Source: Lentisphaeria bacterium (GTDB lineage Bacteria > Verrucomicrobiota > Lentisphaeria > Victivallales > Victivallaceae). From it: 61,447 nucleotides of DNA. Position numbers and translations under genes: made by a program. How positions within the stretch are numbered: position 1 is the first letter of the stretch; each line of letters opens with the position of its first letter. The stretch spans positions 1 to 61,447 of the forward strand of contig JAFTJQ010000008.1 in NCBI GenBank assembly GCA_017456285.1, in the 5' to 3' direction. The notes below the pieces were generated by a model. The model was not told the DNA's origin. It saw nothing but the letters and a program-made list of their open reading frames with translations, and ran no database searches. Below are positions 1-61,447 of this stretch, one piece after another.

Positions 1-182
1 AAAAAGTTAATATTTGCCGAAATTAATTTAAATGCCAATACTTCCTCATGATTACGGCAATCAAAAACTATAGTCTTTCCTTTGTAAGCTTCTCTCATCT
101 CTTCTAAATTAGTAAGTCCTTGAGCGTAAAATTTTTCGTCCTCCTCAAGTTCAGGGAAATCGTGTTTATTGTACTTTGCCAT
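1..182 (-). CDS. Hypothetical protein, N-terminal part (cut by window edge)
   Basis: An open frame without a stop runs from the ATG at 182 off the left edge, giving about 60 residues that start MAKYNKHDFPELEEDEKFY. The start has a Shine-Dalgarno-like AAGGAG (minus strand) at 193-198, ten bases before the ATG. The visible part is acidic and then mixed alpha/beta-looking (KTIVFDCRNHEE). I do not recognise the family. The structured RNA and terminator at 211-335 lie directly upstream on the same strand, so the gene may be controlled by attenuation. The function cannot be judged from the fragment. Confidence 0.6.
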   Translation of the reverse strand, partial: MAKYNKHDFPELEEDEKFYAQGLTNLEEMREAYKGKTIVFDCRNHEEVLAFKLISANINF

Positions 183-210
183 CTATGATAAACTCCTTGC
201 TTTTTTGCGA

Positions 211-335
211 TAAAAAAAGAGGCACATTCTGAAAATGTGCCGAATCCAATGCCTACCACAGCATGCAACAATACACATAACCAGAACATGCCAAGACGAT
301 ACTTGGTATGTCCCAATTATAAACATATTGTTGCA
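211..335 (-). ncRNA. Structured leader RNA or sRNA ending in an intrinsic terminator
   Basis: Read on the minus strand, a long imperfect hairpin is followed by a terminator. The outer stem pairs 264-273 with 326-335 (10 bp, perfect). The inner stem pairs 277-295 with 302-320 (19 positions) around a 6-base loop. On the minus strand four of the inner positions are G-U wobbles and one is a C-A mismatch. On the plus strand those four become C-A mismatches, so the structure favours a minus-strand transcript. A second stem (234-241 with 221-228) is followed by seven U at 218-212, a typical intrinsic terminator. The ribosome-binding site of the truncated gene begins only about 14 bases after the U tract. 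This suits a riboswitch or attenuator leader, or a free small RNA of about 125 nt. The family is not recognised. Confidence 0.55.
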
Positions 336-432
336 ATCAATCTATTTTAGAAGTGGTAGTTCTGGATTCGACGATTTACAATCAGTTCATATCTCTAATT
401 TTTATCTATTTTTTATGTTAATAAATCCTTTC

Positions 433-462
433 GTTATAGAAATTGAGTTAATATAATCTCAA
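433..462 (-). promoter_or_regulatory. Weak promoter candidate for the structured leader RNA
   Basis: On the minus strand a TTGAGA box (457-462) and a TATAAC box (433-438) are separated by 18 bp, about 100 bases upstream of the hairpin. The -35 box sits inside an imperfect dyad (ATTGAG at 442-447, CTCAAT at 458-463). The spacing is looser than the 16 bp seen at most other promoters here, so this is a low-confidence assignment. Confidence 0.25.
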
Positions 463-501
463 TCTGAATAAATTGCAAATTTTAATTGAAATATATTTAT
501 T

Positions 502-930
502 AAAAATTAAGAATGCATCCTCCGTCACCCAAAGTTATGGAGGACAGGGGAATTATAAATTATTGTAGGTGTCGCTCTTTCGGAGCGACGAAGTGCGAGC
601 CTGACGGCTCGTAGACTGGATGCTTCGTCGCTTTCACTCCTCTGCATGACGGCTATATATTGTACCACGGAGGCAAAGACAAACCACCGTCATTCAGAGC
701 GAAGCGAAGAATCCAGAATTACAGCAGTGACCAACGCCCATTTCGTCCTGTCAACGGTTTTTTTGAAATTAGGTTTCGAAAGGCAAAAACTTTTAATAAA
801 AGTTGTTGCCTTCGCTCACGGATGTGAGGAAAAATTTTGAGATGTGAAAATTTGTAAAATTTTCGCATCGCTTTTGGTCAAGGTCGCTGACCTTGCGTAG
901 GGGTGTGGGGACGGCGTTAGTCCCCACAAA
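502..930 (+). repeat. Dispersed intergenic hairpin repeat, copy A
   Basis: This gene-free stretch shares long blocks with copies at 25928-26480 (inverted) and 60619-61447. The shared blocks are the GAATGCATCCTCCGTC block at 511, a GTCGCTC/GAGCGAC hairpin near 571, a GAGCC/GGCTC hairpin near 598, the CATTCAGAGCGAAGCGAAGAA block near 690, and CCAACGCCCATTTCGTCCTG near 731. Further hairpins are CAAGGTC-GCT-GACCTTG at 879-895 and GTGGGGAC/GTCCCCAC at 905-927. A short frame across it (646-840) contains the peptide HSERSEESR, known to me as a common artefact of such repeats, so no protein is called. Copy A lacks the middle module (AATATTTGTGTATATTGG and what follows) found in B and C. Confidence 0.8.
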
Positions 931-935
931 AAAAA

Positions 936-1595
936 CTAATTTAATAGTTTCTGTAATCTTTTAATGACATAGTTTGAATTGAAGTTACTATCTTCAAATG
1001 TGAGCAATTTTATCCAGATTTCTTCTCGCGATAAAGTTATTATTTCGGCATTTTCTACCAAACGCCTGAAGATTGAAAAATTTTTCGGCTCTAATGACCT
1101 AAAAGTTTTGAAATAATCTAAATCAATATCTAAAATATAGGGCTTTTGGGGAAAAAATAATTCAAATTGCTTAAGAAATTCATCTTCCAAGGCTGAATCA
1201 AAATACGTTATTAATTTAGGGTCATTAAGCGGTATTTCATCGGATAAAAAACCGTCACTTAAAAGAGTGATTCGCTCATCTGCTACAATTTCACTCTGGG
1301 TATGGGCGATGATTACCGAACTTTTAACCATCCCTGATTTCAATGCATAATCAATATGTTCATCATGCTGCAAAAATTCAAGTATTTCGTCAATTTCTAA
1401 ATTTGACGGAAGCTTAAAATTGCTATTTTGAGCAGAAATTCGTGAAAATGACGGAAGAGTGTCGGTGTGATGATCCAAAGTGACGACAGCAGGAGCAATG
1501 CCATTTTGTTTATAAAAACTTTGCCAAATCGGCAAAACTTGATGATGTTCGGCAACGATAAAAGTCTCTTTGCCGCCTAAAATGATTTTTTCCAT
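936..1595 (-). CDS. UPF0489 family protein (arginase-like fold)
   Basis: A 219-residue protein with the motifs of the UPF0489 family: VVTLDHHTD near residues 37-45 and YILDIDLDYF near 152-161, both acidic/histidine clusters that could bind metal. From family knowledge UPF0489 resembles arginase/deacetylase folds but lacks a settled biochemical role. The ATG follows the nadE stop with no gap (TAA then ATG), so the two genes are very probably translationally coupled. No signal peptide or membrane segment is seen. The pairing with NAD synthetase suggests, but does not prove, a role near NAD or amide metabolism. Confidence 0.7.
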   Translation of the reverse strand: MEKIILGGKETFIVAEHHQVLPIWQSFYKQNGIAPAVVTLDHHTDTLPSFSRISAQNSNFKLPSNLEIDEILEFLQHDEHIDYALKSGMVKSSVIIAHTQSEIVADERITLLSDGFLSDEIPLNDPKLITYFDSALEDEFLKQFELFFPQKPYILDIDLDYFKTFRSLEPKNFSIFRRLVENAEIITLSREEIWIKLLTFEDSNFNSNYVIKRLQKLLN

Positions 1596-3512
1596 TTAGT
1601 CCAACTCTTTGAGCCAAATTCCGGAATTAACTTCGCTTGACATCTGCCAATCCCCTCTTGATGAAAGTGAAACTTCAGTTACTTTCGGACCTTCCGGCAT
1701 GCAGTTACGCTTAAATTGCTGACTGAAAAAACGGCGGATAAAAGTTTTCAAAGTTGAATGAATTAAATCAGCTGAAAACTCGTTCTGGAAAACTTGATTT
1801 GCCATAAATTCCAACTTTTTCGGTTCTGCACCGTTTTTAATAAAGTGATAGATAAAAAAGTCATGCAATTCATAAGGCCCGATAACGGCTTCAGTTTTTT
1901 GTGCAATTTCGCCGTTGCTGTCGCTCGGCAGCAGTTCCGGGCTTACGGGTGTATCAATAATATCATAGAGAAGCATTTGCAATTCAGAAGTTGAATTATC
2001 AGCAATTTCAGCAATAATGTGACGCATCAAAGTCTTTGGTACTGAAGAGTTTACGCTATACATTGCCATGTGATCGCCATTGTAGGTGCACCATCCGAGG
2101 GCGATCTCTGACAAATCACCTGTTCCGATTACGATACCACCACGATATTTATTTGCCAAATCCATAAGAATCTGGGTACGCTCTCTGGCTTGACTGTTTT
2201 CATAAGTCACATCATGCAAATTAATATCATGGTCAATATCCTTGAGATGCAAAGTTACAGATTCTCGAATGCTTATTTCCCGCAAAGTTACATCTAATTT
2301 ATTGCACAAATTAACTGCATTATAGTAAGTTCTGTCACTTGTGCCGAATCCCGGCATTGTTACTGCCATGATAGTTTTCGGGCTCATCCCGAGAATTTTG
2401 CAAGCTTCACAGCAAACCAATAACGCTAATGTCGAATCCAGTCCGCCTGATATGCCGATTAGTATTTTTTCTGCTTTCACAAATTCAATTTTATTTGCCA
2501 AAGCATTTGCCTGCATTTCAAAAATCTCTGCACAAATTTTTGCATTTTCCGCTTTTGAAGCACCTAAGAACGGATTTTTGCTGATATTTGCATAATTGAT
2601 AGTTTCAAGTTTCGGCAAATCTGCAAGTTTAATCCTGCGAATATTTTTTAACTTCGTCGGCTGTGAATTAAATGATGAATTTGCCAAACGGGCGTATGCA
2701 ATTCGCTCAAAATCCACATCTGCATAGCTAATCTCATTCTTCCTTGCAAAAGGTTTGCTATTAACCAAAATTGCACCATTTTCAGCAACAATTGCATGTC
2801 CAGCGTGGATACTGTCGCCGATTGATTCGCCGCAGGCTGCTGAACTTAATAAATAAGCACAATTGCAGCGATTGCTGTATGCAGAAATTAATTGAGTTCG
2901 TAAATTGTGTTTTCCGACATATTCCGTGCTGGCGGCAAGATTGCAGATAAGTTTCGCACCATTGGCAATAAGTTGGGCTGATGGCGGAGTCAAACTCCAA
3001 AAATCTTCACAAATTTCAATTCCGAAACTAAATTCATTATTAAACTCAAAAATCAGCGACTTGCTGAATGGTACAACCTCATTCGCAAGTTCGATTTCGC
3101 AATCTTCAAGCATGCTGCCGCTGACGAAATAGCGTTTTTCATTGAATTCCTTGTAGTTAGGAAGATTTTGTTTAGGCACGACGCCCAAAATTTTGCCTGA
3201 TTGAATCACCACGGCGACATTATAAAGCAGATCATTATGCTTAAGCGGCATCCCGAAAACAATGACACTTTTTATTGCTTTTGAAGCCGAAACGATTTTT
3301 TTTACTGCTTCTGAGACTTCCCGTTCGAGATTCGGACGGAAAAAAAGATCTTTGCAACTGTAAGCAGTTAAAGTTAATTCGGGGAAAACGATAACTGCAC
3401 TATTTGCCTTTGCCGCCTGATTGCTGAGTTTGATAATACTCTGACAATTAGCCTCTATATCAGCAATACGGCAAGAATTAATTACGCTTGCGACACGATA
3501 AAAACCAAACAT
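1596..3512 (-). CDS. nadE: Glutamine-dependent NAD+ synthetase
   Basis: A 638-residue two-domain enzyme that makes NAD from deamido-NAD, ATP and glutamine in the cytoplasm. Residues 1-270 are a nitrilase-type glutaminase domain with the expected Glu-Lys-Cys triad: E45 in FPELTLTAY, K114 in VVPKQNLP and C168 in GIEICEDFW. Residues about 330-638 are the NAD synthase domain with the P-loop GISGGLDST (353-361). The length matches the long glutamine-using class. The ATG at 3512 directly follows an AGGT-containing purine stretch. UPF0489 follows immediately and mreB lies 42 bases upstream, so the three may be co-transcribed. Confidence 0.93.
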   Translation of the reverse strand: MFGFYRVASVINSCRIADIEANCQSIIKLSNQAAKANSAVIVFPELTLTAYSCKDLFFRPNLEREVSEAVKKIVSASKAIKSVIVFGMPLKHNDLLYNVAVVIQSGKILGVVPKQNLPNYKEFNEKRYFVSGSMLEDCEIELANEVVPFSKSLIFEFNNEFSFGIEICEDFWSLTPPSAQLIANGAKLICNLAASTEYVGKHNLRTQLISAYSNRCNCAYLLSSAACGESIGDSIHAGHAIVAENGAILVNSKPFARKNEISYADVDFERIAYARLANSSFNSQPTKLKNIRRIKLADLPKLETINYANISKNPFLGASKAENAKICAEIFEMQANALANKIEFVKAEKILIGISGGLDSTLALLVCCEACKILGMSPKTIMAVTMPGFGTSDRTYYNAVNLCNKLDVTLREISIRESVTLHLKDIDHDINLHDVTYENSQARERTQILMDLANKYRGGIVIGTGDLSEIALGWCTYNGDHMAMYSVNSSVPKTLMRHIIAEIADNSTSELQMLLYDIIDTPVSPELLPSDSNGEIAQKTEAVIGPYELHDFFIYHFIKNGAEPKKLEFMANQVFQNEFSADLIHSTLKTFIRRFFSQQFKRNCMPEGPKVTEVSLSSRGDWQMSSEVNSGIWLKELD

Positions 3513-3554
3513 TTTTTTACCTGAAACTTCAAATATTTTAGAGAATCAGAGTGA

Positions 3555-4577
3555 TTAATTACGGTAAATTAAATCATTCTGAAGCATAATTCCGGTTCCG
3601 GTAACAACTGCATTAAGCGGATCCTCTGAAACAAAAACCGGCAGTCCGGTCTCTTCGGAAATCAAGCGATCAAGTCCCTTAAGAACTGCTCCGCCGCCTG
3701 CGAGCATGATTCCGCTGTCGATCAGGTCTGCCGCAATATCCGGCGGACACTTATCCAATGCAATTCTGACGGCTTCGACAACCACGGTAATCGGTTCCAT
3801 CAAGGCTCTGCGAATCTCCTCGCCGGTAACTTTGACCGTTTTGGGAATACGAGAATTCATATCCATACCGCGAACTTCCAGCACCTTGTCATCTTCCAAG
3901 GGGTAAGCTGAACCGATTTTAATTTTGATCTGCTCCGCAGTTAATTCACCGATCATCAAATTGTGGTTGCGTTTCATGTGCTGAACGATAGCACGGTCAA
4001 GTTCATCTCCGCCGACTTTTACGCCTTTGGTGGCAACGATACCGGAGAGAGAGATAACTGCAACTTCAGTTGTACCGCCGCCGATATCCACAATCATATT
4101 GCCGCGAGGCTCATAAACCGGTAAGCCGACACCGACCGCCGCCGCCATAGGTTCTTCAACAATCATCACATCGCCTGCACCGGCCTTTTTGGCACTTTCC
4201 TTAACCGCACGACGCTCAACCTCGGTGATTTCAGAGGGGACAGCGATAATAATTGATGGGCGTAATAATCTCTGATACCACGGCACACAAGTTTGTGCTT
4301 TTTGAATAAAGGTACGGAGCATGACCTCGGTAATATCAAAATCAGCAATCACACCATCTTTCATCGGGCGAATAGCCTTAATATTAATCGGGGTTTTTCC
4401 CAACATTTTTTTAGCATCTTCGCCGACAGCCAGCACCTCGGACTTGTCATTAATCGCCACCACAGACGGCTCATTAACGACCACGCCATTATCTCTGACA
4501 TAAACCAGTGAGTTTGCAGTTCCCAAGTCGATACCGATATCGGTAGAAAAAAATCTTATCAATTTTTGCATTAACAT
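3555..4577 (-). CDS. mreB: Rod-shape-determining protein MreB
   Basis: Bacterial actin homologue of 340 residues that forms membrane-associated filaments guiding cell-wall elongation. The actin-fold phosphate motifs are clear: IGIDLGTANSLVYV near the N terminus, VEEPMAAAVGVGLP and MIVDIGGGTTEVAVISL in the middle, and LAGGGAVLKGLD near the C terminus. A longer frame starts with a GTG at 4586, but that GTG lies inside the Shine-Dalgarno sequence AGAGGT (4585-4590). I therefore choose the ATG at 4577, seven bases downstream of it. An mreC homologue is not adjacent. A rod or ovoid cell shape is inferred. Confidence 0.95.
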   Translation of the reverse strand: MLMQKLIRFFSTDIGIDLGTANSLVYVRDNGVVVNEPSVVAINDKSEVLAVGEDAKKMLGKTPINIKAIRPMKDGVIADFDITEVMLRTFIQKAQTCVPWYQRLLRPSIIIAVPSEITEVERRAVKESAKKAGAGDVMIVEEPMAAAVGVGLPVYEPRGNMIVDIGGGTTEVAVISLSGIVATKGVKVGGDELDRAIVQHMKRNHNLMIGELTAEQIKIKIGSAYPLEDDKVLEVRGMDMNSRIPKTVKVTGEEIRRALMEPITVVVEAVRIALDKCPPDIAADLIDSGIMLAGGGAVLKGLDRLISEETGLPVFVSEDPLNAVVTGTGIMLQNDLIYRN

Positions 4578-4624
4578 AATAAACACCTCTTTTGTAATAA
4601 AAAAAATAAACTTAATAATAAGAT

Positions 4625-4652
4625 ATAATAATTATAAGAAAAAGCAAATCAA
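4625..4652 (-). promoter_or_regulatory. Predicted promoter of mreB
   Basis: On the minus strand TTGATT (4647-4652), a 16-bp spacer and TATTAT (4625-4630) lie about 48 bases upstream of the mreB start. The spacing matches the other promoters called in this window. Confidence 0.5.
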
Positions 4653-4757
4653 AAACTTACAATTTTTGGTTTTTTTTCAAAAAAAACATAGAATAACCCA
4701 TAAAATTAAGCAATGGGAGGCATGGAGAGTTTGCTGACAAGTTAATTATTTACTCAC

Positions 4758-4795
4758 AAAAAAGCTGTTGCATAAGTTTGCACTTGTGCAACAGC
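4758..4795 (-). terminator. Intrinsic terminator after rubredoxin
   Basis: On the minus strand a nine-base-pair stem (GCTGTTGCA at 4787-4795 with TGCAACAGC at 4764-4772) is followed by a T run at 4763-4758. It closes the oxygen-defence operon before the mreB promoter region. Confidence 0.85.
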
Positions 4796-4822
4796 CTGAA
4801 AAAAATTACTGCAATTTACTGA

Positions 4823-4981
4823 TTATTCAGCAGAAAACATATCTTTGCCTACTCCGCAAATCGGGCAAACCCAATCTTCGGGAAGTGCTTCAAATGCTGT
4901 TCCTGCAGCAACTCCGTTGTCGGGATCACCGACTTCAGGGTCATAGACATAACCACATGCATCACATACGTACTTTTCCAT
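4823..4981 (-). CDS. Rubredoxin
   Basis: A 52-residue protein with the two rubredoxin cysteine pairs, CDACGY (C6, C9) and CPICG (C39, C42), that hold one iron atom, and the conserved DPDNG and PEDWVCP segments. It carries electrons in the cytoplasm. Directly 18 bases downstream of the flavodiiron gene, it is the natural donor for that enzyme and possibly for the superoxide reductase in the same operon. The ATG at 4981 is preceded by the purine stretch AGAGAGGAAAAAA. The length is typical of the family. Confidence 0.95.
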
Positions 4982-4999
4982 AATTTTTTCCTCTCTCTT

Positions 5000-6205
5000 T
5001 TATTTATTATTTACCAATTCAGCAAGAGATTTACCGATATTAAAAATCTCTTCCAAATTTTTCTCTGTCGGCATATACTTGCAGCTGTACGGCTCAAAGG
5101 GCAGTTCAAACTTCATGTCAGCCATTGTATTCTGGATGAATTTATGACCCTCTCCGCTCCAACCGAATGAACCGAAAGCAAATCCGATTTTATTTTTCGG
5201 ACGCAACCCTTTGACATAGGTTAATATATCAGCCATAGCGGGATAGACTTGATTATTCATGGTCGGTGCTCCGGCACAGACAATGGCAGAATCAAATACT
5301 TCGGTAATAACTTCGCTTCGGTCACTGCCTCCGAGATCGATCAATTTTACTTCCAAATTACCGTCCCTCAAGCCGTCGCTCAAAGCCGCCGCCATTTTTG
5401 CAGTCGAAGTCCACATGGTATTGTAGAAAACAACCGCTTTTTTGCCGGCTTGCTGTTCAGTTAATTCCTTGTACAAATTGACGATGTAATTCATCTCGTC
5501 CTGAGTTCTCCACAATGGACCGTGGTCAGGTGCAATTACTTGAATATCCAAATTGAGTTTCGGCAATGCCGCAATGGTAGCGGCAACCTGCGGAGAGAGG
5601 TGGAGCAAGATATTAGCGAAGTATTTTTTGACCTCGTAATTCAAAATGCTGCGGTCATTCTCGTCGCTGAAAAGTTTGCTTGTTGCCAAGTGCATACCAA
5701 ATGCGTCCTGCGAGAAAAGCACTTTTTCATTGGTTGCATAAGTTACCATGCTGTCGGGCCAATGAACCATTTTGGTCTCAACTGCGGCAATGGTATTTTT
5801 GCCGATATTCAAGGTGTCGCCTGTTTTCATGGTCTCCACCTGAAAATCCTCGCCGAAATATGCCTTCAAAGTTTTCTGCCCCATCGGTGAAGCAAAAACT
5901 TTTTCCGGTTTCACCGCATTTACGACTCTCTCCAAAGCACCTGAATGGTCGGGTTCGGAGTGATTTGAAATAATGTAATCAATTTTCTCTGGATCAATTA
6001 CGGAACTGATTCTCGCCATTAATTCATCGTAAAAAGGAGCTTTGACTGTGTCAATCAAAGTTACTTTTTCGTCGAGAATCAAAAAAGCGTTATAAGTAGT
6101 TCCGCGATTTGTGGTATATCCGTGGAAATTTTTTACATTCCAATCAATCGCACCGACCCAGTAAGTATTTTCACTTATCTGTACTGCCTTGAAAAATTGC
6201 TTCAT
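5000..6205 (-). CDS. fprA: Flavodiiron protein (O2/NO reductase, FprA type)
   Basis: A 401-residue enzyme that reduces oxygen to water or nitric oxide to nitrous oxide, protecting anaerobes. Residues 1-250 are a metallo-beta-lactamase-like diiron domain with the signature H82-x-E84-x-D86-H87 (NHSEPDHSGALE), a further VHWPDSM segment near 149, and an APDHGPLW segment near 228. Residues about 253-401 form a flavodoxin domain (VVFYNTMWTST for the FMN phosphate). The rubredoxin gene follows closely and ferritin precedes it by 32 bases. NO and O2 preference cannot be told from sequence alone. Confidence 0.93.
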   Translation of the reverse strand: MKQFFKAVQISENTYWVGAIDWNVKNFHGYTTNRGTTYNAFLILDEKVTLIDTVKAPFYDELMARISSVIDPEKIDYIISNHSEPDHSGALERVVNAVKPEKVFASPMGQKTLKAYFGEDFQVETMKTGDTLNIGKNTIAAVETKMVHWPDSMVTYATNEKVLFSQDAFGMHLATSKLFSDENDRSILNYEVKKYFANILLHLSPQVAATIAALPKLNLDIQVIAPDHGPLWRTQDEMNYIVNLYKELTEQQAGKKAVVFYNTMWTSTAKMAAALSDGLRDGNLEVKLIDLGGSDRSEVITEVFDSAIVCAGAPTMNNQVYPAMADILTYVKGLRPKNKIGFAFGSFGWSGEGHKFIQNTMADMKFELPFEPYSCKYMPTEKNLEEIFNIGKSLAELVNNK

Positions 6206-6237
6206 ATATTCAACCCTTTTATTACAGTTTTCTATTA

Positions 6238-6729
6238 TTATTTACAACAGGATAACTCCTTATCCAAAAATAATATACTGCAATTTGATTCATTTTCAAG
6301 TCGAATTTTAGAAATAATGTTATAAATTTTATGCTCTTCCTCCACTTGCTCAATCAAATATTCACGCATCAAATTCAGCGTGATAAAATCTTGAATTGCA
6401 TCGGCTTTTTTGGCAATGCTTTTCAGTGAATCGGTAACTTTTTGCTCATGCTCGTAAGCAATTTCAAAAAGTTCAAGCGGAGTTCCGCAGATAATCGGCG
6501 GTGCGGCAATATCTTTAAGCTCCACGCAACAACAATTATCCAACATGTAACGCATTAAATTCTCCGCATGTTCCAATTCCTCCTGAGCTTGTTTTTTCAG
6601 CCATTCGGCAATGCCGTCCAAATTCATATTTGCAAACGACAGTTCCAAACTTAAATACAAGTAAGCCGAGACAAACTCCAGATTAATTTGGTTATTAAGT
6701 GCTTTCAAAAGTTCTTTTTCTATTTTCAT
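6238..6729 (-). CDS. ftn: Ferritin
   Basis: A 163-residue non-haem ferritin storing iron as a mineral in a 24-subunit shell and limiting Fenton chemistry. The four-helix-bundle iron ligands are visible: a glutamate in the first helix (NLEFVSAYLYL, near 18), the EELEHAENL motif near 50-57, and a later EHEQKVTDSL helix. A longer frame begins at a TTG overlapping the ribosome-binding site. I choose the ATG at 6729, seven bases after GAGGAG. The C-terminal tail is cysteine-rich (CCK at the very end; another CCC inside), which is not required for ferritins. It sits between dfx and fprA in the PerR operon. Confidence 0.9.
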   Translation of the reverse strand: MKIEKELLKALNNQINLEFVSAYLYLSLELSFANMNLDGIAEWLKKQAQEELEHAENLMRYMLDNCCCVELKDIAAPPIICGTPLELFEIAYEHEQKVTDSLKSIAKKADAIQDFITLNLMREYLIEQVEEEHKIYNIISKIRLENESNCSILFLDKELSCCK

Positions 6730-6759
6730 TTCATTACTCCTCAAATTAAAAACTCTTTT

Positions 6760-7152
6760 TTACTCTTTACTCTCCCACAACCCGTGCTTATTGCAGTAAG
6801 CACGCAAGTAAATACCGCTCTTTTTTTTGAGATAAAAAGATGCTTCAGGGGCATCACCGGGGGACAGATACTTGCGATTGACGTATGAACCATTGATAAT
6901 TTCAATCCATTCAATATAATGTTCTCCGGTCATCGGATGGGGAAGTGAGCCGACTTTGACCAGCGAGGTGCCGTCGGGATTTTCGGAAATGATCGGCAAA
7001 TGCTTTTCGGTTGCTCCGTTCTCATCGGTATTGGGGATCAGGAGCTTCATCGGCTGTGAACAGCAAACAAGTTCACCTGCCCCCGAAGTTAAAAGTTCTA
7101 CCACATTGCCGCAAACAGCACATTTGTATATAGGGTGTCTTAATTGGTCCAT
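6760..7152 (-). CDS. dfx: Desulfoferrodoxin (superoxide reductase, two-iron type)
   Basis: A 130-residue enzyme reducing superoxide to hydrogen peroxide without making oxygen. The N-terminal desulforedoxin domain has the four cysteines C11, C14 (CAVC) and C30, C31 (VCC). The catalytic domain has the histidine/cysteine set KHLPII, PHPMTGEHYIEW and AYCNKHGLW. It is therefore the two-centre class rather than neelaredoxin. Its start overlaps the end of the Fur-family gene by 13 bases, indicating coupled translation. Electrons probably come from the rubredoxin at the end of the operon. Confidence 0.95.
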   Translation of the reverse strand: MDQLRHPIYKCAVCGNVVELLTSGAGELVCCSQPMKLLIPNTDENGATEKHLPIISENPDGTSLVKVGSLPHPMTGEHYIEWIEIINGSYVNRKYLSPGDAPEASFYLKKKSGIYLRAYCNKHGLWESKE

Positions 7153-7592
7153 ACCAGCACCTCTCTTTTCTTGCTTTGGGCAATTCTTTCGGCTTCTTTC
7201 TGTTCTTCGATTAACTTATTTTTGCATTCATCGCAAAGACTGATAAGTTCAAAATAGTAGTTGTCACAGCCGATTTTTTTAATAACTTCCTGAAATTCAT
7301 CATCCAGATTAATCAATGAATCAACTTTGATATTGCTGATATTATCACAGTGCGGACAGCGAATGTGGTAGTGACGTGATAAATCGCCGTCAAACCTTTT
7401 TTGATGTCCTGCGAGCGAAAGTTTTTTGATAGTTCCTCTCGAAGCCATCTGTTCCAAATTGCGATAGACGGTGCCCAAACTTATCTGCGGAAGTTTTTTC
7501 CGCAGCACTTCATAAAGTTTGTCGGCAGTCGGGTGCGAATTGTGAGCTCTTAACTCGTTGAGAATCGCGTCTCTTTGTGCAGTCTTATTCAT
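7140..7592 (-). CDS. perR: Peroxide-sensing Fur-family repressor (PerR-like)
   Basis: A 150-residue Fur-family regulator, first gene of the oxygen-defence operon. A winged helix occupies about 1-75 (SLGTVYRNLEQM recognition helix). The structural zinc site is C79/C82 and C120/C123. The five regulatory-metal ligands of Bacillus PerR have counterparts: the histidine in HPTAD (H20), D68 in RFD, H74 and H76 in RHYH, and D97 or D98 in NLDDEF. That supports peroxide sensing by metal-catalysed histidine oxidation rather than iron sensing. The ATG at 7592 follows AAGGAGGAG by five bases; an upstream in-frame extension is less likely. A palindrome at 7802-7822 is a candidate operator. Confidence 0.85.
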   Translation of the reverse strand: MNKTAQRDAILNELRAHNSHPTADKLYEVLRKKLPQISLGTVYRNLEQMASRGTIKKLSLAGHQKRFDGDLSRHYHIRCPHCDNISNIKVDSLINLDDEFQEVIKKIGCDNYYFELISLCDECKNKLIEEQKEAERIAQSKKREVLVWTN

Positions 7593-7703
7593 ATAGACTC
7601 CTCCTTGTTTTGTGTTTTTTTGCAGAAAACCGCTTCTGCAACTCCTCTTCATTAAAATTTTTTATAAATGATTATGACTTTTTTTTGCCTTTAACAAGGA
7701 TAA

Positions 7704-7731
7704 TCTATACCGTATTGCCACATTTTGCAAA
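7704..7731 (-). promoter_or_regulatory. Possible promoter of the perR operon
   Basis: On the minus strand TTTGCA (7726-7731), 16 bp and TATAGA (7704-7709) lie about 112 bases upstream of the perR start. The rest of 7593-7930 is AT-rich and shows only this and the palindrome at 7802-7822. The match is moderate. Confidence 0.35.
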
Positions 7732-7801
7732 TTTGCGAAAAATTACTACATGGGCAAAAAGGTGAAAAAGACTCGTGAAAAATCGATAGTAAAAATTTTG
7801 A

Positions 7802-7822
7802 TAATATTATATTATAATATTA
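7802..7822. promoter_or_regulatory. Perfect 21-bp AT palindrome, candidate PerR/Fur operator
   Basis: Ten-base arms (TAATATTATA and TATAATATTA) around one central T form a perfect palindrome with the odd-centred symmetry typical of Fur/PerR boxes. It lies between acpS and perR, both read leftwards, and contains a TATAAT that could also be a minus-strand -10 box. The arms do not match the classic PerR half site, so the assignment is inference. Confidence 0.4.
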
Positions 7823-7930
7823 CCCATTAACAATAAAGACTATTTGCAAGCGAAATTGGTAATCAGTCTCATTTTTTAGAGAGTATAATAAGGACTGCCA
7901 AAATCAGGATAAATTCTATATTTTTTAATT

Positions 7931-8305
7931 TTATTCAATGATTGCCATGGCAATTGCATTTTTGCCCTCGTGGCTAATGGTAATATGCAGAAATTCGGCA
8001 TTAAGCGACTTAAAAGTTTCTGCGGCATTTCCGCTTAAAAAAGCCTGCGGTTTTCCAAAATCATCGTTAAGTATTTCAATCTCTGTGAAACTGCACTTCT
8101 CCCCGATTCCGCAACCTAATGCTTTAGATACCGCCTCTTTTGCCGCCCATCTTCCGGCATAAAAAGTGACAAAATCTTTGCGGGCAGAGGCGATTTGCTG
8201 TTCTTTTTCAGTAAAAACTCTTTTTACAAAACTCTCATTGAAACTTCCGATCGCCTTTTTGATTCTGGCGATTTCAGTAATATCTATACCCATTCCTTTA
8301 ATCAT
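7931..8305 (-). CDS. acpS: Holo-[acyl-carrier-protein] synthase
   Basis: A 124-residue phosphopantetheinyl transferase that moves the 4'-phosphopantetheine arm of coenzyme A onto acyl carrier protein, needed for fatty-acid synthesis. Family motifs are clear: GMGIDITEIARI at the N terminus (magnesium-binding aspartate) and FYAGRWAAKEAVSKALG in the middle (catalytic glutamate/lysine), then ISHEGKNAIAMAI at the C terminus. It overlaps the upstream membrane-anchored regulator by four bases. The likely substrate AcpP is encoded at 13549-13785 and the CoA enzyme CoaD at 10474. Confidence 0.95.
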   Translation of the reverse strand: MIKGMGIDITEIARIKKAIGSFNESFVKRVFTEKEQQIASARKDFVTFYAGRWAAKEAVSKALGCGIGEKCSFTEIEILNDDFGKPQAFLSGNAAETFKSLNAEFLHITISHEGKNAIAMAIIE

Positions 8306-9318
8306 GGAGCAACTTCCTTTGCATCGCTATTGACCTCGGTTGTTTCTGATGAGGTTTGTTTTTCTTGAGCGGTGGCTGACTTCATCTCTTCCAATTTTTC
8401 ACGCAAAGCGGCTTCAGATTTACGGCTTTCGGTCAATTCATTTTTGATTTTCTCAAGTTCGGCTTGATTTTTTCTCATATTCTCTAAAATTTCCAATTGT
8501 TTTGCCGCATACTCCTCACGTTTTTTGATAGCCTCTGCTTCGAGGTTTTTATTTTCGGCTTTAAGTTCCTCCAATAATTTTTTCAATTCAAGCCGCTGGG
8601 CGTCCAATTCTTTTTTGAGTTCGTCATTTTTGTTGTTCAAATTACTTACAATATTCTCCAAATCGGCAGAAGTTTTTTCCGACAAATCAGAAATTTGACG
8701 GTTATTTTCGATAAATTTATCCGTCAAATTTTTCTGCATAGCAGTGTAATCACGTTTTAGTTCCGCTTTTTGTGCGGCATTATCGCTCTGCACGCTGATT
8801 GCAAACATTTTTAACCCCAAAAAACCACCGGCTCCGAGCAGGACAAAAAGCAATATAAATAACATTGCCAGAAAAGCATTTGCCCGTCTGATGGCAGAAT
8901 TTCTACTCTTATTTACCTCTTCCATACGCAACAGCAATTCTTCAAATTGATTTTTAACCAAAATCGTCATTTCTTCGGAATTGACGGTTTGTGCAGGTAA
9001 TTCGCTTGAACTTGATGCTCCGTCATTTTGCTTGTTTTCGTCACTTTTATCCGTCAAATTTTCATCTTGAATTTCGCCGTGAATGCCGTATTTATCCTCC
9101 AGCAATTTATCAATATCGGGGAGTTGAATCCCATTGTTTCTAAAATTGGCAATATCTTTAAGTACGGCAAGCGAATTTGCGGAATATACCTTGCGTTTCC
9201 CCTTAAGTTCCGTATCCAAAAATCTGGCATATTTACTTAACCAGTCATTAATCGTCGTTCTCGGTAAGTTCAAGATAGCTGCTAATTCAGATACGCTGTA
9301 TGATTGTTTAGACTCCAT
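8302..9318 (-). CDS. MerR-type DNA-binding domain fused to membrane anchor and coiled coil
   Basis: A 338-residue protein with three parts. Residues 1-75 form a MerR-like winged helix (YSVSELAAILNLPRTTINDWLSKY, then KVYSANSLAVLKDIANFRN). Residues about 80-155 are polar linker. A single strong transmembrane segment (LAMLFILLFVLLGAGGFLGLK) lies near 165-187. The remaining 150 residues are a long charged coiled coil rich in Glu, Lys and Leu. The topology suggests cytoplasmic DNA binding with the coiled coil outside the membrane. Similar HTH-TM proteins act as membrane-bound regulators or chromosome tethers, but I know no characterised match. It lies between ribF (12 bases upstream) and acpS (4-base overlap). 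Confidence 0.7.
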   Translation of the reverse strand: MESKQSYSVSELAAILNLPRTTINDWLSKYARFLDTELKGKRKVYSANSLAVLKDIANFRNNGIQLPDIDKLLEDKYGIHGEIQDENLTDKSDENKQNDGASSSSELPAQTVNSEEMTILVKNQFEELLLRMEEVNKSRNSAIRRANAFLAMLFILLFVLLGAGGFLGLKMFAISVQSDNAAQKAELKRDYTAMQKNLTDKFIENNRQISDLSEKTSADLENIVSNLNNKNDELKKELDAQRLELKKLLEELKAENKNLEAEAIKKREEYAAKQLEILENMRKNQAELEKIKNELTESRKSEAALREKLEEMKSATAQEKQTSSETTEVNSDAKEVAP

Positions 9319-9330
9319 AAAAATTCCTTT

Positions 9331-10281
9331 CTACTTATTTAATACATTTTTAATTTGCGTAATATCGGCGGCGATCTGCCGTCTTAATTCATCGGCGGAG
9401 TTAAAAGATTTCTCACTTCGAATATGCTTGACAATTTCTATTTCCAGATACTCTCCGTAAATATTACCGTCAAAGGACAGTAAATGCACCTCAATTCTCC
9501 GCTCGTTTTTTTGATAATTAAAGGTCGGGGCAAAACCGATATTTACTGCGGCTTGATAAACTTCATCCCCCAGATAAGCCCAAGCCGCATAGACCCCGTC
9601 AGGGAAAAGAATACCATTCTCAATTTTTAAGTTTGCAGTTGGTTTTTCGAGTTTGGTTGAGGCGATATTGTAGCCTTTCTCCACGATCCCACGCAAGCGG
9701 TAATTTCTCCCCAAAAGCCGATTTGCTTTTTCAAAAAGCCCTGAACTCAAAGCGATTCTGATATTGCTCGAACTTGCAACTTCATTATCGATAATTAAAT
9801 TATCTACCCCTGAAAAAAGCAGATTTTTTACCCGACAAAATTCAGCAAGCAAGTGATAATCACCCTTGCCCCCTGCTCCGAAACGCCAATTTTTGCCGAC
9901 GCAAATCCCGCCTAAAGTATCATGACTCTCTGCAACAAGAATATTGAGAAATTCCTCTGCACTCAAAGCGGCAAACTCACGAGTAAAATTGACGGTAATT
10001 ACCTCATCAGCCCCCGCAAGTTTAAGAAATTTCTCCCGTGTCTCAAGCCCGATAAGCAACTGCGGTTTTTTCGCCTCTGCCAGCAGACTTCGAGGGTGTG
10101 GAGAAAAAGTGACGGCAACATTTACTCCATTTGACGGAGCAGAGATTTTTCGCAACTCCTCAAATACCCTTTTATGCCCCAAATGAACTCCGTCAAAAAC
10201 TCCGATGCCGAGAAAAATTTTTCTCTCCCCGTATTTCTGATTTAATTCTGCAATTGTCTTATTCCAAAAATTCCGAAACAA
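9331..10281 (-). CDS. ribF: Bifunctional riboflavin kinase / FAD synthetase
   Basis: A 316-residue enzyme converting riboflavin to FMN and then FAD. Residues 1-185 are the nucleotidyltransferase domain with GVFDGVHLGHKRVF (the HxGH-like motif). Residues about 190-316 are the flavokinase barrel with KPTANL and FPDGVYAAW. The start is a TTG about six bases after GAGGT; no better in-frame ATG is upstream. The flavin product would serve the flavodiiron protein encoded nearby. It heads the group ribF, MerR-like protein, acpS and is divergent from coaD. Confidence 0.92.
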   Translation of the reverse strand: MFRNFWNKTIAELNQKYGERKIFLGIGVFDGVHLGHKRVFEELRKISAPSNGVNVAVTFSPHPRSLLAEAKKPQLLIGLETREKFLKLAGADEVITVNFTREFAALSAEEFLNILVAESHDTLGGICVGKNWRFGAGGKGDYHLLAEFCRVKNLLFSGVDNLIIDNEVASSSNIRIALSSGLFEKANRLLGRNYRLRGIVEKGYNIASTKLEKPTANLKIENGILFPDGVYAAWAYLGDEVYQAAVNIGFAPTFNYQKNERRIEVHLLSFDGNIYGEYLEIEIVKHIRSEKSFNSADELRRQIAADITQIKNVLNK

Positions 10282-10309
10282 AATATTACCTCAATATTGC
10301 AATTCTAAT

Positions 10310-10337
10310 TTGACTTATTCTTTTTATACAGTATATT
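10310..10337 (+). promoter_or_regulatory. Predicted promoter of coaD
   Basis: TTGACT (10310-10315), 16-bp spacer, TATATT (10332-10337). This is the best -35 box in the window and lies about 136 bases before the coaD start. Confidence 0.65.
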
Positions 10338-10343
10338 AATAAT

Positions 10344-10366
10344 TGAAATATTCAAGTGATATTTCA
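10344..10366. promoter_or_regulatory. Inverted repeat at the predicted coaD transcription start
   Basis: TGAAATAT (10344-10351) and ATATTTCA (10359-10366) form a perfect 8-bp dyad with a 7-base spacer, just downstream of the -10 box. It could be an operator or a 5' RNA stem; which regulator uses it is unknown. Confidence 0.35.
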
Positions 10367-10473
10367 CGCAAACCGTCAATTTTTTGCAAAAAAACGACAA
10401 TTTTATACAGAAAAATTGAAAATGACGGAAAAGTGACGGAAGTTTTTTAAGAAAATGACGAAAAGGTGTTCAG

Positions 10474-10959
10474 ATGAAAAAAGTTTTATATCCCGGCAGT
10501 TTTGACCCGTTTACAATCGGACATTTCGATTTGGTGGAGCGGGCAAGCAAGTTATTTGATGAAGTTATTATCGGTGTGGCAATCAATCCCGGCAAAAATC
10601 CGATGTTTACTTTGACCGAGCGAGAGAATTTAATCCGTGAGTGCTGCAAAGAGATTCCGAATGTCAAAGTCGTTTCATTTGAGGGACTTTTGATTGATGC
10701 AATTACTGCTTTCAAAGCCGATGCGGTTTTAAGAGGCTTACGGGCTTTCTCCGATTTTGAGTATGAACTCCAGATGGCGTTGATGAATCGAAGCATGCTG
10801 GCAAGTTGCGAAACAATTTTTATGATGCCTAATGCCAATACCTCATTTATCAGCTCCCACATGGTCAAAGAGATTGCCAACTTGAACGGAAGTTTTGAGC
10901 AGTATGTACCGCAAATTGTTGCAGAAGCAATGAGGAAAAAATTGAACGGAGCAAACTAA
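10474..10959 (+). CDS. coaD: Phosphopantetheine adenylyltransferase
   Basis: A 161-residue enzyme catalysing the fourth step of coenzyme A synthesis, transferring AMP from ATP to 4'-phosphopantetheine. The N terminus carries YPGSFDPFTIGHFDLVERA with the TxGH nucleotidyltransferase motif. RGLRAFSDFEYELQMA and FISSHMVKEIA are the conserved substrate-binding and C-terminal helices. The length is typical. The stop overlaps the start of the DUF177 gene by one base (TAATG), so the two are coupled. Confidence 0.95.
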   Translation: MKKVLYPGSFDPFTIGHFDLVERASKLFDEVIIGVAINPGKNPMFTLTERENLIRECCKEIPNVKVVSFEGLLIDAITAFKADAVLRGLRAFSDFEYELQMALMNRSMLASCETIFMMPNANTSFISSHMVKEIANLNGSFEQYVPQIVAEAMRKKLNGAN

Positions 10960-11444
10960 TGTCAACTAAAAATAGAGTAATTATCCACATTTCACAACTT
11001 GAGAAAGCACATGTGCTTGATTTTGAAGGAGTTTTGAATGCTGAAATTTTTGAAATCGAGGATAGCGAATTTTTGAAAATGCACGATGATTTGCACTATA
11101 AATTTCAATGCCGATACCACGTCGGCGGAATTGAATTAAACGGCAAAGTGTGGACTATGGTGCAATCAAAGTGCGGCAGATGTTTGAAAGAAGTTCAGGA
11201 AAAAGTTGAAGCCGAATTGAAGTTGTTTTTTGATGAAATCAAAGGAATTGAGGATTTGGATGTTACCGAAGAACTGCGGGAGGAGTTAATTCTGGAGATC
11301 CCGATGAATTTTATTTGCAGTGAAGAGTGTTTGGGGTTATGCCCAAGTTGCGGAATTAATCTCAATGAGAAAAAATGTTCCTGCAATCAGGTGGAGCAAA
11401 AAGAACCGTCCGTATGGGATGCACTTGATGATCTGTCGCTGTAA
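10959..11444 (+). CDS. DUF177 / YceD family protein
   Basis: A 161-residue protein of the DUF177 (YceD) family. It has a central CGRCLKEV segment and a C-terminal cysteine cluster (CSEECLGLCPSCGINLNEKKCSC) that looks zinc-binding. From family knowledge DUF177 usually lies directly before rpmF (ribosomal protein L32) and is linked to 23S rRNA accumulation in plants and bacteria. Here no rpmF follows: the gene ends at a terminator. It is translationally coupled to coaD. Confidence 0.8.
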   Translation: MSTKNRVIIHISQLEKAHVLDFEGVLNAEIFEIEDSEFLKMHDDLHYKFQCRYHVGGIELNGKVWTMVQSKCGRCLKEVQEKVEAELKLFFDEIKGIEDLDVTEELREELILEIPMNFICSEECLGLCPSCGINLNEKKCSCNQVEQKEPSVWDALDDLSL

Positions 11445-11492
11445 CAAGTTTACGGGTAATGACTTACCGAAATTAGTGCCATATTTATAAAA

Positions 11493-11527
11493 AGAGTAAT
11501 CAATCGCGATTACTCTTTATTTTTTTA
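11493..11527 (+). terminator. Intrinsic terminator after coaD-DUF177
   Basis: AGAGTAATC (11493-11501) pairs with GATTACTCT (11508-11516), followed by a T-rich run to 11527. Confidence 0.85.
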
Positions 11528-11637
11528 CCTTGAATTGACAAATAAAATTTTCCGATTATAGTTAAGGTAGTTCCCAAAAAAATAACAAGCCGGTGCAGAA
11601 AAAAATTTTGCTCCGTACAAACGAAGAGGAGGTTTTT

Positions 11638-12021
11638 ATGGGTACTTTATCAATTATCATCGGAATGATCGTCTTTTTGACCGCATTGTTCCCCTATCTC
11701 GGGTACATGATCATCATTCCTGCCGCCGTCGGGCTGATTGTCGGAATCTGCAAACTCTGCCGAGATGACTTCTGCATGATGGCATTAAGCGGTGTCGTGC
11801 TTAATTCTTTGGCGTTAATACTGGCACTTTTCTGGACGGGGATACTCTCATTTGTCTCGGTGAATGTGCTTGATGATGTCATTATGAAGCAGCCGGTAAA
11901 GGAAAATATCAAAATAATTTATCCGATGCGAATTATGGATAATCATCAGGGTATCCCTGCTGTTTCCGACACGCAGGAGCCGGAAAAAACACCGCCGCCG
12001 AAAGCACAAACAACTAACTAA
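11638..12021 (+). CDS. Small integral membrane protein, unknown function
   Basis: A 127-residue protein with about three hydrophobic segments: residues 3-20 (LSIIIGMIVFLTALFPYLGY), about 24-38 (IIPAAVGLIVGIC) and 45-75 (MMALSGVVLNSLALILALFWTGILSFVSV). The C-terminal tail of about 45 residues is polar and proline-rich. The ATG at 11638 is preceded by GAGGAGG with five bases between; an upstream in-frame start would place the ribosome site inside the gene. It stands alone between two terminators. I do not recognise the family; it could belong to the DUF4190-like small membrane proteins, but this is a guess. Confidence 0.65.
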   Translation: MGTLSIIIGMIVFLTALFPYLGYMIIIPAAVGLIVGICKLCRDDFCMMALSGVVLNSLALILALFWTGILSFVSVNVLDDVIMKQPVKENIKIIYPMRIMDNHQGIPAVSDTQEPEKTPPPKAQTTN

Positions 12022-12043
12022 TTCTTTCTTTTTTCTTTGTTCC

Positions 12044-12090
12044 GACCGCTCTGCTGAAATTAAAGTTTCGGCAGGGCGGTCACTTTTTTT
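12044..12090 (+). terminator. Strong intrinsic terminator
   Basis: GACCGC (12044-12049) pairs with GCGGTC (12076-12081), with a further CTGC/GCAG and GAAA/TTTC extension toward the loop, followed by a T run from 12084. Confidence 0.9.
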
Positions 12091-12153
12091 AGTTAAGCGA
12101 TTGATTTTTGCCGAATCGGTGCTATTTTAATTAATAAAGAGGAGTTGACTTCG

Positions 12154-13383
12154 ATGAAAACAAAAATTTTGCTATTTTTTTCACTTGCAATGGCGGTGGT
12201 GCTTTGCGGCTGCAAATTCCATACCGAAAACGGGGCAAAGGAGAATTATTACTTTGTTAATAGTTTCTGGGGGGATGATTATTTTTATTTCGTGCCGTTT
12301 TTCGGTTATCAGGATACGCAGAACAGTGATTTTTTGAATATATTACTCTTTTTTAACTATCATCAATCGCAAAAAAATTCACAACTCTTTGAGAATAACA
12401 ACTTTACTTCGCTCTATTGTCTGCTTTACTACCAAAGCTCCGAGGAGAAATTTCAATTCAACAACCCCTATCGATTAAATCCGGAGTTGATCAAAAAGGC
12501 GAGATTCCTTTTTAATATTCTGTCTGAAGCAATCAAAAAAGGTGACAGCGTAACAATTCAGCGAAGTGCATTTGAGTTGAACTTGATTCTTAAGGCTTTG
12601 GGAATTAATGATTTATCAAGTCCGACTAACATTATGATGCTTGATAACTTCAAAAATCAATTTGAGCATAAATTAGGGAGCAAGGCGGTAAAACGCAAAA
12701 ATATCTTTTTCCCGTTATATTACTACTCTGACAGTGATCGGGAGAATTTTTTCAGCATTCTCTACCCTTTGAGTGAATTCAAAAACTTCCGCAATCCTAA
12801 TTTAACTATCCCCGATGTCCCCAATAAAATCAGTCCATACGGCGGAAAAAAGGCGGTAATTGAATATGATTCAGACCAAATTTTAATTGTTTATATTCAA
12901 GAAAAACTTGTCTATCGCAAGTGGAAGTCATTGCAGAACAAAGAGTTAATCAGTGATTTAATGAAAAATCTCGTTATCTATCAAAATATGCTGTACCGTC
13001 AGGAATTGACCCAAAATCAACTTTTTAATAAAAATCAAGGCAATGGGAATTTTGCCATGCAGAAGTCATTGGCAGAACGTAAATTAAAGGAATTTGATGC
13101 AGATGCGGAATTTCCGCTTAACAGCAAGGATTGCACTCGTTTATTAGAGAAAATTATTGCAGAAAACAGTGTGGATATTACAGAAAAAAGTTACCACCTT
13201 TTTCCGCTCTTTTCGTACAGCGGCAGTGAAGAAAAGTTCGATTTGGAGTTATTGCTTTTTTTCCGTTATCGTGAAGAAGCAAACTCCGAAGAGTGGTCTT
13301 TCCTCAAGCGGATTTTTAATTTGAAAATCACGCCGCAGGGCAAATCAGGGTATCTCTTTTTTATCCCATTCGGCGAAAAATAG
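12154..13383 (+). CDS. Lipoprotein with repeated aromatic FPLFxYS motif, unknown function
   Basis: A 409-residue predicted lipoprotein. The N terminus (MKTKILLFFSLAMAVVLCGC) is a lipoprotein signal with cysteine at about 20. At least four degenerate repeats follow, each an aromatic-rich strand of the form FxPLFxYSxSEEKF followed by a hydrophobic LLLFFxYR strand. They occur near residues 45-70 (VPFFGYQDTQNSDF), 85-110, 185-205 (FFPLYYYSDSDRENF) and 350-375 (LFPLFSYSGSEEKF), with FFIPFG at the end. This looks like a beta-rich outer-membrane-associated protein. The ATG at 12154 has GAGGAG nine bases upstream; a TTG nine bases earlier touches that site and is less likely. Family not recognised. 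Confidence 0.7.
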   Translation: MKTKILLFFSLAMAVVLCGCKFHTENGAKENYYFVNSFWGDDYFYFVPFFGYQDTQNSDFLNILLFFNYHQSQKNSQLFENNNFTSLYCLLYYQSSEEKFQFNNPYRLNPELIKKARFLFNILSEAIKKGDSVTIQRSAFELNLILKALGINDLSSPTNIMMLDNFKNQFEHKLGSKAVKRKNIFFPLYYYSDSDRENFFSILYPLSEFKNFRNPNLTIPDVPNKISPYGGKKAVIEYDSDQILIVYIQEKLVYRKWKSLQNKELISDLMKNLVIYQNMLYRQELTQNQLFNKNQGNGNFAMQKSLAERKLKEFDADAEFPLNSKDCTRLLEKIIAENSVDITEKSYHLFPLFSYSGSEEKFDLELLLFFRYREEANSEEWSFLKRIFNLKITPQGKSGYLFFIPFGEK

Positions 13384-13445
13384 TGGAAAAATTATTATTT
13401 TTTGAATAAAATCTGAAAAAAATAAGTTTTTTTTTGCTTTTTTAT

Positions 13446-13473
13446 TTGATTATTGTCAAAAAGTTGCTATATT
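13446..13473 (+). promoter_or_regulatory. Predicted promoter of acpP
   Basis: TTGATT (13446-13451), 16 bp, TATATT (13468-13473), about 76 bases before the acpP start. Confidence 0.65.
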
Positions 13474-13548
13474 TATAGTAGGTCTTTTTAAGAATAGTTG
13501 CTCAGGAATGAGTGAAATATTAACAAAACAAAAAAAAGGGGATTTAAA

Positions 13549-13785
13549 ATGTCTTCTGTTGCAGAAAAAGTAAAAAAAATCGTTGTCGAGCAGTTGGGTG
13601 TTTCTGAAGATCAGGTAACTCCGGAAGCTAAATTCATCGAAGATCTCGGTGCAGACTCTTTGGATCAGGTCGAATTGGTTATGGCTTTGGAAGAAGAATT
13701 CGGAGCAGAAATTCCGGACGAAGCTGCTGAAAAGTTGACCACTGTCGGCGATGCTATCGCTTTCATCGAAGAAAACAATGCATAA
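13549..13785 (+). CDS. acpP: Acyl carrier protein
   Basis: A 78-residue acidic carrier protein of fatty-acid synthesis. The phosphopantetheine attachment serine lies in the invariant [20 protein letters not shown] segment (the serine of DSL, residue 37). Helices flank it as expected, with [15 protein letters not shown] after. It is monocistronic with its own promoter and terminator and separated from any fab genes, suiting an abundant protein. AcpS encoded at 7931-8305 would load it. Confidence 0.97.
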
Positions 13786-13805
13786 TTGATTTTTCGGTAA
13801 GAAAA

Positions 13806-13837
13806 AAGACTGTTGCGAAAGCGGCAGTCTTTTTTTA
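13806..13837 (+). terminator. Intrinsic terminator after acpP
   Basis: An 11-position stem (13806-13816 with 13821-13831, two G-U pairs) with a GAAA tetraloop, followed by a T run to 13837. Confidence 0.9.
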
Positions 13838-13849
13838 TTTTCCGGAATT

Positions 13850-13925
13850 GGCGGCATAGAGGCATAGACACATGGATACATAGCGAAATGAGGTGTCGCT
13901 CTTTCGACCTTTCAACGGCAACTCC
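13850..13925 (+). repeat. Fragment of the dispersed repeat family
   Basis: The stretch contains AGGTGTCGCTCTTTCG (13891-13906) and CAACGGCAAC, both found in the repeat copies at 502-930 and 60619-61447, and a run of GGCATAGA units at 13851-13864. It appears to be a small degraded piece between acpP and the prenyl synthase. Confidence 0.4.
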
Positions 13926-13964
13926 ATGAATCCAACTCTTTACAAAAATGGCTCAATATCTCGA

Positions 13965-15038
13965 TTACTTATTTCGATTGACCAGATACTCAAGCAATTC
14001 ATGCAGAATATCATTGTAATTATTTTCAGGCAACTCATTCAGATACTCTTTGGCTCTTTGAAGATAATATTGAACTTCATTATTGACAAACTCATAAGCG
14101 TCTGAACTAATCATAATTCGCTTAACTTCTTCAATTTGAGAAAGTTGCAAATCTTTTTCGCCGATACAGCCTAAAATAAATGCTTTTTCTTCGCAACTTG
14201 CTGATTGCAAAGTTTTTAGGAGTAAAATTGTCGGCTTGCCCTCTCTTAAATCCGAACCGATATTTTTTCCGAATTTATTGACATCGCCGAAAATTCCCAG
14301 CAAATCGTCCTGCAACTGAAATGCCCGTCCGAGTGCTTGGGCAAAATCACTCAAAAGTTGAATCCTGAAATCATCGAAAGTGCCGAGTGCCAAAGCTCCG
14401 CCGATTTCACAACTGCATTGAAAAAGTGCAGAAGTTTTGCCATCAATCATTTTCATTACTTCCGCAGGTGTGATATTTTCCAATTTTTTCACTGCCAATT
14501 CGACATCAACTGCTTCACCTGAAATTAATTTAATAGCACCGAATTGCTGAATTTTGCGGATTATATCCAGAGTTAAATCGGCGGAAATTTTTGATTTCTG
14601 CTGACCTTTGATAATCAAATTGTATGCCCAGTTTATTTGCAAATCTCCGCATAAAATCGCCATATTTTCGCCGTATTTGAATGCGTCGGCTTTTGACAAA
14701 TCAAACTTGGTTGCCGCCACTTCTGCCAAACGGCAATGGGCAGTCGGCTGATTTCTGCGGAAAGTATCGCAGTCAATAATATCATCATGCACCAGCGTCC
14801 AATTGTGCCAAATTTCCACCGCAGTTGCAAATTCGAGAAATTTTTCCGGCTTGCCGCCCAAAATTCCGCAGGATGCCGCCAAAAGAGCAGGACGTAACTT
14901 TTTACCGCCTGCAAGCGGATAACGCTTAACTTCTTCTCGCAAATAATCCGGCATGACCTCGACTGCGAAGTTGTCACTTTGCAAAATATTATTAATTTTG
15001 TGTGATATTCCGTCTAAAAATTCAATACATTTTTTCAC
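13965..15038 (-). CDS. ispA: Polyprenyl (farnesyl/geranylgeranyl-type) diphosphate synthase
   Basis: A 357-residue trans-prenyltransferase building isoprenoid diphosphates from IPP and allylic primers. The first aspartate-rich motif is D85-D-I-I-D89 (VHDDIID) and the second is LQDDLLGIFGD near 242. GGKKLRP near 44-50 binds IPP. The residue five before the first motif is Trp, a bulky side chain that in this family tends to limit products to short chains (C15-C20). The exact product is inference, and an ispB-like role cannot be excluded. It is divergent from the phosphofructokinase with an overlapping promoter region. Confidence 0.85.
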   Translation of the reverse strand: MKKCIEFLDGISHKINNILQSDNFAVEVMPDYLREEVKRYPLAGGKKLRPALLAASCGILGGKPEKFLEFATAVEIWHNWTLVHDDIIDCDTFRRNQPTAHCRLAEVAATKFDLSKADAFKYGENMAILCGDLQINWAYNLIIKGQQKSKISADLTLDIIRKIQQFGAIKLISGEAVDVELAVKKLENITPAEVMKMIDGKTSALFQCSCEIGGALALGTFDDFRIQLLSDFAQALGRAFQLQDDLLGIFGDVNKFGKNIGSDLREGKPTILLLKTLQSASCEEKAFILGCIGEKDLQLSQIEEVKRIMISSDAYEFVNNEVQYYLQRAKEYLNELPENNYNDILHELLEYLVNRNK

Positions 15039-15079
15039 TTTAATCCCCTTGTTACTGAATTTTGATTTATTTTGTTATA

Positions 15080-15107
15080 AAAATACAGCATTTTTCAAAA
15101 AAATCAA
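15080..15107 (-). promoter_or_regulatory. Predicted promoter of the prenyl synthase
   Basis: Minus strand TTGATT (15102-15107), 16 bp, TATTTT (15080-15085), about 42 bases upstream of the start. It is back-to-back with the promoter at 15109-15136. Confidence 0.55.
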
Positions 15108-15108
15108 C

Positions 15109-15136
15109 TGGTTTTTTATTTTTTTTATGCTATATT
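15109..15136 (+). promoter_or_regulatory. Predicted promoter of phosphofructokinase
   Basis: TGGTTT (15109-15114), 16 bp, TATATT (15131-15136). The -35 is poor but the -10 is the consensus seen elsewhere in the window. Confidence 0.45.
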
Positions 15137-15266
15137 ATCTGAAGAAATATGTATTTAGTAAAAATCTTTGGATGTGGGGAAATTTTTTCAAGATTTTATT
15201 GGGGGATAGGGAGTACAAAAAATCTCCTGCAAAATTATTTTAGATTCTTTTATTGAGGGAGTAAAA

Positions 15267-16553
15267 ATGAATATTGAAGATTTTAGAGTAGAAAAATTAG
15301 GCGAATGTAGAATTGATAACCCAATTCAAAAAGCAGATTTTATCGCAGATGAGAGTCGCGTAGCATATTCTTCCAATACTGTCGAATTGGCAAATTGCGT
15401 TCATTCAAATGAGGAAATTCCGAGCTTTGAAGCTGCCGGAATCCGTTCAAAAATTTTTCACGACCCAACTTGGAGCAAGGCGGCAATCATCACCGCAGGC
15501 GGTCTCTGCCCCGGTTTGAATCATGTGGTTAAATTCCTTACCAGAACGTTGAAAACTCAATACAAAGTACCGGTAGTTTACGGTATTCGCTACGGTTATC
15601 GCGGTTTGATTCCGTCATACCACTACGAACCGATGATTTTGACTGAAGAAAATGTGGACGATCTCCATGAAGCAGGCGGATCAGTTTTAGGTTCATCCAG
15701 AGGCCGTGAAGATGAGGTCGAAATGGTTGATACTCTCGTAAGAATGAATATCAATTTAGTTTTCTGTATCGGCGGCGACGGGACACTTCGCTGTGCTCAC
15801 GATGTTGCTAAAGAGGTGAAACGCCGTAAACTCGGAATCAGTGTGGTCGCTATTCCGAAAACCATTGATAATGATATTTGCTTTATTGATAAATCATTCG
15901 GATTTGAGACTGCGGTTTACTCGACAGGAACTTTTATTACTGCCGCTCACAATGAGGCGAAAGGTGCTTATAACGGTGTCGGCTTAATCAAAGTTATGGG
16001 GCGTGACAGCGGATTTATTGCGGCGTATTCGACTCTGGCAAACTCACACATCAACTATTGTTTAGTGCCTGAAGCACCGTTTATTCTGGACGGAGCAGGG
16101 CTGGATGCATTTTTGCCGAACTTGGAAAACCGCTTAAATAAAAAACATCACGCAGTAATCATTGTTGCAGAGGGGACAGGTCAGGACTTATTTAAAAATC
16201 AGGAACTCCGCAAAGATGCTTCAGGAAACATTCTCCACAATGATATCGGCGTATTTCTGAAAGACAAAATTAACGAGTATTTCAAGCAGAAAAATATCGA
16301 GGTCAATGTGAAGTATTTTGACCCGTCATACTTAATTCGCAGTTTGCCCGCTCGCGGAACTGATGCGGTTTTCTGTGCTATGCTCGCTCAAAATGCAGTT
16401 CACGCGGCAATGGCAGGCAGAACCGATATTGTCATCGGTCACTGGCACGACAGATTTACCCATGTGCCGATCAAACTTGCAACCCGTCAGCGTCGCAAAA
16501 TTGAACTCAACAGCCCCTTGTGGAATGCGGTAAAATCTGCAACTTGGCTGTAA
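15267..16553 (+). CDS. pfkA: 6-phosphofructokinase (plant/trypanosome/spirochaete-like group)
   Basis: A 428-residue phosphofructokinase phosphorylating fructose 6-phosphate in glycolysis. Motifs are IITAGGLCPGLNHVV (74-88), GGDGT (169-173) and PKTIDND (197-203, catalytic aspartate in TIDND), plus MGRDSGFIAAYS. By family rules a Gly in GGDGT favours ATP whereas Asp favours pyrophosphate, but the Lys of PKTIDN is often found in pyrophosphate users. The GGDGT plus PKTIDN combination is that of the long plant/trypanosomal ATP enzymes, so the phosphate donor is left open. The roughly 70-residue N-terminal extension also fits that group. Confidence 0.88.
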   Translation: MNIEDFRVEKLGECRIDNPIQKADFIADESRVAYSSNTVELANCVHSNEEIPSFEAAGIRSKIFHDPTWSKAAIITAGGLCPGLNHVVKFLTRTLKTQYKVPVVYGIRYGYRGLIPSYHYEPMILTEENVDDLHEAGGSVLGSSRGREDEVEMVDTLVRMNINLVFCIGGDGTLRCAHDVAKEVKRRKLGISVVAIPKTIDNDICFIDKSFGFETAVYSTGTFITAAHNEAKGAYNGVGLIKVMGRDSGFIAAYSTLANSHINYCLVPEAPFILDGAGLDAFLPNLENRLNKKHHAVIIVAEGTGQDLFKNQELRKDASGNILHNDIGVFLKDKINEYFKQKNIEVNVKYFDPSYLIRSLPARGTDAVFCAMLAQNAVHAAMAGRTDIVIGHWHDRFTHVPIKLATRQRRKIELNSPLWNAVKSATWL

Positions 16554-16571
16554 AACAGGACTTAAAAAACA

Positions 16572-18419
16572 GTGATAAAATCGAAGTATTTGAAAACTCT
16601 ATTATTTTCACTTCCCGGTGCATATCTGGCTCTTTGGTTAAGTCGGATTGCTCTGGAAATTGTAAATAATTCTCAATACTATTACGGGTTAATATTCTGT
16701 TTTATCTCACTTTTTATCGGTTATGCCGCAGGTTTGCTCGTAAGTAAACGCCATAAAAATTTATCATGGGAGAGTTTAACTCTGCTGGGGATAAGTTCTT
16801 TCTGCATAAACGAGATAAATTTGCTTGCCAAAATGGCAATTCTCGGTTTTGTCGGCGGTTTGATTTTCTACGGAATTATCAAAGAATACCGCAAATTTTT
16901 TGTCGGCGGTTTCATTATCGGCGGAGTTAGTTCATTTCTGCTGGGTGGCGACCTCTTTGTAAGTTACAGCAAGGCGGAACTTTTTATCGGGGGAATCGTT
17001 TTTCTCTATTCGCTCCGTGACATGAAAAAAGTGAAATTCAACTGGGTTTTAATCATTTTGAATACATTGCTTTTTGGTTTTTTTGTAACCAATTTTTTGC
17101 AAAACTACACCAACGAAAAAAACGCCGGCAATTCAAATATTTTAATCTCCAACACCGCTTTGGGTAAAGTGCGAACTAAAATCGGCGATAATCAGAATAT
17201 TCAAGTCTATGATCATCGCAATAATTTGATTGATTATCGAGATAACTACTTGCATAACAATAATTTAGTGCTTCCGTTGCTATTGCAGAGAAATGCTAAA
17301 AATTTACACCTTTTGTACATCGGGTACGCTCCGAGTCTGATGCCGATTGAAATTTTTAATTCCCCGCTGGTGGAGAAACTTGATGTGCTGTACTGGGGCG
17401 GAGTTGATATAAACAACAAAAAACCTAAACTCAATCACCGCTTTCCGGGAACGGAAATTCTGCGGGCATATTTTAATCAAAACAAACGTTACGATATAAT
17501 TATTATCGAGAATTTGCCGAGAGATGATTATATTGCCCAACGGATTTTTCTGCGTTATTCAAAAAAACTTCTCAAAGACAGCAAGGGCATTATTGCTTTC
17601 CCTGAATATTTGATGAGGACTTATGACGGCAGATATGTCAAGCCGTACCGTGACAATACACTTGTTTTTCTTACTAATGCGATTACCGAGGAGAATGGTA
17701 ATTTATTGAAAGAACGTTATTTGAATTTATTAAATTCATATCAGAGCAATACCCCCGAGGTTGATGCACTGCTTGATGAGGTCATCCCGGAACAATTCGT
17801 TATCCCTGAAGAGATAAGAGCAACTGAAGTTTCAGCTCAAAATACAATTAATTTGGAGCTTAATTCGAAAGTTATCAAATTAACTTTGCTCTGTGTTTTG
17901 ATAGCCTATTTGATATTCAGAATCTTCTGCTCCAGACACAAAGACAATAATTACCTGTTCTATGGGTTCGAAAATGGCTATTCTATGCTGGTAATAAGTT
18001 TAAGCGTGATTGTGATGATTGCAGAATATCGTTTGGTTTATTGGTTTTTTGCCCCGGCGTTGTTAAGTTTATTGGGATTGCTGATGATTAGTTACCGCTC
18101 GAAAACCTTTGAATTTTGCTGCAACCTCTCATTGACGTGGGTTTTTGCTTATTTGTTGATTCCGGAATTGATTTTGACTTTGCAGCCATTTGTTTTCCTG
18201 CTGCCCTTTTGGGTGCTGTCGCTGATGACCGCAGGCAATACAATCAAGGACATCGGCAATCGGACGAATATAATTGATGCAAATATTCCGAGATATTGCA
18301 CATTGTTAGGGGTATTTGTCGGCTTACTATTGATGATTTTATGTCGTGACAATGCGATATTTCCCTATCTGATTTATGGTGCAATGCTTTTCAGAGTGAT
18401 GTATTTATTAAAAATTTAA
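16572..18419 (+). CDS. Membrane protein with degenerate spermidine-synthase-like domain
   Basis: A 615-residue protein. About six hydrophobic segments span residues 5-175 (for example YYYGLIFCFISLFIGYAAGL) and a second set spans about 435-615. Between them, residues about 190-400 resemble a SpeE/spermine-synthase Rossmann domain. IQVYDHRNNLIDYRDNY matches the start of the domain, LHLLYIGYAPSLMPIEIF matches the nucleotide-binding strand-loop but lacks the GGGDG pattern, and RYDIIIIENLPRD matches the YDxIIxDxxxP strand. The key glycines and acidic residues are changed, so activity is doubtful. The GTG start lies 18 bases after the phosphofructokinase stop with AGGAC upstream. TM-SpeE-TM proteins are known, but their role is unclear. 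Confidence 0.6.
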   Translation: MIKSKYLKTLLFSLPGAYLALWLSRIALEIVNNSQYYYGLIFCFISLFIGYAAGLLVSKRHKNLSWESLTLLGISSFCINEINLLAKMAILGFVGGLIFYGIIKEYRKFFVGGFIIGGVSSFLLGGDLFVSYSKAELFIGGIVFLYSLRDMKKVKFNWVLIILNTLLFGFFVTNFLQNYTNEKNAGNSNILISNTALGKVRTKIGDNQNIQVYDHRNNLIDYRDNYLHNNNLVLPLLLQRNAKNLHLLYIGYAPSLMPIEIFNSPLVEKLDVLYWGGVDINNKKPKLNHRFPGTEILRAYFNQNKRYDIIIIENLPRDDYIAQRIFLRYSKKLLKDSKGIIAFPEYLMRTYDGRYVKPYRDNTLVFLTNAITEENGNLLKERYLNLLNSYQSNTPEVDALLDEVIPEQFVIPEEIRATEVSAQNTINLELNSKVIKLTLLCVLIAYLIFRIFCSRHKDNNYLFYGFENGYSMLVISLSVIVMIAEYRLVYWFFAPALLSLLGLLMISYRSKTFEFCCNLSLTWVFAYLLIPELILTLQPFVFLLPFWVLSLMTAGNTIKDIGNRTNIIDANIPRYCTLLGVFVGLLLMILCRDNAIFPYLIYGAMLFRVMYLLKI

Positions 18420-18440
18420 TGATATAGTTCTATTATGCTA

Positions 18441-18468
18441 TTGATTTTTTGAAAAAGTGTTTTATATT
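18441..18468 (+). promoter_or_regulatory. Predicted promoter of the plsC-lptD-rsmB group
   Basis: TTGATT (18441-18446), 16 bp, TATATT (18463-18468), about 66 bases before the acyltransferase start. Confidence 0.6.
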
Positions 18469-18534
18469 ATGTAAAGGTGTGTTTTTGTACACAGGTAAAA
18501 AGAGCGAAATAGGTAACGGATAGCAGGTGATATT

Positions 18535-19335
18535 ATGGAATTTGTTACTAATAATATATTTAAGGAAGATACTTACGATACTCCGGAGGGGCGTCGTTCA
18601 TGGTTTAATAAATTAATGGGCGGTTGTCGTTTTGACTTTTACCGCCGCAATTTCTGGGTTTTTATCAAAACCGGTACCGTGGCTAAATTCGGCAGACTTG
18701 ACGCTCAAAATCAAGTCAAATTCTCTACTCAAAACATCATTGCCACCGAGCGTTGCGGGGGCAAAATTCACTTGAGAAACCTGAATAAATTAAGAGCCTT
18801 GAACGGCAAAACAGTGGTTTTTGTAAGTAATCACATGAGTTTGCTTGAGACCGGAATTGTCCATGCTTTTATTCGTCCGCATGTTGACTTCTCCTTTGTG
18901 GTCAAAGAATCTTTGCTTCGAGTTCCCTTTTTCGGCAACATCCTGCGTGCCATGAATGCAGTCGGTGTCGCTCGCCAAAACCCCAGAGAGGATTTGAAAA
19001 AAGTTTTAACTGACGGAGTGGAAGTATTGAAAATGGGCCGTTCCATGATTATTTTCCCCCAGTCGACTCGCAGTGAGAACTTCAGTCCCGAAGAGTTTAA
19101 TAGCATCGGAGTTAAACTTGCCAAGTCAGCAGGAGTCCCGGTGGTGCCGATGGCGCTTAAAACTAATTTCGTAAAAACCGGTAAAAAATTCCGTGATTTA
19201 GGGCCGGTGGATATAAATGAAGAGATTTATTTTGATTTCGGTGATCCGATTGAGGTGACAGGAAACGGCAAAGAGGCACAACAGCAAGTTATTGATTTCA
19301 TCCAAAGCCGTTTGGATGAGTGGTGCAAAAAATAA
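18535..19335 (+). CDS. plsC: 1-acylglycerol-3-phosphate acyltransferase family protein
   Basis: A 266-residue LPLAT-superfamily acyltransferase likely acylating a lysophospholipid or related lipid at the inner membrane. The catalytic block reads VFVSNHMSLLET: H100 is followed four residues later by Glu (E105) instead of the usual Asp of HX4D. The second block is the FFGNILRAMNAVGVAR segment and the third is IIFPQSTRS, in place of FPEGTRS. These matched substitutions mark a separate subfamily rather than a decayed gene. No transmembrane segment is obvious. The next gene is lptD, 33 bases on, so an envelope role is likely; the lipid substrate is unknown. Confidence 0.8.
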   Translation: MEFVTNNIFKEDTYDTPEGRRSWFNKLMGGCRFDFYRRNFWVFIKTGTVAKFGRLDAQNQVKFSTQNIIATERCGGKIHLRNLNKLRALNGKTVVFVSNHMSLLETGIVHAFIRPHVDFSFVVKESLLRVPFFGNILRAMNAVGVARQNPREDLKKVLTDGVEVLKMGRSMIIFPQSTRSENFSPEEFNSIGVKLAKSAGVPVVPMALKTNFVKTGKKFRDLGPVDINEEIYFDFGDPIEVTGNGKEAQQQVIDFIQSRLDEWCKK

Positions 19336-19368
19336 GTGAAATTAAGTGATTTTTAGAGAGATAAATCA

Positions 19369-21981
19369 GTGAAAAATTTAATTACAATTTTTTTGATTCT
19401 GTTAATCGGTATCTTTATTCCGATGCAGTTCTGCGAAGTTGCGGCAAAGGATATTAATACCGATGCCGCTAATGATGACTTGCAGAATATCTCCGCAGAT
19501 AAGTGGACTTGGATCGGCAATAATATTATCCTTGAGGGTAATGTTCACTTGAGCAGTAAAAATTTGAATATCCAAGCTGATAAAGTAATTATCAATACTG
19601 AAAATCATGGTTTTGAAACTTTCGGCGACACCCTTTTGCTGACCAGAAAAAATGAGATTACCACCCTCAATTGTGATGAATTGGCTCGACTTAAGCAGAT
19701 GGCTGATGTCAAAGTCGATTTGCTCGGAGTAACATTTGATAACTTCGGTAATCCTGCTTTGAAAGCAAGCGTTTACTACCTCAATGACAAAATGAATGCA
19801 ACCAAAGTTCTCGGAAATCTCAAGTCAGGATATTTGAGATTTGAAAATGCCGAGTGCGTTGCGGGTTCTTTCACCTTTACTGCCGAAAGCGGAGTTAGGA
19901 AAGCCGACGGAAATATGACGCTCAAAGGTGCGGAAATAAGCACTTGCGAATATTTGCCAGAGGATAAAGCCCATTACTCCATGGCGGCATCAGAAATTAA
20001 CCTCTATACCTATCAAAATAATGGCTACGATATGGCAAACTATGATTTCAGTATCGGTCAGCATGCGATTCATGCCAATAATGCTTTATTAAAAATTTAT
20101 GACATCCCGATTTTCTGGCTGCCTGCTTTCTATAAACCCAAAGACGAAAGTCCGGGACTTTTTGATTTCAGTGTAGGATACAATAGCGATTGGGGTGTAT
20201 TTGTTTCGCTTTTTAAGAAAATTCAAATTACCGATTACCCCTATTCTTCAATTAACTTGCTCGCTGATTACTATTCTGAACGCGGTTTCGGGTACGGTGC
20301 CAATGTGGAGATTAAAACCGAAAATTCAAAAACTGAACTTTTTATGTACGGAATCTATGATATGGATCCGATTCAGGATGAGGATATGCTCAACTTGCGT
20401 TTTGATATTCCCCATTGGCGTTACGATGTACGTTTAACTAATGTCAGCCACCTGACTAATCGATTGGACTTAAGGGCGAATGTGGAATTTTTGAGCGATC
20501 TATTCTTCCGTGATGATTTCTTTCACATGGAGTACAAAAATAATCCGGAACCTGCCAGTTATGTTGCTTTGGAACAGCAGTTTGACTACCTTACTATGTC
20601 GCTTTACCTCAAAATGCAGACAAATGATTTCTTAACTACCTCACAGCGATTGCCCGAATTCCGTATCGATGTGCCGAGAGTGGAAATTTTTAATACCAAT
20701 TTGTACTATCAGGGTGAACACAGCATTAACTACTCAATTATGAATTGGCGTAATTTTGATAAGCCGCGACGTGTCTATAACTTCACTGATGTCGATAATT
20801 ATGATACCATGCGTTTAGATACCGTCAATTTCCTTTACTTTCCGATTAATCTTGGATTCCTCAACATTATCCCCAGAGCAGGGGTACGCATGACGGTTTA
20901 CAGCGACACTTCTGATACCGCAGTAAGCAGTTATGACCTTAATAATATGTTTCTCGCCGATAGTCCGTACGAAAATTATCCGGCAAATGTGGTTAATTAT
21001 ACCCCCGGAGGCGGTGCGAAAGTGCGATTCCTCGGCGAATTCGGGGTGGAAGCAAATACCAAAATTCACGGCACTTTTAATAACGTGCGAAGCGATTTCT
21101 TCCGACTTGACGGCTTGCGTCACATCATGGTGCCGTATGTGAACTACACCTACATTACTCCGAGTAACGTCGATCGTGACAATATCTATTATTTTGACGA
21201 TATTGACCGTATCGATGAGCAGCATTTCTTCCGTATCGGTGTGAAAAATCGCTTGCAGACCCGCAGCAACAACCGCTTGATTAATACCTTTGAAATGGAA
21301 AATTATATAACTCTCTTTTTGAATAAAGAAGAGGAGTTTCACCGGGTCGGCGACTTCGCAACGAAATTGACCGCCAGCCCGATCAAGGGTTTGACCATCA
21401 GCACCCTTTTCAGCATCAATTTGGGCGGAGAAAATGATTACGGTCGAGGTCCGTCATTCCGTAATAGCAAGATTGTTGAGCGTAAAGGAATCACCGGCAG
21501 TTGGTTAAACCGCTGGACATTGGATATTACCTATGAGCCGATCAAAGACTTCATCTTTACTTTGGGCTATGTCTATAATGACAGTTACGCCGATAGAAGC
21601 GTCTATTCAATGGGAAGTCATCTCTCTGAAATTATGTCGGGAAGTGCTTTCGATAAATTCTACAATATGCGTATTCAGGCGATTCGTGCCGGTATCGGTA
21701 TCCCATTAAGTAAAGACCGCCGAACCCGCTTGGCATACCAAATTCGCTACGACTTCGAAGAAGGATTTGTCAGCAATCAGCGAATCGGATTTATCCACAC
21801 TCTCCATTGCTGGGAATTTGCAGTATTTTTTGCCCAGACAACCAGTTGGGATGATGAGGAGAAACAAAATGATTACTCTGTCTCATTCACTGCTACTCTC
21901 AAGGGCGTAGTTAATCCATTGCAGGAAGCCAGAGGAGAGATGCCTGATTTATTCCGTATCGGCACAGGTGATTTGAATTAA
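19369..21981 (+). CDS. lptD: LPS-assembly outer-membrane protein LptD
   Basis: An 870-residue outer-membrane protein that inserts lipopolysaccharide into the outer leaflet. A signal peptide covers residues 1-27 (LITIFLILLIGIFIPMQ). An OstA/LptA-like jellyroll domain follows to about 200 (NNIILEGNVHLSSKNLNIQA). The rest is a beta-barrel of alternating aromatic/polar strands, with the FWLPAFYKPKDESPGLFDF segment typical of LptD near 245-265. The start is GTG. Its presence implies a lipopolysaccharide-bearing outer membrane. The stop overlaps the rsmB start by one base. An LptE partner is not adjacent. Confidence 0.85.
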   Translation: MKNLITIFLILLIGIFIPMQFCEVAAKDINTDAANDDLQNISADKWTWIGNNIILEGNVHLSSKNLNIQADKVIINTENHGFETFGDTLLLTRKNEITTLNCDELARLKQMADVKVDLLGVTFDNFGNPALKASVYYLNDKMNATKVLGNLKSGYLRFENAECVAGSFTFTAESGVRKADGNMTLKGAEISTCEYLPEDKAHYSMAASEINLYTYQNNGYDMANYDFSIGQHAIHANNALLKIYDIPIFWLPAFYKPKDESPGLFDFSVGYNSDWGVFVSLFKKIQITDYPYSSINLLADYYSERGFGYGANVEIKTENSKTELFMYGIYDMDPIQDEDMLNLRFDIPHWRYDVRLTNVSHLTNRLDLRANVEFLSDLFFRDDFFHMEYKNNPEPASYVALEQQFDYLTMSLYLKMQTNDFLTTSQRLPEFRIDVPRVEIFNTNLYYQGEHSINYSIMNWRNFDKPRRVYNFTDVDNYDTMRLDTVNFLYFPINLGFLNIIPRAGVRMTVYSDTSDTAVSSYDLNNMFLADSPYENYPANVVNYTPGGGAKVRFLGEFGVEANTKIHGTFNNVRSDFFRLDGLRHIMVPYVNYTYITPSNVDRDNIYYFDDIDRIDEQHFFRIGVKNRLQTRSNNRLINTFEMENYITLFLNKEEEFHRVGDFATKLTASPIKGLTISTLFSINLGGENDYGRGPSFRNSKIVERKGITGSWLNRWTLDITYEPIKDFIFTLGYVYNDSYADRSVYSMGSHLSEIMSGSAFDKFYNMRIQAIRAGIGIPLSKDRRTRLAYQIRYDFEEGFVSNQRIGFIHTLHCWEFAVFFAQTTSWDDEEKQNDYSVSFTATLKGVVNPLQEARGEMPDLFRIGTGDLN

Positions 21982-23234
21982 TGCAATTTATGAAAAAGGT
22001 CGCCACTAAATCAACCGAAACAGTTTTTCCGATTATTCGAGAAGCACTTAAGGGGTTAAATGAAATTAATCGGCAGAATATCTCTTTGGATGATTTTCTG
22101 GACTTCAAACTCGAAAATAAAAATTTGCGTAAAACCTTGTCGCACTTGTTTTTAGCCTATTTCAGACATCGGCAGGCAATTGAAAACTTTTTAGCTGAGA
22201 ATTTAAGCAAAATCAATAAAAGTACCTCGGAATTTCTTTCAATTGCTATTGCTCATATCAAATACCAAAATGGAATCGCTCCGGAATCCGCAATCAATGC
22301 ATGGGTGGAATTCAGCAAAAAAAAGTATTCTATCGGCTTTTCAAAACTGGTTAATGCAGTTCTTCGTAAGGCATTAAATGCAAACGAGTTAGAAAAAGTG
22401 CTGCTCCCGGATAATGTAAAAAGTCATTGGGAAAAAAGTTTCGGCAGTGAGTTTGTCGAGAAGATGACGCAACTTTACGGTGAATACGCCCCATTTTGCT
22501 TCCGAAGTGCCTTGAATTTTGCATTGCCGGAGGAGTTTCTAACTGCTATCAGAGGTGAAGCAATCGAGGTTAAAAACAGTATTTTCAAGTGGTATAAAGC
22601 CGAAAATATCAAAGAGTTACTCCAAAGTTATTACCTCAAAGATGGGAGAATTTACATTCAAGATATTGCTACCGGGTTTGCAACAACTCTGCTTGCAGAA
22701 TATTGCAAAAAAGCAACGAATTTGATTGATTTGTGCGGAGCCCCCGGGGGAAAAGCAATCATGGCAAGTGAGATTTTTGACAATCAAATCGCGATGACTA
22801 TCCTTGATAAATCAGCGAAACGTCAGAAATTGACCGAAGAAAATTTGAAAATTCGCAATTTGCAGGCAAAAGTTTTAACCGCCGATGCCGCCAAGTTTGA
22901 AAGTGCGGAAAAATATGATATTATCATCGCTGATGTTCCATGTTCAAATAGCGGAGTTTTCCGCAAACGCCCCGACGCTTTGTGGCGATTAAACGACCGC
23001 ACTATTGCTGAAATGGCAAAAATTCAGAGTGAAATTTTGGATAATGCAGCTTGGTTGTGTGCAGATAATGGCTTTATCCTCTATAGTACATGCAGTATTG
23101 AGAGTTGTGAAGATGGTGAACAGGTGCAAAATTTTCTCAAAAGACATCCGCAATTCAGTTTGCTCCGAGAGAATTTGAATTTGCCTAATTCTATTACTGA
23201 CGGTGCTTACGCCGCTATTTTGCAAAAAAAGTGA
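21981..23234 (+). CDS. rsmB: 16S rRNA m5C methyltransferase (RsmB/Sun family)
   Basis: A 417-residue NOL1/NOP2/Sun methyltransferase. Residues about 5-150 form a NusB-like RNA-binding helical domain. The SAM-binding motif is DLCGAPGGKAIMAS near 250. The two active cysteines are in DVPCSNSGVFRKRPD and YSTCSIESCEDGEQV. From family knowledge it methylates 16S rRNA C967. A second ATG nine bases downstream is an alternative start. Sharing an operon end with lptD is probably positional. Confidence 0.88.
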   Translation: MQFMKKVATKSTETVFPIIREALKGLNEINRQNISLDDFLDFKLENKNLRKTLSHLFLAYFRHRQAIENFLAENLSKINKSTSEFLSIAIAHIKYQNGIAPESAINAWVEFSKKKYSIGFSKLVNAVLRKALNANELEKVLLPDNVKSHWEKSFGSEFVEKMTQLYGEYAPFCFRSALNFALPEEFLTAIRGEAIEVKNSIFKWYKAENIKELLQSYYLKDGRIYIQDIATGFATTLLAEYCKKATNLIDLCGAPGGKAIMASEIFDNQIAMTILDKSAKRQKLTEENLKIRNLQAKVLTADAAKFESAEKYDIIIADVPCSNSGVFRKRPDALWRLNDRTIAEMAKIQSEILDNAAWLCADNGFILYSTCSIESCEDGEQVQNFLKRHPQFSLLRENLNLPNSITDGAYAAILQKK

Positions 23235-23310
23235 CCGCCAACGGACACGCCATGTATCCATGCATCCGGTCATCCATGCCGCCATACACTTTTATGGGAT
23301 ATTTCGAGAC

Positions 23311-23365
23311 TTTTTTGAAAAAAATTTTGAAAAAAATTTGAAAATTCATTAAAAGCGGTTATATT
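23311..23365 (+). promoter_or_regulatory. infC operon promoter with phased A-tracts
   Basis: TTGAAA (23338-23343), 16 bp, TATATT (23360-23365). Directly upstream, three GAAAA-type A-tracts begin at 23317, 23329 and 23340, spaced about one helical turn. This predicts curved DNA or an UP-like element, suiting a strong ribosomal promoter. Confidence 0.6.
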
Positions 23366-23396
23366 ATTGGAAGTGCACTTAATTTAAGGTGTTGGT

Positions 23397-23415
23397 ATAT
23401 CGCAATTTGCGGTAT
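23397..23415 (+). promoter_or_regulatory. Leader hairpin upstream of infC
   Basis: ATATCGCA (23397-23404) pairs with TGCGGTAT (23408-23415), eight pairs with one G-U and a three-base loop, 31 bases before the start codon. It could take part in feedback control of the IF3-L35-L20 operon, as leader structures do in other bacteria. This is inference. Confidence 0.35.
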
Positions 23416-23446
23416 GAAACAAGAAAATTAACAGTGGAGGCTTATT

Positions 23447-23959
23447 ATAGCTAAGTTATTAAAACCTAATGACAGGACCTTTACTGCTACTGAGGTGCGA
23501 TTGATCAGTGCAGAGGGTGAGCAGCTCGGCGTGGTTGCTATCGACCGTGCCCGCGAATTGGCAGAAGAGGCAGGATTGGATTTGGTTGCCGTTTCTGAAA
23601 AAACTGATCCGCCGGTCGTGCGAATTATGAACTTCGGGAAACTTCAGTATGAGCAGAAGAAAAATCTGAAGAACCAAAAGAAAAATAATGTCGCTCAAAA
23701 AGTGAAAGAAGTCAAATTTCATGTCACTATCGATAAACATGATTATGACTTGAAAATTAAACGCGGGATTGAATTCATGGAGAAAGGCTGTCGCTTGAAG
23801 GTTACTTTAGCTCTTCGCGGTCGTGAAATGGCACACCAGAATTTAGCCTTTGAATTAATGCAGAATGTGGTAGCTGAATTGAGCGCTTACGGCGATCCGG
23901 ACGGAACTCCGAAATTGCTGGGCAGAAACATTTCAGTTAATTTTGCTCCTAAAGCGTAG
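23447..23959 (+). CDS. infC: Translation initiation factor IF-3 (non-canonical start)
   Basis: IF3 of about 170 residues, needed to select start codons on the 30S subunit. Reading upstream of the first GTG (23495), homology continues in frame (AKLLKPNDRTFTATEVRLIS). The only start signal is ATA at 23447, or ATT at 23444, behind GGAGG at 23436-23440. Spacing (6 bases) favours ATA, whereas ATT is the classic IF3 start. No ATG, GTG or TTG exists between. Rare starts here let IF3 repress its own synthesis, as in E. coli. Domain hallmarks are DPPVVRIMNFGKLQYE, FHVTIDKHDY and LRGREMAHQ. Confidence 0.9.
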   Translation: MAKLLKPNDRTFTATEVRLISAEGEQLGVVAIDRARELAEEAGLDLVAVSEKTDPPVVRIMNFGKLQYEQKKNLKNQKKNNVAQKVKEVKFHVTIDKHDYDLKIKRGIEFMEKGCRLKVTLALRGREMAHQNLAFELMQNVVAELSAYGDPDGTPKLLGRNISVNFAPKA

Positions 23960-24040
23960 GAGCTACGGAGTTGGTTGGCTGGCGTCGGCCGCCTGTCTCC
24001 CGAAATAGTTAAACTTTAATAACAAAAAGGAAAACAAACG

Positions 24041-24241
24041 ATGCCGAAATTAAAAACCAGAAAATGTGCCGCAAAGCGGCTCAAAATGACCGGAACCGGA
24101 AAGTTCCGTCACAACAAAGCAGGTGCTAGACACATCTTAACAAAGAAAAGTTCTAAGCGTAAACGCCGTCTCAGACAGGACGGAGCAGTATCAAGTGCAG
24201 AAAGCCGTCGTATCAAAGCAGCTTTGCCCTATGGACTTTAA
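24041..24241 (+). CDS. rpmI: 50S ribosomal protein L35
   Basis: A 66-residue basic protein starting MPKLKTRKCAAKRLKMTGTG with the conserved KFRHNKAGARHIL segment and a long basic run (KSSKRKRRLR). It lies in the universal infC-rpmI-rplT order, 81 bases after infC and 19 before rplT. The terminal YGL is typical of this family. Confidence 0.97.
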   Translation: MPKLKTRKCAAKRLKMTGTGKFRHNKAGARHILTKKSSKRKRRLRQDGAVSSAESRRIKAALPYGL

Positions 24242-24260
24242 TTGGTAAGGAGTAACTAAA

Positions 24261-24608
24261 ATGAGAGTAACTTGTGCAGTAGCATCCAGAAAACGTCGTA
24301 AAAGAGTATTAGAGCGCGCCAAAGGTTTTTATGGTGCAAGCAGTAAACAGATCCGTACAGTATATGACGCAGTCGACAAGGCAGGCGTACATTCATACAA
24401 AGGTCGTAAGCAGAAGAAACAGCAGTATCGTGGTCTTTGGATCATTCGTATCAATGCTGCATGCCGCGAACTCGGTGTAAATTACAGCACTTTTATGAAC
24501 GGTATCAAAAAAGCCAATATCGAACTTAACCGCAAGGTTCTCGCTGATTTGGCTGTTAATGAACCGCAAGAATTCAAAGCTTTGGTTGAAAAAGTAACCC
24601 AGGCTTAA
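24261..24608 (+). CDS. rplT: 50S ribosomal protein L20
   Basis: A 115-residue protein with family segments [40 protein letters not shown] and [25 protein letters not shown]. It binds 23S rRNA early in 50S assembly and, in other bacteria, represses its own operon by binding the leader. The ATG is preceded by TAAGGAGTAACTAAA. Confidence 0.97.
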
Positions 24609-24758
24609 GCAAAAAAGTGATTGTGGAGCAGATGCTTGAAAAAACTTTTGCATGGAGAAGTTGGCAAAACTCCTGAAAAGGGGAATTAAAAATTTTCGGC
24701 ATGCGAAAAATTAATTTGAGCAAATTGCTTCACTTTCAAACTCTTTTGGACACTATTA

Positions 24759-24794
24759 AACAGCCTGAGGTGTTTTCACTTCGGGTTGTTTTTA
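24759..24794 (+). terminator. Intrinsic terminator after rplT
   Basis: A 13-position stem (24759-24771 with 24778-24790, including three G-U pairs), six-base loop, then T-rich sequence. It separates the infC operon from pheS, although partial readthrough (attenuation of pheS) is possible. The 24609-24758 stretch shows nothing else recognisable. Confidence 0.75.
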
Positions 24795-24894
24795 TTTTAA
24801 TAAACAATTGTATTCATGGAAGAGAAAAAGTTTTGTAAGCAGTGAGTGAGAGGTTTTCTCTCTTGCATGAAAAAATAAATAAGGAATCAAAAAA

Positions 24895-25914
24895 ATGAGT
24901 TGTGAATTATTGGAAAAATTACAGCAGGCTGTCGCTGATGTCGAAGCTCAATTAAAAGTTGATGCTTCTAAAGATAATATCGAGAAATTGCGTATCGCTT
25001 TTTTGGGTCGTAACGGACTTTTCCCGGCTTTGAGCAAGGAAATGGGCGGAGTGCCGAAGGAATTGAAAAAAGATGTCGGTATCGCTTTTAATAGTTCCCG
25101 CAAGGCGATTGAAGAGGCCCTCGAAAATGCAAAAAATGCTTTTGCCGTTAAAGAGGAAGCTGCTAATGCTTTGGATGTAACCTTGAATGGCAGAGAGTGG
25201 GAAATCGGTCATAAACATCCGATTTCAATCATGATTGATGAGTGCGTAAATACCTTTCGCAGAATGGGTTTCATCGTTGCGGAAGGCCCTGAAGTTGAAG
25301 ATGTCTATCACAACTTTGATGCACTTAATACCCCCAAAGATCACCCGTCAAGAGATGAGGGAGATACTTTCTATTTTGCTGACGGCAGACTTTTAAGAAC
25401 CCAGACCAGCCCGGTACAAATTCGTGTCATGGAGAGCCAGGAACCCCCAATTCGCATTGTTGCTCCCGGTCGCTGTTTCCGTCGTGACACTCCTGATGCG
25501 ACCCACGGAATGAACTTCCACCAAATCGAGGGATTGTACATTGATAAAAACGTTTCATTGGCTGATTTGAAGAGTGTTTTACAGCAGTTTGCCCATGAAG
25601 TTTTCGGCGAAAAGGTAAGCATTCGCTTGCGTCCGCACTTTTTTCCCTTCACTGAACCGAGTGTGGAGTATGACTTCTCCTGTATCATGTGCGGCGGCAA
25701 AGGCTGTAATGTTTGCAAAAATTCAGGTTATATTGAAATTGCCGGTGCAGGTATGGTTGATCCTAATGTGCTTCGCAATGTCGGGCTTGACCCGGAAATT
25801 TGGAGTGGATTTGCTTTTGGTTTAGGTATTGAACGACTTGCAATGCTCCGTTACAGAATCGGCGATATTCGCTACCTTTATGAGAATGATGTGCGTTTCC
25901 TGGAGCAGTTTTAA
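24895..25914 (+). CDS. pheS: Phenylalanyl-tRNA synthetase alpha subunit
   Basis: A 339-residue class II synthetase subunit charging tRNA-Phe. An N-terminal coiled-coil (1-85) precedes the catalytic core with HPISIMIDECVNTFRRMGF, the motif 2 segment GRCFRRDTPDATHGMNFHQIEG and the motif 3 segment FAFGLGIERLAMLRYRI. The DFSCIMCGGKGCNVCKNSGY segment holds four cysteines that could bind zinc, a variant found in many bacteria. The beta subunit gene pheT is not downstream; the dispersed repeat copy B begins 14 bases after the stop. The enzyme needs PheT, which must lie elsewhere. Confidence 0.95.
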   Translation: MSCELLEKLQQAVADVEAQLKVDASKDNIEKLRIAFLGRNGLFPALSKEMGGVPKELKKDVGIAFNSSRKAIEEALENAKNAFAVKEEAANALDVTLNGREWEIGHKHPISIMIDECVNTFRRMGFIVAEGPEVEDVYHNFDALNTPKDHPSRDEGDTFYFADGRLLRTQTSPVQIRVMESQEPPIRIVAPGRCFRRDTPDATHGMNFHQIEGLYIDKNVSLADLKSVLQQFAHEVFGEKVSIRLRPHFFPFTEPSVEYDFSCIMCGGKGCNVCKNSGYIEIAGAGMVDPNVLRNVGLDPEIWSGFAFGLGIERLAMLRYRIGDIRYLYENDVRFLEQF

Positions 25915-25927
25915 GTCAGCGATTTTT

Positions 25928-26480
25928 TGTGGGGACAGAGACAAGCAAAATATGTCTTGCAACATCGCGAGAGCGTGAAAGATGCGAAGCATCTGTTTGG
26001 TCAAGGTCGCTGACCTTGTGCGGAGTTTGAGGGTGCAGAACCCTCAAAAAAAGGCGGTGGCTGATAAAAAAAGGCGACAAGCCTGTCGCCGTCCACCGCC
26101 CGTCTGCGATAGCAGACAGTTGAATTCTCGACTCAAAAAATTTTACCCAATCAGCCTAATCATCAGCATGGAGCTGATGCCATACCGATTTAATCACCAA
26201 TATACACAAATATTGTTTTTTTCTGGATTCTTCGCTACGCTCTGAATGACGAGTTTTGTATGTCATTGTCTCCGTGGCACAATACATAGCCGTCATGCAG
26301 AGGAGCGAAAGCGACGAAGCATCCAGCCACGAGCCGTCAGGCTCGCACTTCGTCGCTCCAAAAGAGCGACACCTACAATAATTTATAATTCCCCTGTCCT
26401 CCATAGCCTTTGGCGAAGGAGGATGCATTCTTAATTTTTTAACTGCGGAGATTGAGGGGCGGAATCAGCCCTCAAAAAAA
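25928..26480 (-). repeat. Dispersed intergenic hairpin repeat, copy B (inverted)
   Basis: This is the reverse-oriented full copy of the family. Reading the minus strand from 26430, the modules run in the same order as in copy C: GAATGCATCCTCC, GTCGCTC hairpin, GAGCC/GGCTC hairpin, CATTCAGAGCG block, the AATATTTGTGTATATTGG block with the CATCAGC/GCTGATG hairpin, TTTTTTGAGTCGAG, the TCTGC/GCAGA hairpin, and GGCGGTGGACGGCGACA. On the plus-left side are CAAGGTC/GACCTTG (26002-26018) and GAGGGT/ACCCTC hairpins. It fills the whole pheS-glnA interval; no gene is supported in it. The frame at 26156-26428 is again an HSERSEESR artefact. Confidence 0.85.
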
Positions 26481-26514
26481 AGTTGCACCCTTTCCAAAAA
26501 AGAGAGAGTGCAAC
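26474..26514 (-). terminator. Intrinsic terminator after glnA
   Basis: On the minus strand GTTGCAC (26508-26514) pairs with GTGCAAC (26482-26488), with partial pairing further in, followed by a run of eight T (26481-26474). Confidence 0.8.
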
Positions 26515-26540
26515 TATATTTTTGACTTGTATTCTGCAAA

Positions 26541-28037
26541 TTAGCAATGGAAATATTTATCTACCAATTCCAAAATTTTTGCTTGATCATTGCCGATGTC
26601 AGCACGAAGTGTGCGGTCATTAAACTTACGCAAGGAGGCAATTAAGCCGTCGATCATTGCAGGAGCAAAAACTCCGTCCGCTTCATAGAAACTTCTCTGG
26701 GCTTCCAAACAATCCGCAGAAGCGGCACAGCTGTCAGGAAGCACGTTAAGTGAATCCAAAATAGCTTTGTTTTCGTCCTTGTGGATATTGACATTAACAT
26801 AAGTTTTTTCCGCAATTTCCAGTGATTCAGGATTTTCAAAACCGTGGCGGAACGCAACAGCCAAGCCTGCAAGCAGCAAGAAAATATCCGCAGATCCGTC
26901 GGGAGAACGCATTTCAACTGTCTGTTTCTGGGTGGTGTCGTAGTTAGATGCCTTTTCTTTGGGGTTAGCCTGACAGCAGAGGTCTTTTTTGCTTGTCCAG
27001 CCCAAAGGAACTCGAACCAAAACTGAACGATTACGGTCGCCCCAGCAGATATTGGTCGGTGCTTCCTGATGCGGAACCAAACGGAAATAACTGGTCGGGT
27101 TAGTATTGCCGAAAGCGGTGATTGAGGGTGCAAGTTCCATTAAACCTGCGATAGCCTTTTTCGCTTCATCTGAAAGTTTTCCGTCTTGCTGCATTAAATT
27201 GACACCGTCACGCATTACTCGGAAGTGGATGTGCATACCTGAACCTGCTTTGCCGACGGTGATTTTCGGTGCAAAGGTTACGTCCAAGCCATTTTGATAA
27301 GCTAAATTGCGGATAACCCATTTAGCAACTAAAAGCTGTTCTGCGGCTTCTTCGGCATTAACCGGCAGAAATTCGATTTCATTCTGCTCGTAAATTTTGC
27401 CGTCAAGCGTGAAATTACCGACTTCAGAGTGACCGTACTTGATTTGACCGCCGATTCTGGCGATGTAATTCATGCAAAGCTGGCGAAATTCACCGAATTT
27501 AGCGTATGGTGCTGATTCGTGATAGCCTTTTTGGTCAACTGCGGGATATGCTTCATCATCAGGGGCGATAACATAGTATTCAAGTTCGCCCATTGCCTGA
27601 AATTCCAAACCTGTTGATTTGGTAAATGCTTCGCAAGCCTTGTGGAGTGTGTACTCCGGTGAACTTGACAAAGGCTCACCGTCCTTATTGAAGAATGAGC
27701 AGAGGAAATTCACGGTCGGAATTTCGCTGAATGGATCAATGTAAGCGGTTCTGAAGCGAGGAACTACATAGAGGTCGCTATTATTTGCTTCGATGAATGG
27801 AAAGAGACTTGAACCGTCAACACGTTCACCGCAAGTAAGAATTTCATCCAGATAGTCGGCATCATTGATTACGAAGTTCAAACTTTTTAATCTGCCGTCT
27901 GCGGCGGGATATTGGAAATTGATATGTCTGATTTCCTGCTCAATAATAAAATTGATAATGTCTTTTTTGGTAAAGTCTCTCGGCATTTTGCCGATAAGGC
28001 TCGCCAGCTCGTGACTGGTGTAATTGAGTTTGCTCAT
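26541..28037 (-). CDS. glnA: Glutamine synthetase
   Basis: A 498-residue glutamine synthetase making glutamine from glutamate, ammonia and ATP. N-terminal beta-grasp motifs (residues 30-110) include VDGSSLFPFIEANNSDL. The catalytic part has GELEYYVIAPDD, NEIEFLPVNAEEAAEQ, GSGMHIHFRV (ammonia/ATP region), and NTNPTSYFRLVPHQEAPTNICWGDRNRSVLVRVP (glutamate flap and ATP site). The MRSPDGSAD segment follows. The tail differs from the adenylylated enterobacterial type (no NLYDLP motif seen), suggesting another mode of control. It is monocistronic with its own promoter and terminator. Confidence 0.9.
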   Translation of the reverse strand: MSKLNYTSHELASLIGKMPRDFTKKDIINFIIEQEIRHINFQYPAADGRLKSLNFVINDADYLDEILTCGERVDGSSLFPFIEANNSDLYVVPRFRTAYIDPFSEIPTVNFLCSFFNKDGEPLSSSPEYTLHKACEAFTKSTGLEFQAMGELEYYVIAPDDEAYPAVDQKGYHESAPYAKFGEFRQLCMNYIARIGGQIKYGHSEVGNFTLDGKIYEQNEIEFLPVNAEEAAEQLLVAKWVIRNLAYQNGLDVTFAPKITVGKAGSGMHIHFRVMRDGVNLMQQDGKLSDEAKKAIAGLMELAPSITAFGNTNPTSYFRLVPHQEAPTNICWGDRNRSVLVRVPLGWTSKKDLCCQANPKEKASNYDTTQKQTVEMRSPDGSADIFLLLAGLAVAFRHGFENPESLEIAEKTYVNVNIHKDENKAILDSLNVLPDSCAASADCLEAQRSFYEADGVFAPAMIDGLIASLRKFNDRTLRADIGNDQAKILELVDKYFHC

Positions 28038-28078
28038 AAACTAATCTCCTTGTGTTAATTATTTTTGATTATAAACTT

Positions 28079-28106
28079 AATATAACATAGCAATAGATTT
28101 TTGCAA
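28079..28106 (-). promoter_or_regulatory. Predicted promoter of glnA
   Basis: Minus strand TTGCAA (28101-28106), 16 bp, TATATT (28079-28084), about 42 bases upstream of the start. Confidence 0.6.
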
Positions 28107-28234
28107 ATGAATAATTATTTAATAATCAGAAAATATCTAATATTTTTTTACAGATTAATGCAAAATATTGTGAATTGTTAAAATAAGAGACATATTCATA
28201 GCGGCTATCGATAATTACAGCTTCGCTAAAAGCA

Positions 28235-28771
28235 TTATTCAGATTTTTCTTGTTTGCTTTGGCGGAGCAGGCTTGACAAAATAAAAATTCCTACTCCCAC
28301 ACAGATTGCAATGTCTGCAACATTGAAAATCGGCCAATGGTGTGCTTGATTATTGATTACTACATAGCAATCAAAAAAATCTATCACCTCGCCGTGGTAC
28401 AAGCGATCAAATGAGTTGCCGAACATCCCACCGAAAAGTAACCCGATCGCCCAATAGCGTTCAACAAAACCTTCGGTGAGTTTACGCAAAAAAATGATAC
28501 ACCCGATAAAAACAATCAGGGAGATTCCAAGCAAAAAATACTGTTTGCCTGCCAGCATCCCCCAGGCGGCGCCCGGATTGGTTACATAGGTAAGCGAAAA
28601 AAAGTCGGGAATGACTTCTCGACTTTCATAGAGTTTAAATGTATTAACAACCGCAAATTTACTGCCGAGATCAATCCCAAGCACGGCAAGCATAATCAAA
28701 AATGTCGCAATCCACGTTTTTTTCTCTCTTACACTGCCGAATTCTATAGTTGAAAAAAGTTTTTTACACAT
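28235..28771 (-). CDS. lspA: Lipoprotein signal peptidase II
   Basis: A 178-residue inner-membrane aspartic protease that cleaves prolipoproteins, such as those encoded at 12154, 29288, 37688 and 40645. Four hydrophobic segments are visible. Conserved blocks are VTNPGAAWGML, NSFDRLYHGEVIDFFD (first catalytic Asp) and PIFNVADIAICVGV (second catalytic Asp). The longer upstream reading would run through dksA in another frame. The ATG at 28771 gives the usual start (MCKKLFSTIEF) and overlaps the dksA end by eight bases. Confidence 0.93.
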   Translation of the reverse strand: MCKKLFSTIEFGSVREKKTWIATFLIMLAVLGIDLGSKFAVVNTFKLYESREVIPDFFSLTYVTNPGAAWGMLAGKQYFLLGISLIVFIGCIIFLRKLTEGFVERYWAIGLLFGGMFGNSFDRLYHGEVIDFFDCYVVINNQAHHWPIFNVADIAICVGVGIFILSSLLRQSKQEKSE

Positions 28772-29171
28772 AGGGATTACATCCGTCGTTTTTCTCTCTG
28801 ATGCTTTTGCACTTGACGCAATAGACCGCATAGGGACGAGCCTCCAAACGGGCTTCGGGAATATCCTCGCCGCAATCACGGCACTTGCCGAATTCGCCAT
28901 TCACAATTCGCTCCAGAGCCTCCTCTATCAACTGGATGATATTGCCGTCCTCGGTCATAAGTTTAAGTTCCATTTCGTGATGTGAATTATCACTGCCGGT
29001 ATCTGCCATGTGGGTAGTAACTCCACGTTTTTCGATGCCGTTGCTCATTAATGTCTCCTGTACATGGTACTGCATTTGCGAATTGACCATTTCGCGGTAT
29101 TGCATTAATAAGTCATAAAACTTTTTGTCCCTGCCGGTAAGTTTACCGATTTTATCAATATTTTTTTTCAT
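28764..29171 (-). CDS. dksA: DksA/TraR family zinc-finger regulator
   Basis: A 135-residue protein with an N-terminal helical coiled-coil and a C-terminal C4 zinc finger (CRDCGEDIPEARLEARPYAVYCVKC), the hallmark of DksA/TraR. Such proteins bind in the secondary channel of RNA polymerase and work with ppGpp. The acidic tip residues cannot be placed with certainty. It overlaps lspA by eight bases. I recall a dksA-lspA neighbour pair in chlamydiae, which would fit a PVC origin. The name is by family; strict orthology is not proven. Confidence 0.85.
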   Translation of the reverse strand: MKKNIDKIGKLTGRDKKFYDLLMQYREMVNSQMQYHVQETLMSNGIEKRGVTTHMADTGSDNSHHEMELKLMTEDGNIIQLIEEALERIVNGEFGKCRDCGEDIPEARLEARPYAVYCVKCKSIREKNDGCNPYV

Positions 29172-29212
29172 ACTTCAATCCCTCCTGTTTCAGAAATTAA
29201 ATTACTCTAACA

Positions 29213-29240
29213 AAAATAGCATAGATTTTATTTTTTGCAA
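29213..29240 (-). promoter_or_regulatory. Predicted promoter of dksA-lspA
   Basis: Minus strand TTGCAA (29235-29240), 16 bp, TATTTT (29213-29218), about 42 bases upstream of dksA. Confidence 0.55.
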
Positions 29241-29287
29241 ATAAAAAGTGTAAATTTTTTACAAAAGAGTAATATTTATCAATTTTT

Positions 29288-29662
29288 TTATAACCCGAAA
29301 ACAAAATTTGAAGAATTTTTGCGTCGTTCACGAGTGCTTTTTTCCTGTTGCTTAAACTCTTTTCTGTCTGCTTCATTGAGGTCATTCAAGTAGTTCCGCT
29401 TATTTGGAGTAATGTCGCCAGAATAGATGAAACTACTATTCTCCGAAGTGCCGTTCTCTCTTTGGACGGCTTGAAGTGCCTCAAGTTCCGTATCGCTCAA
29501 TCCGCTTAAGTGGCTGATTTGGGCTCGTTTGCGTTGCTCTATATGAGCCTTTCGCCTTTCCAATCGCTTGGCACGAGCTTCGGGGGTTTCCTCAAAGGTT
29601 CCGCAGCCGCTAAAAAGTGTCAACCCGATGGCAAAAGCAATTAAAAGTAAAATTTTCCTCAT
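29288..29662 (-). CDS. Small lipoprotein, unknown function
   Basis: A 124-residue predicted lipoprotein with signal MRKILLLIAFAIGLTLFSGC, lipobox LFSGC and cysteine at 20. The mature part begins GTFEETPEARAKRLERRKAH, then a strongly charged, helix-forming stretch rich in Arg, Lys, Glu and Gln, and ends in a short basic tail. It begins 13 bases after the cysK stop with GGGAG upstream, so it is probably co-transcribed. No family is recognised. Confidence 0.65.
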   Translation of the reverse strand: MRKILLLIAFAIGLTLFSGCGTFEETPEARAKRLERRKAHIEQRKRAQISHLSGLSDTELEALQAVQRENGTSENSSFIYSGDITPNKRNYLNDLNEADRKEFKQQEKSTRERRKNSSNFVFGL

Positions 29663-29675
29663 CTTTAATTACTCC

Positions 29676-30605
29676 CTATTGCAAGGATTCAAAAAGCCAT
29701 GTTGAGAGGTATCTCTCGCCATTATCAGGGAGCAGAACTACAATGTTTTTATTTGCCCATTCGGCTTTTTTGCTTAATTCCAATGCGGCGAAAAGTGCCG
29801 CTCCACCTGAAATTCCGATCAAAAGTGCCTCGTTTTTAGCGGCTTGAATAGCGGTAGTGCCGGCATCTTCAGCAGAGACGCCGATAACTTCATCAACTAA
29901 ATCCTCCCGATAGACTTCGGGGATGAAATTTGCACCGATTCCCTGAAGTTTGTGCGGAGCGGCTTTGCCGCCGGAAAGAACTCTGCTTACATCAGGTTCA
30001 ACTGCAAAAATTTTTATATCGGGATTTTTTTCTTTCAGAAATTTCGCCACTCCGCTGATTGTTCCGCCCGTTCCGACCCCGGCGACGAAAGCATCAATTT
30101 GTCCGTCGGAATCCTGCCAGATTTCCGGTGCGGTATTTTGATAGTGGATTTGCGGATTTGCGGGATTGCAGAATTGCTGGGGGATAATTGAATTCGGGTT
30201 GTTTTGCTTGATCTCCAATGCCTTGTCAATCGCTCCCTGCATGCCCTCTGCTCCGGGGGTAAGAACGATCTCTGCTCCGTAGGACTGCAAAAGTTTCCGC
30301 CGTTCAATGCTCATAGTGTCAGGCATAGTGAGGATTAGTTTGTAATTTTTGACCGCCGCCGCTAATGCCAAGCCGATACCGGTATTGCCGCTGGTTGGTT
30401 CAATGATTAAGCCCCCCTGCTTCAAAAGACCTGTTTTTTCTGCATTTTCAATCATAGCAATTCCCACTCTGTCTTTGACCGAGCCGCCGGGATTAAAATA
30501 CTCGACTTTGGCAAGTATGTTGGCTTTGCCCTTATTTAATTTATTGATTTTAACTAAAGGGGTATGCCCGACTGTTTCTAAAATATTATTATAAATTTTT
30601 GCCAT
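29676..30605 (-). CDS. cysK: Cysteine synthase A (O-acetylserine sulfhydrylase)
   Basis: A 309-residue PLP enzyme making cysteine from O-acetylserine and sulfide, releasing acetate. The PLP lysine is K44 in NPGGSVKDRVG. The substrate loop is EPTSGNTGIGLA and the phosphate-binding loop is GVGTGGTISGVAKFL. The ATG at 30605 lies eight bases after GGAAAGG; a TTG six bases earlier is less likely. It is divergent from clpC. Confidence 0.93.
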   Translation of the reverse strand: MAKIYNNILETVGHTPLVKINKLNKGKANILAKVEYFNPGGSVKDRVGIAMIENAEKTGLLKQGGLIIEPTSGNTGIGLALAAAVKNYKLILTMPDTMSIERRKLLQSYGAEIVLTPGAEGMQGAIDKALEIKQNNPNSIIPQQFCNPANPQIHYQNTAPEIWQDSDGQIDAFVAGVGTGGTISGVAKFLKEKNPDIKIFAVEPDVSRVLSGGKAAPHKLQGIGANFIPEVYREDLVDEVIGVSAEDAGTTAIQAAKNEALLIGISGGAALFAALELSKKAEWANKNIVVLLPDNGERYLSTWLFESLQ

Positions 30606-30648
30606 TTTCAAAACCTTTCCGTGTTACAAAAATTCTATCACGCAAGTT

Positions 30649-30676
30649 AATATAAATTAATTTTTTTTAATTGCAA
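30649..30676 (-). promoter_or_regulatory. Predicted promoter of cysK
   Basis: Minus strand TTGCAA (30671-30676), 16 bp, TATATT (30649-30654), about 44 bases upstream of cysK. Confidence 0.6.
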
Positions 30677-30779
30677 ATAATCTATTAAAAGTAAAGAGAT
30701 TTTTTTGTGATATATCGGCAGTTTTTTGATTATTATTTCTGAAAAAACGGATATTTTGACGATTAAAGATATTTTGCTG

Positions 30780-30807
30780 TTGCATTTTTTCTATAACTTG
30801 TTATATT
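30780..30807 (+). promoter_or_regulatory. Predicted promoter of clpC
   Basis: TTGCAT (30780-30785), 16 bp, TATATT (30802-30807), about 30 bases before the clpC start. No CIRCE or HrcA-type inverted repeat is seen. Confidence 0.6.
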
Positions 30808-30836
30808 AAAAGCAGATTGAAAAAAAGGAGTATGAT

Positions 30837-33362
30837 ATGGAAAATAGTGATTTTTTTAATATTGACTTTCTGACCCCGAGGGCAAAGAAAGTGCTTTTGT
30901 ACGCCCAGAAAGAGGCGAAAAGACTTAATCATGATTATATCGGTACGGAGCATATACTTTTGGGCTTGATTGCGGTGAATGAGGGGGTGGCAATTGAAGC
31001 GCTTAAACTCATGCACATAAACTTGTCCATGTTGCGTCTGGAGGTCGAAAAGGCAATCGGCGTCGGCAAAAGTATTGTTGAGCAAGGAATGCTGCCGATG
31101 ACTGTCGGAGTTAGAGATCTATTACTTCAGGCATTGGATGAGGCGAAAAATATGAACTTCAATTTTGTCGGTACCGAGCATCTGCTTCTGGCTTTATTGA
31201 AGCAGAATAAAAGCGTTTCTGCCAGAATTTTGCGTAACTTGAATGTGGATATTAAAGAACTGTATTCGATTGTAAAAAATATGCTTGATTCGGAATTTCT
31301 GCCTCAAAATCCCGATATGGATGAGGAGAAAGACAACCTGAAAAATAGCGGTAACTCTGATGCGGCACTCGATAACTTAAATGCTTTCGGGCGAAATTTG
31401 AGTGCCTTGGCGGCAAATGGTGAACTCGACCCGGTCATCGGCAGACATGATGAAATTGCCAGAGTGATTCAAATTCTTTGCCGAAGAACTAAAAATAATC
31501 CCGTTTTAATCGGTGAAGCCGGGGTCGGTAAAACTGCAATTATTGAGGGACTTGCACAAGCGATTGCCGCAGGAGAAGTCCCTGAAATATTGCAGGATAA
31601 GCAGGTGTTTTCACTCGATTTGCCCTTGATGGTTGCAGGGACAAAGTATCGAGGGCAGTTTGAGGAGCGTATCAAAGCGGTGATCGATGAGGTGCGTAAT
31701 TCAGGGAAAGTGATACTTTTTATTGACGAATTGCATACGATTGTCGGTGCAGGCGGTGCCGAGGGGGCAATGGATGCGGCGAATATTATTAAACCTGCCC
31801 TTTCTCGCGGCGAACTGCAATGTGTGGGGGCAACTACGCTTGACGAATATCGCAAGGGAATTGAAAAGGATTCTGCTTTGGAGCGGAGATTCCAGAGTGT
31901 TATGGTCAATCCGCCGTCGATAGAGGATTCGATAAAAATTCTTAAGGGTTTGAAAAAAACTTATGAGAAATATCATAATGTCGTCTATCAGAATGAGGCA
32001 CTTGAGGCGGCGGTTCGACTCTCTGACCGCTACATAAGTTCCCGCTTGCTCCCCGACAAGGCAATTGACGTTATGGACGAAGCCGGGGCTCGTGCCGGAA
32101 TCAGTCGCAGTGGCGAAAAACTTAATTTGAGTGCGGAAAATTCGGCATTGGAAAAGGCTGTCAGCAAAAAAGAAAAAGCCGTTGCCGCTCAAAAGTTTGA
32201 GGATGCCGCCAAATATCGTGATTTAGAACATAAAATTTTAGCTGATATTGAGAAAAAGAAAAAGGAATTTGCCGATAACAGTCGGAAAATATGTCCCGAA
32301 ATTACCGTCAGAGATATTGCCGCTGTAGTTTCAAGTTTGAGCGGAATACCTTTGCAGGATTTAGAGGCAGGTGAGAGTGCGAAATTATTGAGAATGGAAA
32401 GCGAACTCAAAAAGCAGATTATCGGTCAGGATGAGGCAGTTTCCGTAATTTCCAGGGCATTGCGTCGCTCAAAGGTTAACTTGAAAAATCCCGACCGCCC
32501 GATCGGTTCATTTATCTTTCTCGGTCCGACCGGGGTGGGAAAAACTCTGCTTGCTAAATTATTGGCAGAGTTTATTTTCGGCAATTCAGACTCTTTGATT
32601 CAAATCGATATGTCAGAGTATATGGAGAAATTTAATGTGTCCAGATTGGTTGGTTCGCCTCCGGGATATGTCGGGCATGGCGACGGCGGTGAATTGACGG
32701 AAAAAGTCCGGAGACATCCCTATTCGGTGGTGCTTTTTGACGAAATTGAGAAAGCTCACGGCGATGTAATGCATTTGCTGCTGCAAATTCTGGAAGAGGG
32801 GCATTTAACTGATTCGCTCGGTCGGAAAATTGATTTTCGCAATACGATTATCATTATGACCAGCAATGTCGGTGCGGAAATTTTGAGCAAGGGGGTAAAA
32901 CCGCTCGGTTTCGGTGAAAATTCGCTTTTAGATGAGATGAAACAGCGTGAGCGATTGCTTGAGAGTGCGAAAAAACTTTTCAAGCCTGAATTTATCAATC
33001 GCGTGGATGACATTATTGTTTTCCGCTCGCTTAATAAAGAGAATTTAATGTCGATTATCGATATTGAAATTGATAAGGTCAAAGAGCGTTTGGCAGCAAG
33101 AAATCTGAAATTAATTGTCGATGCCGAGGTTAAAAATTTCCTGATAGATAAAGGTTTCAAAGTTGAATACGGTGCTCGTCCGCTCCGCAGAGCAGTAGAA
33201 CGTTACATCGAGGACGAATTGGCAGAGGAGATTTTGAAAGGCAATTTCAATAATGCCGCAACTGTCCGCTTGATGCTTGAAAATGAGCGAATTATTTTTG
33301 TTCCATCCAACGAGAAAAAACGTGCCGTTGCCAAAAGGAAACCCAAGAAAGAGCAGCTTTGA
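30837..33362 (+). CDS. clpC: ATP-dependent Clp protease ATP-binding subunit ClpC
   Basis: An 841-residue double AAA+ unfoldase feeding ClpP. The N domain (1-150) has two Clp repeats ([27 protein letters not shown]). AAA-1 has Walker A GEAGVGKT near 226 and Walker B FIDELHT. The middle part contains a UVR-like [12 protein letters not shown] segment, marking ClpC rather than ClpB. AAA-2 has [12 protein letters not shown] near 563 and [14 protein letters not shown]. Its stop overlaps the TTG start of the permease gene (TTGA). Confidence 0.95.
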
Positions 33363-34522
33363 AAAAACAGCGGGAAGAAAAATTTTGGAGTAAATTCAAA
33401 GAGGATAAACCGGCAATTTTCGGTTTATTTACGGTAGTGCTGTTGCTTTTTGTTGCGATTTATGCGCCGTTAATTGCCAATGGGAGGCCCTTTTTGCTGT
33501 TGGATAGAACCACAGGGGAGGTAAGTTACCCATTTTTGCGTTATATTTTTGCTCCTGACAGTACCGAAACAACAATAGAAATTATCTGTAATTACTTCAT
33601 GCTTTTTTTGCCGCTGTATGGCATAATCGAATTAATTTTTCATCGGGCAAAGCTGATAAAATATCTGCTTTTGTCGGTTGCGGCAATTGCTCTGTTAATT
33701 CCATTCAGTATCAGCAAAAGCCGAATTGACAAAACCGATTATCGTAAACTTGCGGAGGATAAAAATTTATTTGCCGTCTTTGCCGTAATTCCTTACGGCC
33801 CGTACGAGCAAATCGCCGAACCCTATGAAAAACCGTCAAAAAAGCATATTTTAGGCACGGATGATATTGGCAGGTCTTTGGCTTCGAGAATTATTTACGG
33901 AGCGAGAATTTCTTTGTCGGTCGGTATTTTTTCGAGTTTAATTGCCATGCTTATCGGGAGTTCAATCGGGCTGTATATCGGGTATTTTAAGGGCAAAACA
34001 GATCTTTTCGCTATGCGGATAATTGAGATAATCAGCTGTTTTCCGACATTTTTATTGCTTTTAATTTTGATGGCGTTGCTTAAAGACAATAAAATTGAGC
34101 AGTCGGTTATTTTGATAATCCCCGTTATCGGTTTGACTTCGTGGGTCGGTTTGACTTTGCTGGTGCGTGGAGAGGTTTTGAAGCAATCGGCATTGCCGTA
34201 TATTGTGAGCTGCAAGTCATTGGGGATTCCGCTTGGGAGTACGCTTTTTCGCCACTTACTGCCGAATGTTTTTTCGATAGTTCTAATCAGTTTTGCATTC
34301 AGCGTAGCGGGAGCGATTCTTGCAGAGAGTTCGTTAAGTTTTTTAGGCTTCGGGGTACAGCAGCCATGTGCAAGCTGGGGCGGACTGTTGCGGCAATCAT
34401 TTGAAGACCCTTTAAGTTATTGGCACTTAACGATTTTTCCGGGGGTTGCACTTTTTCTGGCGGTGATCGGATTTAATTTTGCGGGAGAAGGGGTCAGACG
34501 GGCAATGGACAGCAAGGGCTGA
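33359..34522 (+). CDS. Peptide ABC transporter permease (OppC/YejE-like)
   Basis: A 387-residue inner-membrane permease. TM1 ([21 protein letters not shown]) is followed by a long insert with extra hydrophobic segments near 75-120 and a [28 protein letters not shown] segment. The BPD-type permease core then runs from 180 ([19 protein letters not shown]) to 387, with the coupling EAA-like [22 protein letters not shown]. The insert length and the ANGRPFLL start after TM1 resemble YejE. The TTG start overlaps the clpC stop. No ATPase subunit is found anywhere in the window. Confidence 0.85.
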
Positions 34523-34552
34523 TAAATATTTTAACTTTGTTGCACCGGGGGT

Positions 34553-34580
34553 TTGATTTTTCTTTGAAATCCATTATATT
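34553..34580 (+). promoter_or_regulatory. Predicted promoter of the OppB-type permease gene
   Basis: TTGATT (34553-34558), 16 bp, TATATT (34575-34580), 48 bases before the ATG. A promoter between the two permease genes is unexpected and suggests separate control. Confidence 0.6.
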
Positions 34581-34627
34581 ATTCAAATGGGGCAAATCAT
34601 AAGTACAAGTTCAGCGGAGCTTTGGGG

Positions 34628-35929
34628 ATGAGATTTATAATAGACAAAATATTTTTTTCAATTACAGTTGTTTTCGGGGTGATGCTTCTGACATTTCTGC
34701 TTTTTAATGTCGCAGCAGGTGATCCTGCCGCACCATTGCTCGGCAAAAATGCTGACCCCGAAGAAATTGAGTCACTCCGCATGAAACTTGGGAGTAATTT
34801 GCCGATTATTTACGGCAAATATCTTGAAGCTGAAGCATTTAACTCTCCTGATTTTGTGAAAGGCAATTTCGGGGCAAATATCAATTTTCGCAATGCAAAT
34901 TTTTCTAAAGACAAGTTATATTTGGTACTTGAGAATGGGCAAATGGAGTTCAAACGTAATTTCCCATCGCCGCTGCCGTTATTTCTGCTGATTAAATTTC
35001 AGGGTGAATTGGAGATTAACGGCGAAAAGTTTTTGCATGATAAATTGCAAAATATTGAAATTCCCGTTGCTGATTTTCTTAAAAGTGTGTCAATTTCAGG
35101 AAGTGCGAAAATTGCTGAATTAAATTTTGCTTATCAGCAGTCGAATCCATTTAATTCGCAGTTCAGTAAACTTCTTGGAGAAGTTGTAACTTTTTCAACC
35201 GAAAAGCCTTACGTCAAATTTTTTGAAATGGGCAACTCTATTTCGACGAATGAGCCGATCAAAAAAATTATTCTCAAAGGCATGGTGCCGTCATTGGCAT
35301 TGATGTTGCCGATTTTTTTCGGAGAGATGATTATCAGTATTATTCTCTCTTTGATTGCTTGCAGCTGCAAAGACAGTTTGGTTGATCGAAGTATTGTGAT
35401 TTTAGGGGTTGTGCTAATGAGTTTCAGTTATTTGGTATTAATTATCTTTTTTCAGTGGTTTTTTGGGTATTACTGTAATCTTTTCCCGGTCTGGGGGTAC
35501 GGCGATATTCGATATTTGCTGCTGCCGATAATCACCGGAATTTTTTATGGGTTAGGGAGCGGAGTAAGATTTTACCGAACCGTCTTTATCAACGAGGTGC
35601 ATAAGGAGTATTTGCGTACCGCGGCGGCGAAGGGGTGCAGTAAATTGAGCATCTACGGAAAACACTTGCTGCGTAATGCTTTAATTCCGATTATTGCTCA
35701 AGCGAGTGCGACTTTGCCCTTTCTTTTTACGGGGAGTTTGCTGCTTGAAACTTTCTTTGGGATACCGGGGCTGGGGTCAGCAAGTATTGATGCATTGAAT
35801 AACTCTGATTTGCAGTTATTGAAAGCCTTGGTAATTTTTAGTTCGATACTGTTTGTAGTTATCAATTTTGTCAGTGATTTCCTCTATTCGGTCGTTGACC
35901 CGAGAATCAAAAAAGGTACTTTCAAATAA
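34628..35929 (+). CDS. Peptide ABC transporter permease (OppB/YejB-like)
   Basis: A 433-residue permease. TM1 (ITVVFGVMLLTFLLFNVAAGDPA) is typical of OppB/YejB. An extracytoplasmic insert of roughly 150 residues (about 60-215, polar, few hydrophobic stretches) precedes the permease core. The core includes MVPSLALMLPIFFGEMIISI and the coupling motif EYLRTAAAKGCSKLSIYGKHLLRNALIPI, then LLETFFGIPGLGSAS. The ATG at 34628 is behind GGAG; a TTG six bases earlier is too close to it. It pairs with the gene at 33359 in reversed order (C before B). Confidence 0.85.
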   Translation: MRFIIDKIFFSITVVFGVMLLTFLLFNVAAGDPAAPLLGKNADPEEIESLRMKLGSNLPIIYGKYLEAEAFNSPDFVKGNFGANINFRNANFSKDKLYLVLENGQMEFKRNFPSPLPLFLLIKFQGELEINGEKFLHDKLQNIEIPVADFLKSVSISGSAKIAELNFAYQQSNPFNSQFSKLLGEVVTFSTEKPYVKFFEMGNSISTNEPIKKIILKGMVPSLALMLPIFFGEMIISIILSLIACSCKDSLVDRSIVILGVVLMSFSYLVLIIFFQWFFGYYCNLFPVWGYGDIRYLLLPIITGIFYGLGSGVRFYRTVFINEVHKEYLRTAAAKGCSKLSIYGKHLLRNALIPIIAQASATLPFLFTGSLLLETFFGIPGLGSASIDALNNSDLQLLKALVIFSSILFVVINFVSDFLYSVVDPRIKKGTFK

Positions 35930-35945
35930 AAACCCTTATTTATTT

Positions 35946-37688
35946 TTAGTAATCTAAATCCAATGTTAATTGAATGTTTGGAGAAGTTGCTTGTTTTTGA
36001 TATTCCCAACGAAAATTTCCTGCAAATTTTCTTTTATGATTAGCACACATGGCAATATTTGAAGCATTTATTTTTAGTGCTCTTCCTGCACTGGAAACAC
36101 TATCCCATTTTTTTATAAAAATTCCATCTTTTGTGTATTGAAACACCTCTTTTGCATTCGGATGATTATTTTTCATATTTTTTCTAAAGCACATTACACA
36201 TCCAGTTTGATTTTTTGTTCTATGTCCTATTGTTGTTTGCCATTCATGCCCACATTGCTGGCATTTCCACCAAACTCTTTGGGAAGAGCCCGGAGTAAAC
36301 ATTTTAGGGGACAAATTATGATTTTTTTCGTAATTCCATTCTTTTATTAAATTTGGGAAAAGATCTGCTAAAGACTCTTTTGGGCGTTCTTGCATGTAGT
36401 TGCGAATTTTAAATTCATCTCTTTGTACGTCAATATCTATTGGAGAGTGCATGTATGCTAGGTTGCGTCGAAATAAAGGATTAGATCTAGGATCAATTTT
36501 GTCAAGTAAAAGTCTAATCATCATGGATAATTGATCTTTATTTGTTAATTTGTCCGTATGCCATGCGGTATCAGCGAATTCTCCCTTGTCAGATATTTTT
36601 TCTTCTCTGATTCTATGAAGTTGTATCCCTAATCGCTTACATTCTTGAAATTTAATTTTTTCTCGACGGCGAGTGTCGCTATTGTGCCAAAATTCTCCAT
36701 CATATTCAATAGCTATTTTTTGAGATGGAATATAAATATCTAATTCCATGCGTCTACTTATAATACCAGTAACTTTGTTTTGAGCATCCGGAAATATTTG
36801 CTTCACATAATAGAAAATTGCTTGTTCCGCAAACGAAGTTTGACGACCGGAATTACAGATAGGGCAGTTAGTACCGTGTTTCCTATGTAATATGCTCGCT
36901 TTGTATTCATGCCCTTTAGGGCATATCCAATATACCTTTTTCCCGCTCCCCGCAACAACTTGTTGAGGAGTTAAATTGTCATTTTTTTTAGGATGCCACT
37001 CTTTGGCTAAATCAGGATGGGTTGTTGCTAAATCATTTTTTCCAGGTATAATTTTTTTATTTGCACAACATGGGCAACCTCTTCCCCCAATAGTTCTGTT
37101 GGCAATTTTTGCACGCCATTCATGACCACAAATATGACACACCCATAATACATATTCATTGCTACCATTAACATAATCTTGAGGACTTTTTTGATTAAGA
37201 GGACTCCATTCTTGGAGTAATAAAGGGTTTGTAATAGTACTTTTTGTTTGCAGATTTGTATTTTTCCGCGTCTCACCCCTTTTGCTTTTTGCACATTCGG
37301 GGCAACCGGAATTTCTTTTAGTTCTTGAGTAAATGCTAGTTTGCCATTCATGCCCACATTGTTGGCATTTCCACCAAACTTTTTTTGCACTTCCCGGAAC
37401 ATAATCATTGATATTTTTATCAGAATTTCTTTTGTAATTCCATTCTTTTGCAAGTTGGGGAAATAAAGTGTTTAGATCATTATATCCTGTCCATACACGT
37501 TTATTTTGACAATAAGGGCATTTTCTGCCTGCTGTTCGATGAAAAACTTCCATTTGCCAAGAATGATTGTTTGCACATTTCCACCATGCACGTTTATTGC
37601 TATTAGGTTTAATATTTTCCGGAGATAATCCTAATTGAATATTTTTGTTATAATCCCATTCTTGTAATAATTCTGGTTTCATATTCAT
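35946..37688 (-). CDS. Zinc-ribbon repeat protein with Vsr/EDxHD-like nuclease and NUMOD domain
   Basis: A 580-residue modular protein. Five zinc-ribbon repeats (PF14311/DUF4379-like, each LxxEW...WWKCxxCGHEWQ...CPxC) occur: four in residues 1-280 and one near 460-515. Between them, about 285-405, lies a nuclease-like domain with MELDIYIPSQKIAIEYDGEFWH and a later RLGIQLHRIREE, a pattern like Vsr/EDxHD homing endonucleases. The C terminus (about 525-570, VFQYTKDGIFIKKWDSVSSAGRAL, then ASNIAMCANHKRKFAGNFRWEY) is a NUMOD1-type DNA-binding module. It overlaps the upstream lipoprotein by one base. Together these suggest a selfish or defence-type DNA endonuclease; its activity is inferred. Confidence 0.75.
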   Translation of the reverse strand: MNMKPELLQEWDYNKNIQLGLSPENIKPNSNKRAWWKCANNHSWQMEVFHRTAGRKCPYCQNKRVWTGYNDLNTLFPQLAKEWNYKRNSDKNINDYVPGSAKKVWWKCQQCGHEWQTSIYSRTKRNSGCPECAKSKRGETRKNTNLQTKSTITNPLLLQEWSPLNQKSPQDYVNGSNEYVLWVCHICGHEWRAKIANRTIGGRGCPCCANKKIIPGKNDLATTHPDLAKEWHPKKNDNLTPQQVVAGSGKKVYWICPKGHEYKASILHRKHGTNCPICNSGRQTSFAEQAIFYYVKQIFPDAQNKVTGIISRRMELDIYIPSQKIAIEYDGEFWHNSDTRRREKIKFQECKRLGIQLHRIREEKISDKGEFADTAWHTDKLTNKDQLSMMIRLLLDKIDPRSNPLFRRNLAYMHSPIDIDVQRDEFKIRNYMQERPKESLADLFPNLIKEWNYEKNHNLSPKMFTPGSSQRVWWKCQQCGHEWQTTIGHRTKNQTGCVMCFRKNMKNNHPNAKEVFQYTKDGIFIKKWDSVSSAGRALKINASNIAMCANHKRKFAGNFRWEYQKQATSPNIQLTLDLDY

Positions 37689-38149
37689 TATTCCTGAGAG
37701 TCAATGAGATCAAAATATGATTTTTTAGTTAGGACGTAAATAGTTTTTACTGAATCGGTTTTAGTTGTGTAAGAATATGTGCCAGTGCAGATATATTCCC
37801 CATTTCTTAAGTTTGCCCCATCCGCATATTGATCATCTGAAATAATTAGAAAAATTTCTTGTGAACAAATGAGATCATAATCTGATTCAGGTGTAACGTA
37901 TCCGTTGGCACGATTTCTTATTGCTAATATTTTATTTTTATCAAGCACTTGCAGGACTTTGAAATGTAAATCTTTATCAAAGTTTTTATTGTCATAAATA
38001 TATACTTGTCCCTTTTCAATTACACCTGCAAAATTATCCCAATGAGAGTTATAAATATTTAAACTGTTTTCAGGGAATGAAAATGGGACATATTTAGAAC
38101 AACCAATTATACAAAACAATATTCCGATTAATAAAATAGAATTTTTCAT
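37688..38149 (-). CDS. Small lipoprotein, unknown function
   Basis: A 153-residue predicted lipoprotein. MKNSILLIGILFCIIGCSKY gives lipobox IIGC with cysteine at 17. The mature part is mixed alpha/beta with KGQVYIYDNKNF and NGYVTPESDYDLICSQE, plus two further cysteines. The ATG at 38149 is behind GAGG; the upstream extension would lie in the flippase gene. It starts eight bases after the flippase stop and its own stop overlaps the endonuclease start, so all three are probably on one transcript. Not recognised. Confidence 0.6.
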   Translation of the reverse strand: MKNSILLIGILFCIIGCSKYVPFSFPENSLNIYNSHWDNFAGVIEKGQVYIYDNKNFDKDLHFKVLQVLDKNKILAIRNRANGYVTPESDYDLICSQEIFLIISDDQYADGANLRNGEYICTGTYSYTTKTDSVKTIYVLTKKSYFDLIDSQE

Positions 38150-38157
38150 TTGATTCC

Positions 38158-39495
38158 TCACAGGGTTTTGATTTTGTGGTAAATTTCTTTCGGGAAAAAG
38201 ATGATTGCAGTGAATACGATTTTTGATAACTCCTTTTTGCCGCAGAGCCAAGGCAGGAGAAACAGCACCGGTATTTGCACCGCAACTCCGCAGAGTGCCG
38301 CACCTCGTATGCCGAAGTATTCAGTAAAAATTATGATGCCTGAAATCATTAAAATCATGCTCACAAATGCCGATAAACTTAAATATTTTATCCGATTTTC
38401 GAGATAAAGATGCTGTCCGAAAGGAACGGCAACTCCGAAAAACGGCAGTTTGAGCGAGTACAGCATGATTAATTCGGAGACTCCTGAATAGTTTGACCCG
38501 AAAAGTTTCGCTAAAAGCGGAGCGAAAATTATCAAAGCAATCGTACACAATAAATTAATGTAGAAAACGACTCCGATATAGAGTTTTAAGCGGTACAGAT
38601 AGAGATTTTCAGAGACGTTTTTGCTATTGGCAATTGAGGGATAGAAAGTATTGCCGAAGGCAATTGAGATAAAACTGCAACTCTCAATTATTCGTACTGC
38701 GGCGGTAAAAAGCCCCAAATCATGGTTGCTTACAAGTTCTTTCAGAATCAGAATGTCGGCTTTAGTATAAATTGCTGAAAAAATTTCTGCAAGGAAAAGA
38801 ACTTTGGCGACATTCAGGAATTTTTTCCGCTCATCAGCGTCGGAAGTAAGTTGGAAATTGGTTTGCTTTACAAAAATAATTTTCAGTCCGAGTACCATGC
38901 CGAGGAGAAAAAACGTTTCTAAAATTATAAAATCCCGCAGAGGAAATTTTTGATACGCAAAATAGATTCTGAATAGCGAAACAACCAAAAACAATCCCAG
39001 CGATACCAGAGAGATAATTTTATTCTGCCGCTTAAAAACAAAATAACTTGAATAGTATTCCGATCCTGCAAAAAATGCTCCGATACTCAAAAGCCAAATT
39101 AAGTATCTCGTTGAATTATCCATTGTTATCAGGTAGGTACTGCCGATAATTGCCGCTATCATAATTGCCGCTCCGGAGAGTTTTATTGAACGCAGAACTC
39201 CCAGAATTTTTCCGCAATTATTCTCGCTTTTTGCCATTTCCCTAATAGCAATATTATTCAAAAAAGGCAGTGATAGAATGCTGAAAACCGTAACAAACGA
39301 GAGAATGTAGTTAAATAAACCGTAATATTGCGGAGTTAATGCCCTTGCGACATAAATTCCGACAAAAAAACCGATGACAATTCGCACCGTTTTTTCCAAA
39401 GAGATGAAAAAAAGGTTCTCACTGTAAATTTTTATACCCTCATGTGAGGAAATTTTTTTCAGAAAATCAATAATTTTTTCGTACATAATGTGCAT
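38158..39495 (-). CDS. Polysaccharide flippase (Wzx/MATE-like)
   Basis: A 445-residue integral membrane protein with about 12-14 hydrophobic segments. The N-terminal block SLEKTVRIVIGFFVGIYVARALTPQYYGLFNYILSF is typical of the Wzx/oligosaccharide flippase branch of the MOP superfamily. It would move lipid-linked glycans across the inner membrane. A second ATG at residue 4 is an alternative start. No glycosyltransferases are near, so its substrate is unknown. Confidence 0.85.
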   Translation of the reverse strand: MHIMYEKIIDFLKKISSHEGIKIYSENLFFISLEKTVRIVIGFFVGIYVARALTPQYYGLFNYILSFVTVFSILSLPFLNNIAIREMAKSENNCGKILGVLRSIKLSGAAIMIAAIIGSTYLITMDNSTRYLIWLLSIGAFFAGSEYYSSYFVFKRQNKIISLVSLGLFLVVSLFRIYFAYQKFPLRDFIILETFFLLGMVLGLKIIFVKQTNFQLTSDADERKKFLNVAKVLFLAEIFSAIYTKADILILKELVSNHDLGLFTAAVRIIESCSFISIAFGNTFYPSIANSKNVSENLYLYRLKLYIGVVFYINLLCTIALIIFAPLLAKLFGSNYSGVSELIMLYSLKLPFFGVAVPFGQHLYLENRIKYLSLSAFVSMILMISGIIIFTEYFGIRGAALCGVAVQIPVLFLLPWLCGKKELSKIVFTAIIFFPKEIYHKIKTL

Positions 39496-39536
39496 TTTCC
39501 CAAATTTGTGCTATATTATATAAATATAACGCTTTT

Positions 39537-39564
39537 TTGATTAAAATCAATAAATTAATATAAA
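39537..39564 (+). promoter_or_regulatory. Predicted promoter of aroF
   Basis: TTGATT (39537-39542), 16 bp, TATAAA (39559-39564), only 15 bases before the ATG. A second TATATT at 39512-39517 upstream may belong to another promoter with a weak -35. Confidence 0.4.
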
Positions 39565-39579
39565 AATAGAGAAAGAAAA

Positions 39580-40617
39580 ATGATTACAACCAATAACTTG
39601 AACATTGAAAGTCGCAGTTTGCTGTCATCGCCCGGCAAAATTCGTTCTGAATTGCCCCTGTCATTCGATGCAGCACTGCATGTCGCAAAAAGCCGTGAAG
39701 AAATTCAAAACATTCTGGACGGTAAAAGCAAAAAATTTATGATGATTGTCGGTCCCTGCTCAATCCATGACGGTGATTTTGCTTTGGAATATGCCCGTAA
39801 ACTTAAGGAATTGAGCGACAAGGTTGCGGACAAAATTTACATCGTTATGCGAGCTTATTTTGAAAAACCACGCACCACTATCGGTTGGAAAGGTTTGATC
39901 AATGACCCCGATATTAATGGCTCATACAATATTGACAAGGGGCTTTTTATGGCAAGAAATCTCCTGCTTCAAATTACTGACATCGGCTTGCCGACAGCAA
40001 CGGAGATGCTTGACCCGATTATTTCGCAGTACGTTGCTGATATTGTCAGCTGGGCGGCAATCGGTGCCAGAACGACCGAAGCTCAAACCCACCGTCAATT
40101 GGGAAGCGGTCTCTCTATGCCCGTAGGTTTCAAAAACGCTACTGACGGGAATTTCCAGACCGCAATTGATGCAATCGGTGCCGCCAGAAGTCCGCACAGT
40201 TTCATCGGTATCATGGAGGACGGACACGTCGGAGTTTTCCGCACCAAGGGCAATAACTATGCCCATATCGTTCTTCGCGGCGGAAATAATAAGCCTAACT
40301 ACGAGGCGGAATACATTGCCTTTTTGAAAGTGGCTCTCAAAAAATCAAATATTGAACCGATGATTATTGTTGATTGCAGTCATGCAAATTCAAAGAAAAA
40401 TCATACCATGCAGGGCAAAGTTATGCACGATGTCATCAATCAGGTCATTGAGGGTGAGAGTGCGATTAAGGGACTTATGCTTGAGAGTTATCTCAAAGCC
40501 GGTAATCAACCGCTTAAAATCGGTAATCCCGTTGCTCCTGATGTCTCAATTACCGATGCTTGTATCAGTTTCGAAGAGACAGAGCAATTGATTTTGGAAG
40601 CATACGATAAACTTTGA
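39580..40617 (+). CDS. aroF: 3-deoxy-7-phosphoheptulonate synthase (DAHP synthase, class I)
   Basis: A 345-residue enzyme joining PEP and erythrose 4-phosphate at the start of aromatic amino-acid synthesis. Conserved blocks are MMIVGPCSIHDGDFALEYA, YFEKPRTTIGWKGLINDPDINGS, AIGARTTEAQTHRQLGSGLSMPVGFKNATDG and PMIIVDCSHANSKKNH, which include the PEP and metal ligands. Length and start match the AroF/G/H family. Which feedback amino acid it senses cannot be told by eye. Confidence 0.95.
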   Translation: MITTNNLNIESRSLLSSPGKIRSELPLSFDAALHVAKSREEIQNILDGKSKKFMMIVGPCSIHDGDFALEYARKLKELSDKVADKIYIVMRAYFEKPRTTIGWKGLINDPDINGSYNIDKGLFMARNLLLQITDIGLPTATEMLDPIISQYVADIVSWAAIGARTTEAQTHRQLGSGLSMPVGFKNATDGNFQTAIDAIGAARSPHSFIGIMEDGHVGVFRTKGNNYAHIVLRGGNNKPNYEAEYIAFLKVALKKSNIEPMIIVDCSHANSKKNHTMQGKVMHDVINQVIEGESAIKGLMLESYLKAGNQPLKIGNPVAPDVSITDACISFEETEQLILEAYDKL

Positions 40618-40644
40618 AATTAAAAATTGACGGAAATTTGACGA

Positions 40645-42444
40645 ATGACTTATAAACCATTGATAATTAAATATTTACTCTGTTTTTTAGGTCTTTCGTT
40701 TTTGCTTGCATGTCGGCAAAGTGACGACTCATCCGTCAAAAAAAGACGGCTTAATTTCGCCACTCTCGGCGTCGTCAAATCGTTAGACCCTGCCTTGGCG
40801 GCAGATGTAAGCAGCCGAAACATGGCAGGAGCGATTTTTGACACGCTGCTGCAATATAATTACATGGCAAGACCGTACAAATTAGAGCCGTCAATTTTAT
40901 CAGAAATGCCGTCAATCAGTGATGACGGGTTGACCTATATTTTCAAAATACGCAAGGATTTGTATTTTCATAATGACGGATGCTTTTCGTCACTTTCAGA
41001 TCGGAAATTGACAACTGACGATATTATTTTTTCATTCAAAAGGGTGGTTGACCCGTCGATGCACAGTCCGCTTTATTGGATTTTTCGAGGTAAAATTAAG
41101 GGGCTTGAGCAATTTAGAGCAACTTTAAGCAAATCGCAAACTTCAGAGGTGCTAAAAGGGTATCCGTCAGAAATTGACGGATTGAAAAAAATTGACGATT
41201 ACACATTTGCCATTGAATTGGAGTCCCCCGACCCGAGATTGCTGCACTGCTTGGCAATGCCCGCTGCCGGAATTGTTTCCAAAAAAGCGACAATTTATTA
41301 TCAAAATGATGTAAATAATCACCCGATCGGCTCGGGAGCATTCAGATTAAAGTCATGGGAGAAAAATTATCGACTTGTTTTAGAGAGACACCCCGATTAC
41401 CGCAAGGAGTTTTTTGCTGAAGCGGAAAATATTGCCGACCGCACCAGAAAATTGCCATTGAGTGATGAAATTGTTTATAATATCGTCAAGCGTCCGTTTA
41501 CCGCATGGCTGCTTTTTATGCAGGGCGAACTTGATATGACAGCACTGGACAAAAATAATTTGGATGTTTTGAATGAGGCAGGCGAACTCTCTCCGCCGCT
41601 CAAACAGCGGGGAATTAAGCTCCTGCAAGCCCCTGCTTTTGAGATTCGTTATGTCGGATTTAATTTGCAGAATGAGAAGTTCAAAAACAACCCGAATTTG
41701 CGGAAAGCCATCAGCTGTGCATACGATATTGACAGGCGAATTAAGCACGCAGGCGGACAACTCCTCCCTGCCGCCGGCCCGATTATTATCGGAATTGACG
41801 ACCATGATCCCGATTTGAAAAACCCCTACTCCTACAACCTGGAAAAAGCTCGTGAATATTTGGCAAAAGCCGGCTATCCCAATGGAATTGACCCCGAAAC
41901 CGGCAAGGCTCTGGAATTGAATTTTGACCTCAACGGCAATAGTTCGCACTATTTGCAGTTGGGTGAATTATTTGCAAGCGACTTGGCAAAAATCGGTATT
42001 CAACTAAATGTCTGCTTGAATAACAGTCCGAGATTTTTTGATAAAGTTCTCCGCGGCGAAACGGATCTGTTTTTTCTCTCTTGGGTAGGTGATTATCCTG
42101 ATGCGGAGAATTTTCTCCAGCTTTTCCACTCTGCGACGATCGGTTCATCCAATCGAGTTGGGTACGGCAATGCCGAATTTGACCGAATTTTTGAGCGTGC
42201 AAGCAAGATGAATCCCTCGCCGGAGCGGACTCAACTCTATCGAAAATGTGAGGAATTTATTGTCAATGAGTGTGTTTGGATTTTTGACGGAGTGCCGATG
42301 AATTATCAACTTGCCCACTCTTTTTTGGAGAATTTTTATCCGCACAATTTTAACTTCGGCACCTTGAAGTATCTTTCGGTCGATCCTGAGATGAGAGATG
42401 AGATCAAAAAAAGTTTTAAGCCGATGAATTTCAAGGAGTTGTAA
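40645..42444 (+). CDS. Peptide ABC transporter substrate-binding lipoprotein
   Basis: A 599-residue extracytoplasmic binding protein of the SBP_bac_5 (OppA/DppA) family. The signal IIKYLLCFLGLSFLLACRQ has lipobox LLAC. SBP_bac_5 hallmarks include VKSLDPALAADVSSRNMAG, TYIFKIRKDLYFHNDG, HPIGSGAFRLKSWEKNYRLVLERHPDY, NPNLRKAISCAYDI and VNECVWIFDGVPMNY. It could serve the permeases at 33359-35929, from which it is separated by four genes. It lies two bases upstream of birA. Confidence 0.9.
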   Translation: MTYKPLIIKYLLCFLGLSFLLACRQSDDSSVKKRRLNFATLGVVKSLDPALAADVSSRNMAGAIFDTLLQYNYMARPYKLEPSILSEMPSISDDGLTYIFKIRKDLYFHNDGCFSSLSDRKLTTDDIIFSFKRVVDPSMHSPLYWIFRGKIKGLEQFRATLSKSQTSEVLKGYPSEIDGLKKIDDYTFAIELESPDPRLLHCLAMPAAGIVSKKATIYYQNDVNNHPIGSGAFRLKSWEKNYRLVLERHPDYRKEFFAEAENIADRTRKLPLSDEIVYNIVKRPFTAWLLFMQGELDMTALDKNNLDVLNEAGELSPPLKQRGIKLLQAPAFEIRYVGFNLQNEKFKNNPNLRKAISCAYDIDRRIKHAGGQLLPAAGPIIIGIDDHDPDLKNPYSYNLEKAREYLAKAGYPNGIDPETGKALELNFDLNGNSSHYLQLGELFASDLAKIGIQLNVCLNNSPRFFDKVLRGETDLFFLSWVGDYPDAENFLQLFHSATIGSSNRVGYGNAEFDRIFERASKMNPSPERTQLYRKCEEFIVNECVWIFDGVPMNYQLAHSFLENFYPHNFNFGTLKYLSVDPEMRDEIKKSFKPMNFKEL

Positions 42445-42446
42445 GC

Positions 42447-43454
42447 ATGTCAGATTGCAGTGAAATTCTATTTTTTGAAGAGCTTGACTCAACAAATTTG
42501 TATCTCAAGCAAAATTATCAGCATTTGGCGGATAATACGCTGGTTATTGCCGGAATGCAAAGTGCCGGGAGAGGACGGCTGGGCAGAAAATGGGTTTCCC
42601 CTGCAAATTGCAATATTTATGCAAGTTTATTAGTCAAAAATGTACACGATTTGAATTTGGTCGGGGCAATTGTCGGTTTGGCAGGGCTGGCGACGGTCAA
42701 AGAGTTCGCGCCCAAACTTAAAGCCTATATCAAGTGGCCCAATGATATTTATGTCGGCAAAGCAAAATTAGCAGGAATCCTCTCTGAATCATGTGAACTT
42801 AAGCAGGGCAAAATTACTGCCGTTGCCTGCGGTATCGGAATAAATATTAATTCTGCGGAAGATGACTTCAAATCAATTAATCAGGCGGCAACTTCGTTGT
42901 TTTGTGAGACAAAAATCAAATTTAATCTCGATTTTTTTAGAAAACGATTGGCATTTTTCACAAATCGGTATTATATTATGTACTTGAATAATTACTCTCT
43001 TTTTTTCAGGGAGTGGGTTACGGCAAATAAGTTAATCGGTCAGGAGTTGAGTCTGATCGGCGCTGACGGCGTGACGCATTTCGGAAAAGCAATCGCCATT
43101 GCTCCCGACGGGGGGCTGGTATTGAGGGAGAAAAAGTTAATGGCAGATGAGTCTGCCGTTGAGTTGAATTTTAGCAGTTCGGCTTCTGAAAATTCTCCGA
43201 TTGTTTCGGAAGCTGGACAAATAAGTAAAAAATACAGCGATTCAAAATCTCCCGAGGGGATAGATGTGGGTGAGGATGAGTTGCAGAAAATCGGAATGCC
43301 GGAGAGCGGTAGTGAGAAATATGACTCTAACGGGAGAGGAGAAGTTAATTCGCAGGAAGTGACTCTTCTTGAGGAGGATAGTGTGGAGAATATTTATTAC
43401 TGCGGCGATGTGTCGGTAGATAAGAGTTCGATTGATTTTGATAAACTTTTTTGA
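42447..43454 (+). CDS. birA: Biotin-protein ligase with an unusual C-terminal insertion
   Basis: A 335-residue ligase that activates biotin with ATP and attaches it to acceptor lysines. The catalytic domain (1-180) has the biotinyl-AMP loop GRGRLGRKW (41-49) and KWPNDIYVGKAKLAGILSE (96-114). The C-terminal SH3-like domain begins near 195 but is interrupted from about 232 to 313 by a low-complexity Ser/Glu/Asp-rich stretch. The final strand (ENIYYCGDVSVD, 314-325) follows. No N-terminal winged helix is present, so it is not a repressor. It lies 68 bases upstream of oadG, beside its likely substrate OadA. Confidence 0.9.
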   Translation: MSDCSEILFFEELDSTNLYLKQNYQHLADNTLVIAGMQSAGRGRLGRKWVSPANCNIYASLLVKNVHDLNLVGAIVGLAGLATVKEFAPKLKAYIKWPNDIYVGKAKLAGILSESCELKQGKITAVACGIGININSAEDDFKSINQAATSLFCETKIKFNLDFFRKRLAFFTNRYYIMYLNNYSLFFREWVTANKLIGQELSLIGADGVTHFGKAIAIAPDGGLVLREKKLMADESAVELNFSSSASENSPIVSEAGQISKKYSDSKSPEGIDVGEDELQKIGMPESGSEKYDSNGRGEVNSQEVTLLEEDSVENIYYCGDVSVDKSSIDFDKLF

Positions 43455-43522
43455 TAAATCAGGCGAATATGGGCAAAAACAATTAATAGTAACGTAAACA
43501 TAAAAAAAGAAAGGATTTCATT

Positions 43523-43768
43523 ATGGATCTCTTGATGGACGGTCTCAGACTTATGGTATTAGGTATGGGAATGGTGTTTGTATTTTTGGTAATAATGATC
43601 TTATGTATGAGCGTAATGTCAAAGGTATTGGCACCGTTCGTGAAAAAAATTGAGGCAAAGGAAGCCGCCGCTAAAGCCGCTGCCGCTCCGAAAGCAAAGG
43701 CATCTTCAGCTGATGCTGATTTGGTTGCCGCCGCAGTTGTCGCTGTAAAACAATTTATTGGAAAATAA
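43523..43768 (+). CDS. oadG: Sodium-pump decarboxylase gamma subunit (OadG)
   Basis: An 81-residue protein with one transmembrane segment (LMVLGMGMVFVFLVIMILCMSVM, residues about 10-33) and an alanine/lysine-rich tail, followed by VAAAVVAVKQFIGK. This is the standard shape of OadG, which holds the carboxyltransferase and membrane subunits together. It begins an oadG-oadA-oadB gene order. Confidence 0.88.
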   Translation: MDLLMDGLRLMVLGMGMVFVFLVIMILCMSVMSKVLAPFVKKIEAKEAAAKAAAAPKAKASSADADLVAAAVVAVKQFIGK

Positions 43769-43802
43769 TTAACAAATTAAAATATAGGAGTAAAAAACAA
43801 TC

Positions 43803-45896
43803 ATGAAAAAAATTAAATTTATGGATTGCTCGTTCCGTGACGGATTCCAGTCCTGCATCGGTGCTCGTGCTAAAACTGAAGACTTCCTCCCTGCTTTGGA
43901 AGCTGCTAAAAATGCCGGTATTGACAACTTCGAAATCGGCGGCGGCGCTCGTTTCCAGAGCTTGTATTTCTATTGCCAGGAAGATGCTTTCGATATGATG
44001 GATAAATGCCGTGAAGTAGTCGGTCAGGATGTTAACTTGCAGACTCTTTCTCGCGGTGTAAACGTAGTCGGTTTGTCAAGTCAGTCTGCTGATATTATCG
44101 ATTTGCATGCTAAACTTTTCAAGAAACACGGTATTTCTACTATCCGTAACTTTGACGCACTTAATGACGTTCGTAACTTGGATGTTTCAGGTCGTGCGAT
44201 TGCTAAATACGGTCTTAAACATCAGGTAACTGTTACCTTGATGGGATTGGCTCCGGGATTGAATGAAGCTTATGCTCACACCCCCAAATTTTACATCGAC
44301 CGTTTGAATGAAATTATTGCTTCCGGAATTCCTTTTGACAGCGTTGCATTCAAAGACGCTTCAGGTACCAGCACTCCGGCAACCGTTTACGAAACTGTCA
44401 AAATGGCTCGTGAACTTTTGGATTCAACTTTCGGCGCAGGTGCTAAAGAAATTCAATTCCACACTCACGACACCGCAGGTATGGCAGTTGCTTGTAACAT
44501 GGCGGCTATCGAAGCAGGTGCAGATATAATTGACTTGGCTATGAGCCCCTTGTCAGGCGGTACTTGCGAAGTCGATATCCTCGTTATGTATCAGCGTCTT
44601 CGCGGCACTGAATATACTCTCGATGTCGATCCTGACAAAATTCTCAAGGTTGAAAAAGTATTTGAACAGTGCATGGATAAGTATTTTATGCCGCCTGAAT
44701 CAATGCAGGTTTCTCCGAAAATTATCTTCTCCCCGATGCCGGGCGGTGCTTTGACTGCTAATACCCAGATGATGAGAGACAATAACTGCCTCGACAAATA
44801 TGATGCTTGTATCGAGGAGATGCGTGAAGTCGTTGCAAAGGGCGGTTTCGGTACTTCTGTTACCCCGGTCAGCCAGTTCTATTTCCAGCAGGCTTTCCGT
44901 AATGCGGTTATGGGCAAAAACGAGGACGGTTCATGGAAAATGGATCCGAATGGTTACGGACTTATGGTTTTGGGCTACTTCGGCAAGACTCCGGTTGAAC
45001 CCGATCCGCAGTTGGTAAAATGGGCTTCTGAACAGCTCGGCAAAGAACCGACCACCGAAGCAGTTGTTGATATTAACAACCGCAACGAAAAACTCGGTAT
45101 CGCTTACAATACCAAACTTCTTGAGGAAAACGGTCTCGAAGTTACTGAAGAAAATATCTTCATCGCTGCTGCTTGCGGTGCAAAGGGTATTGATTACTTG
45201 AAGGGCAATAAACCTTTCGGCATCCGCTACAAAGAGGCTCCGAAAGCTGCTGCTTCTGCCGCTAAAGACGGCGTTTACACTGCTGCAGTTGACGGCAAAA
45301 ATATCGCAGTTAAAGTTAGTGGCAATGGTGATGTCTTTACTGCTAATGTCAATGGTAAATCATTTGAGGTTAAAGTTACCGAGGGCGGAGTTGTTGCTCC
45401 TGTTGCCGCAGTCGGCGGTGCTGCCGCTTCTGATGTCAAAGCAGGTATGCCCGGTACTGTAACCAAATTGATTGCCGCAGTCGGCAGTGAAGTTGCAGAG
45501 GGCGATGTGCTTTTGATCATGGAAGCAATGAAAATGGAAGTCGAAATCAAAGCTGACAAAGCAGGTGTGCTTAAGGAATTCAAAGTTGCTCAAGGCGATG
45601 TCGTTGAGCAAGGCGGCGTTTTGGCTGTTATCGAAACTGCAGGCACTGCTGTTGCCGCTGAGACAACAGCAACTGCAGAAAGCACTATCGATGCAGGTAT
45701 GCCCGGAACTGTAACTAAATTGATTGCCGCAGTCGGCAGTGAAGTTGCAGAGGGTGAAGTGGTTTTGATTATGGAAGCAATGAAAATGGAAGTCGAAATC
45801 AAGGCTGCTAAAAATTGCGTAATCAAGGCATTCAAGGTTGCTCAAGGTGATGTTGTTGAACAGGGTGCAGTTTTGGCTGTAGTCGAGGAGAAGTAA
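43803..45896 (+). CDS. oadA: Oxaloacetate decarboxylase alpha subunit with two biotinyl domains
   Basis: A 697-residue biotin-dependent carboxyltransferase (oxaloacetate decarboxylase alpha or pyruvate carboxylase subunit B type). The barrel (1-290) has [23 protein letters not shown] and [12 protein letters not shown] (metal ligands). The PYC/OADA helical domain runs to about 470. A linker with [17 protein letters not shown]-type strands follows. It ends in two nearly identical biotinyl domains with EAMKMEVE lysines K577 and K661, 84 residues apart. One such domain is usual. Carboxylate is passed to OadB, whose decarboxylation pumps sodium out. Confidence 0.93.
45442..45893 (+). repeat. Tandem duplication of the biotinyl domain coding sequence
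   Basis: The stretch from about 45442 and that from about 45694 are close copies, offset by 252 bp (84 codons). Shared runs include CAGTCGGCAGTGAAGTTGCA and GGAAGCAATGAAAATGGAAG. High nucleotide identity, not just protein similarity, implies a recent duplication or ongoing gene conversion. The linker between copies is alanine/threonine-rich. Confidence 0.9.
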
Positions 45897-45900
45897 TAAA

Positions 45901-47523
45901 ATGCGTTTAGTAAAAAGTTTAATTCTTTTTGCTCTTATTTCAGTCGGTTTCGCTGCTTTTGCGGCGACCGATTGCGGTAATGGTGCAAAGGTTGTTAAAG
46001 AGGAAGCAGGTCTTTTTGCTTTCACCTATTTGCCGAATGGAACAGTAGAGGTCAAATATGTCTATGATGAACCCTCTATCATCCTCAGCAAAAACGATAT
46101 TCGTAATGGCAGAATTATGAAGTCAGGCGAAGAAATTATGAATATTAAACCCACAGGCCGTTCAAAAGGTAAACTCAAAATGGACGCTCCGGGTAAAATC
46201 GTAAGTTTCGATGCTGATAAATTCATGGATGGTAAATCTATCAATAAGGGGGATGTTTTGCTGATCTATGCTCCGTCATTTATCCACCATGACTCTGTTA
46301 AAGAAGGTGCTTCAGGAGTTCAGAAAACTATCCAGAAGTCTTGGGGTGAAAGCTTGGTTGATTTGGGTAAAAGTACCGGTATCTATGATATTATCCGTCA
46401 GTCAAATGAGAATTTTTCACAGACTTGGTATTTGGGATTGGGTCGTGTTTTGATGACCTTGGTTGCTTTGGTTTTGATCTACTTGGCGATTGCTAAAGAG
46501 TTTGAACCGTTGCTGCTTCTCCCGATCGGTTTCGGTGCATTGCTTGCAAATATTCCTTTGGCAGGTATTTCCGGCCCGCAGGGATTGCAGGGATTGGTCT
46601 TTGACTTCGGTATTAACAGCGGTATTTTCCCGTTGCTTATCTTCATCGGTGTCGGTGCTTTGACAGACTTCGGTCCGTTGATTGCTAATCCGAAAACTTC
46701 AATTTTGGGCGGTGCTGCTCAGTTGGGTATTTTTACTGCATTGCTTGGTGCTTTGGGCTTGAATGCTTTGGGCTGGGTTCCTTTCGATTTGAAAGATGCG
46801 GGATCTATCGGTATTATCGGTGGTGCTGACGGCCCGACCTCAATCTTTTTGACCAGTAAGCTCTCTCCGAAATTGCTGGGTGCGATTGCGGTTGCGGCTT
46901 ACTCATACATGGCACTTGTGCCGATTATTCAGCCGCCGATTATGAAGGCTCTTACTACCAAAAAAGAACGTCTTATCCGTATGACTCAAAGCCGCAGTGT
47001 TTCCAAATTGGAAAAAATCTGCTTCCCGCTTTTGATCGTTATTTTGTGCGGATTGCTGTTGCCTGATGCAGCTCCTTTGATCGGTGCTTTGATGTTCGGT
47101 AACTTGATGCGTGAATGCGGTGTGGTTGAGCGTTTGAGCAAAACTGCCCAGAACGAACTCATCAACTTCGTTACTATCTTCTTGGGATTGGCTGTCGGTT
47201 CTAAACTCTCTGCTGACCAGTTCTTAACTGCTCAAACTGTTGGTATTTTGGCATTGGGTGCGGTTGCATTCAGTATCGGTACTGCAGGCGGAGTTATCTT
47301 TGCTAAAGTTATGAATCTCTTTCTCAAAACCAAAATTAACCCGCTTATCGGAGGTGCAGGAGTTTCAGCTGTGCCGATGGCTGCCCGTGTGGTTAATAAA
47401 GTCGGTTTGGAAGAAGATCCCCAGAATTTCTTGCTCATGCACGCTATGGGCCCGAATGTTGCAGGTGTGATCGGTTCAGCCGTTGCTGCAGGTGTATTGC
47501 TTAATCAGCTCGGCAGTCTTTAA
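45901..47523 (+). CDS. oadB: Sodium-translocating decarboxylase beta subunit with N-terminal extension
   Basis: A 540-residue membrane subunit that decarboxylates carboxybiotin and exports sodium. The typical OadB core (about 180-540) has many transmembrane segments and the signature [20 protein letters not shown] with its key aspartate. It is preceded by a signal peptide (1-22) and about 150 extra residues. That extension contains [14 protein letters not shown] and [13 protein letters not shown], a pattern like a lipoyl/biotinyl-type barrel but without an attachment lysine motif. OadB is normally about 375-435 residues. It starts four bases after the oadA stop. Confidence 0.9.
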
Positions 47524-47534
47524 TTAAATCTGTC

Positions 47535-47567
47535 ATGGGGGCTAATTTTTAGCCCCCATATTTTTTT
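47535..47567 (+). terminator. Strong intrinsic terminator after oadB
   Basis: ATGGGGGCT (47535-47543) pairs with AGCCCCCAT (47551-47559), followed by a T run to 47567. Confidence 0.92.
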
Positions 47568-47627
47568 ATAAAAATAATATTTACCATATTTTTAAGCAAA
47601 TTTTTCTATCAAAAAGGAGTAGTTATT

Positions 47628-48602
47628 ATGCCATTAATTGACATGCCGTTGGAGAAATTAAAAGTGTATCAGGGAATCAGCCCGAAACCGACTGATTTTG
47701 AAAATTATTGGGATGAATCTATCGCCGAACTTGAGGCGTTGGATATGGAAGTTGAATTAGTTGAAGCCGAATTCCAAACCCCGAATGCAGAGTGTTTTCA
47801 CCTCTATTTCACCGGTGTAAACGGCTCAAGAGTTTACGCTAAATATCTCCGTCCCCGTGATGAAAAACGCCGCAACGGCGGTGCAGTTATCCAGTTCCAC
47901 GGATATACCGGAAGTTCATGGGAGTGGTCGGATAAACTTGCCTATGTCAATGAGGGATTTACCTACTTGGCACTTGACACTCGCGGTCAGGGCGGTTTGT
48001 CACAGGACTTGGGGATGTATGACGGAACTACCTGGAAAGGTCATATTATCCGTGGTTTGACCGATGAAGATCCGAAAAAACTCTATTACCGCTATGCCTT
48101 TTTGGATTGCTTGGCAATGGTGAAAATCGCCGGAACCTTGCCGGGTGTTGATCCGACTAAAATCGGTGCGTGGGGAATTTCTCAAGGAGGAGCATTGACC
48201 ACTGCTTGTGCGGCTTTGGCAGGAGATAAACTCAATCGTGCTTACCCCGTCTATCCTTTCCTCTCTGATTATCGCAGAGTTTGGGAGATGGATTTGTGCA
48301 AAAATGCTTATGAGGAAATCGTCTATTACTTCCGCTGGTTTGACCCGAGACATGAGAATGAAGATAAAATTTTCTATAAACTCGGTTATATCGATATTCA
48401 GAATCTCGCACCGAGAATTAAGTGTAAATTTACTATGCTCACAGGTTTAATGGATACCATTTGTCCGCCGTCAACCCAGTTTGCTATGTATAACAAAGTT
48501 ACCAGCGATAAAAATGTAATTATTTATCCTGATTTCGGACACGAAAATTTACCTGATCATCATGATATGCTCATGCAGTATATGCTTGAAATGGTAAAGT
48601 AA
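47628..48602 (+). CDS. axeA: Acetyl xylan esterase / cephalosporin-C deacetylase (CE7) family
   Basis: A 324-residue alpha/beta hydrolase that removes acetyl groups from xylo-oligosaccharides or similar. The family start MPLIDMPLEKLKVYQGISPKP is clear. The serine nucleophile lies in GAWGISQGGAL, with RGQGG before it (CE7 signature). The acid is in TGLMDTICPPSTQF and the histidine in DFGHENLPDH. There is no signal peptide, so it acts on imported sugars. Acetate released could feed the acetate genes that follow. Confidence 0.9.
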   Translation: MPLIDMPLEKLKVYQGISPKPTDFENYWDESIAELEALDMEVELVEAEFQTPNAECFHLYFTGVNGSRVYAKYLRPRDEKRRNGGAVIQFHGYTGSSWEWSDKLAYVNEGFTYLALDTRGQGGLSQDLGMYDGTTWKGHIIRGLTDEDPKKLYYRYAFLDCLAMVKIAGTLPGVDPTKIGAWGISQGGALTTACAALAGDKLNRAYPVYPFLSDYRRVWEMDLCKNAYEEIVYYFRWFDPRHENEDKIFYKLGYIDIQNLAPRIKCKFTMLTGLMDTICPPSTQFAMYNKVTSDKNVIIYPDFGHENLPDHHDMLMQYMLEMVK

Positions 48603-48613
48603 AGTTTTTTGAG

Positions 48614-48640
48614 AGGGGCTGATTAAAACAGTCCCTTTTT
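48614..48640 (+). terminator. Intrinsic terminator after the esterase
   Basis: AGGGGCTG (48614-48621) pairs with CAGTCCCT (48629-48636, one G-U), then T to 48640. Confidence 0.8.
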
Positions 48641-48667
48641 ATTTTGCAAAATTTTTCAGAAAATATC

Positions 48668-48695
48668 TTGCTTTTTTCAGGATAAATGGTACATT
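48668..48695 (+). promoter_or_regulatory. Predicted promoter of ackA-pta
   Basis: TTGCTT (48668-48673), 16 bp, TACATT (48690-48695), about 50 bases before ackA. Confidence 0.55.
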
Positions 48696-48745
48696 ATAGA
48701 ACGTGATGTTTTTTATTATCAATAAATTAAATAAAAGGGAAGAAA

Positions 48746-49945
48746 ATGAAAGTATTAGTTTTGAATGCAGGAAGTTCTTCAATGAAATTTACTCTTTTCT
48801 CAATGGGTAAAGAGCAGGTTTTGGCAAAAGGACTGGTTGAACGTCTCGGAAGTGATAAACCGAATTTGATTTACAAACGCGCTGACGGTTACAAGGTCGA
48901 GGAACAGATCAAAGCAACCAATGCAGTTGAGGCACTTCAGGATATTTGTGCTAAACTTACTGACAAAAGTTACGGCGTAATCAGTGATATGTCTGAAATT
49001 CAGGCTTTCGGGCACCGTGTGGTTCACGGCGGTGAAAAAGTTACCGCTCCGGTTTTGGTTGATGAGGAGATCAAAAAGGTCATTCAGGACTGCATTTTGC
49101 TTGCTCCTTTGCATAATCCTGCTAACTTGGCAGGTATTGAGGCTTGTGAGAAGAACTTTGCAGGCGTGCCGAATGTAGCGGTTTTTGATACTGCATTCCA
49201 CCAGACCATGCCGGCAGAGGCTTTTCTCTACGCAATTCCTTATGAACTCTACAAGGAACACGGTATCCGCAAATACGGTTTCCACGGCACTAGCCATCGC
49301 TATGTGATGAATGCAACTGCTGAATTTTTGGGCAAAGACGCTAAAGATTTGAAAATTATTACCTGTCACCTCGGCAATGGCTGCAGTATGGCGGCAATCG
49401 AAAACGGCAAAGTTGTCGATACCACCATGGGTTTGACTCCGTTGGAAGGGTTGATGATGGGTACTCGTTCAGGGGATTTGGACCCTGCGGTGGTTCTTAC
49501 CCTCGGAAGTTTGGGCAAAAGCGGCAAAGAAATTGACAAAATTCTCAATAAGGAGAGCGGTCTTTGGGGCGTAAGCGGTCTCAATACCTTTGATATGCGT
49601 GATATTACCGCGGCGGAGAAAGATGGCCATGAACGTGCAACTCTCGCCAGAAAAATGTTTACTCGCAGAGTTGTTAAATACATCGGCTCATACTATGCAG
49701 TTTTGGGCGGTGCGGATGTGATTGTTTTCACCGGCGGTATTGGTGAATTCGGCAACTACATTCGTGAAAAAGTTTGCGAGAGCTTGAGTGCTTTCGGGGT
49801 TGAACTCGATAAAGAGGCAAATAATGAAATGTTCGGCAAAGCCGGAATTATTTCAACTGAAAATAGCAAAATTAAGCTTTTGGTAATGCCTACTGATGAA
49901 GAGCTTATGATTGCAAGAAGTGTTTTGAGTTTGGTGAAAAAATAA
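48746..49945 (+). CDS. ackA: Acetate kinase
   Basis: A 399-residue ASKHA kinase interconverting acetate plus ATP and acetyl phosphate plus ADP. The N-terminal signature is VLVLNAGSSSMKFTLF. Further motifs are FGHRVVHGGE, FDTAFHQTMP, YGFHGTSHRYV, ITCHLGNGCSMAAI and VIVFTGGIGEFGNYIRE. Pta follows 15 bases later, the standard pair for ATP production from acetyl-CoA in fermentation. Confidence 0.97.
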   Translation: MKVLVLNAGSSSMKFTLFSMGKEQVLAKGLVERLGSDKPNLIYKRADGYKVEEQIKATNAVEALQDICAKLTDKSYGVISDMSEIQAFGHRVVHGGEKVTAPVLVDEEIKKVIQDCILLAPLHNPANLAGIEACEKNFAGVPNVAVFDTAFHQTMPAEAFLYAIPYELYKEHGIRKYGFHGTSHRYVMNATAEFLGKDAKDLKIITCHLGNGCSMAAIENGKVVDTTMGLTPLEGLMMGTRSGDLDPAVVLTLGSLGKSGKEIDKILNKESGLWGVSGLNTFDMRDITAAEKDGHERATLARKMFTRRVVKYIGSYYAVLGGADVIVFTGGIGEFGNYIREKVCESLSAFGVELDKEANNEMFGKAGIISTENSKIKLLVMPTDEELMIARSVLSLVKK

Positions 49946-49960
49946 GATCGGAGAAGAAAA

Positions 49961-50971
49961 ATGTCTGCTATTGATAGTTTTGTAGCAAGAGCGAAAGAGC
50001 TCGGTAAATCAATTGTGCTTCCTGAAGGTCAGGATCCTCGTGTAGTCGCCGCCGCCAATATGGCAATCGAAAACGGCGTAGTTAAAAAAGTTATCGTTTT
50101 GGGAACTGAAGCTGAAATTGCGGCTGCCTGTGCCAAAGCAGGTATCACTGAACGTAAATTCGAACAGCTTGACTATTTGGCAAGTGCTGAATTTGCGGTC
50201 TATGCAAATGAACTTTATGAAAAACGCAAGGCAAAAGGTTTAACTATCGAAAAGGCTACCGCAATGATGCAGAGCCGTATCTATTACGGTGCAATGATGA
50301 GCAAACACGGTTTGGTCGATGGTTTGGTTGCAGGTTCAATTGCTTCAACCGCCGATATGCTCCGTGCCGCATTCCATTGTATCGGAACTGCTCCGGGTAT
50401 GAAAATTGCCAGCAGCTGTTTCGTTATGGATTTGGTAAAGCCGGCTCCGGCAGGCGATGAGGTATTGCTTTTCGGTGACTGCGGCGTAAATCCGAATCCC
50501 GATGCCGACCAGCTCGTCGATATTGCAATTGCTACTGCAAATACCTATCGTGCATTGATGGGCAAAACTCCGAGAGTGGCAATGTTGTCATTCTCAACTT
50601 ACGGAAGTGCTCAGCATGAACTTTTGGACAAAGTTATCGAAGCAACTGCGAAGTTGAAAGAGCGTATTGCCGCTGAAAACTTGGATATTATCGCTGACGG
50701 TGAATTGCAGGCGGATGCCGCAATTGTCCCGAGTGTAGCTGCCGCTAAAGCTCCTGAAAGTCCGCTTGCCGGTAGTGCAAATGTTTTGATTTTCCCTGAT
50801 TTGAATGCGGGAAATATCGCTTATAAACTTACCCAGCGTTTGGCAGGTGCAGGTGCTTACGGCCCGATTTTGCAGGGATTGGCAAAACCGTTGAACGACC
50901 TTTCACGCGGTTGTAATGCGGAAGATATTTACGGTGTTATGGCAATTACTGCATGCCAGGCAGGTAAATAA
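49961..50971 (+). CDS. pta: Phosphate acetyltransferase
   Basis: A 336-residue enzyme converting acetyl-CoA and phosphate to acetyl phosphate. It is the short, single-domain type, containing [34 protein letters not shown] and the PTA_PTB C-terminal [39 protein letters not shown]. It lacks the N-terminal regulatory domain of enterobacterial Pta. It is co-transcribed with ackA and closed by a terminator. Confidence 0.96.
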
Positions 50972-50991
50972 GAGTCAAATTAGTTAATCAC

Positions 50992-51034
50992 ACACATGGG
51001 GGGGCGGCGTAAAAGGCGTCCCCTTGTGTTTTTT
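50992..51034 (+). terminator. Intrinsic terminator after pta
   Basis: ACACATGGGG-type left arm from 50992 pairs with CCCCTTGTGT ending at 51029, loop TAAAA, T run to 51034. Confidence 0.88.
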
Positions 51035-51054
51035 GGAATGAAAAGGAAAATTTT

Positions 51055-52395
51055 ATGTGGTTGGAACTTTTAACTAACCCGGTATTGATTGCTGTGGTGG
51101 TGCTTTTGGTGCTTGCGGTTTGTCGGTTGAATGTGGTTTTTTCATTGATCATTGCGTCAATTGTCGGTGGTTTATGTGCGGAAATGAATCCGATAGTTGC
51201 GATGGATGCTTTCTCAAAAGGTCTGGGGAATGGGGCACAAATTGCTTTTAATTATGCGATGTTGGGTGCATTTTCTATTGCAATTTCCAAGTCAGGGATC
51301 ACAGAGTTATTGGCACATTTGCTTTTTAAGCGAATCGGCATGGCGAATACCCCTCAAAAACTTTTTGCATTTAAGTATATTTTGCTTTTTATTTTGACCT
51401 GTATTGCCATTTCTTCACAGAATTTAATTCCGATACATATTGCCTTTATTCCGATTTTAATTCCGCCTTTGCTTCATGTTTTTGAAAAGTTGCGTCTTGA
51501 CCGAAGAATGATTGCTTGCATTTTGACCTTCGGTCTTATTACTCCCTATATGTTTTTGCCCTATGGCTTCGGTAAAATCTTTCTGCATGAGGTGATTGTC
51601 AAAAATTTAATTTCAAATGGATTGGATATTGACCCGTCAATCGCTCCTAAAGCTATGGCGATTCCTGCATTGGGCATGCTGATCGGGCTTTTAATTGCAA
51701 TTTTTGTAAGTTATCGGAAGCCGAGAGATTACGATGTGGAAAAAACTAAAGTCGTAGTTGCAGAAAATATTCAAATTAAACCGTTGTATGTTATTGCAGG
51801 GGTAGTGGCAATTATTTTGGGATTTTTAGGTCAGATGTTATTGGATTCATTAGTAATTGCTTCGCTGTTGGGAATTTTGGTTTTTGTGATAGCGAGAGTG
51901 ATTTCGCTTCGGGATACTCAAGATGTTTTCACCAGAGGAATTTACCTCATGGGCGGAATCGGTATTGTGATGATCGGTGCAAGCGGATTCGCCGAAGTAA
52001 TGAAAGAAACCGGTGCAATCAAAGAGTTGGTCGATATGATTTCAAATGGAATGGCAGATCAGAAAGGCTTGGCAGTCTTTATGATGCTTTTTATCGGGCT
52101 TGTTATTACCATGGGAATCGGGTCATCATTTTCGACAGTGCCATTGATTGCGGCGATTTATGTGCCATTGTGTATGCAAATGGGAATAAGTCCGATTGCC
52201 ACTTTTTCTATCGTGGCGGTTGCGGGGGCGTTAGGTGATGCAGGTTCTCCGGTATCTGAATCTGTTTTGGGCCCGACCGCAGGTTTGAATGCCGACGGAC
52301 AGCATGATCATATCTATGACTCGACCGTGCCGACATTTATCCACTTCAATATTCCGCTGTTGCTTTTCGGTTGGATTGCAGGTATGATACTTTAG
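51055..52395 (+). CDS. Na+/H+ antiporter family (YuiF-like) transporter
   Basis: A 446-residue membrane protein with about 11-12 hydrophobic segments. The start VVLLVLAVCRLNVVFSLIIASIVGGL and the block GLGNGAQIAFNYAMLGAFSIAISKSGI match the YuiF/Na_H_antiport family. The late motif VAGALGDAGSPVSESVLGPTAGLNADGQHDH has conserved acidic residues likely near the ion path. From family knowledge some members move amino acids instead, so the substrate is open. A sodium antiporter would fit the sodium pump nearby. Confidence 0.8.
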   Translation: MWLELLTNPVLIAVVVLLVLAVCRLNVVFSLIIASIVGGLCAEMNPIVAMDAFSKGLGNGAQIAFNYAMLGAFSIAISKSGITELLAHLLFKRIGMANTPQKLFAFKYILLFILTCIAISSQNLIPIHIAFIPILIPPLLHVFEKLRLDRRMIACILTFGLITPYMFLPYGFGKIFLHEVIVKNLISNGLDIDPSIAPKAMAIPALGMLIGLLIAIFVSYRKPRDYDVEKTKVVVAENIQIKPLYVIAGVVAIILGFLGQMLLDSLVIASLLGILVFVIARVISLRDTQDVFTRGIYLMGGIGIVMIGASGFAEVMKETGAIKELVDMISNGMADQKGLAVFMMLFIGLVITMGIGSSFSTVPLIAAIYVPLCMQMGISPIATFSIVAVAGALGDAGSPVSESVLGPTAGLNADGQHDHIYDSTVPTFIHFNIPLLLFGWIAGMIL

Positions 52396-52420
52396 AATCT
52401 GCCGCGAACGTAAATAAAAT

Positions 52421-52461
52421 AAGATGCTTTTTATTTTGGAAAATAAAAAGCATCTTTTTTT
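52421..52461. terminator. Perfect hairpin between convergent genes
   Basis: A 17-base arm (52421-52437) pairs with 52440-52456 and is followed by T to 52461 on the plus strand. It also has A-rich sequence on the other side, so it may stop transcription from both directions. Confidence 0.85.
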
Positions 52462-52482
52462 GTCAGTTTTCGTTAAAATTTA

Positions 52483-52869
52483 CTATTTTTTTACCGGGCA
52501 TTTTCCGCCGACTAAGCAGGGACACTTCGGGGGGACATATTTGATTTTGCCCTTGGTGTGTTTCACTCTCAACTTTGCCTGATAGACTAACTTGCAATTT
52601 GGGCAGACACACTCTTTAACGGCTTTTTTAACTTCTTCTTTAACTTGTTCTTCGACTTTTTTTACTTCGGTTTTGACTTGTTGTTCAGTCTTTTTGACCT
52701 CGTTTTTGACCTTTTTAGTCTCTTCTTCAAAGTAATTATCGGGATTTGAAGCCTCTTCAACTTGAGTTCTGACATCTCTGGCTTTCTGCAATGCTCTGGT
52801 GTAGGGATTTGCGTAAGAAATTCCGCAAACAAAGATACTTAAAAGCACGACACAGGTAATTTTTTTCAT
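52483..52869 (-). CDS. Small exported coiled-coil protein with cysteine-rich tail
   Basis: A 128-residue protein with a signal peptide (MKKITCVVLLSIFVCGISYA). A lysine/glutamate heptad-like coiled coil of repeating KKxExQVKxEVKK units covers about residues 50-86. The tail has three pairs of cysteines (CVCPNC, then CPC and CPVKK), possibly metal-binding. The ATG at 52869 follows AAAGGA by eight bases; the frame extends further but that start is weaker. It begins 19 bases after the gltX stop. No family is recognised. Confidence 0.6.
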   Translation of the reverse strand: MKKITCVVLLSIFVCGISYANPYTRALQKARDVRTQVEEASNPDNYFEEETKKVKNEVKKTEQQVKTEVKKVEEQVKEEVKKAVKECVCPNCKLVYQAKLRVKHTKGKIKYVPPKCPCLVGGKCPVKK

Positions 52870-52888
52870 AATTTTTATCCTTTCCATA

Positions 52889-54358
52889 TTAACCGATTAA
52901 GGCTAAAGCCTTGTTAAGTCTTTTCAAGGCTTCCTCTTTGCCGAGTAATTCCATAATCTCACCGGGGCCTCCGGGGGTAACGGTTTTGCCGGAAACTGCA
53001 ATACGCACGCCCCACATCGGCTGACCGACTTTGATTTCATTTTGAGCAGCATAGTCCATAATCATCTGATTTAACTGCTCTGCTTGTCCGTCAAAAGTTG
53101 CCAATTTCTCAAATTCAGGGAGCAAATCGGTAATAACTTTTTTGGCAGTTTCGGGCGATGCCTTGCTTTTTTTGTGATTAAAAAGACTGGTATCGTATTC
53201 AGGTTGTTCAAGCAGGAAGTCAATCATTGACGGAATATCGGACAAAACTTCAGTTCGCTGTTGCAATAAATTTGCTAAACTCTGCCACTTTGATTCAAGT
53301 GCTGTTCCGTCGATTTGAGCAAAAGCTTTAGCCATTTTCGCAAAATCATCTGCCGACATCATTTTGATATACTCTGAATTCATCCAGCGGAGTTTGCCGT
53401 AATCAAAAATTGCCGCAGCCTTGTTAAGTCCGTTGGTATTGAATGCTTCGGTAAGTTCAGCTAAAGTGAAAATTTCCCGATCGCTTTTAGGTGACCAGCC
53501 GAGCAATGCAATGTAGTTGATAATCGCTTCAGGTAAATATCCCTCCTGTACCAAATTTTCAAAACTTACTGAGCCGTGGCGTTTAGAGAGTTTGGAGACA
53601 TTGCCCTCGGCATCTCTGCCCATAATCAAGGGTAAATGCACATATTCGGGAATATCCCAGCCGAATGCCTGATAGAGCAAATTATATTTCGGAGTTGAAG
53701 ACAAATACTCTGACCCTCTGACCACATGGGTGATATTCATCAAATGGTCGTCAACGACATTTGCAAAGTTATAAGTCGGCATGCCATCCTGCTTGAGCAG
53801 AATTTGGTCGTCAAGCACTTTGTTTTCAATGGCAACTTCACCGTAAACGAGGTCGTTAAAAGTGGTTGTTGAGCCGTCACGATTGATTTTCTGGCGAATA
53901 ACATAAGGGGTGTTTTTTGCCAGTTTTTCGGCGATTTCAGCTTCGCTCAAATTTGCACAATGTCCGGGACAACCCTCGATGAAAGTTTTTTCATCCTGTG
54001 AAACTTCTTCATCTTCATCGTGTTTCTCGCAGAAGCAATAGTAAGCAGCACCTTTTTTGACCAACTCAAGTGCGTAGTCTTTGTACAAGTGCTTGCGTTC
54101 ACTCTGGATATAAGGACCGTAATTCCCACCGACATCAGGCCCCTCATCGTGAATTAAATTTGCGGATTTCAAAGTTGCGTAAATTACCTCTACTGCATTT
54201 TCAACATAGCGGGCTTGGTCAGTATCTTCAATTCGGAGTACGAAATTGCCTTTTTGAGATTTTGCCAGCAAATAGGCGTACAGAGCGGTTCTTAAATTGC
54301 CGACGTGCATAAAACCGGTCGGACTCGGAGCGAAACGGGTTCTTACTTGTTTAGTCAT
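52889..54358 (-). CDS. gltX: Glutamyl-tRNA synthetase
   Basis: A 489-residue class I synthetase. The HIGH-type motif is FAPSPTGFMHVGNLRTALYAY near residues 8-28. The KMSKS-type motif is KLSKRHGS near 247. GlnS/GluRS blocks include VLRIEDTDQARYVENAV and HLPLIMGRDAEGNVSKLSKRH. The cysteine-rich YYCFCEKHDEDEE region could bind zinc. Whether it charges tRNA-Glu only or also tRNA-Gln depends on gatCAB elsewhere. Confidence 0.95.
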   Translation of the reverse strand: MTKQVRTRFAPSPTGFMHVGNLRTALYAYLLAKSQKGNFVLRIEDTDQARYVENAVEVIYATLKSANLIHDEGPDVGGNYGPYIQSERKHLYKDYALELVKKGAAYYCFCEKHDEDEEVSQDEKTFIEGCPGHCANLSEAEIAEKLAKNTPYVIRQKINRDGSTTTFNDLVYGEVAIENKVLDDQILLKQDGMPTYNFANVVDDHLMNITHVVRGSEYLSSTPKYNLLYQAFGWDIPEYVHLPLIMGRDAEGNVSKLSKRHGSVSFENLVQEGYLPEAIINYIALLGWSPKSDREIFTLAELTEAFNTNGLNKAAAIFDYGKLRWMNSEYIKMMSADDFAKMAKAFAQIDGTALESKWQSLANLLQQRTEVLSDIPSMIDFLLEQPEYDTSLFNHKKSKASPETAKKVITDLLPEFEKLATFDGQAEQLNQMIMDYAAQNEIKVGQPMWGVRIAVSGKTVTPGGPGEIMELLGKEEALKRLNKALALIG

Positions 54359-54396
54359 ATTTTTAGCCTTTCCATTAATTAAATATCATTTTCAAT

Positions 54397-54424
54397 AAGA
54401 TACACCAATTTTGCGATTTTACAA
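54397..54424 (-). promoter_or_regulatory. Predicted promoter of gltX
   Basis: Minus strand TTGTAA (54419-54424), 16 bp, TATCTT (54397-54402), about 39 bases upstream. Confidence 0.5.
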
Positions 54425-54476
54425 ATATCTTTGCAAAAAGTGTGCTGTTTTTTTGCAAGATTATATTGAAAATGAT

Positions 54477-54504
54477 TTGCTTTTTGCCGCAAGTGGAATT
54501 ATTT
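54477..54504 (+). promoter_or_regulatory. Predicted promoter of the ADP-ribosylglycohydrolase operon
   Basis: TTGCTT (54477-54482), 16 bp, TTATTT (54499-54504), 31 bases before the start. The -10 is weaker than most, as expected if the AraC regulator in the same operon activates it. Confidence 0.4.
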
Positions 54505-54535
54505 TATCGAAAATACATATTTTAGGAGATTTGTC

Positions 54536-55987
54536 ATGGATAAAACGCTGTTTCGTTCAAAAATTATTAATTGCTTTTTAGGTAAGGCGGCAGGAGGAAC
54601 TTTGGGAGCCCCGTATGAAGGGTTTGCTGGGCCTTTGAATTTAAGTTTTTATGACCCTGTGCCGACTGAAATGCTGCCGAATGATGACTTGGATTTGCAG
54701 ATTTTAACTGTATGCTATTTGAGTAAAATGAAAAAACCGGAAATCAATCGCAATCTATTCAAAGATATGTGGCTCAAGCATGTAACATTCTGCTTCGATG
54801 AGTACGGAGTGGCGTTGCGGAATATGGCTTCGGGGATAAATCCATCTCGTTCAGGAAGTTATGATAATTTTTTCGTCAATGGACTCGGTGCGGCGATTCG
54901 CAGTGAATTATGGGCGGCACTTGCCCCCGGAGATCCGCATTTGGCGGCACAATATGCCTATGAGGACGGTTGTATCGACCATGTCGGGGACGGGCTTTAT
55001 GCGGCACAATTTTTGGCTGCATTGGAGAGTGAGTGTTTTGTAAATAACAATATTTTTGAAGTTATTGAAGCAGGGGTGCGTGAAATTCCGCAAGATTGTG
55101 AGTTGGCAAAAGCGATTCGTGATACCCTTAATTGGTGCAGTGAATCCGATGATTACTTGGCAATCCGCAAGAAAATTATGCAGAAATACGGCAGTGATAA
55201 CTTTACTGACGTGATAATGAATATTCCTTTTGTGATTCTCGGACTTGTACTCGGCGGCGGCGACTTCGGTAAATCGGTTTGTATTGCCGTAAATTGCGGT
55301 GAAGATGCCGACTGTACCGGGGCAACTTTAGGTGCGATTTTGGGAATTTTGGGTGAAATTCCGTCCGAATGGCTTGACCCTATCGGGGATAAATGCGTTT
55401 TAAGTCCGCAAATTATCGATATTGAAGTTCCTGCAACCTTGCATGAATTGTGCGATATGATTTTGGAGTTGCGTGAGAGATTGCCTGAATTCACTGTCCC
55501 CGAAGAAAAAGTCAGCACCTATGAATACAAATTAAGTGCTAAATGCGGAATTTTCGCTCCGTGGTGTTTGGCTGATCCCGGAAAATTCAAGGTTGCTTTG
55601 CCTGAAAATTACGAGGAGAGGGTTTTTAATGGATTTTATAACTCAATTCCGTCCGAAATTGTACCGGCTAATAACCTCTATCTGATGGAATTTACCTTTG
55701 AACTGTTTGTCGATAAAGAAGTTGTGATTATGTTCAATACTCCTGCCCCGTCGCAGGTTTATTTGAATGGTGAATTTCTCTTCGGGCGTGACGGCGGCAG
55801 GATGACTCCGAGTTTTCACCGCTGTCCGATAAATCAATACAAAAAAATTAAACTTGCCAAAGGAGTTTATAAACTTTTGGCAGGGGTTGCTGCAAATTCT
55901 GATAAAAGCGATATTGAATGGGTTTTGGGAATAGGAAATGCGGCAGATAATTTGTGGTTAAGCGAGAAAGAGTGTAAGTTTTTTTAA
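54536..55987 (+). CDS. ADP-ribosylglycohydrolase-family protein with C-terminal beta domain
   Basis: A 483-residue protein. Residues 1-310 have ADP-ribosylglycohydrolase (PF03747) motifs: FLGKAAGGTLGAPYEG, the metal-binding PNDDLDLQILT, GDGLYAAQFLA and the late CGEDADCTGATLGAILG. An additional domain follows (about 330-483), beta-rich, with YLMEFTFELFVDKEVVIMFNTP and APSQVYLNGEFLFGRDGG, looking like a carbohydrate-binding-type sandwich. It heads a three-gene operon with NhaC and an AraC regulator. That context suggests catabolism of a glycoside- or ADP-ribose-like compound rather than removal of protein ADP-ribose. Confidence 0.75.
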   Translation: MDKTLFRSKIINCFLGKAAGGTLGAPYEGFAGPLNLSFYDPVPTEMLPNDDLDLQILTVCYLSKMKKPEINRNLFKDMWLKHVTFCFDEYGVALRNMASGINPSRSGSYDNFFVNGLGAAIRSELWAALAPGDPHLAAQYAYEDGCIDHVGDGLYAAQFLAALESECFVNNNIFEVIEAGVREIPQDCELAKAIRDTLNWCSESDDYLAIRKKIMQKYGSDNFTDVIMNIPFVILGLVLGGGDFGKSVCIAVNCGEDADCTGATLGAILGILGEIPSEWLDPIGDKCVLSPQIIDIEVPATLHELCDMILELRERLPEFTVPEEKVSTYEYKLSAKCGIFAPWCLADPGKFKVALPENYEERVFNGFYNSIPSEIVPANNLYLMEFTFELFVDKEVVIMFNTPAPSQVYLNGEFLFGRDGGRMTPSFHRCPINQYKKIKLAKGVYKLLAGVAANSDKSDIEWVLGIGNAADNLWLSEKECKFF

Positions 55988-56010
55988 TAAAATGTAAAAA
56001 GGATTGAAAA

Positions 56011-57336
56011 ATGTATGTAACGAAAACTCCGAAAAGTTCTTTTGCCGCCCTGATTCCATTTTTGGTATTCTTGGTATTTTATTTAGGTTTGTCGATTTGG
56101 GCAAAAGATTTTTATTGCGTGCCGATGCCGATTGCATTTATAGTCGCTTCGGCGGTGGCATTGTGGCAAAATAAACGTCAGAAACTTGCAGAAAAAGTGG
56201 AAATATATGCTCGTGGAATGGGAGAGAGCAACATAATGATTATGTGCTTAATTTTCGTTCTGGCAGGGGCTTTTGCCGCAGTCGCCAAAGGGGCAGGCTC
56301 GGTGGATGCGGCAGTTAGAATTTCTCGCCACTTGATTCCTGAAAGTCTGATTTTGCCCGAATTTTTCTTTATCGGCTGCTTTATTTCGCTGGCAATCGGA
56401 ACAAGTTGCGGAACTATTGCCGCTTTAACTCCGATTGCGGCAGGAATTACATCGGTGCTGAATATTCCGCCCGAATTAATGATCGGGGCAGTGATCGGCG
56501 GCGCAATGTTCGGCGATAATATGTCAATGATTTCTGATACCACAATTGCCGCAACCAGAACTCAAAATGTGGCAATGCGTGATAAATTTATTATGAATTT
56601 CAAAATGATTTTGCCGGCGGCATTGATTACTTTCGGACTCTACTTTTTTGCCGGGATGAATATTCAAGGCGGCGGAGAAGTGCCGTCAAGTTCATGGCTG
56701 GATTTAATTTTGATTGCCCCCTACATTCTGATTTTAGCAGGGGCTTTGCTGAATTTTAATGTGATGGCACTGCTTTTTGCCGGTACTTTGATGACGATGA
56801 TGATTGGCATATTTACCGGGAATCTGGAGTTCTGGAAAGGTTTGGCGATTGCGGGGGAGGGCGTGCTCGGAATGGCGGAAACCTTGATTGTGGCAATTTT
56901 GGCAGGTGGATTGCTGTGCATTATTAAATACAACGGCGGCATTAATTACTTGATGAGCAAAATAGAGAAAGCAATTTCGTCCAAATATGGCTGTGAATTC
57001 GGAATTATGCTTTTGGTCGGGGCAATTAATCTATTTACGGCGAATAATACCGTCGCAATCGTGATTGCAGGGCCGATTGCCAAAGAACTTGGGAATAAAT
57101 ACAAGTGTGATCCGAGAAGAATTGCCAGCATTCTTGACACTGCTTCATGTGTGGTACAGGGCTTAATTCCATACGGAGCACAGATATTAATTGCTATCGG
57201 AATTGCGCGTGGAGCCGGACTTAAAATTTCCTCGCTCTCGCTTATCGGAACGCTCTATTATCCGATGCTGTTGGGAGTATCGCTGATTTTGTCAATTGTA
57301 ATTGCCAAAGTGCTGTCTCGCCGCAAATCACGGTAA
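56011..57336 (+). CDS. nhaC: NhaC-type Na+/H+ antiporter-family transporter
   Basis: A 441-residue membrane protein with about 11-12 hydrophobic segments. The block GMGESNIMIMCLIFVLAGAFAAVAKGAGSVDAAVRI, then GTSCGTIAALTPIAAGI and GGAMFGDNMSMISDTTIAATRTQ, are NhaC-family signatures. The last holds the acidic residues tied to ion movement. It lies 23 bases after the glycohydrolase gene, so its role may be uptake of that operon's substrate with sodium rather than general pH control. Confidence 0.85.
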   Translation: MYVTKTPKSSFAALIPFLVFLVFYLGLSIWAKDFYCVPMPIAFIVASAVALWQNKRQKLAEKVEIYARGMGESNIMIMCLIFVLAGAFAAVAKGAGSVDAAVRISRHLIPESLILPEFFFIGCFISLAIGTSCGTIAALTPIAAGITSVLNIPPELMIGAVIGGAMFGDNMSMISDTTIAATRTQNVAMRDKFIMNFKMILPAALITFGLYFFAGMNIQGGGEVPSSSWLDLILIAPYILILAGALLNFNVMALLFAGTLMTMMIGIFTGNLEFWKGLAIAGEGVLGMAETLIVAILAGGLLCIIKYNGGINYLMSKIEKAISSKYGCEFGIMLLVGAINLFTANNTVAIVIAGPIAKELGNKYKCDPRRIASILDTASCVVQGLIPYGAQILIAIGIARGAGLKISSLSLIGTLYYPMLLGVSLILSIVIAKVLSRRKSR

Positions 57337-57372
57337 TTTAATATTGAACGGAATTATTTTAGGGATCACTGA

Positions 57373-58227
57373 ATGTCTGAAACTGAAAACTTTAATAAAC
57401 TCTCGGAATTATACAAAACCGAGTCAATTTATCGCCGTTATTCTGAAAAAAATTTGCGGTGTGGTATCGGCTTTATCAGTTTTCCTCCCGGGTACGGCAA
57501 CAAAATTGATGATATTCCTCACAATTACACCTTTGCTTATATTCTATCGGGCCAGACTTATGTGGTTGATGAGAACGGCAAAAAAAAGTTATTGAGGGCA
57601 GGAGATGTATTTCAACGCTATCCGGGGGTAATTCACTCTACGGAGATAGTTTCCACCCATAATTACTTGGAGATGTTTTTTTACTTGGATAAATCAATTT
57701 ACGAGATGATGCGTGATAATGAAATGCCTGCACTTTTGCAACGAACTTGGGAAGCAGGGGTGCATGCTGAATATCCGCAAATGGGCTTGGAGTTGAAAGA
57801 GCGTCTCCGCTATGCAACCTTGGATGAGATACATGTGATTATCGGTCAAATACTTGCAATGATTAATCAAATATACTTCAATGCTCGCAAAAATACTCTC
57901 AATCAGGGGCGATATATCAATAAAATTGAGGAGGCAATCCGCATAATTACCGATAATGCCAGAAGTGCAATCAATATTGCCCATGTAGCAGAAACTGTCG
58001 GGTTGGGCTTTGATACATTCCGAAAAGAGTTCAAAAAGTTTACCGGACAGTCGCCGAATGCATTTTTGATAAAAGCCAGAATTCATATCGCTTGCGAATT
58101 GTTGAAGCGAAAAGAGTATTCAATTAAAGAAATATCCGCAAAACTCGGCTACCCTGATCCATATTCATTTTCAAAGCAGTTTAAGCAAATTATGGGGGAG
58201 TCGCCGTCTGAATTTAATAAGCGTTAA
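57373..58227 (+). CDS. AraC-family transcriptional regulator
   Basis: A 284-residue regulator. Residues about 25-130 form a cupin-like sensor (IPHNYTFAYILSGQTYVVDE, then GDVFQRYPGVIHST). Residues about 185-284 hold two helix-turn-helix motifs (NIAHVAETVGLGFDTFRKEFKKFTGQSPNAF and SIKEISAKLGYPDPYSFSKQFKQIMGESPSEF). It is third in the operon with the glycohydrolase and NhaC genes, probably sensing their substrate. The effector is unknown. Confidence 0.9.
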   Translation: MSETENFNKLSELYKTESIYRRYSEKNLRCGIGFISFPPGYGNKIDDIPHNYTFAYILSGQTYVVDENGKKKLLRAGDVFQRYPGVIHSTEIVSTHNYLEMFFYLDKSIYEMMRDNEMPALLQRTWEAGVHAEYPQMGLELKERLRYATLDEIHVIIGQILAMINQIYFNARKNTLNQGRYINKIEEAIRIITDNARSAINIAHVAETVGLGFDTFRKEFKKFTGQSPNAFLIKARIHIACELLKRKEYSIKEISAKLGYPDPYSFSKQFKQIMGESPSEFNKR

Positions 58228-58245
58228 AATTTTAGATGATGGCGT

Positions 58246-58277
58246 AAAAAAAAGCTATTGCAGGTTCTTGCAATAGC
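58246..58277 (-). terminator. Intrinsic terminator after the PSP1 gene
   Basis: On the minus strand GCTATTGCA (58269-58277) pairs with TGCAATAGC (58254-58262), followed by eight T (58253-58246). It lies between convergent genes. Confidence 0.88.
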
Positions 58278-58296
58278 TTGATTTATAACTATTTAA

Positions 58297-59163
58297 CTAA
58301 TCTTCAAGTTTTTTTAATTCTTCCAGATTTTCTTCAAATTCGGGATTTTTCAGCTTTTTGTTTCGGTTGTTGAATTTAATTTCGCTGACCTGATAACGCT
58401 TGGTATTGCCTCCCTCGAATTGAATAGTTACGCTTTGAGTTAATAAGTTGCGGTCGGTAACTTTGCCCTTGCCGTCGGGGGTGGTACACAATTCACCGCG
58501 GCGAGGCATGGTTTTCTCCATTTCGATATAACCGTCATGCTCGTACTTGAGACAGCACTTCAATCTGCCGCAGACCCCGGAGATGTTGCTCGGAGTAAGC
58601 GATAAATCCTGCTCCTTTGCCATTTTGACATTGATTGAATCAAATGATTTCAGGAATTTACTGCAGCAAAGTTCCTGACCGCAGATAAAAATTCCGCCGT
58701 AAATAGCACTCTCATCACGAACTCCGATTTGGCGAAGTTCAATTCTGGTGCCGAGTGCTTTGGATAATTCTTTGACCAATTCTCGAAAGTCAACTCTGCC
58801 GTCAGCAGTAAATTGAATAGTTAACTGCTTGCCGTCCAAGGTGTAATGACCATTTAACAACTTCATTTCGAGTTTCAAATCATCGACGAATTTCTGGGCA
58901 GTGCGAATGGCACTTTTATTACGCATTTGATTTTCGCTGATACAACTTTTGTCGTGCATGTTGGCTTTGCGGATGCCCTCGCCGATTTCTTCAGAGAATT
59001 TGCTTTTGTCGTATTCCATGCCGACTCTGGTGATTACGCCGGAGTCCTGATAGAAGTTTTTGCGGAAAACGCAGGTATCATTTACTTTTAACTCCAAGGA
59101 GCTGTCAGCAAAAATATCGGTTTTCACGCCGTTATCAAGTTTCAATGTATAGACATATTTCAT
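58297..59163 (-). CDS. ricT: PSP1 / RicT-like protein
   Basis: A 288-residue protein with the PSP1 C-terminal domain. The core has QLTIQFTADGRVDFRELVKELSKAL and GTRIELRQIGVRDE. It is followed by the cysteines CGQELCCSKFLKSF and SGVCGRLKCCLKYE, which in RicT (YaaT) help hold an iron-sulfur cluster. In Bacillus RicT acts with RicA and RicF on RNase Y-dependent mRNA processing. No ricA/ricF homologues are nearby, so the role here is by family only. Confidence 0.8.
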   Translation of the reverse strand: MKYVYTLKLDNGVKTDIFADSSLELKVNDTCVFRKNFYQDSGVITRVGMEYDKSKFSEEIGEGIRKANMHDKSCISENQMRNKSAIRTAQKFVDDLKLEMKLLNGHYTLDGKQLTIQFTADGRVDFRELVKELSKALGTRIELRQIGVRDESAIYGGIFICGQELCCSKFLKSFDSINVKMAKEQDLSLTPSNISGVCGRLKCCLKYEHDGYIEMEKTMPRRGELCTTPDGKGKVTDRNLLTQSVTIQFEGGNTKRYQVSEIKFNNRNKKLKNPEFEENLEELKKLED

Positions 59164-59274
59164 AAAAAACCTATAATTTTCTCATTATTTTCATAAATTA
59201 ATTTGTTTTATTAAAATTCCGTTATATTATAATAACAGATAAAATAATTATTACAAGTCAGAAAGAGTGAAAAT

Positions 59275-59556
59275 ATGGAAAAACTTTTAATTAATGGCAT
59301 GGAATTTGATGCATACAGCGTCAAATTCCCGAAATCAACATTACTTTTTATCGGCGGTTCTAAAGGTGTCCTCGGATGCGGATATTTCAATATCGAGACC
59401 GCTGATAAGGTCGGCGAAGCGATTGCAGTGGTCACGGGAGTCAAAAATTTTGACGATATGCGTCAGGCGAAAGTTATTAAGTTAAGTGCCGCCGCAGCGG
59501 CATTGGGAATACAAATCGGTGACTCCGGAGAGGATGTTTTAGCAAAAATTTATTAA
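59275..59556 (+). CDS. DUF1805 (YunC-like) protein
   Basis: A 93-residue protein with the DUF1805/YunC signature KFPKSTLLFIGGSKGVLGCGYFN near 20-42 and GEAIAVVTGVKNFDDMRQAKVIKLS after it. These are small alpha/beta proteins without a settled role. An alanine-rich helix closes the chain. A T/A-rich stretch upstream shows TATATTAT (59222-59229) but only a weak -35. Confidence 0.75.
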   Translation: MEKLLINGMEFDAYSVKFPKSTLLFIGGSKGVLGCGYFNIETADKVGEAIAVVTGVKNFDDMRQAKVIKLSAAAAALGIQIGDSGEDVLAKIY

Positions 59557-59583
59557 AAAATTGAAAAAATCTGCTTTTTTTGA

Positions 59584-59611
59584 TTGAAAAATTAAAAGTT
59601 GGGGTTATAAT
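59584..59611 (+). promoter_or_regulatory. Predicted promoter of the 59652 gene
   Basis: TTGAAA (59584-59589), 16 bp, TATAAT (59606-59611), 41 bases before the ATG, a near-consensus match. Confidence 0.65.
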
Positions 59612-59651
59612 AAGTAAAGGAACACCAAAATTTACAAAATAAGGGGGTATT

Positions 59652-59978
59652 ATGAACGGATTATCTACATTGGAAGTTGTTTCAATAATCACAGTGGTGA
59701 GTTTGAGCTGGTTGATTATCATGCTCGGAGTCATTAAAATCTCACAGATGGCGATTTTGGTCAAAAAAATGGAGAAAAGCGTTGATATGAATTTGACGGG
59801 AATCGCTTCGCAGATGCAGAAGTTGCAGACAATTACTGCAGAATTATTGAAAGAACAACGCCGCACTTCCCGTTTGATTTCTGACTTGACCGATCTCAAA
59901 AAAGCAGAAATGACCGGAGAATACGAAATTGTCGAAACTCCGATTGTGAATGTCGCTAACGAAAATGTTGAACAATAA
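59652..59978 (+). CDS. Small single-span membrane protein with coiled coil
   Basis: A 108-residue protein. One transmembrane segment (VVSIITVVSLSWLIIMLGVIKI, about 9-30) is followed by a helical coiled-coil-like stretch to about 90 (MEKSVDMNLTGIASQMQKLQ, then LLKEQRRTSRLISDLTDLKK) and a short acidic tail. The shape recalls DUF948-type proteins, though I do not claim membership. The ATG follows AAGGGGGTATT. It precedes rubrerythrin by 42 bases and may share its transcript. Confidence 0.65.
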   Translation: MNGLSTLEVVSIITVVSLSWLIIMLGVIKISQMAILVKKMEKSVDMNLTGIASQMQKLQTITAELLKEQRRTSRLISDLTDLKKAEMTGEYEIVETPIVNVANENVEQ

Positions 59979-60020
59979 AACTTTCTAACCTAAAACACAT
60001 GTAAAACAGGAGAATTAATT

Positions 60021-60554
60021 ATGGAACTTAAAGGAAGTAAAACAGAAGCAAATTTGGCTTACGCTTTTGCCGGAGAATCACAGGCAAGAAACAAGTACAC
60101 CTACTTCGCAAGCAAGGCTAAAAAAGAGGGTTATGAGCAGATCGCCGCTATTTTTGAAGCAACTGCAAATAACGAAAAAGAACACGCCAAACTTTGGTTC
60201 AAGGCTTTGGGCGGTATCGGTGATACCATGGAGAACCTCGCTGCTGCTGCCGCAGGTGAGCATGAAGAGTGGACTCAGATGTATAAAGAATTTGCAGAAG
60301 TCGCTGCTGAAGAAGGCTTTAAAGAATTGGCTGCCCAGCTTGCCGGCGTTGCTAAAATCGAAAAACGCCACGAAGAGCGTTATTTGAAACTTCTTGAAAA
60401 CCTCAAAGAAGGTCAGGTTTTCGAGAAAACTGAAACCACCGTTTGGGAATGCCGTAATTGCGGTCATATCCATGTCGGAACCAATGCTCCGGAGATGTGT
60501 CCGGTTTGCAAGCACCCGAGAGCATATTTTGAAGTTCATACCGATAACTTCTAA
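60021..60554 (+). CDS. rbr: Rubrerythrin
   Basis: A 177-residue NADH-linked peroxidase of anaerobes. The diiron four-helix domain (1-140) has [16 protein letters not shown], the ExxH motif [11 protein letters not shown], and a later [12 protein letters not shown] ExxH helix. The C-terminal rubredoxin-like domain has CRNCG and CPVCKHP. It would remove the hydrogen peroxide made by the superoxide reductase. It is 53 kb from the PerR operon in this window, and a PerR site upstream was not identified. Confidence 0.96.
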
Positions 60555-60572
60555 TTTTTGAACTTTAACGAG

Positions 60573-60607
60573 CAGGATTAGCGTGAAAATGCTAATCCTG
60601 TTTTTTT
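60573..60607 (+). terminator. Intrinsic terminator after rubrerythrin
   Basis: CAGGATTAGC (60573-60582) pairs with GCTAATCCTG (60591-60600), followed by seven T. Confidence 0.92.
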
Positions 60608-60618
60608 ATGGATGTATG

Positions 60619-61447
60619 GAATTAAGAATTAAGAATGCATCCTCCGTCGCCAAAGGCTATGGAGGACAGGGGAATTATAAATTATTGTAGGTGTCGTGCT
60701 AAAAAAATTAAGAATTCAGAATTAAGAATTATGAATTACGGCAGGTGTCGCTCTTTTGGAGCGACTACATTCGAGCCTGGCGGCTCGTAGACTGGATGCT
60801 TCGTCGCTTTCGCTCCTCTGCATGACGTCAAAATTGATTTTGCAACGGCGGCAGAGATAATCCAAACTCGTCATTCAGAGCGTAGCGAAGAATCCAGAAA
60901 AAATAATATTTGTGTATATTGGTGATTAAATCGGTACGGCATCAGCTCCACGCTGATGTTTGGACGGATTGGGTAAAATTTTTTGAGTCGAGGATTCAAC
61001 TGTCTGCTATCGCAGACGGGCGGTGGACGGCAACAAGCTTGCTGCCTTTTTTTTGAGGGGCTAATTCCGCCCCTCAATCTCCCCGAAGCAGGTCATCGAC
61101 CTGCACCAAACAGATGCTTTGCATCTTATCACGCTCACGCACTCGTTAAACTTATCAAATAATTCACAACCAACGCCCATTTCGTCCTGTCAACGGTAAG
61201 GAAGAGGGGGAATACAAAGGGGGAGAGTAACTTGGAGCGATTTAGTGACAAGTGGCAATCTCCCCCGTTGTGTGGCAACTCGTGGCAAAAGATTTGAGGT
61301 GTCATTCCGCAAAAAAGCGGGAGGACAACTCGAAAATTTTGCCACATTGAAGCAATCACCAAACCGCCATATCACGCCCACTCAAATTACAATTGTCCAG
61401 CCTGATGGCTGGTTGCTGGGGTGTGGGGAGTGCAATCAACTCCCCAC
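60619..61447 (+). repeat. Dispersed intergenic hairpin repeat, copy C (runs off window)
   Basis: This holds the full module order in plus orientation: GAATGCATCCTCCGTCGCC block (60633), GTCGCTC hairpin, GAGCC/GGCTC hairpin, CATTCAGAGCGTAGCGAAGA (60873), AATATTTGTGTATATTGG (60906), CATCAGC/GCTGATG hairpin (60940-60958), GTCTGC/GCAGAC hairpin (61002-61018), GGCGGTGGACGGC (61019), the GAGGGGC/GCCCCTC hairpin (61056-61076), GCAGGTC/GACCTGC (61086-61102) and CCAACGCCCATTTCGTCCTG (61171). The AATTAAGAATT and AGGTGTCG pieces appear twice near 60621-60750, suggesting nested insertion. A GTGGGGAGT/ACTCCCCAC hairpin ends the window (61423-61447). No gene is supported here. Confidence 0.85.

Follow-up and report, generated by a model that had tools for sequence, protein, structure and literature searches.

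An apparently undescribed, widely repeated leader RNA family of gut Lentisphaeria with features of a transcription attenuator

Lysine-class riboswitches terminate transcription and contain loop-loop contacts. Plasmid systems of the pT181 and ColE1 type use kissing-loop attenuators and antisense control, and type III toxin-antitoxin loci of the ToxI type are arranged as promoter, structured RNA, terminator and gene. The purine class also includes a terminating riboswitch with a loop-loop contact, for example B. subtilis yxjA (PMC9756952), and one structured RNA of Lentisphaerae, Acido-Lenti-1, has been described earlier (RF01687; PMC2864571). Here we analyse an RNA encoded on the minus strand of the window, that is, the whole 61,447-nt stretch of Lentisphaeria DNA under study, which is the start of contig C24 of a 2.42-Mb genome. 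The original prediction gave this locus the architecture of a riboswitch or an attenuator of no known class, and the results agree: there is no Rfam match, pairing is conserved, and a same-strand gene lies close behind a U-tract. Judging from sequence comparison, we assign a probability of about 0.7 to the reading that the RNA acts in cis, as a 5' leader through which transcription of the next gene is attenuated.

The features of the window copy, in the order of transcription, are as follows.

473-478, minus strand: predicted -35 box TTGCAA, separated by a 17-nt spacer from the -10 box; conserved in own-genome copies
450-455, minus strand: predicted -10 box TATATT; conserved in own-genome copies
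423-431, minus strand: conserved AAAGGATTT, Shine-Dalgarno-like, with no start codon behind it (own-copy alignment)
214-386, minus strand: structured RNA core (covariance model, 162.9 bits, model positions 1-176 complete)
364-369, minus strand: helix A, 5' strand GAATCC, partner 242-247 (99.6% of cells paired; 6 of 6 pairs vary on both sides)
349-363, minus strand: hairpin H1, AGAA-CUACCAC-UUCU, loop L1 at 353-359 (double-change test with H2)
353-359 with 253-259, minus strand: helix B, the L1:L2 complementarity or kissing loop (99.7% paired; double changes in 7 of 7 pairs)
326-335, minus strand: helix C, 5' strand, partner 264-273 (97% paired; double changes in 7 of 7 pairs counted)
302-320, minus strand: strand X and the 5' side of apical stem D (X:Y duplex energies)
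281-292, minus strand: strand Y, GGCAUGUUCUGG, able to pair with X (about 303-318) or with T3 (221-232; Y:T3 median about 12 bp)
264-273, minus strand: helix C, 3' strand (fold and alignment)
249-264, minus strand: hairpin H2, AUGC-loop-GCAU, loop L2 UGUGGUAG at 253-259 (stem from double-change test)
242-247, minus strand: helix A, 3' strand GGAUUC (alignment pairing analysis)
221-241, minus strand: local terminator-like hairpin T5:T3, with T3 at 221-232 (sequence and fold)
210-220, minus strand: U-tract UCUUUUUUUAU (sequence)
3-182, minus strand: window gene, cut by the contig end and continuing on C1 (L007 2-331), 125 aa in total (overlap with C1)

The fold predicted from these features is a junction closed by helix A that holds a long arm and two small hairpins, H1 and H2, the 7-nt loops of which are complementary throughout. 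The preferred reading of helix B is that these two loops kiss; alternatively, helices A and B would stack as one interrupted helix. The minimum free energy of the window region is -56.9 kcal/mol (z = -5.87), and none of 200 shuffled sequences was equally stable. The two-segment minus-strand hairpin of 29 pairs in the original prediction is present with one pair fewer: 264-273/326-335 forms ten perfect pairs in sequence and fold, and 277-295/302-320 is paired at 18 of 19 positions, including the four G-U pairs foreseen on the minus strand, but 290/307 is an A-C mismatch, so that the total is 28. The proposed intrinsic terminator (221-241) and its U7 (212-218) are likewise present, but they are not the sole possible terminator stem, and strand 221-232 is complementary, equally well, to 281-292 of the long arm (12 bp). 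A start codon was expected just behind the terminator and is found there (ATG at 182). The extent given for the element, 183-335, proved too short, with the 5' strands of helices A and B at 353-369 and the promoter at 450-478, and a plain hairpin plus terminator gives way to a junction that has a kissing loop and a terminator strand pairing over a long range. At 353-376 the plus strand looks like the 5' end of tmRNA; ARAGORN found no tmRNA, and Rfam gave no tmRNA match.

A search of the window's genome with the region revealed further copies, and covariance model R1 was built from five own-genome copies. R1 found ten full-length copies in that genome and, among the matches listed, 45 matches in 14 of 61 genomes; with a second covariance model, R2, the RNA was detected in 55 of the order's 137 genomes and, more weakly, in a single further genome of the class and a single further genus of the phylum. 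In all, 151 unique copies were gathered, most from the 55 order genomes, with up to 13 copies in a single genome. An exact 20-base motif of the RNA 3' end occurs in 26 stretches among species genomes; every one of these with an RNA-model match is labelled Lentisphaeria or Lentisphaerae, many from ruminant gut, and three labelled otherwise have no RNA-model match. The copies found sit in genome contigs: phages and plasmids gave no match to the RNA, and IMG/VR returned nothing for one exact 20-base motif. In the window no Rfam family reached its gathering score, and 12 diverse copies gave only two sub-threshold matches, both to non-riboswitch families; TarB and Betaproteobacteria_toxic_sRNA were rejected as candidates, scoring far under their gathering scores and resting mainly on the terminator. 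A literature search of open papers found no description of the RNA family. We conclude that this is, apparently, an undescribed and widely repeated leader RNA family of gut Lentisphaeria.

Some copies occur as closely spaced repeats of the RNA and a small gene, with some of the genes decayed (G002:C33, C328 and C398; G098:C32, C77 and C80; G073:C60; G118:C43; G097:C9). In the window, a dispersed repeat at 499-700 adjoins the element and recurs dozens of times in the genome, frequently where contigs end. The L1 loops are distinct in 9 of the 10 copies of the window's genome; selection for distinct L1 loops within a genome was considered and rejected (14 identical pairs vs. 18.5 expected, P = 0.17).

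Conservation of pairing, on which the original prediction had staked itself, is observed in related genomes by the covariance-model check. In alignment A6, which comprises 48 distinct copies, 90.6% of cells are paired under the proposed structure, both sides vary in 44 of 49 pairs, and the covariation score is 0.582 vs. 0.181 +/- 0.008 for shuffled and 0.07-0.13 for slid versions, in an alignment that favours helices A, B, C and D because the covariance model contained them. The pairings Y:T3, H1, H2 and pseudoknot a:a' are absent from the covariance model. Y:T3 alone shows double changes in 11 of 11 pairs on the alignment (37 cells vs. 15.0 +/- 3.1), and the H1 and H2 stems together show 39 double-change cells vs. 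13.0 +/- 2.7 when shuffled, with the innermost position of H1 often unpaired across copies. Pseudoknot a:a', which would join the strand preceding A to the one that follows H1, scores 13.8 vs. 10.9 in the unaligned comparison, is weakly supported on the alignment and is poor in the window copy. G-U cells outnumber A-C cells by 143 to 68 across the 48 distinct copies, which supports the minus strand as the RNA beyond the window copy. We conclude that the existence and structure of the RNA are close to certain.

The pairings X:Y and Y:T3 are mutually exclusive, and each is supported across copies. For X:Y, about 75% of the Y nucleotides of the long arm pair with X, and the duplex energy is -10.4 kcal/mol within a copy vs. 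-7.4 kcal/mol between copies. For Y:T3, unaligned complementarity is 25.6 within a copy vs. 18.9 between copies, with a length of typically 11-12 bp (most often 12 bp) and an energy of about -17.6 kcal/mol (median) or about -15.7 kcal/mol (mean); the stem abuts the U-tract directly in 126 of 145 copies, and a U-tract of 5-12 nt is present in 145 of 147. The local hairpin T5:T3 is below -5 kcal/mol in over half of the copies but is absent or weak (weaker than -3 kcal/mol) in 28%, and Y:T3 persists in copies that lack it, which makes Y:T3 the more general, conserved terminator stem. The sum of X:Y (about -10.4 kcal/mol) and the local hairpin (about -5.8 kcal/mol) is near the mean for Y:T3, so that by these energies the two states would be close to a balanced competition. 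In nested-structure folding the X:Y state is better by about 20 kcal/mol than a purely nested Y:T3 state, so that Y:T3 would require a pseudoknot or a kinetic route. Where the local hairpin is strong, both states would lead to termination, and for window-like copies with a good local hairpin termination is the expected default outcome. Computation thus establishes the fold, the exclusive X:Y and Y:T3 pairings, the U-tract and the placement ahead of genes; that the Y switch serves as attenuator logic is plausible.

Transcription is predicted to start near 443 on the minus strand. Statistical support for the promoter over all copies is modest: only 44% of them score above the 95th percentile of shuffles. 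AAAGGATTT lies near the 5' end of the leader, and a motif resembling it is present in most copies. Pairing of a 5' AAAGG motif with the 3' U-tract was rejected (15.22 within copies vs. 15.23 between copies).

The next long open reading frame shares the strand of the RNA in 108 copies and has the opposite one in 8, whereas the upstream neighbours show little strand bias (49 vs. 35). The start codon lies a median of 36 nt behind the RNA, a gap that leaves most copies without room for a second promoter. The 119 downstream genes fall into 63 clusters, with families that include EcoRI-type methylase, Sel1, ankyrin, zinc-ribbon, SNase, GmrSD, M48 and trypsin-like peptidases, and sugar-nucleotide enzymes; as to a possible enrichment of defence genes, PADLOC matches occur both among downstream genes and among upstream control genes. 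At one locus (L089, G131:C150; about 1-155, minus strand) a group II intron (RF02001) sits just behind the U-tract. Terminator-type sites are a known target of class C introns.

The window gene probably encodes a stand-alone N-terminal piece, resembling only the N-terminal part of an EcoRI-type adenine methylase: its match to PF13651 (E = 5.6e-4) is below the curated cut-off, and it is 33% identical over 91 aa to one full-length methylase. In the window's genome the methylase is present only as such N-terminal pieces. Contig C1 extends the gene through a 135-base identical overlap; contigs C24 and C35 enter the same gene start, and C25 has part of the leader (window 1-182; L007 1-135; L009; L010). 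Occurrence of the same gene start on several contigs makes it probable that the gene has several copies, which the assembly has collapsed. The question raised at the outset, whether the RNA always precedes homologues of the truncated gene, is answered in the negative: among the 18 loci of the order that have the methylase N-terminus and room upstream, the RNA is directly upstream in 13. The five loci without it are L204, L207, L212, L213 and L215; in L204, L207, L213 and L215 a promoter-like stretch instead lies a short way ahead of the start codon, and the L212 stretch is too short to tell. The results indicate an optional cis module and not an obligate partner of the methylase gene.

According to the attenuation reading, transcription would start near 443, and the leader would fold with its helix A junction, kissing H1 and H2 loops and long C/D arm. 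Strand Y of the arm would then be either kept by X or captured by T3. Formation of Y:T3, or of local T5:T3 where present, followed by the U-tract would end transcription; with neither terminator stem formed, RNA polymerase would enter the gene about 30 nt farther on. The balance would be shifted by a signal (a metabolite, a protein or a folding condition). Termination, read-through, regulated switching and the signal that shifts the balance are what we infer from an arrangement that combines a structured 5' leader, a terminator stem with U-tract, a same-strand gene and an exclusive pairing that includes the terminator strand. Against the attenuation reading, no pathway is common to the downstream genes, whereas a metabolite switch usually serves one.

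The same promoter, complex fold and terminator, the local hairpin that in over half of the copies would terminate in either state, and the nucleases or restriction-type proteins among several neighbours would also suit a discrete, trans-acting small RNA that is always terminated and leaves the gene to leaky read-through in a type III toxin-antitoxin layout. We consider this unlikely: the downstream proteins are diverse, no one toxin family lies downstream, there are no tandem repeats, and the position directly ahead of start codons suggests cis control. The diversity of these proteins, together with the methylase homologues that lack the RNA, argues that the RNA is not the partner of one protein. 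Less probable again is a promoter and leader cassette, spread by duplication and recombination, that serves as a fixed expression header without regulated switching. The closely spaced repeats in G002 (C33, C328, C398), which is of the same genus as the window's genome, and in G098 (C32, C77, C80) and the own-genome copies with a common promoter sequence and differing genes fit such a cassette, but selection clearly keeps the pairing, including the exclusive alternatives, which a passive header would not need. A chance hairpin or a DNA-level structure, for example a recombination site with no RNA role, could draw on the existence of the inverted repeats as DNA and on the adjoining high-copy dispersed repeat (499-700), but it is very improbable in view of the compensatory changes in 44 of 49 pairs, the twofold excess of G-U over A-C on the minus strand, the conserved U-tract and the strand bias of the genes.

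We conclude that cis control by the RNA is likely. A bolder extension, which we offer tentatively and regard as possible but doubtful, is that the family is a new riboswitch-like class that senses one shared signal, possibly phage attack or DNA damage, and that ten or more leaders per genome jointly control accessory genes of Lentisphaeria, among them those for restriction-modification and nucleases. The family is of interest as an apparently undescribed RNA with very strong covariation, high copy number and a clear switch architecture, from a phylum in which RNA biology has hardly been studied; if switching is true, the accessory genes, otherwise uncharacterised, would form a regulon, and the RNA would be an orphan riboswitch candidate whose mechanism lends itself to direct tests.

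Compared with known systems, the Lentisphaeria RNA is distinct from Acido-Lenti-1, for which Rfam scans of the window and copies listed no match. It shares with the ToxI type the order of promoter, RNA, terminator and gene, but tandem repeats were not seen and no common toxin family follows. It shares with the pT181/ColE1 type the complementary 7-nt loops and control that would act through alternative terminator pairing, but both loops are in one molecule, and the copies are in genome contigs, with none matching plasmids. With respect to purine and lysine riboswitches, it differs in having no Rfam match to a described aptamer family, a 7-bp kissing loop of freely varying but compensated sequence, no unpaired core that is obviously invariant, and up to 13 copies per genome ahead of unrelated genes, but it resembles them in a junction closed by one helix, in two hairpins with a kissing loop, and in a strand common to the folded domain and the terminator, followed by a U-tract and then the gene.
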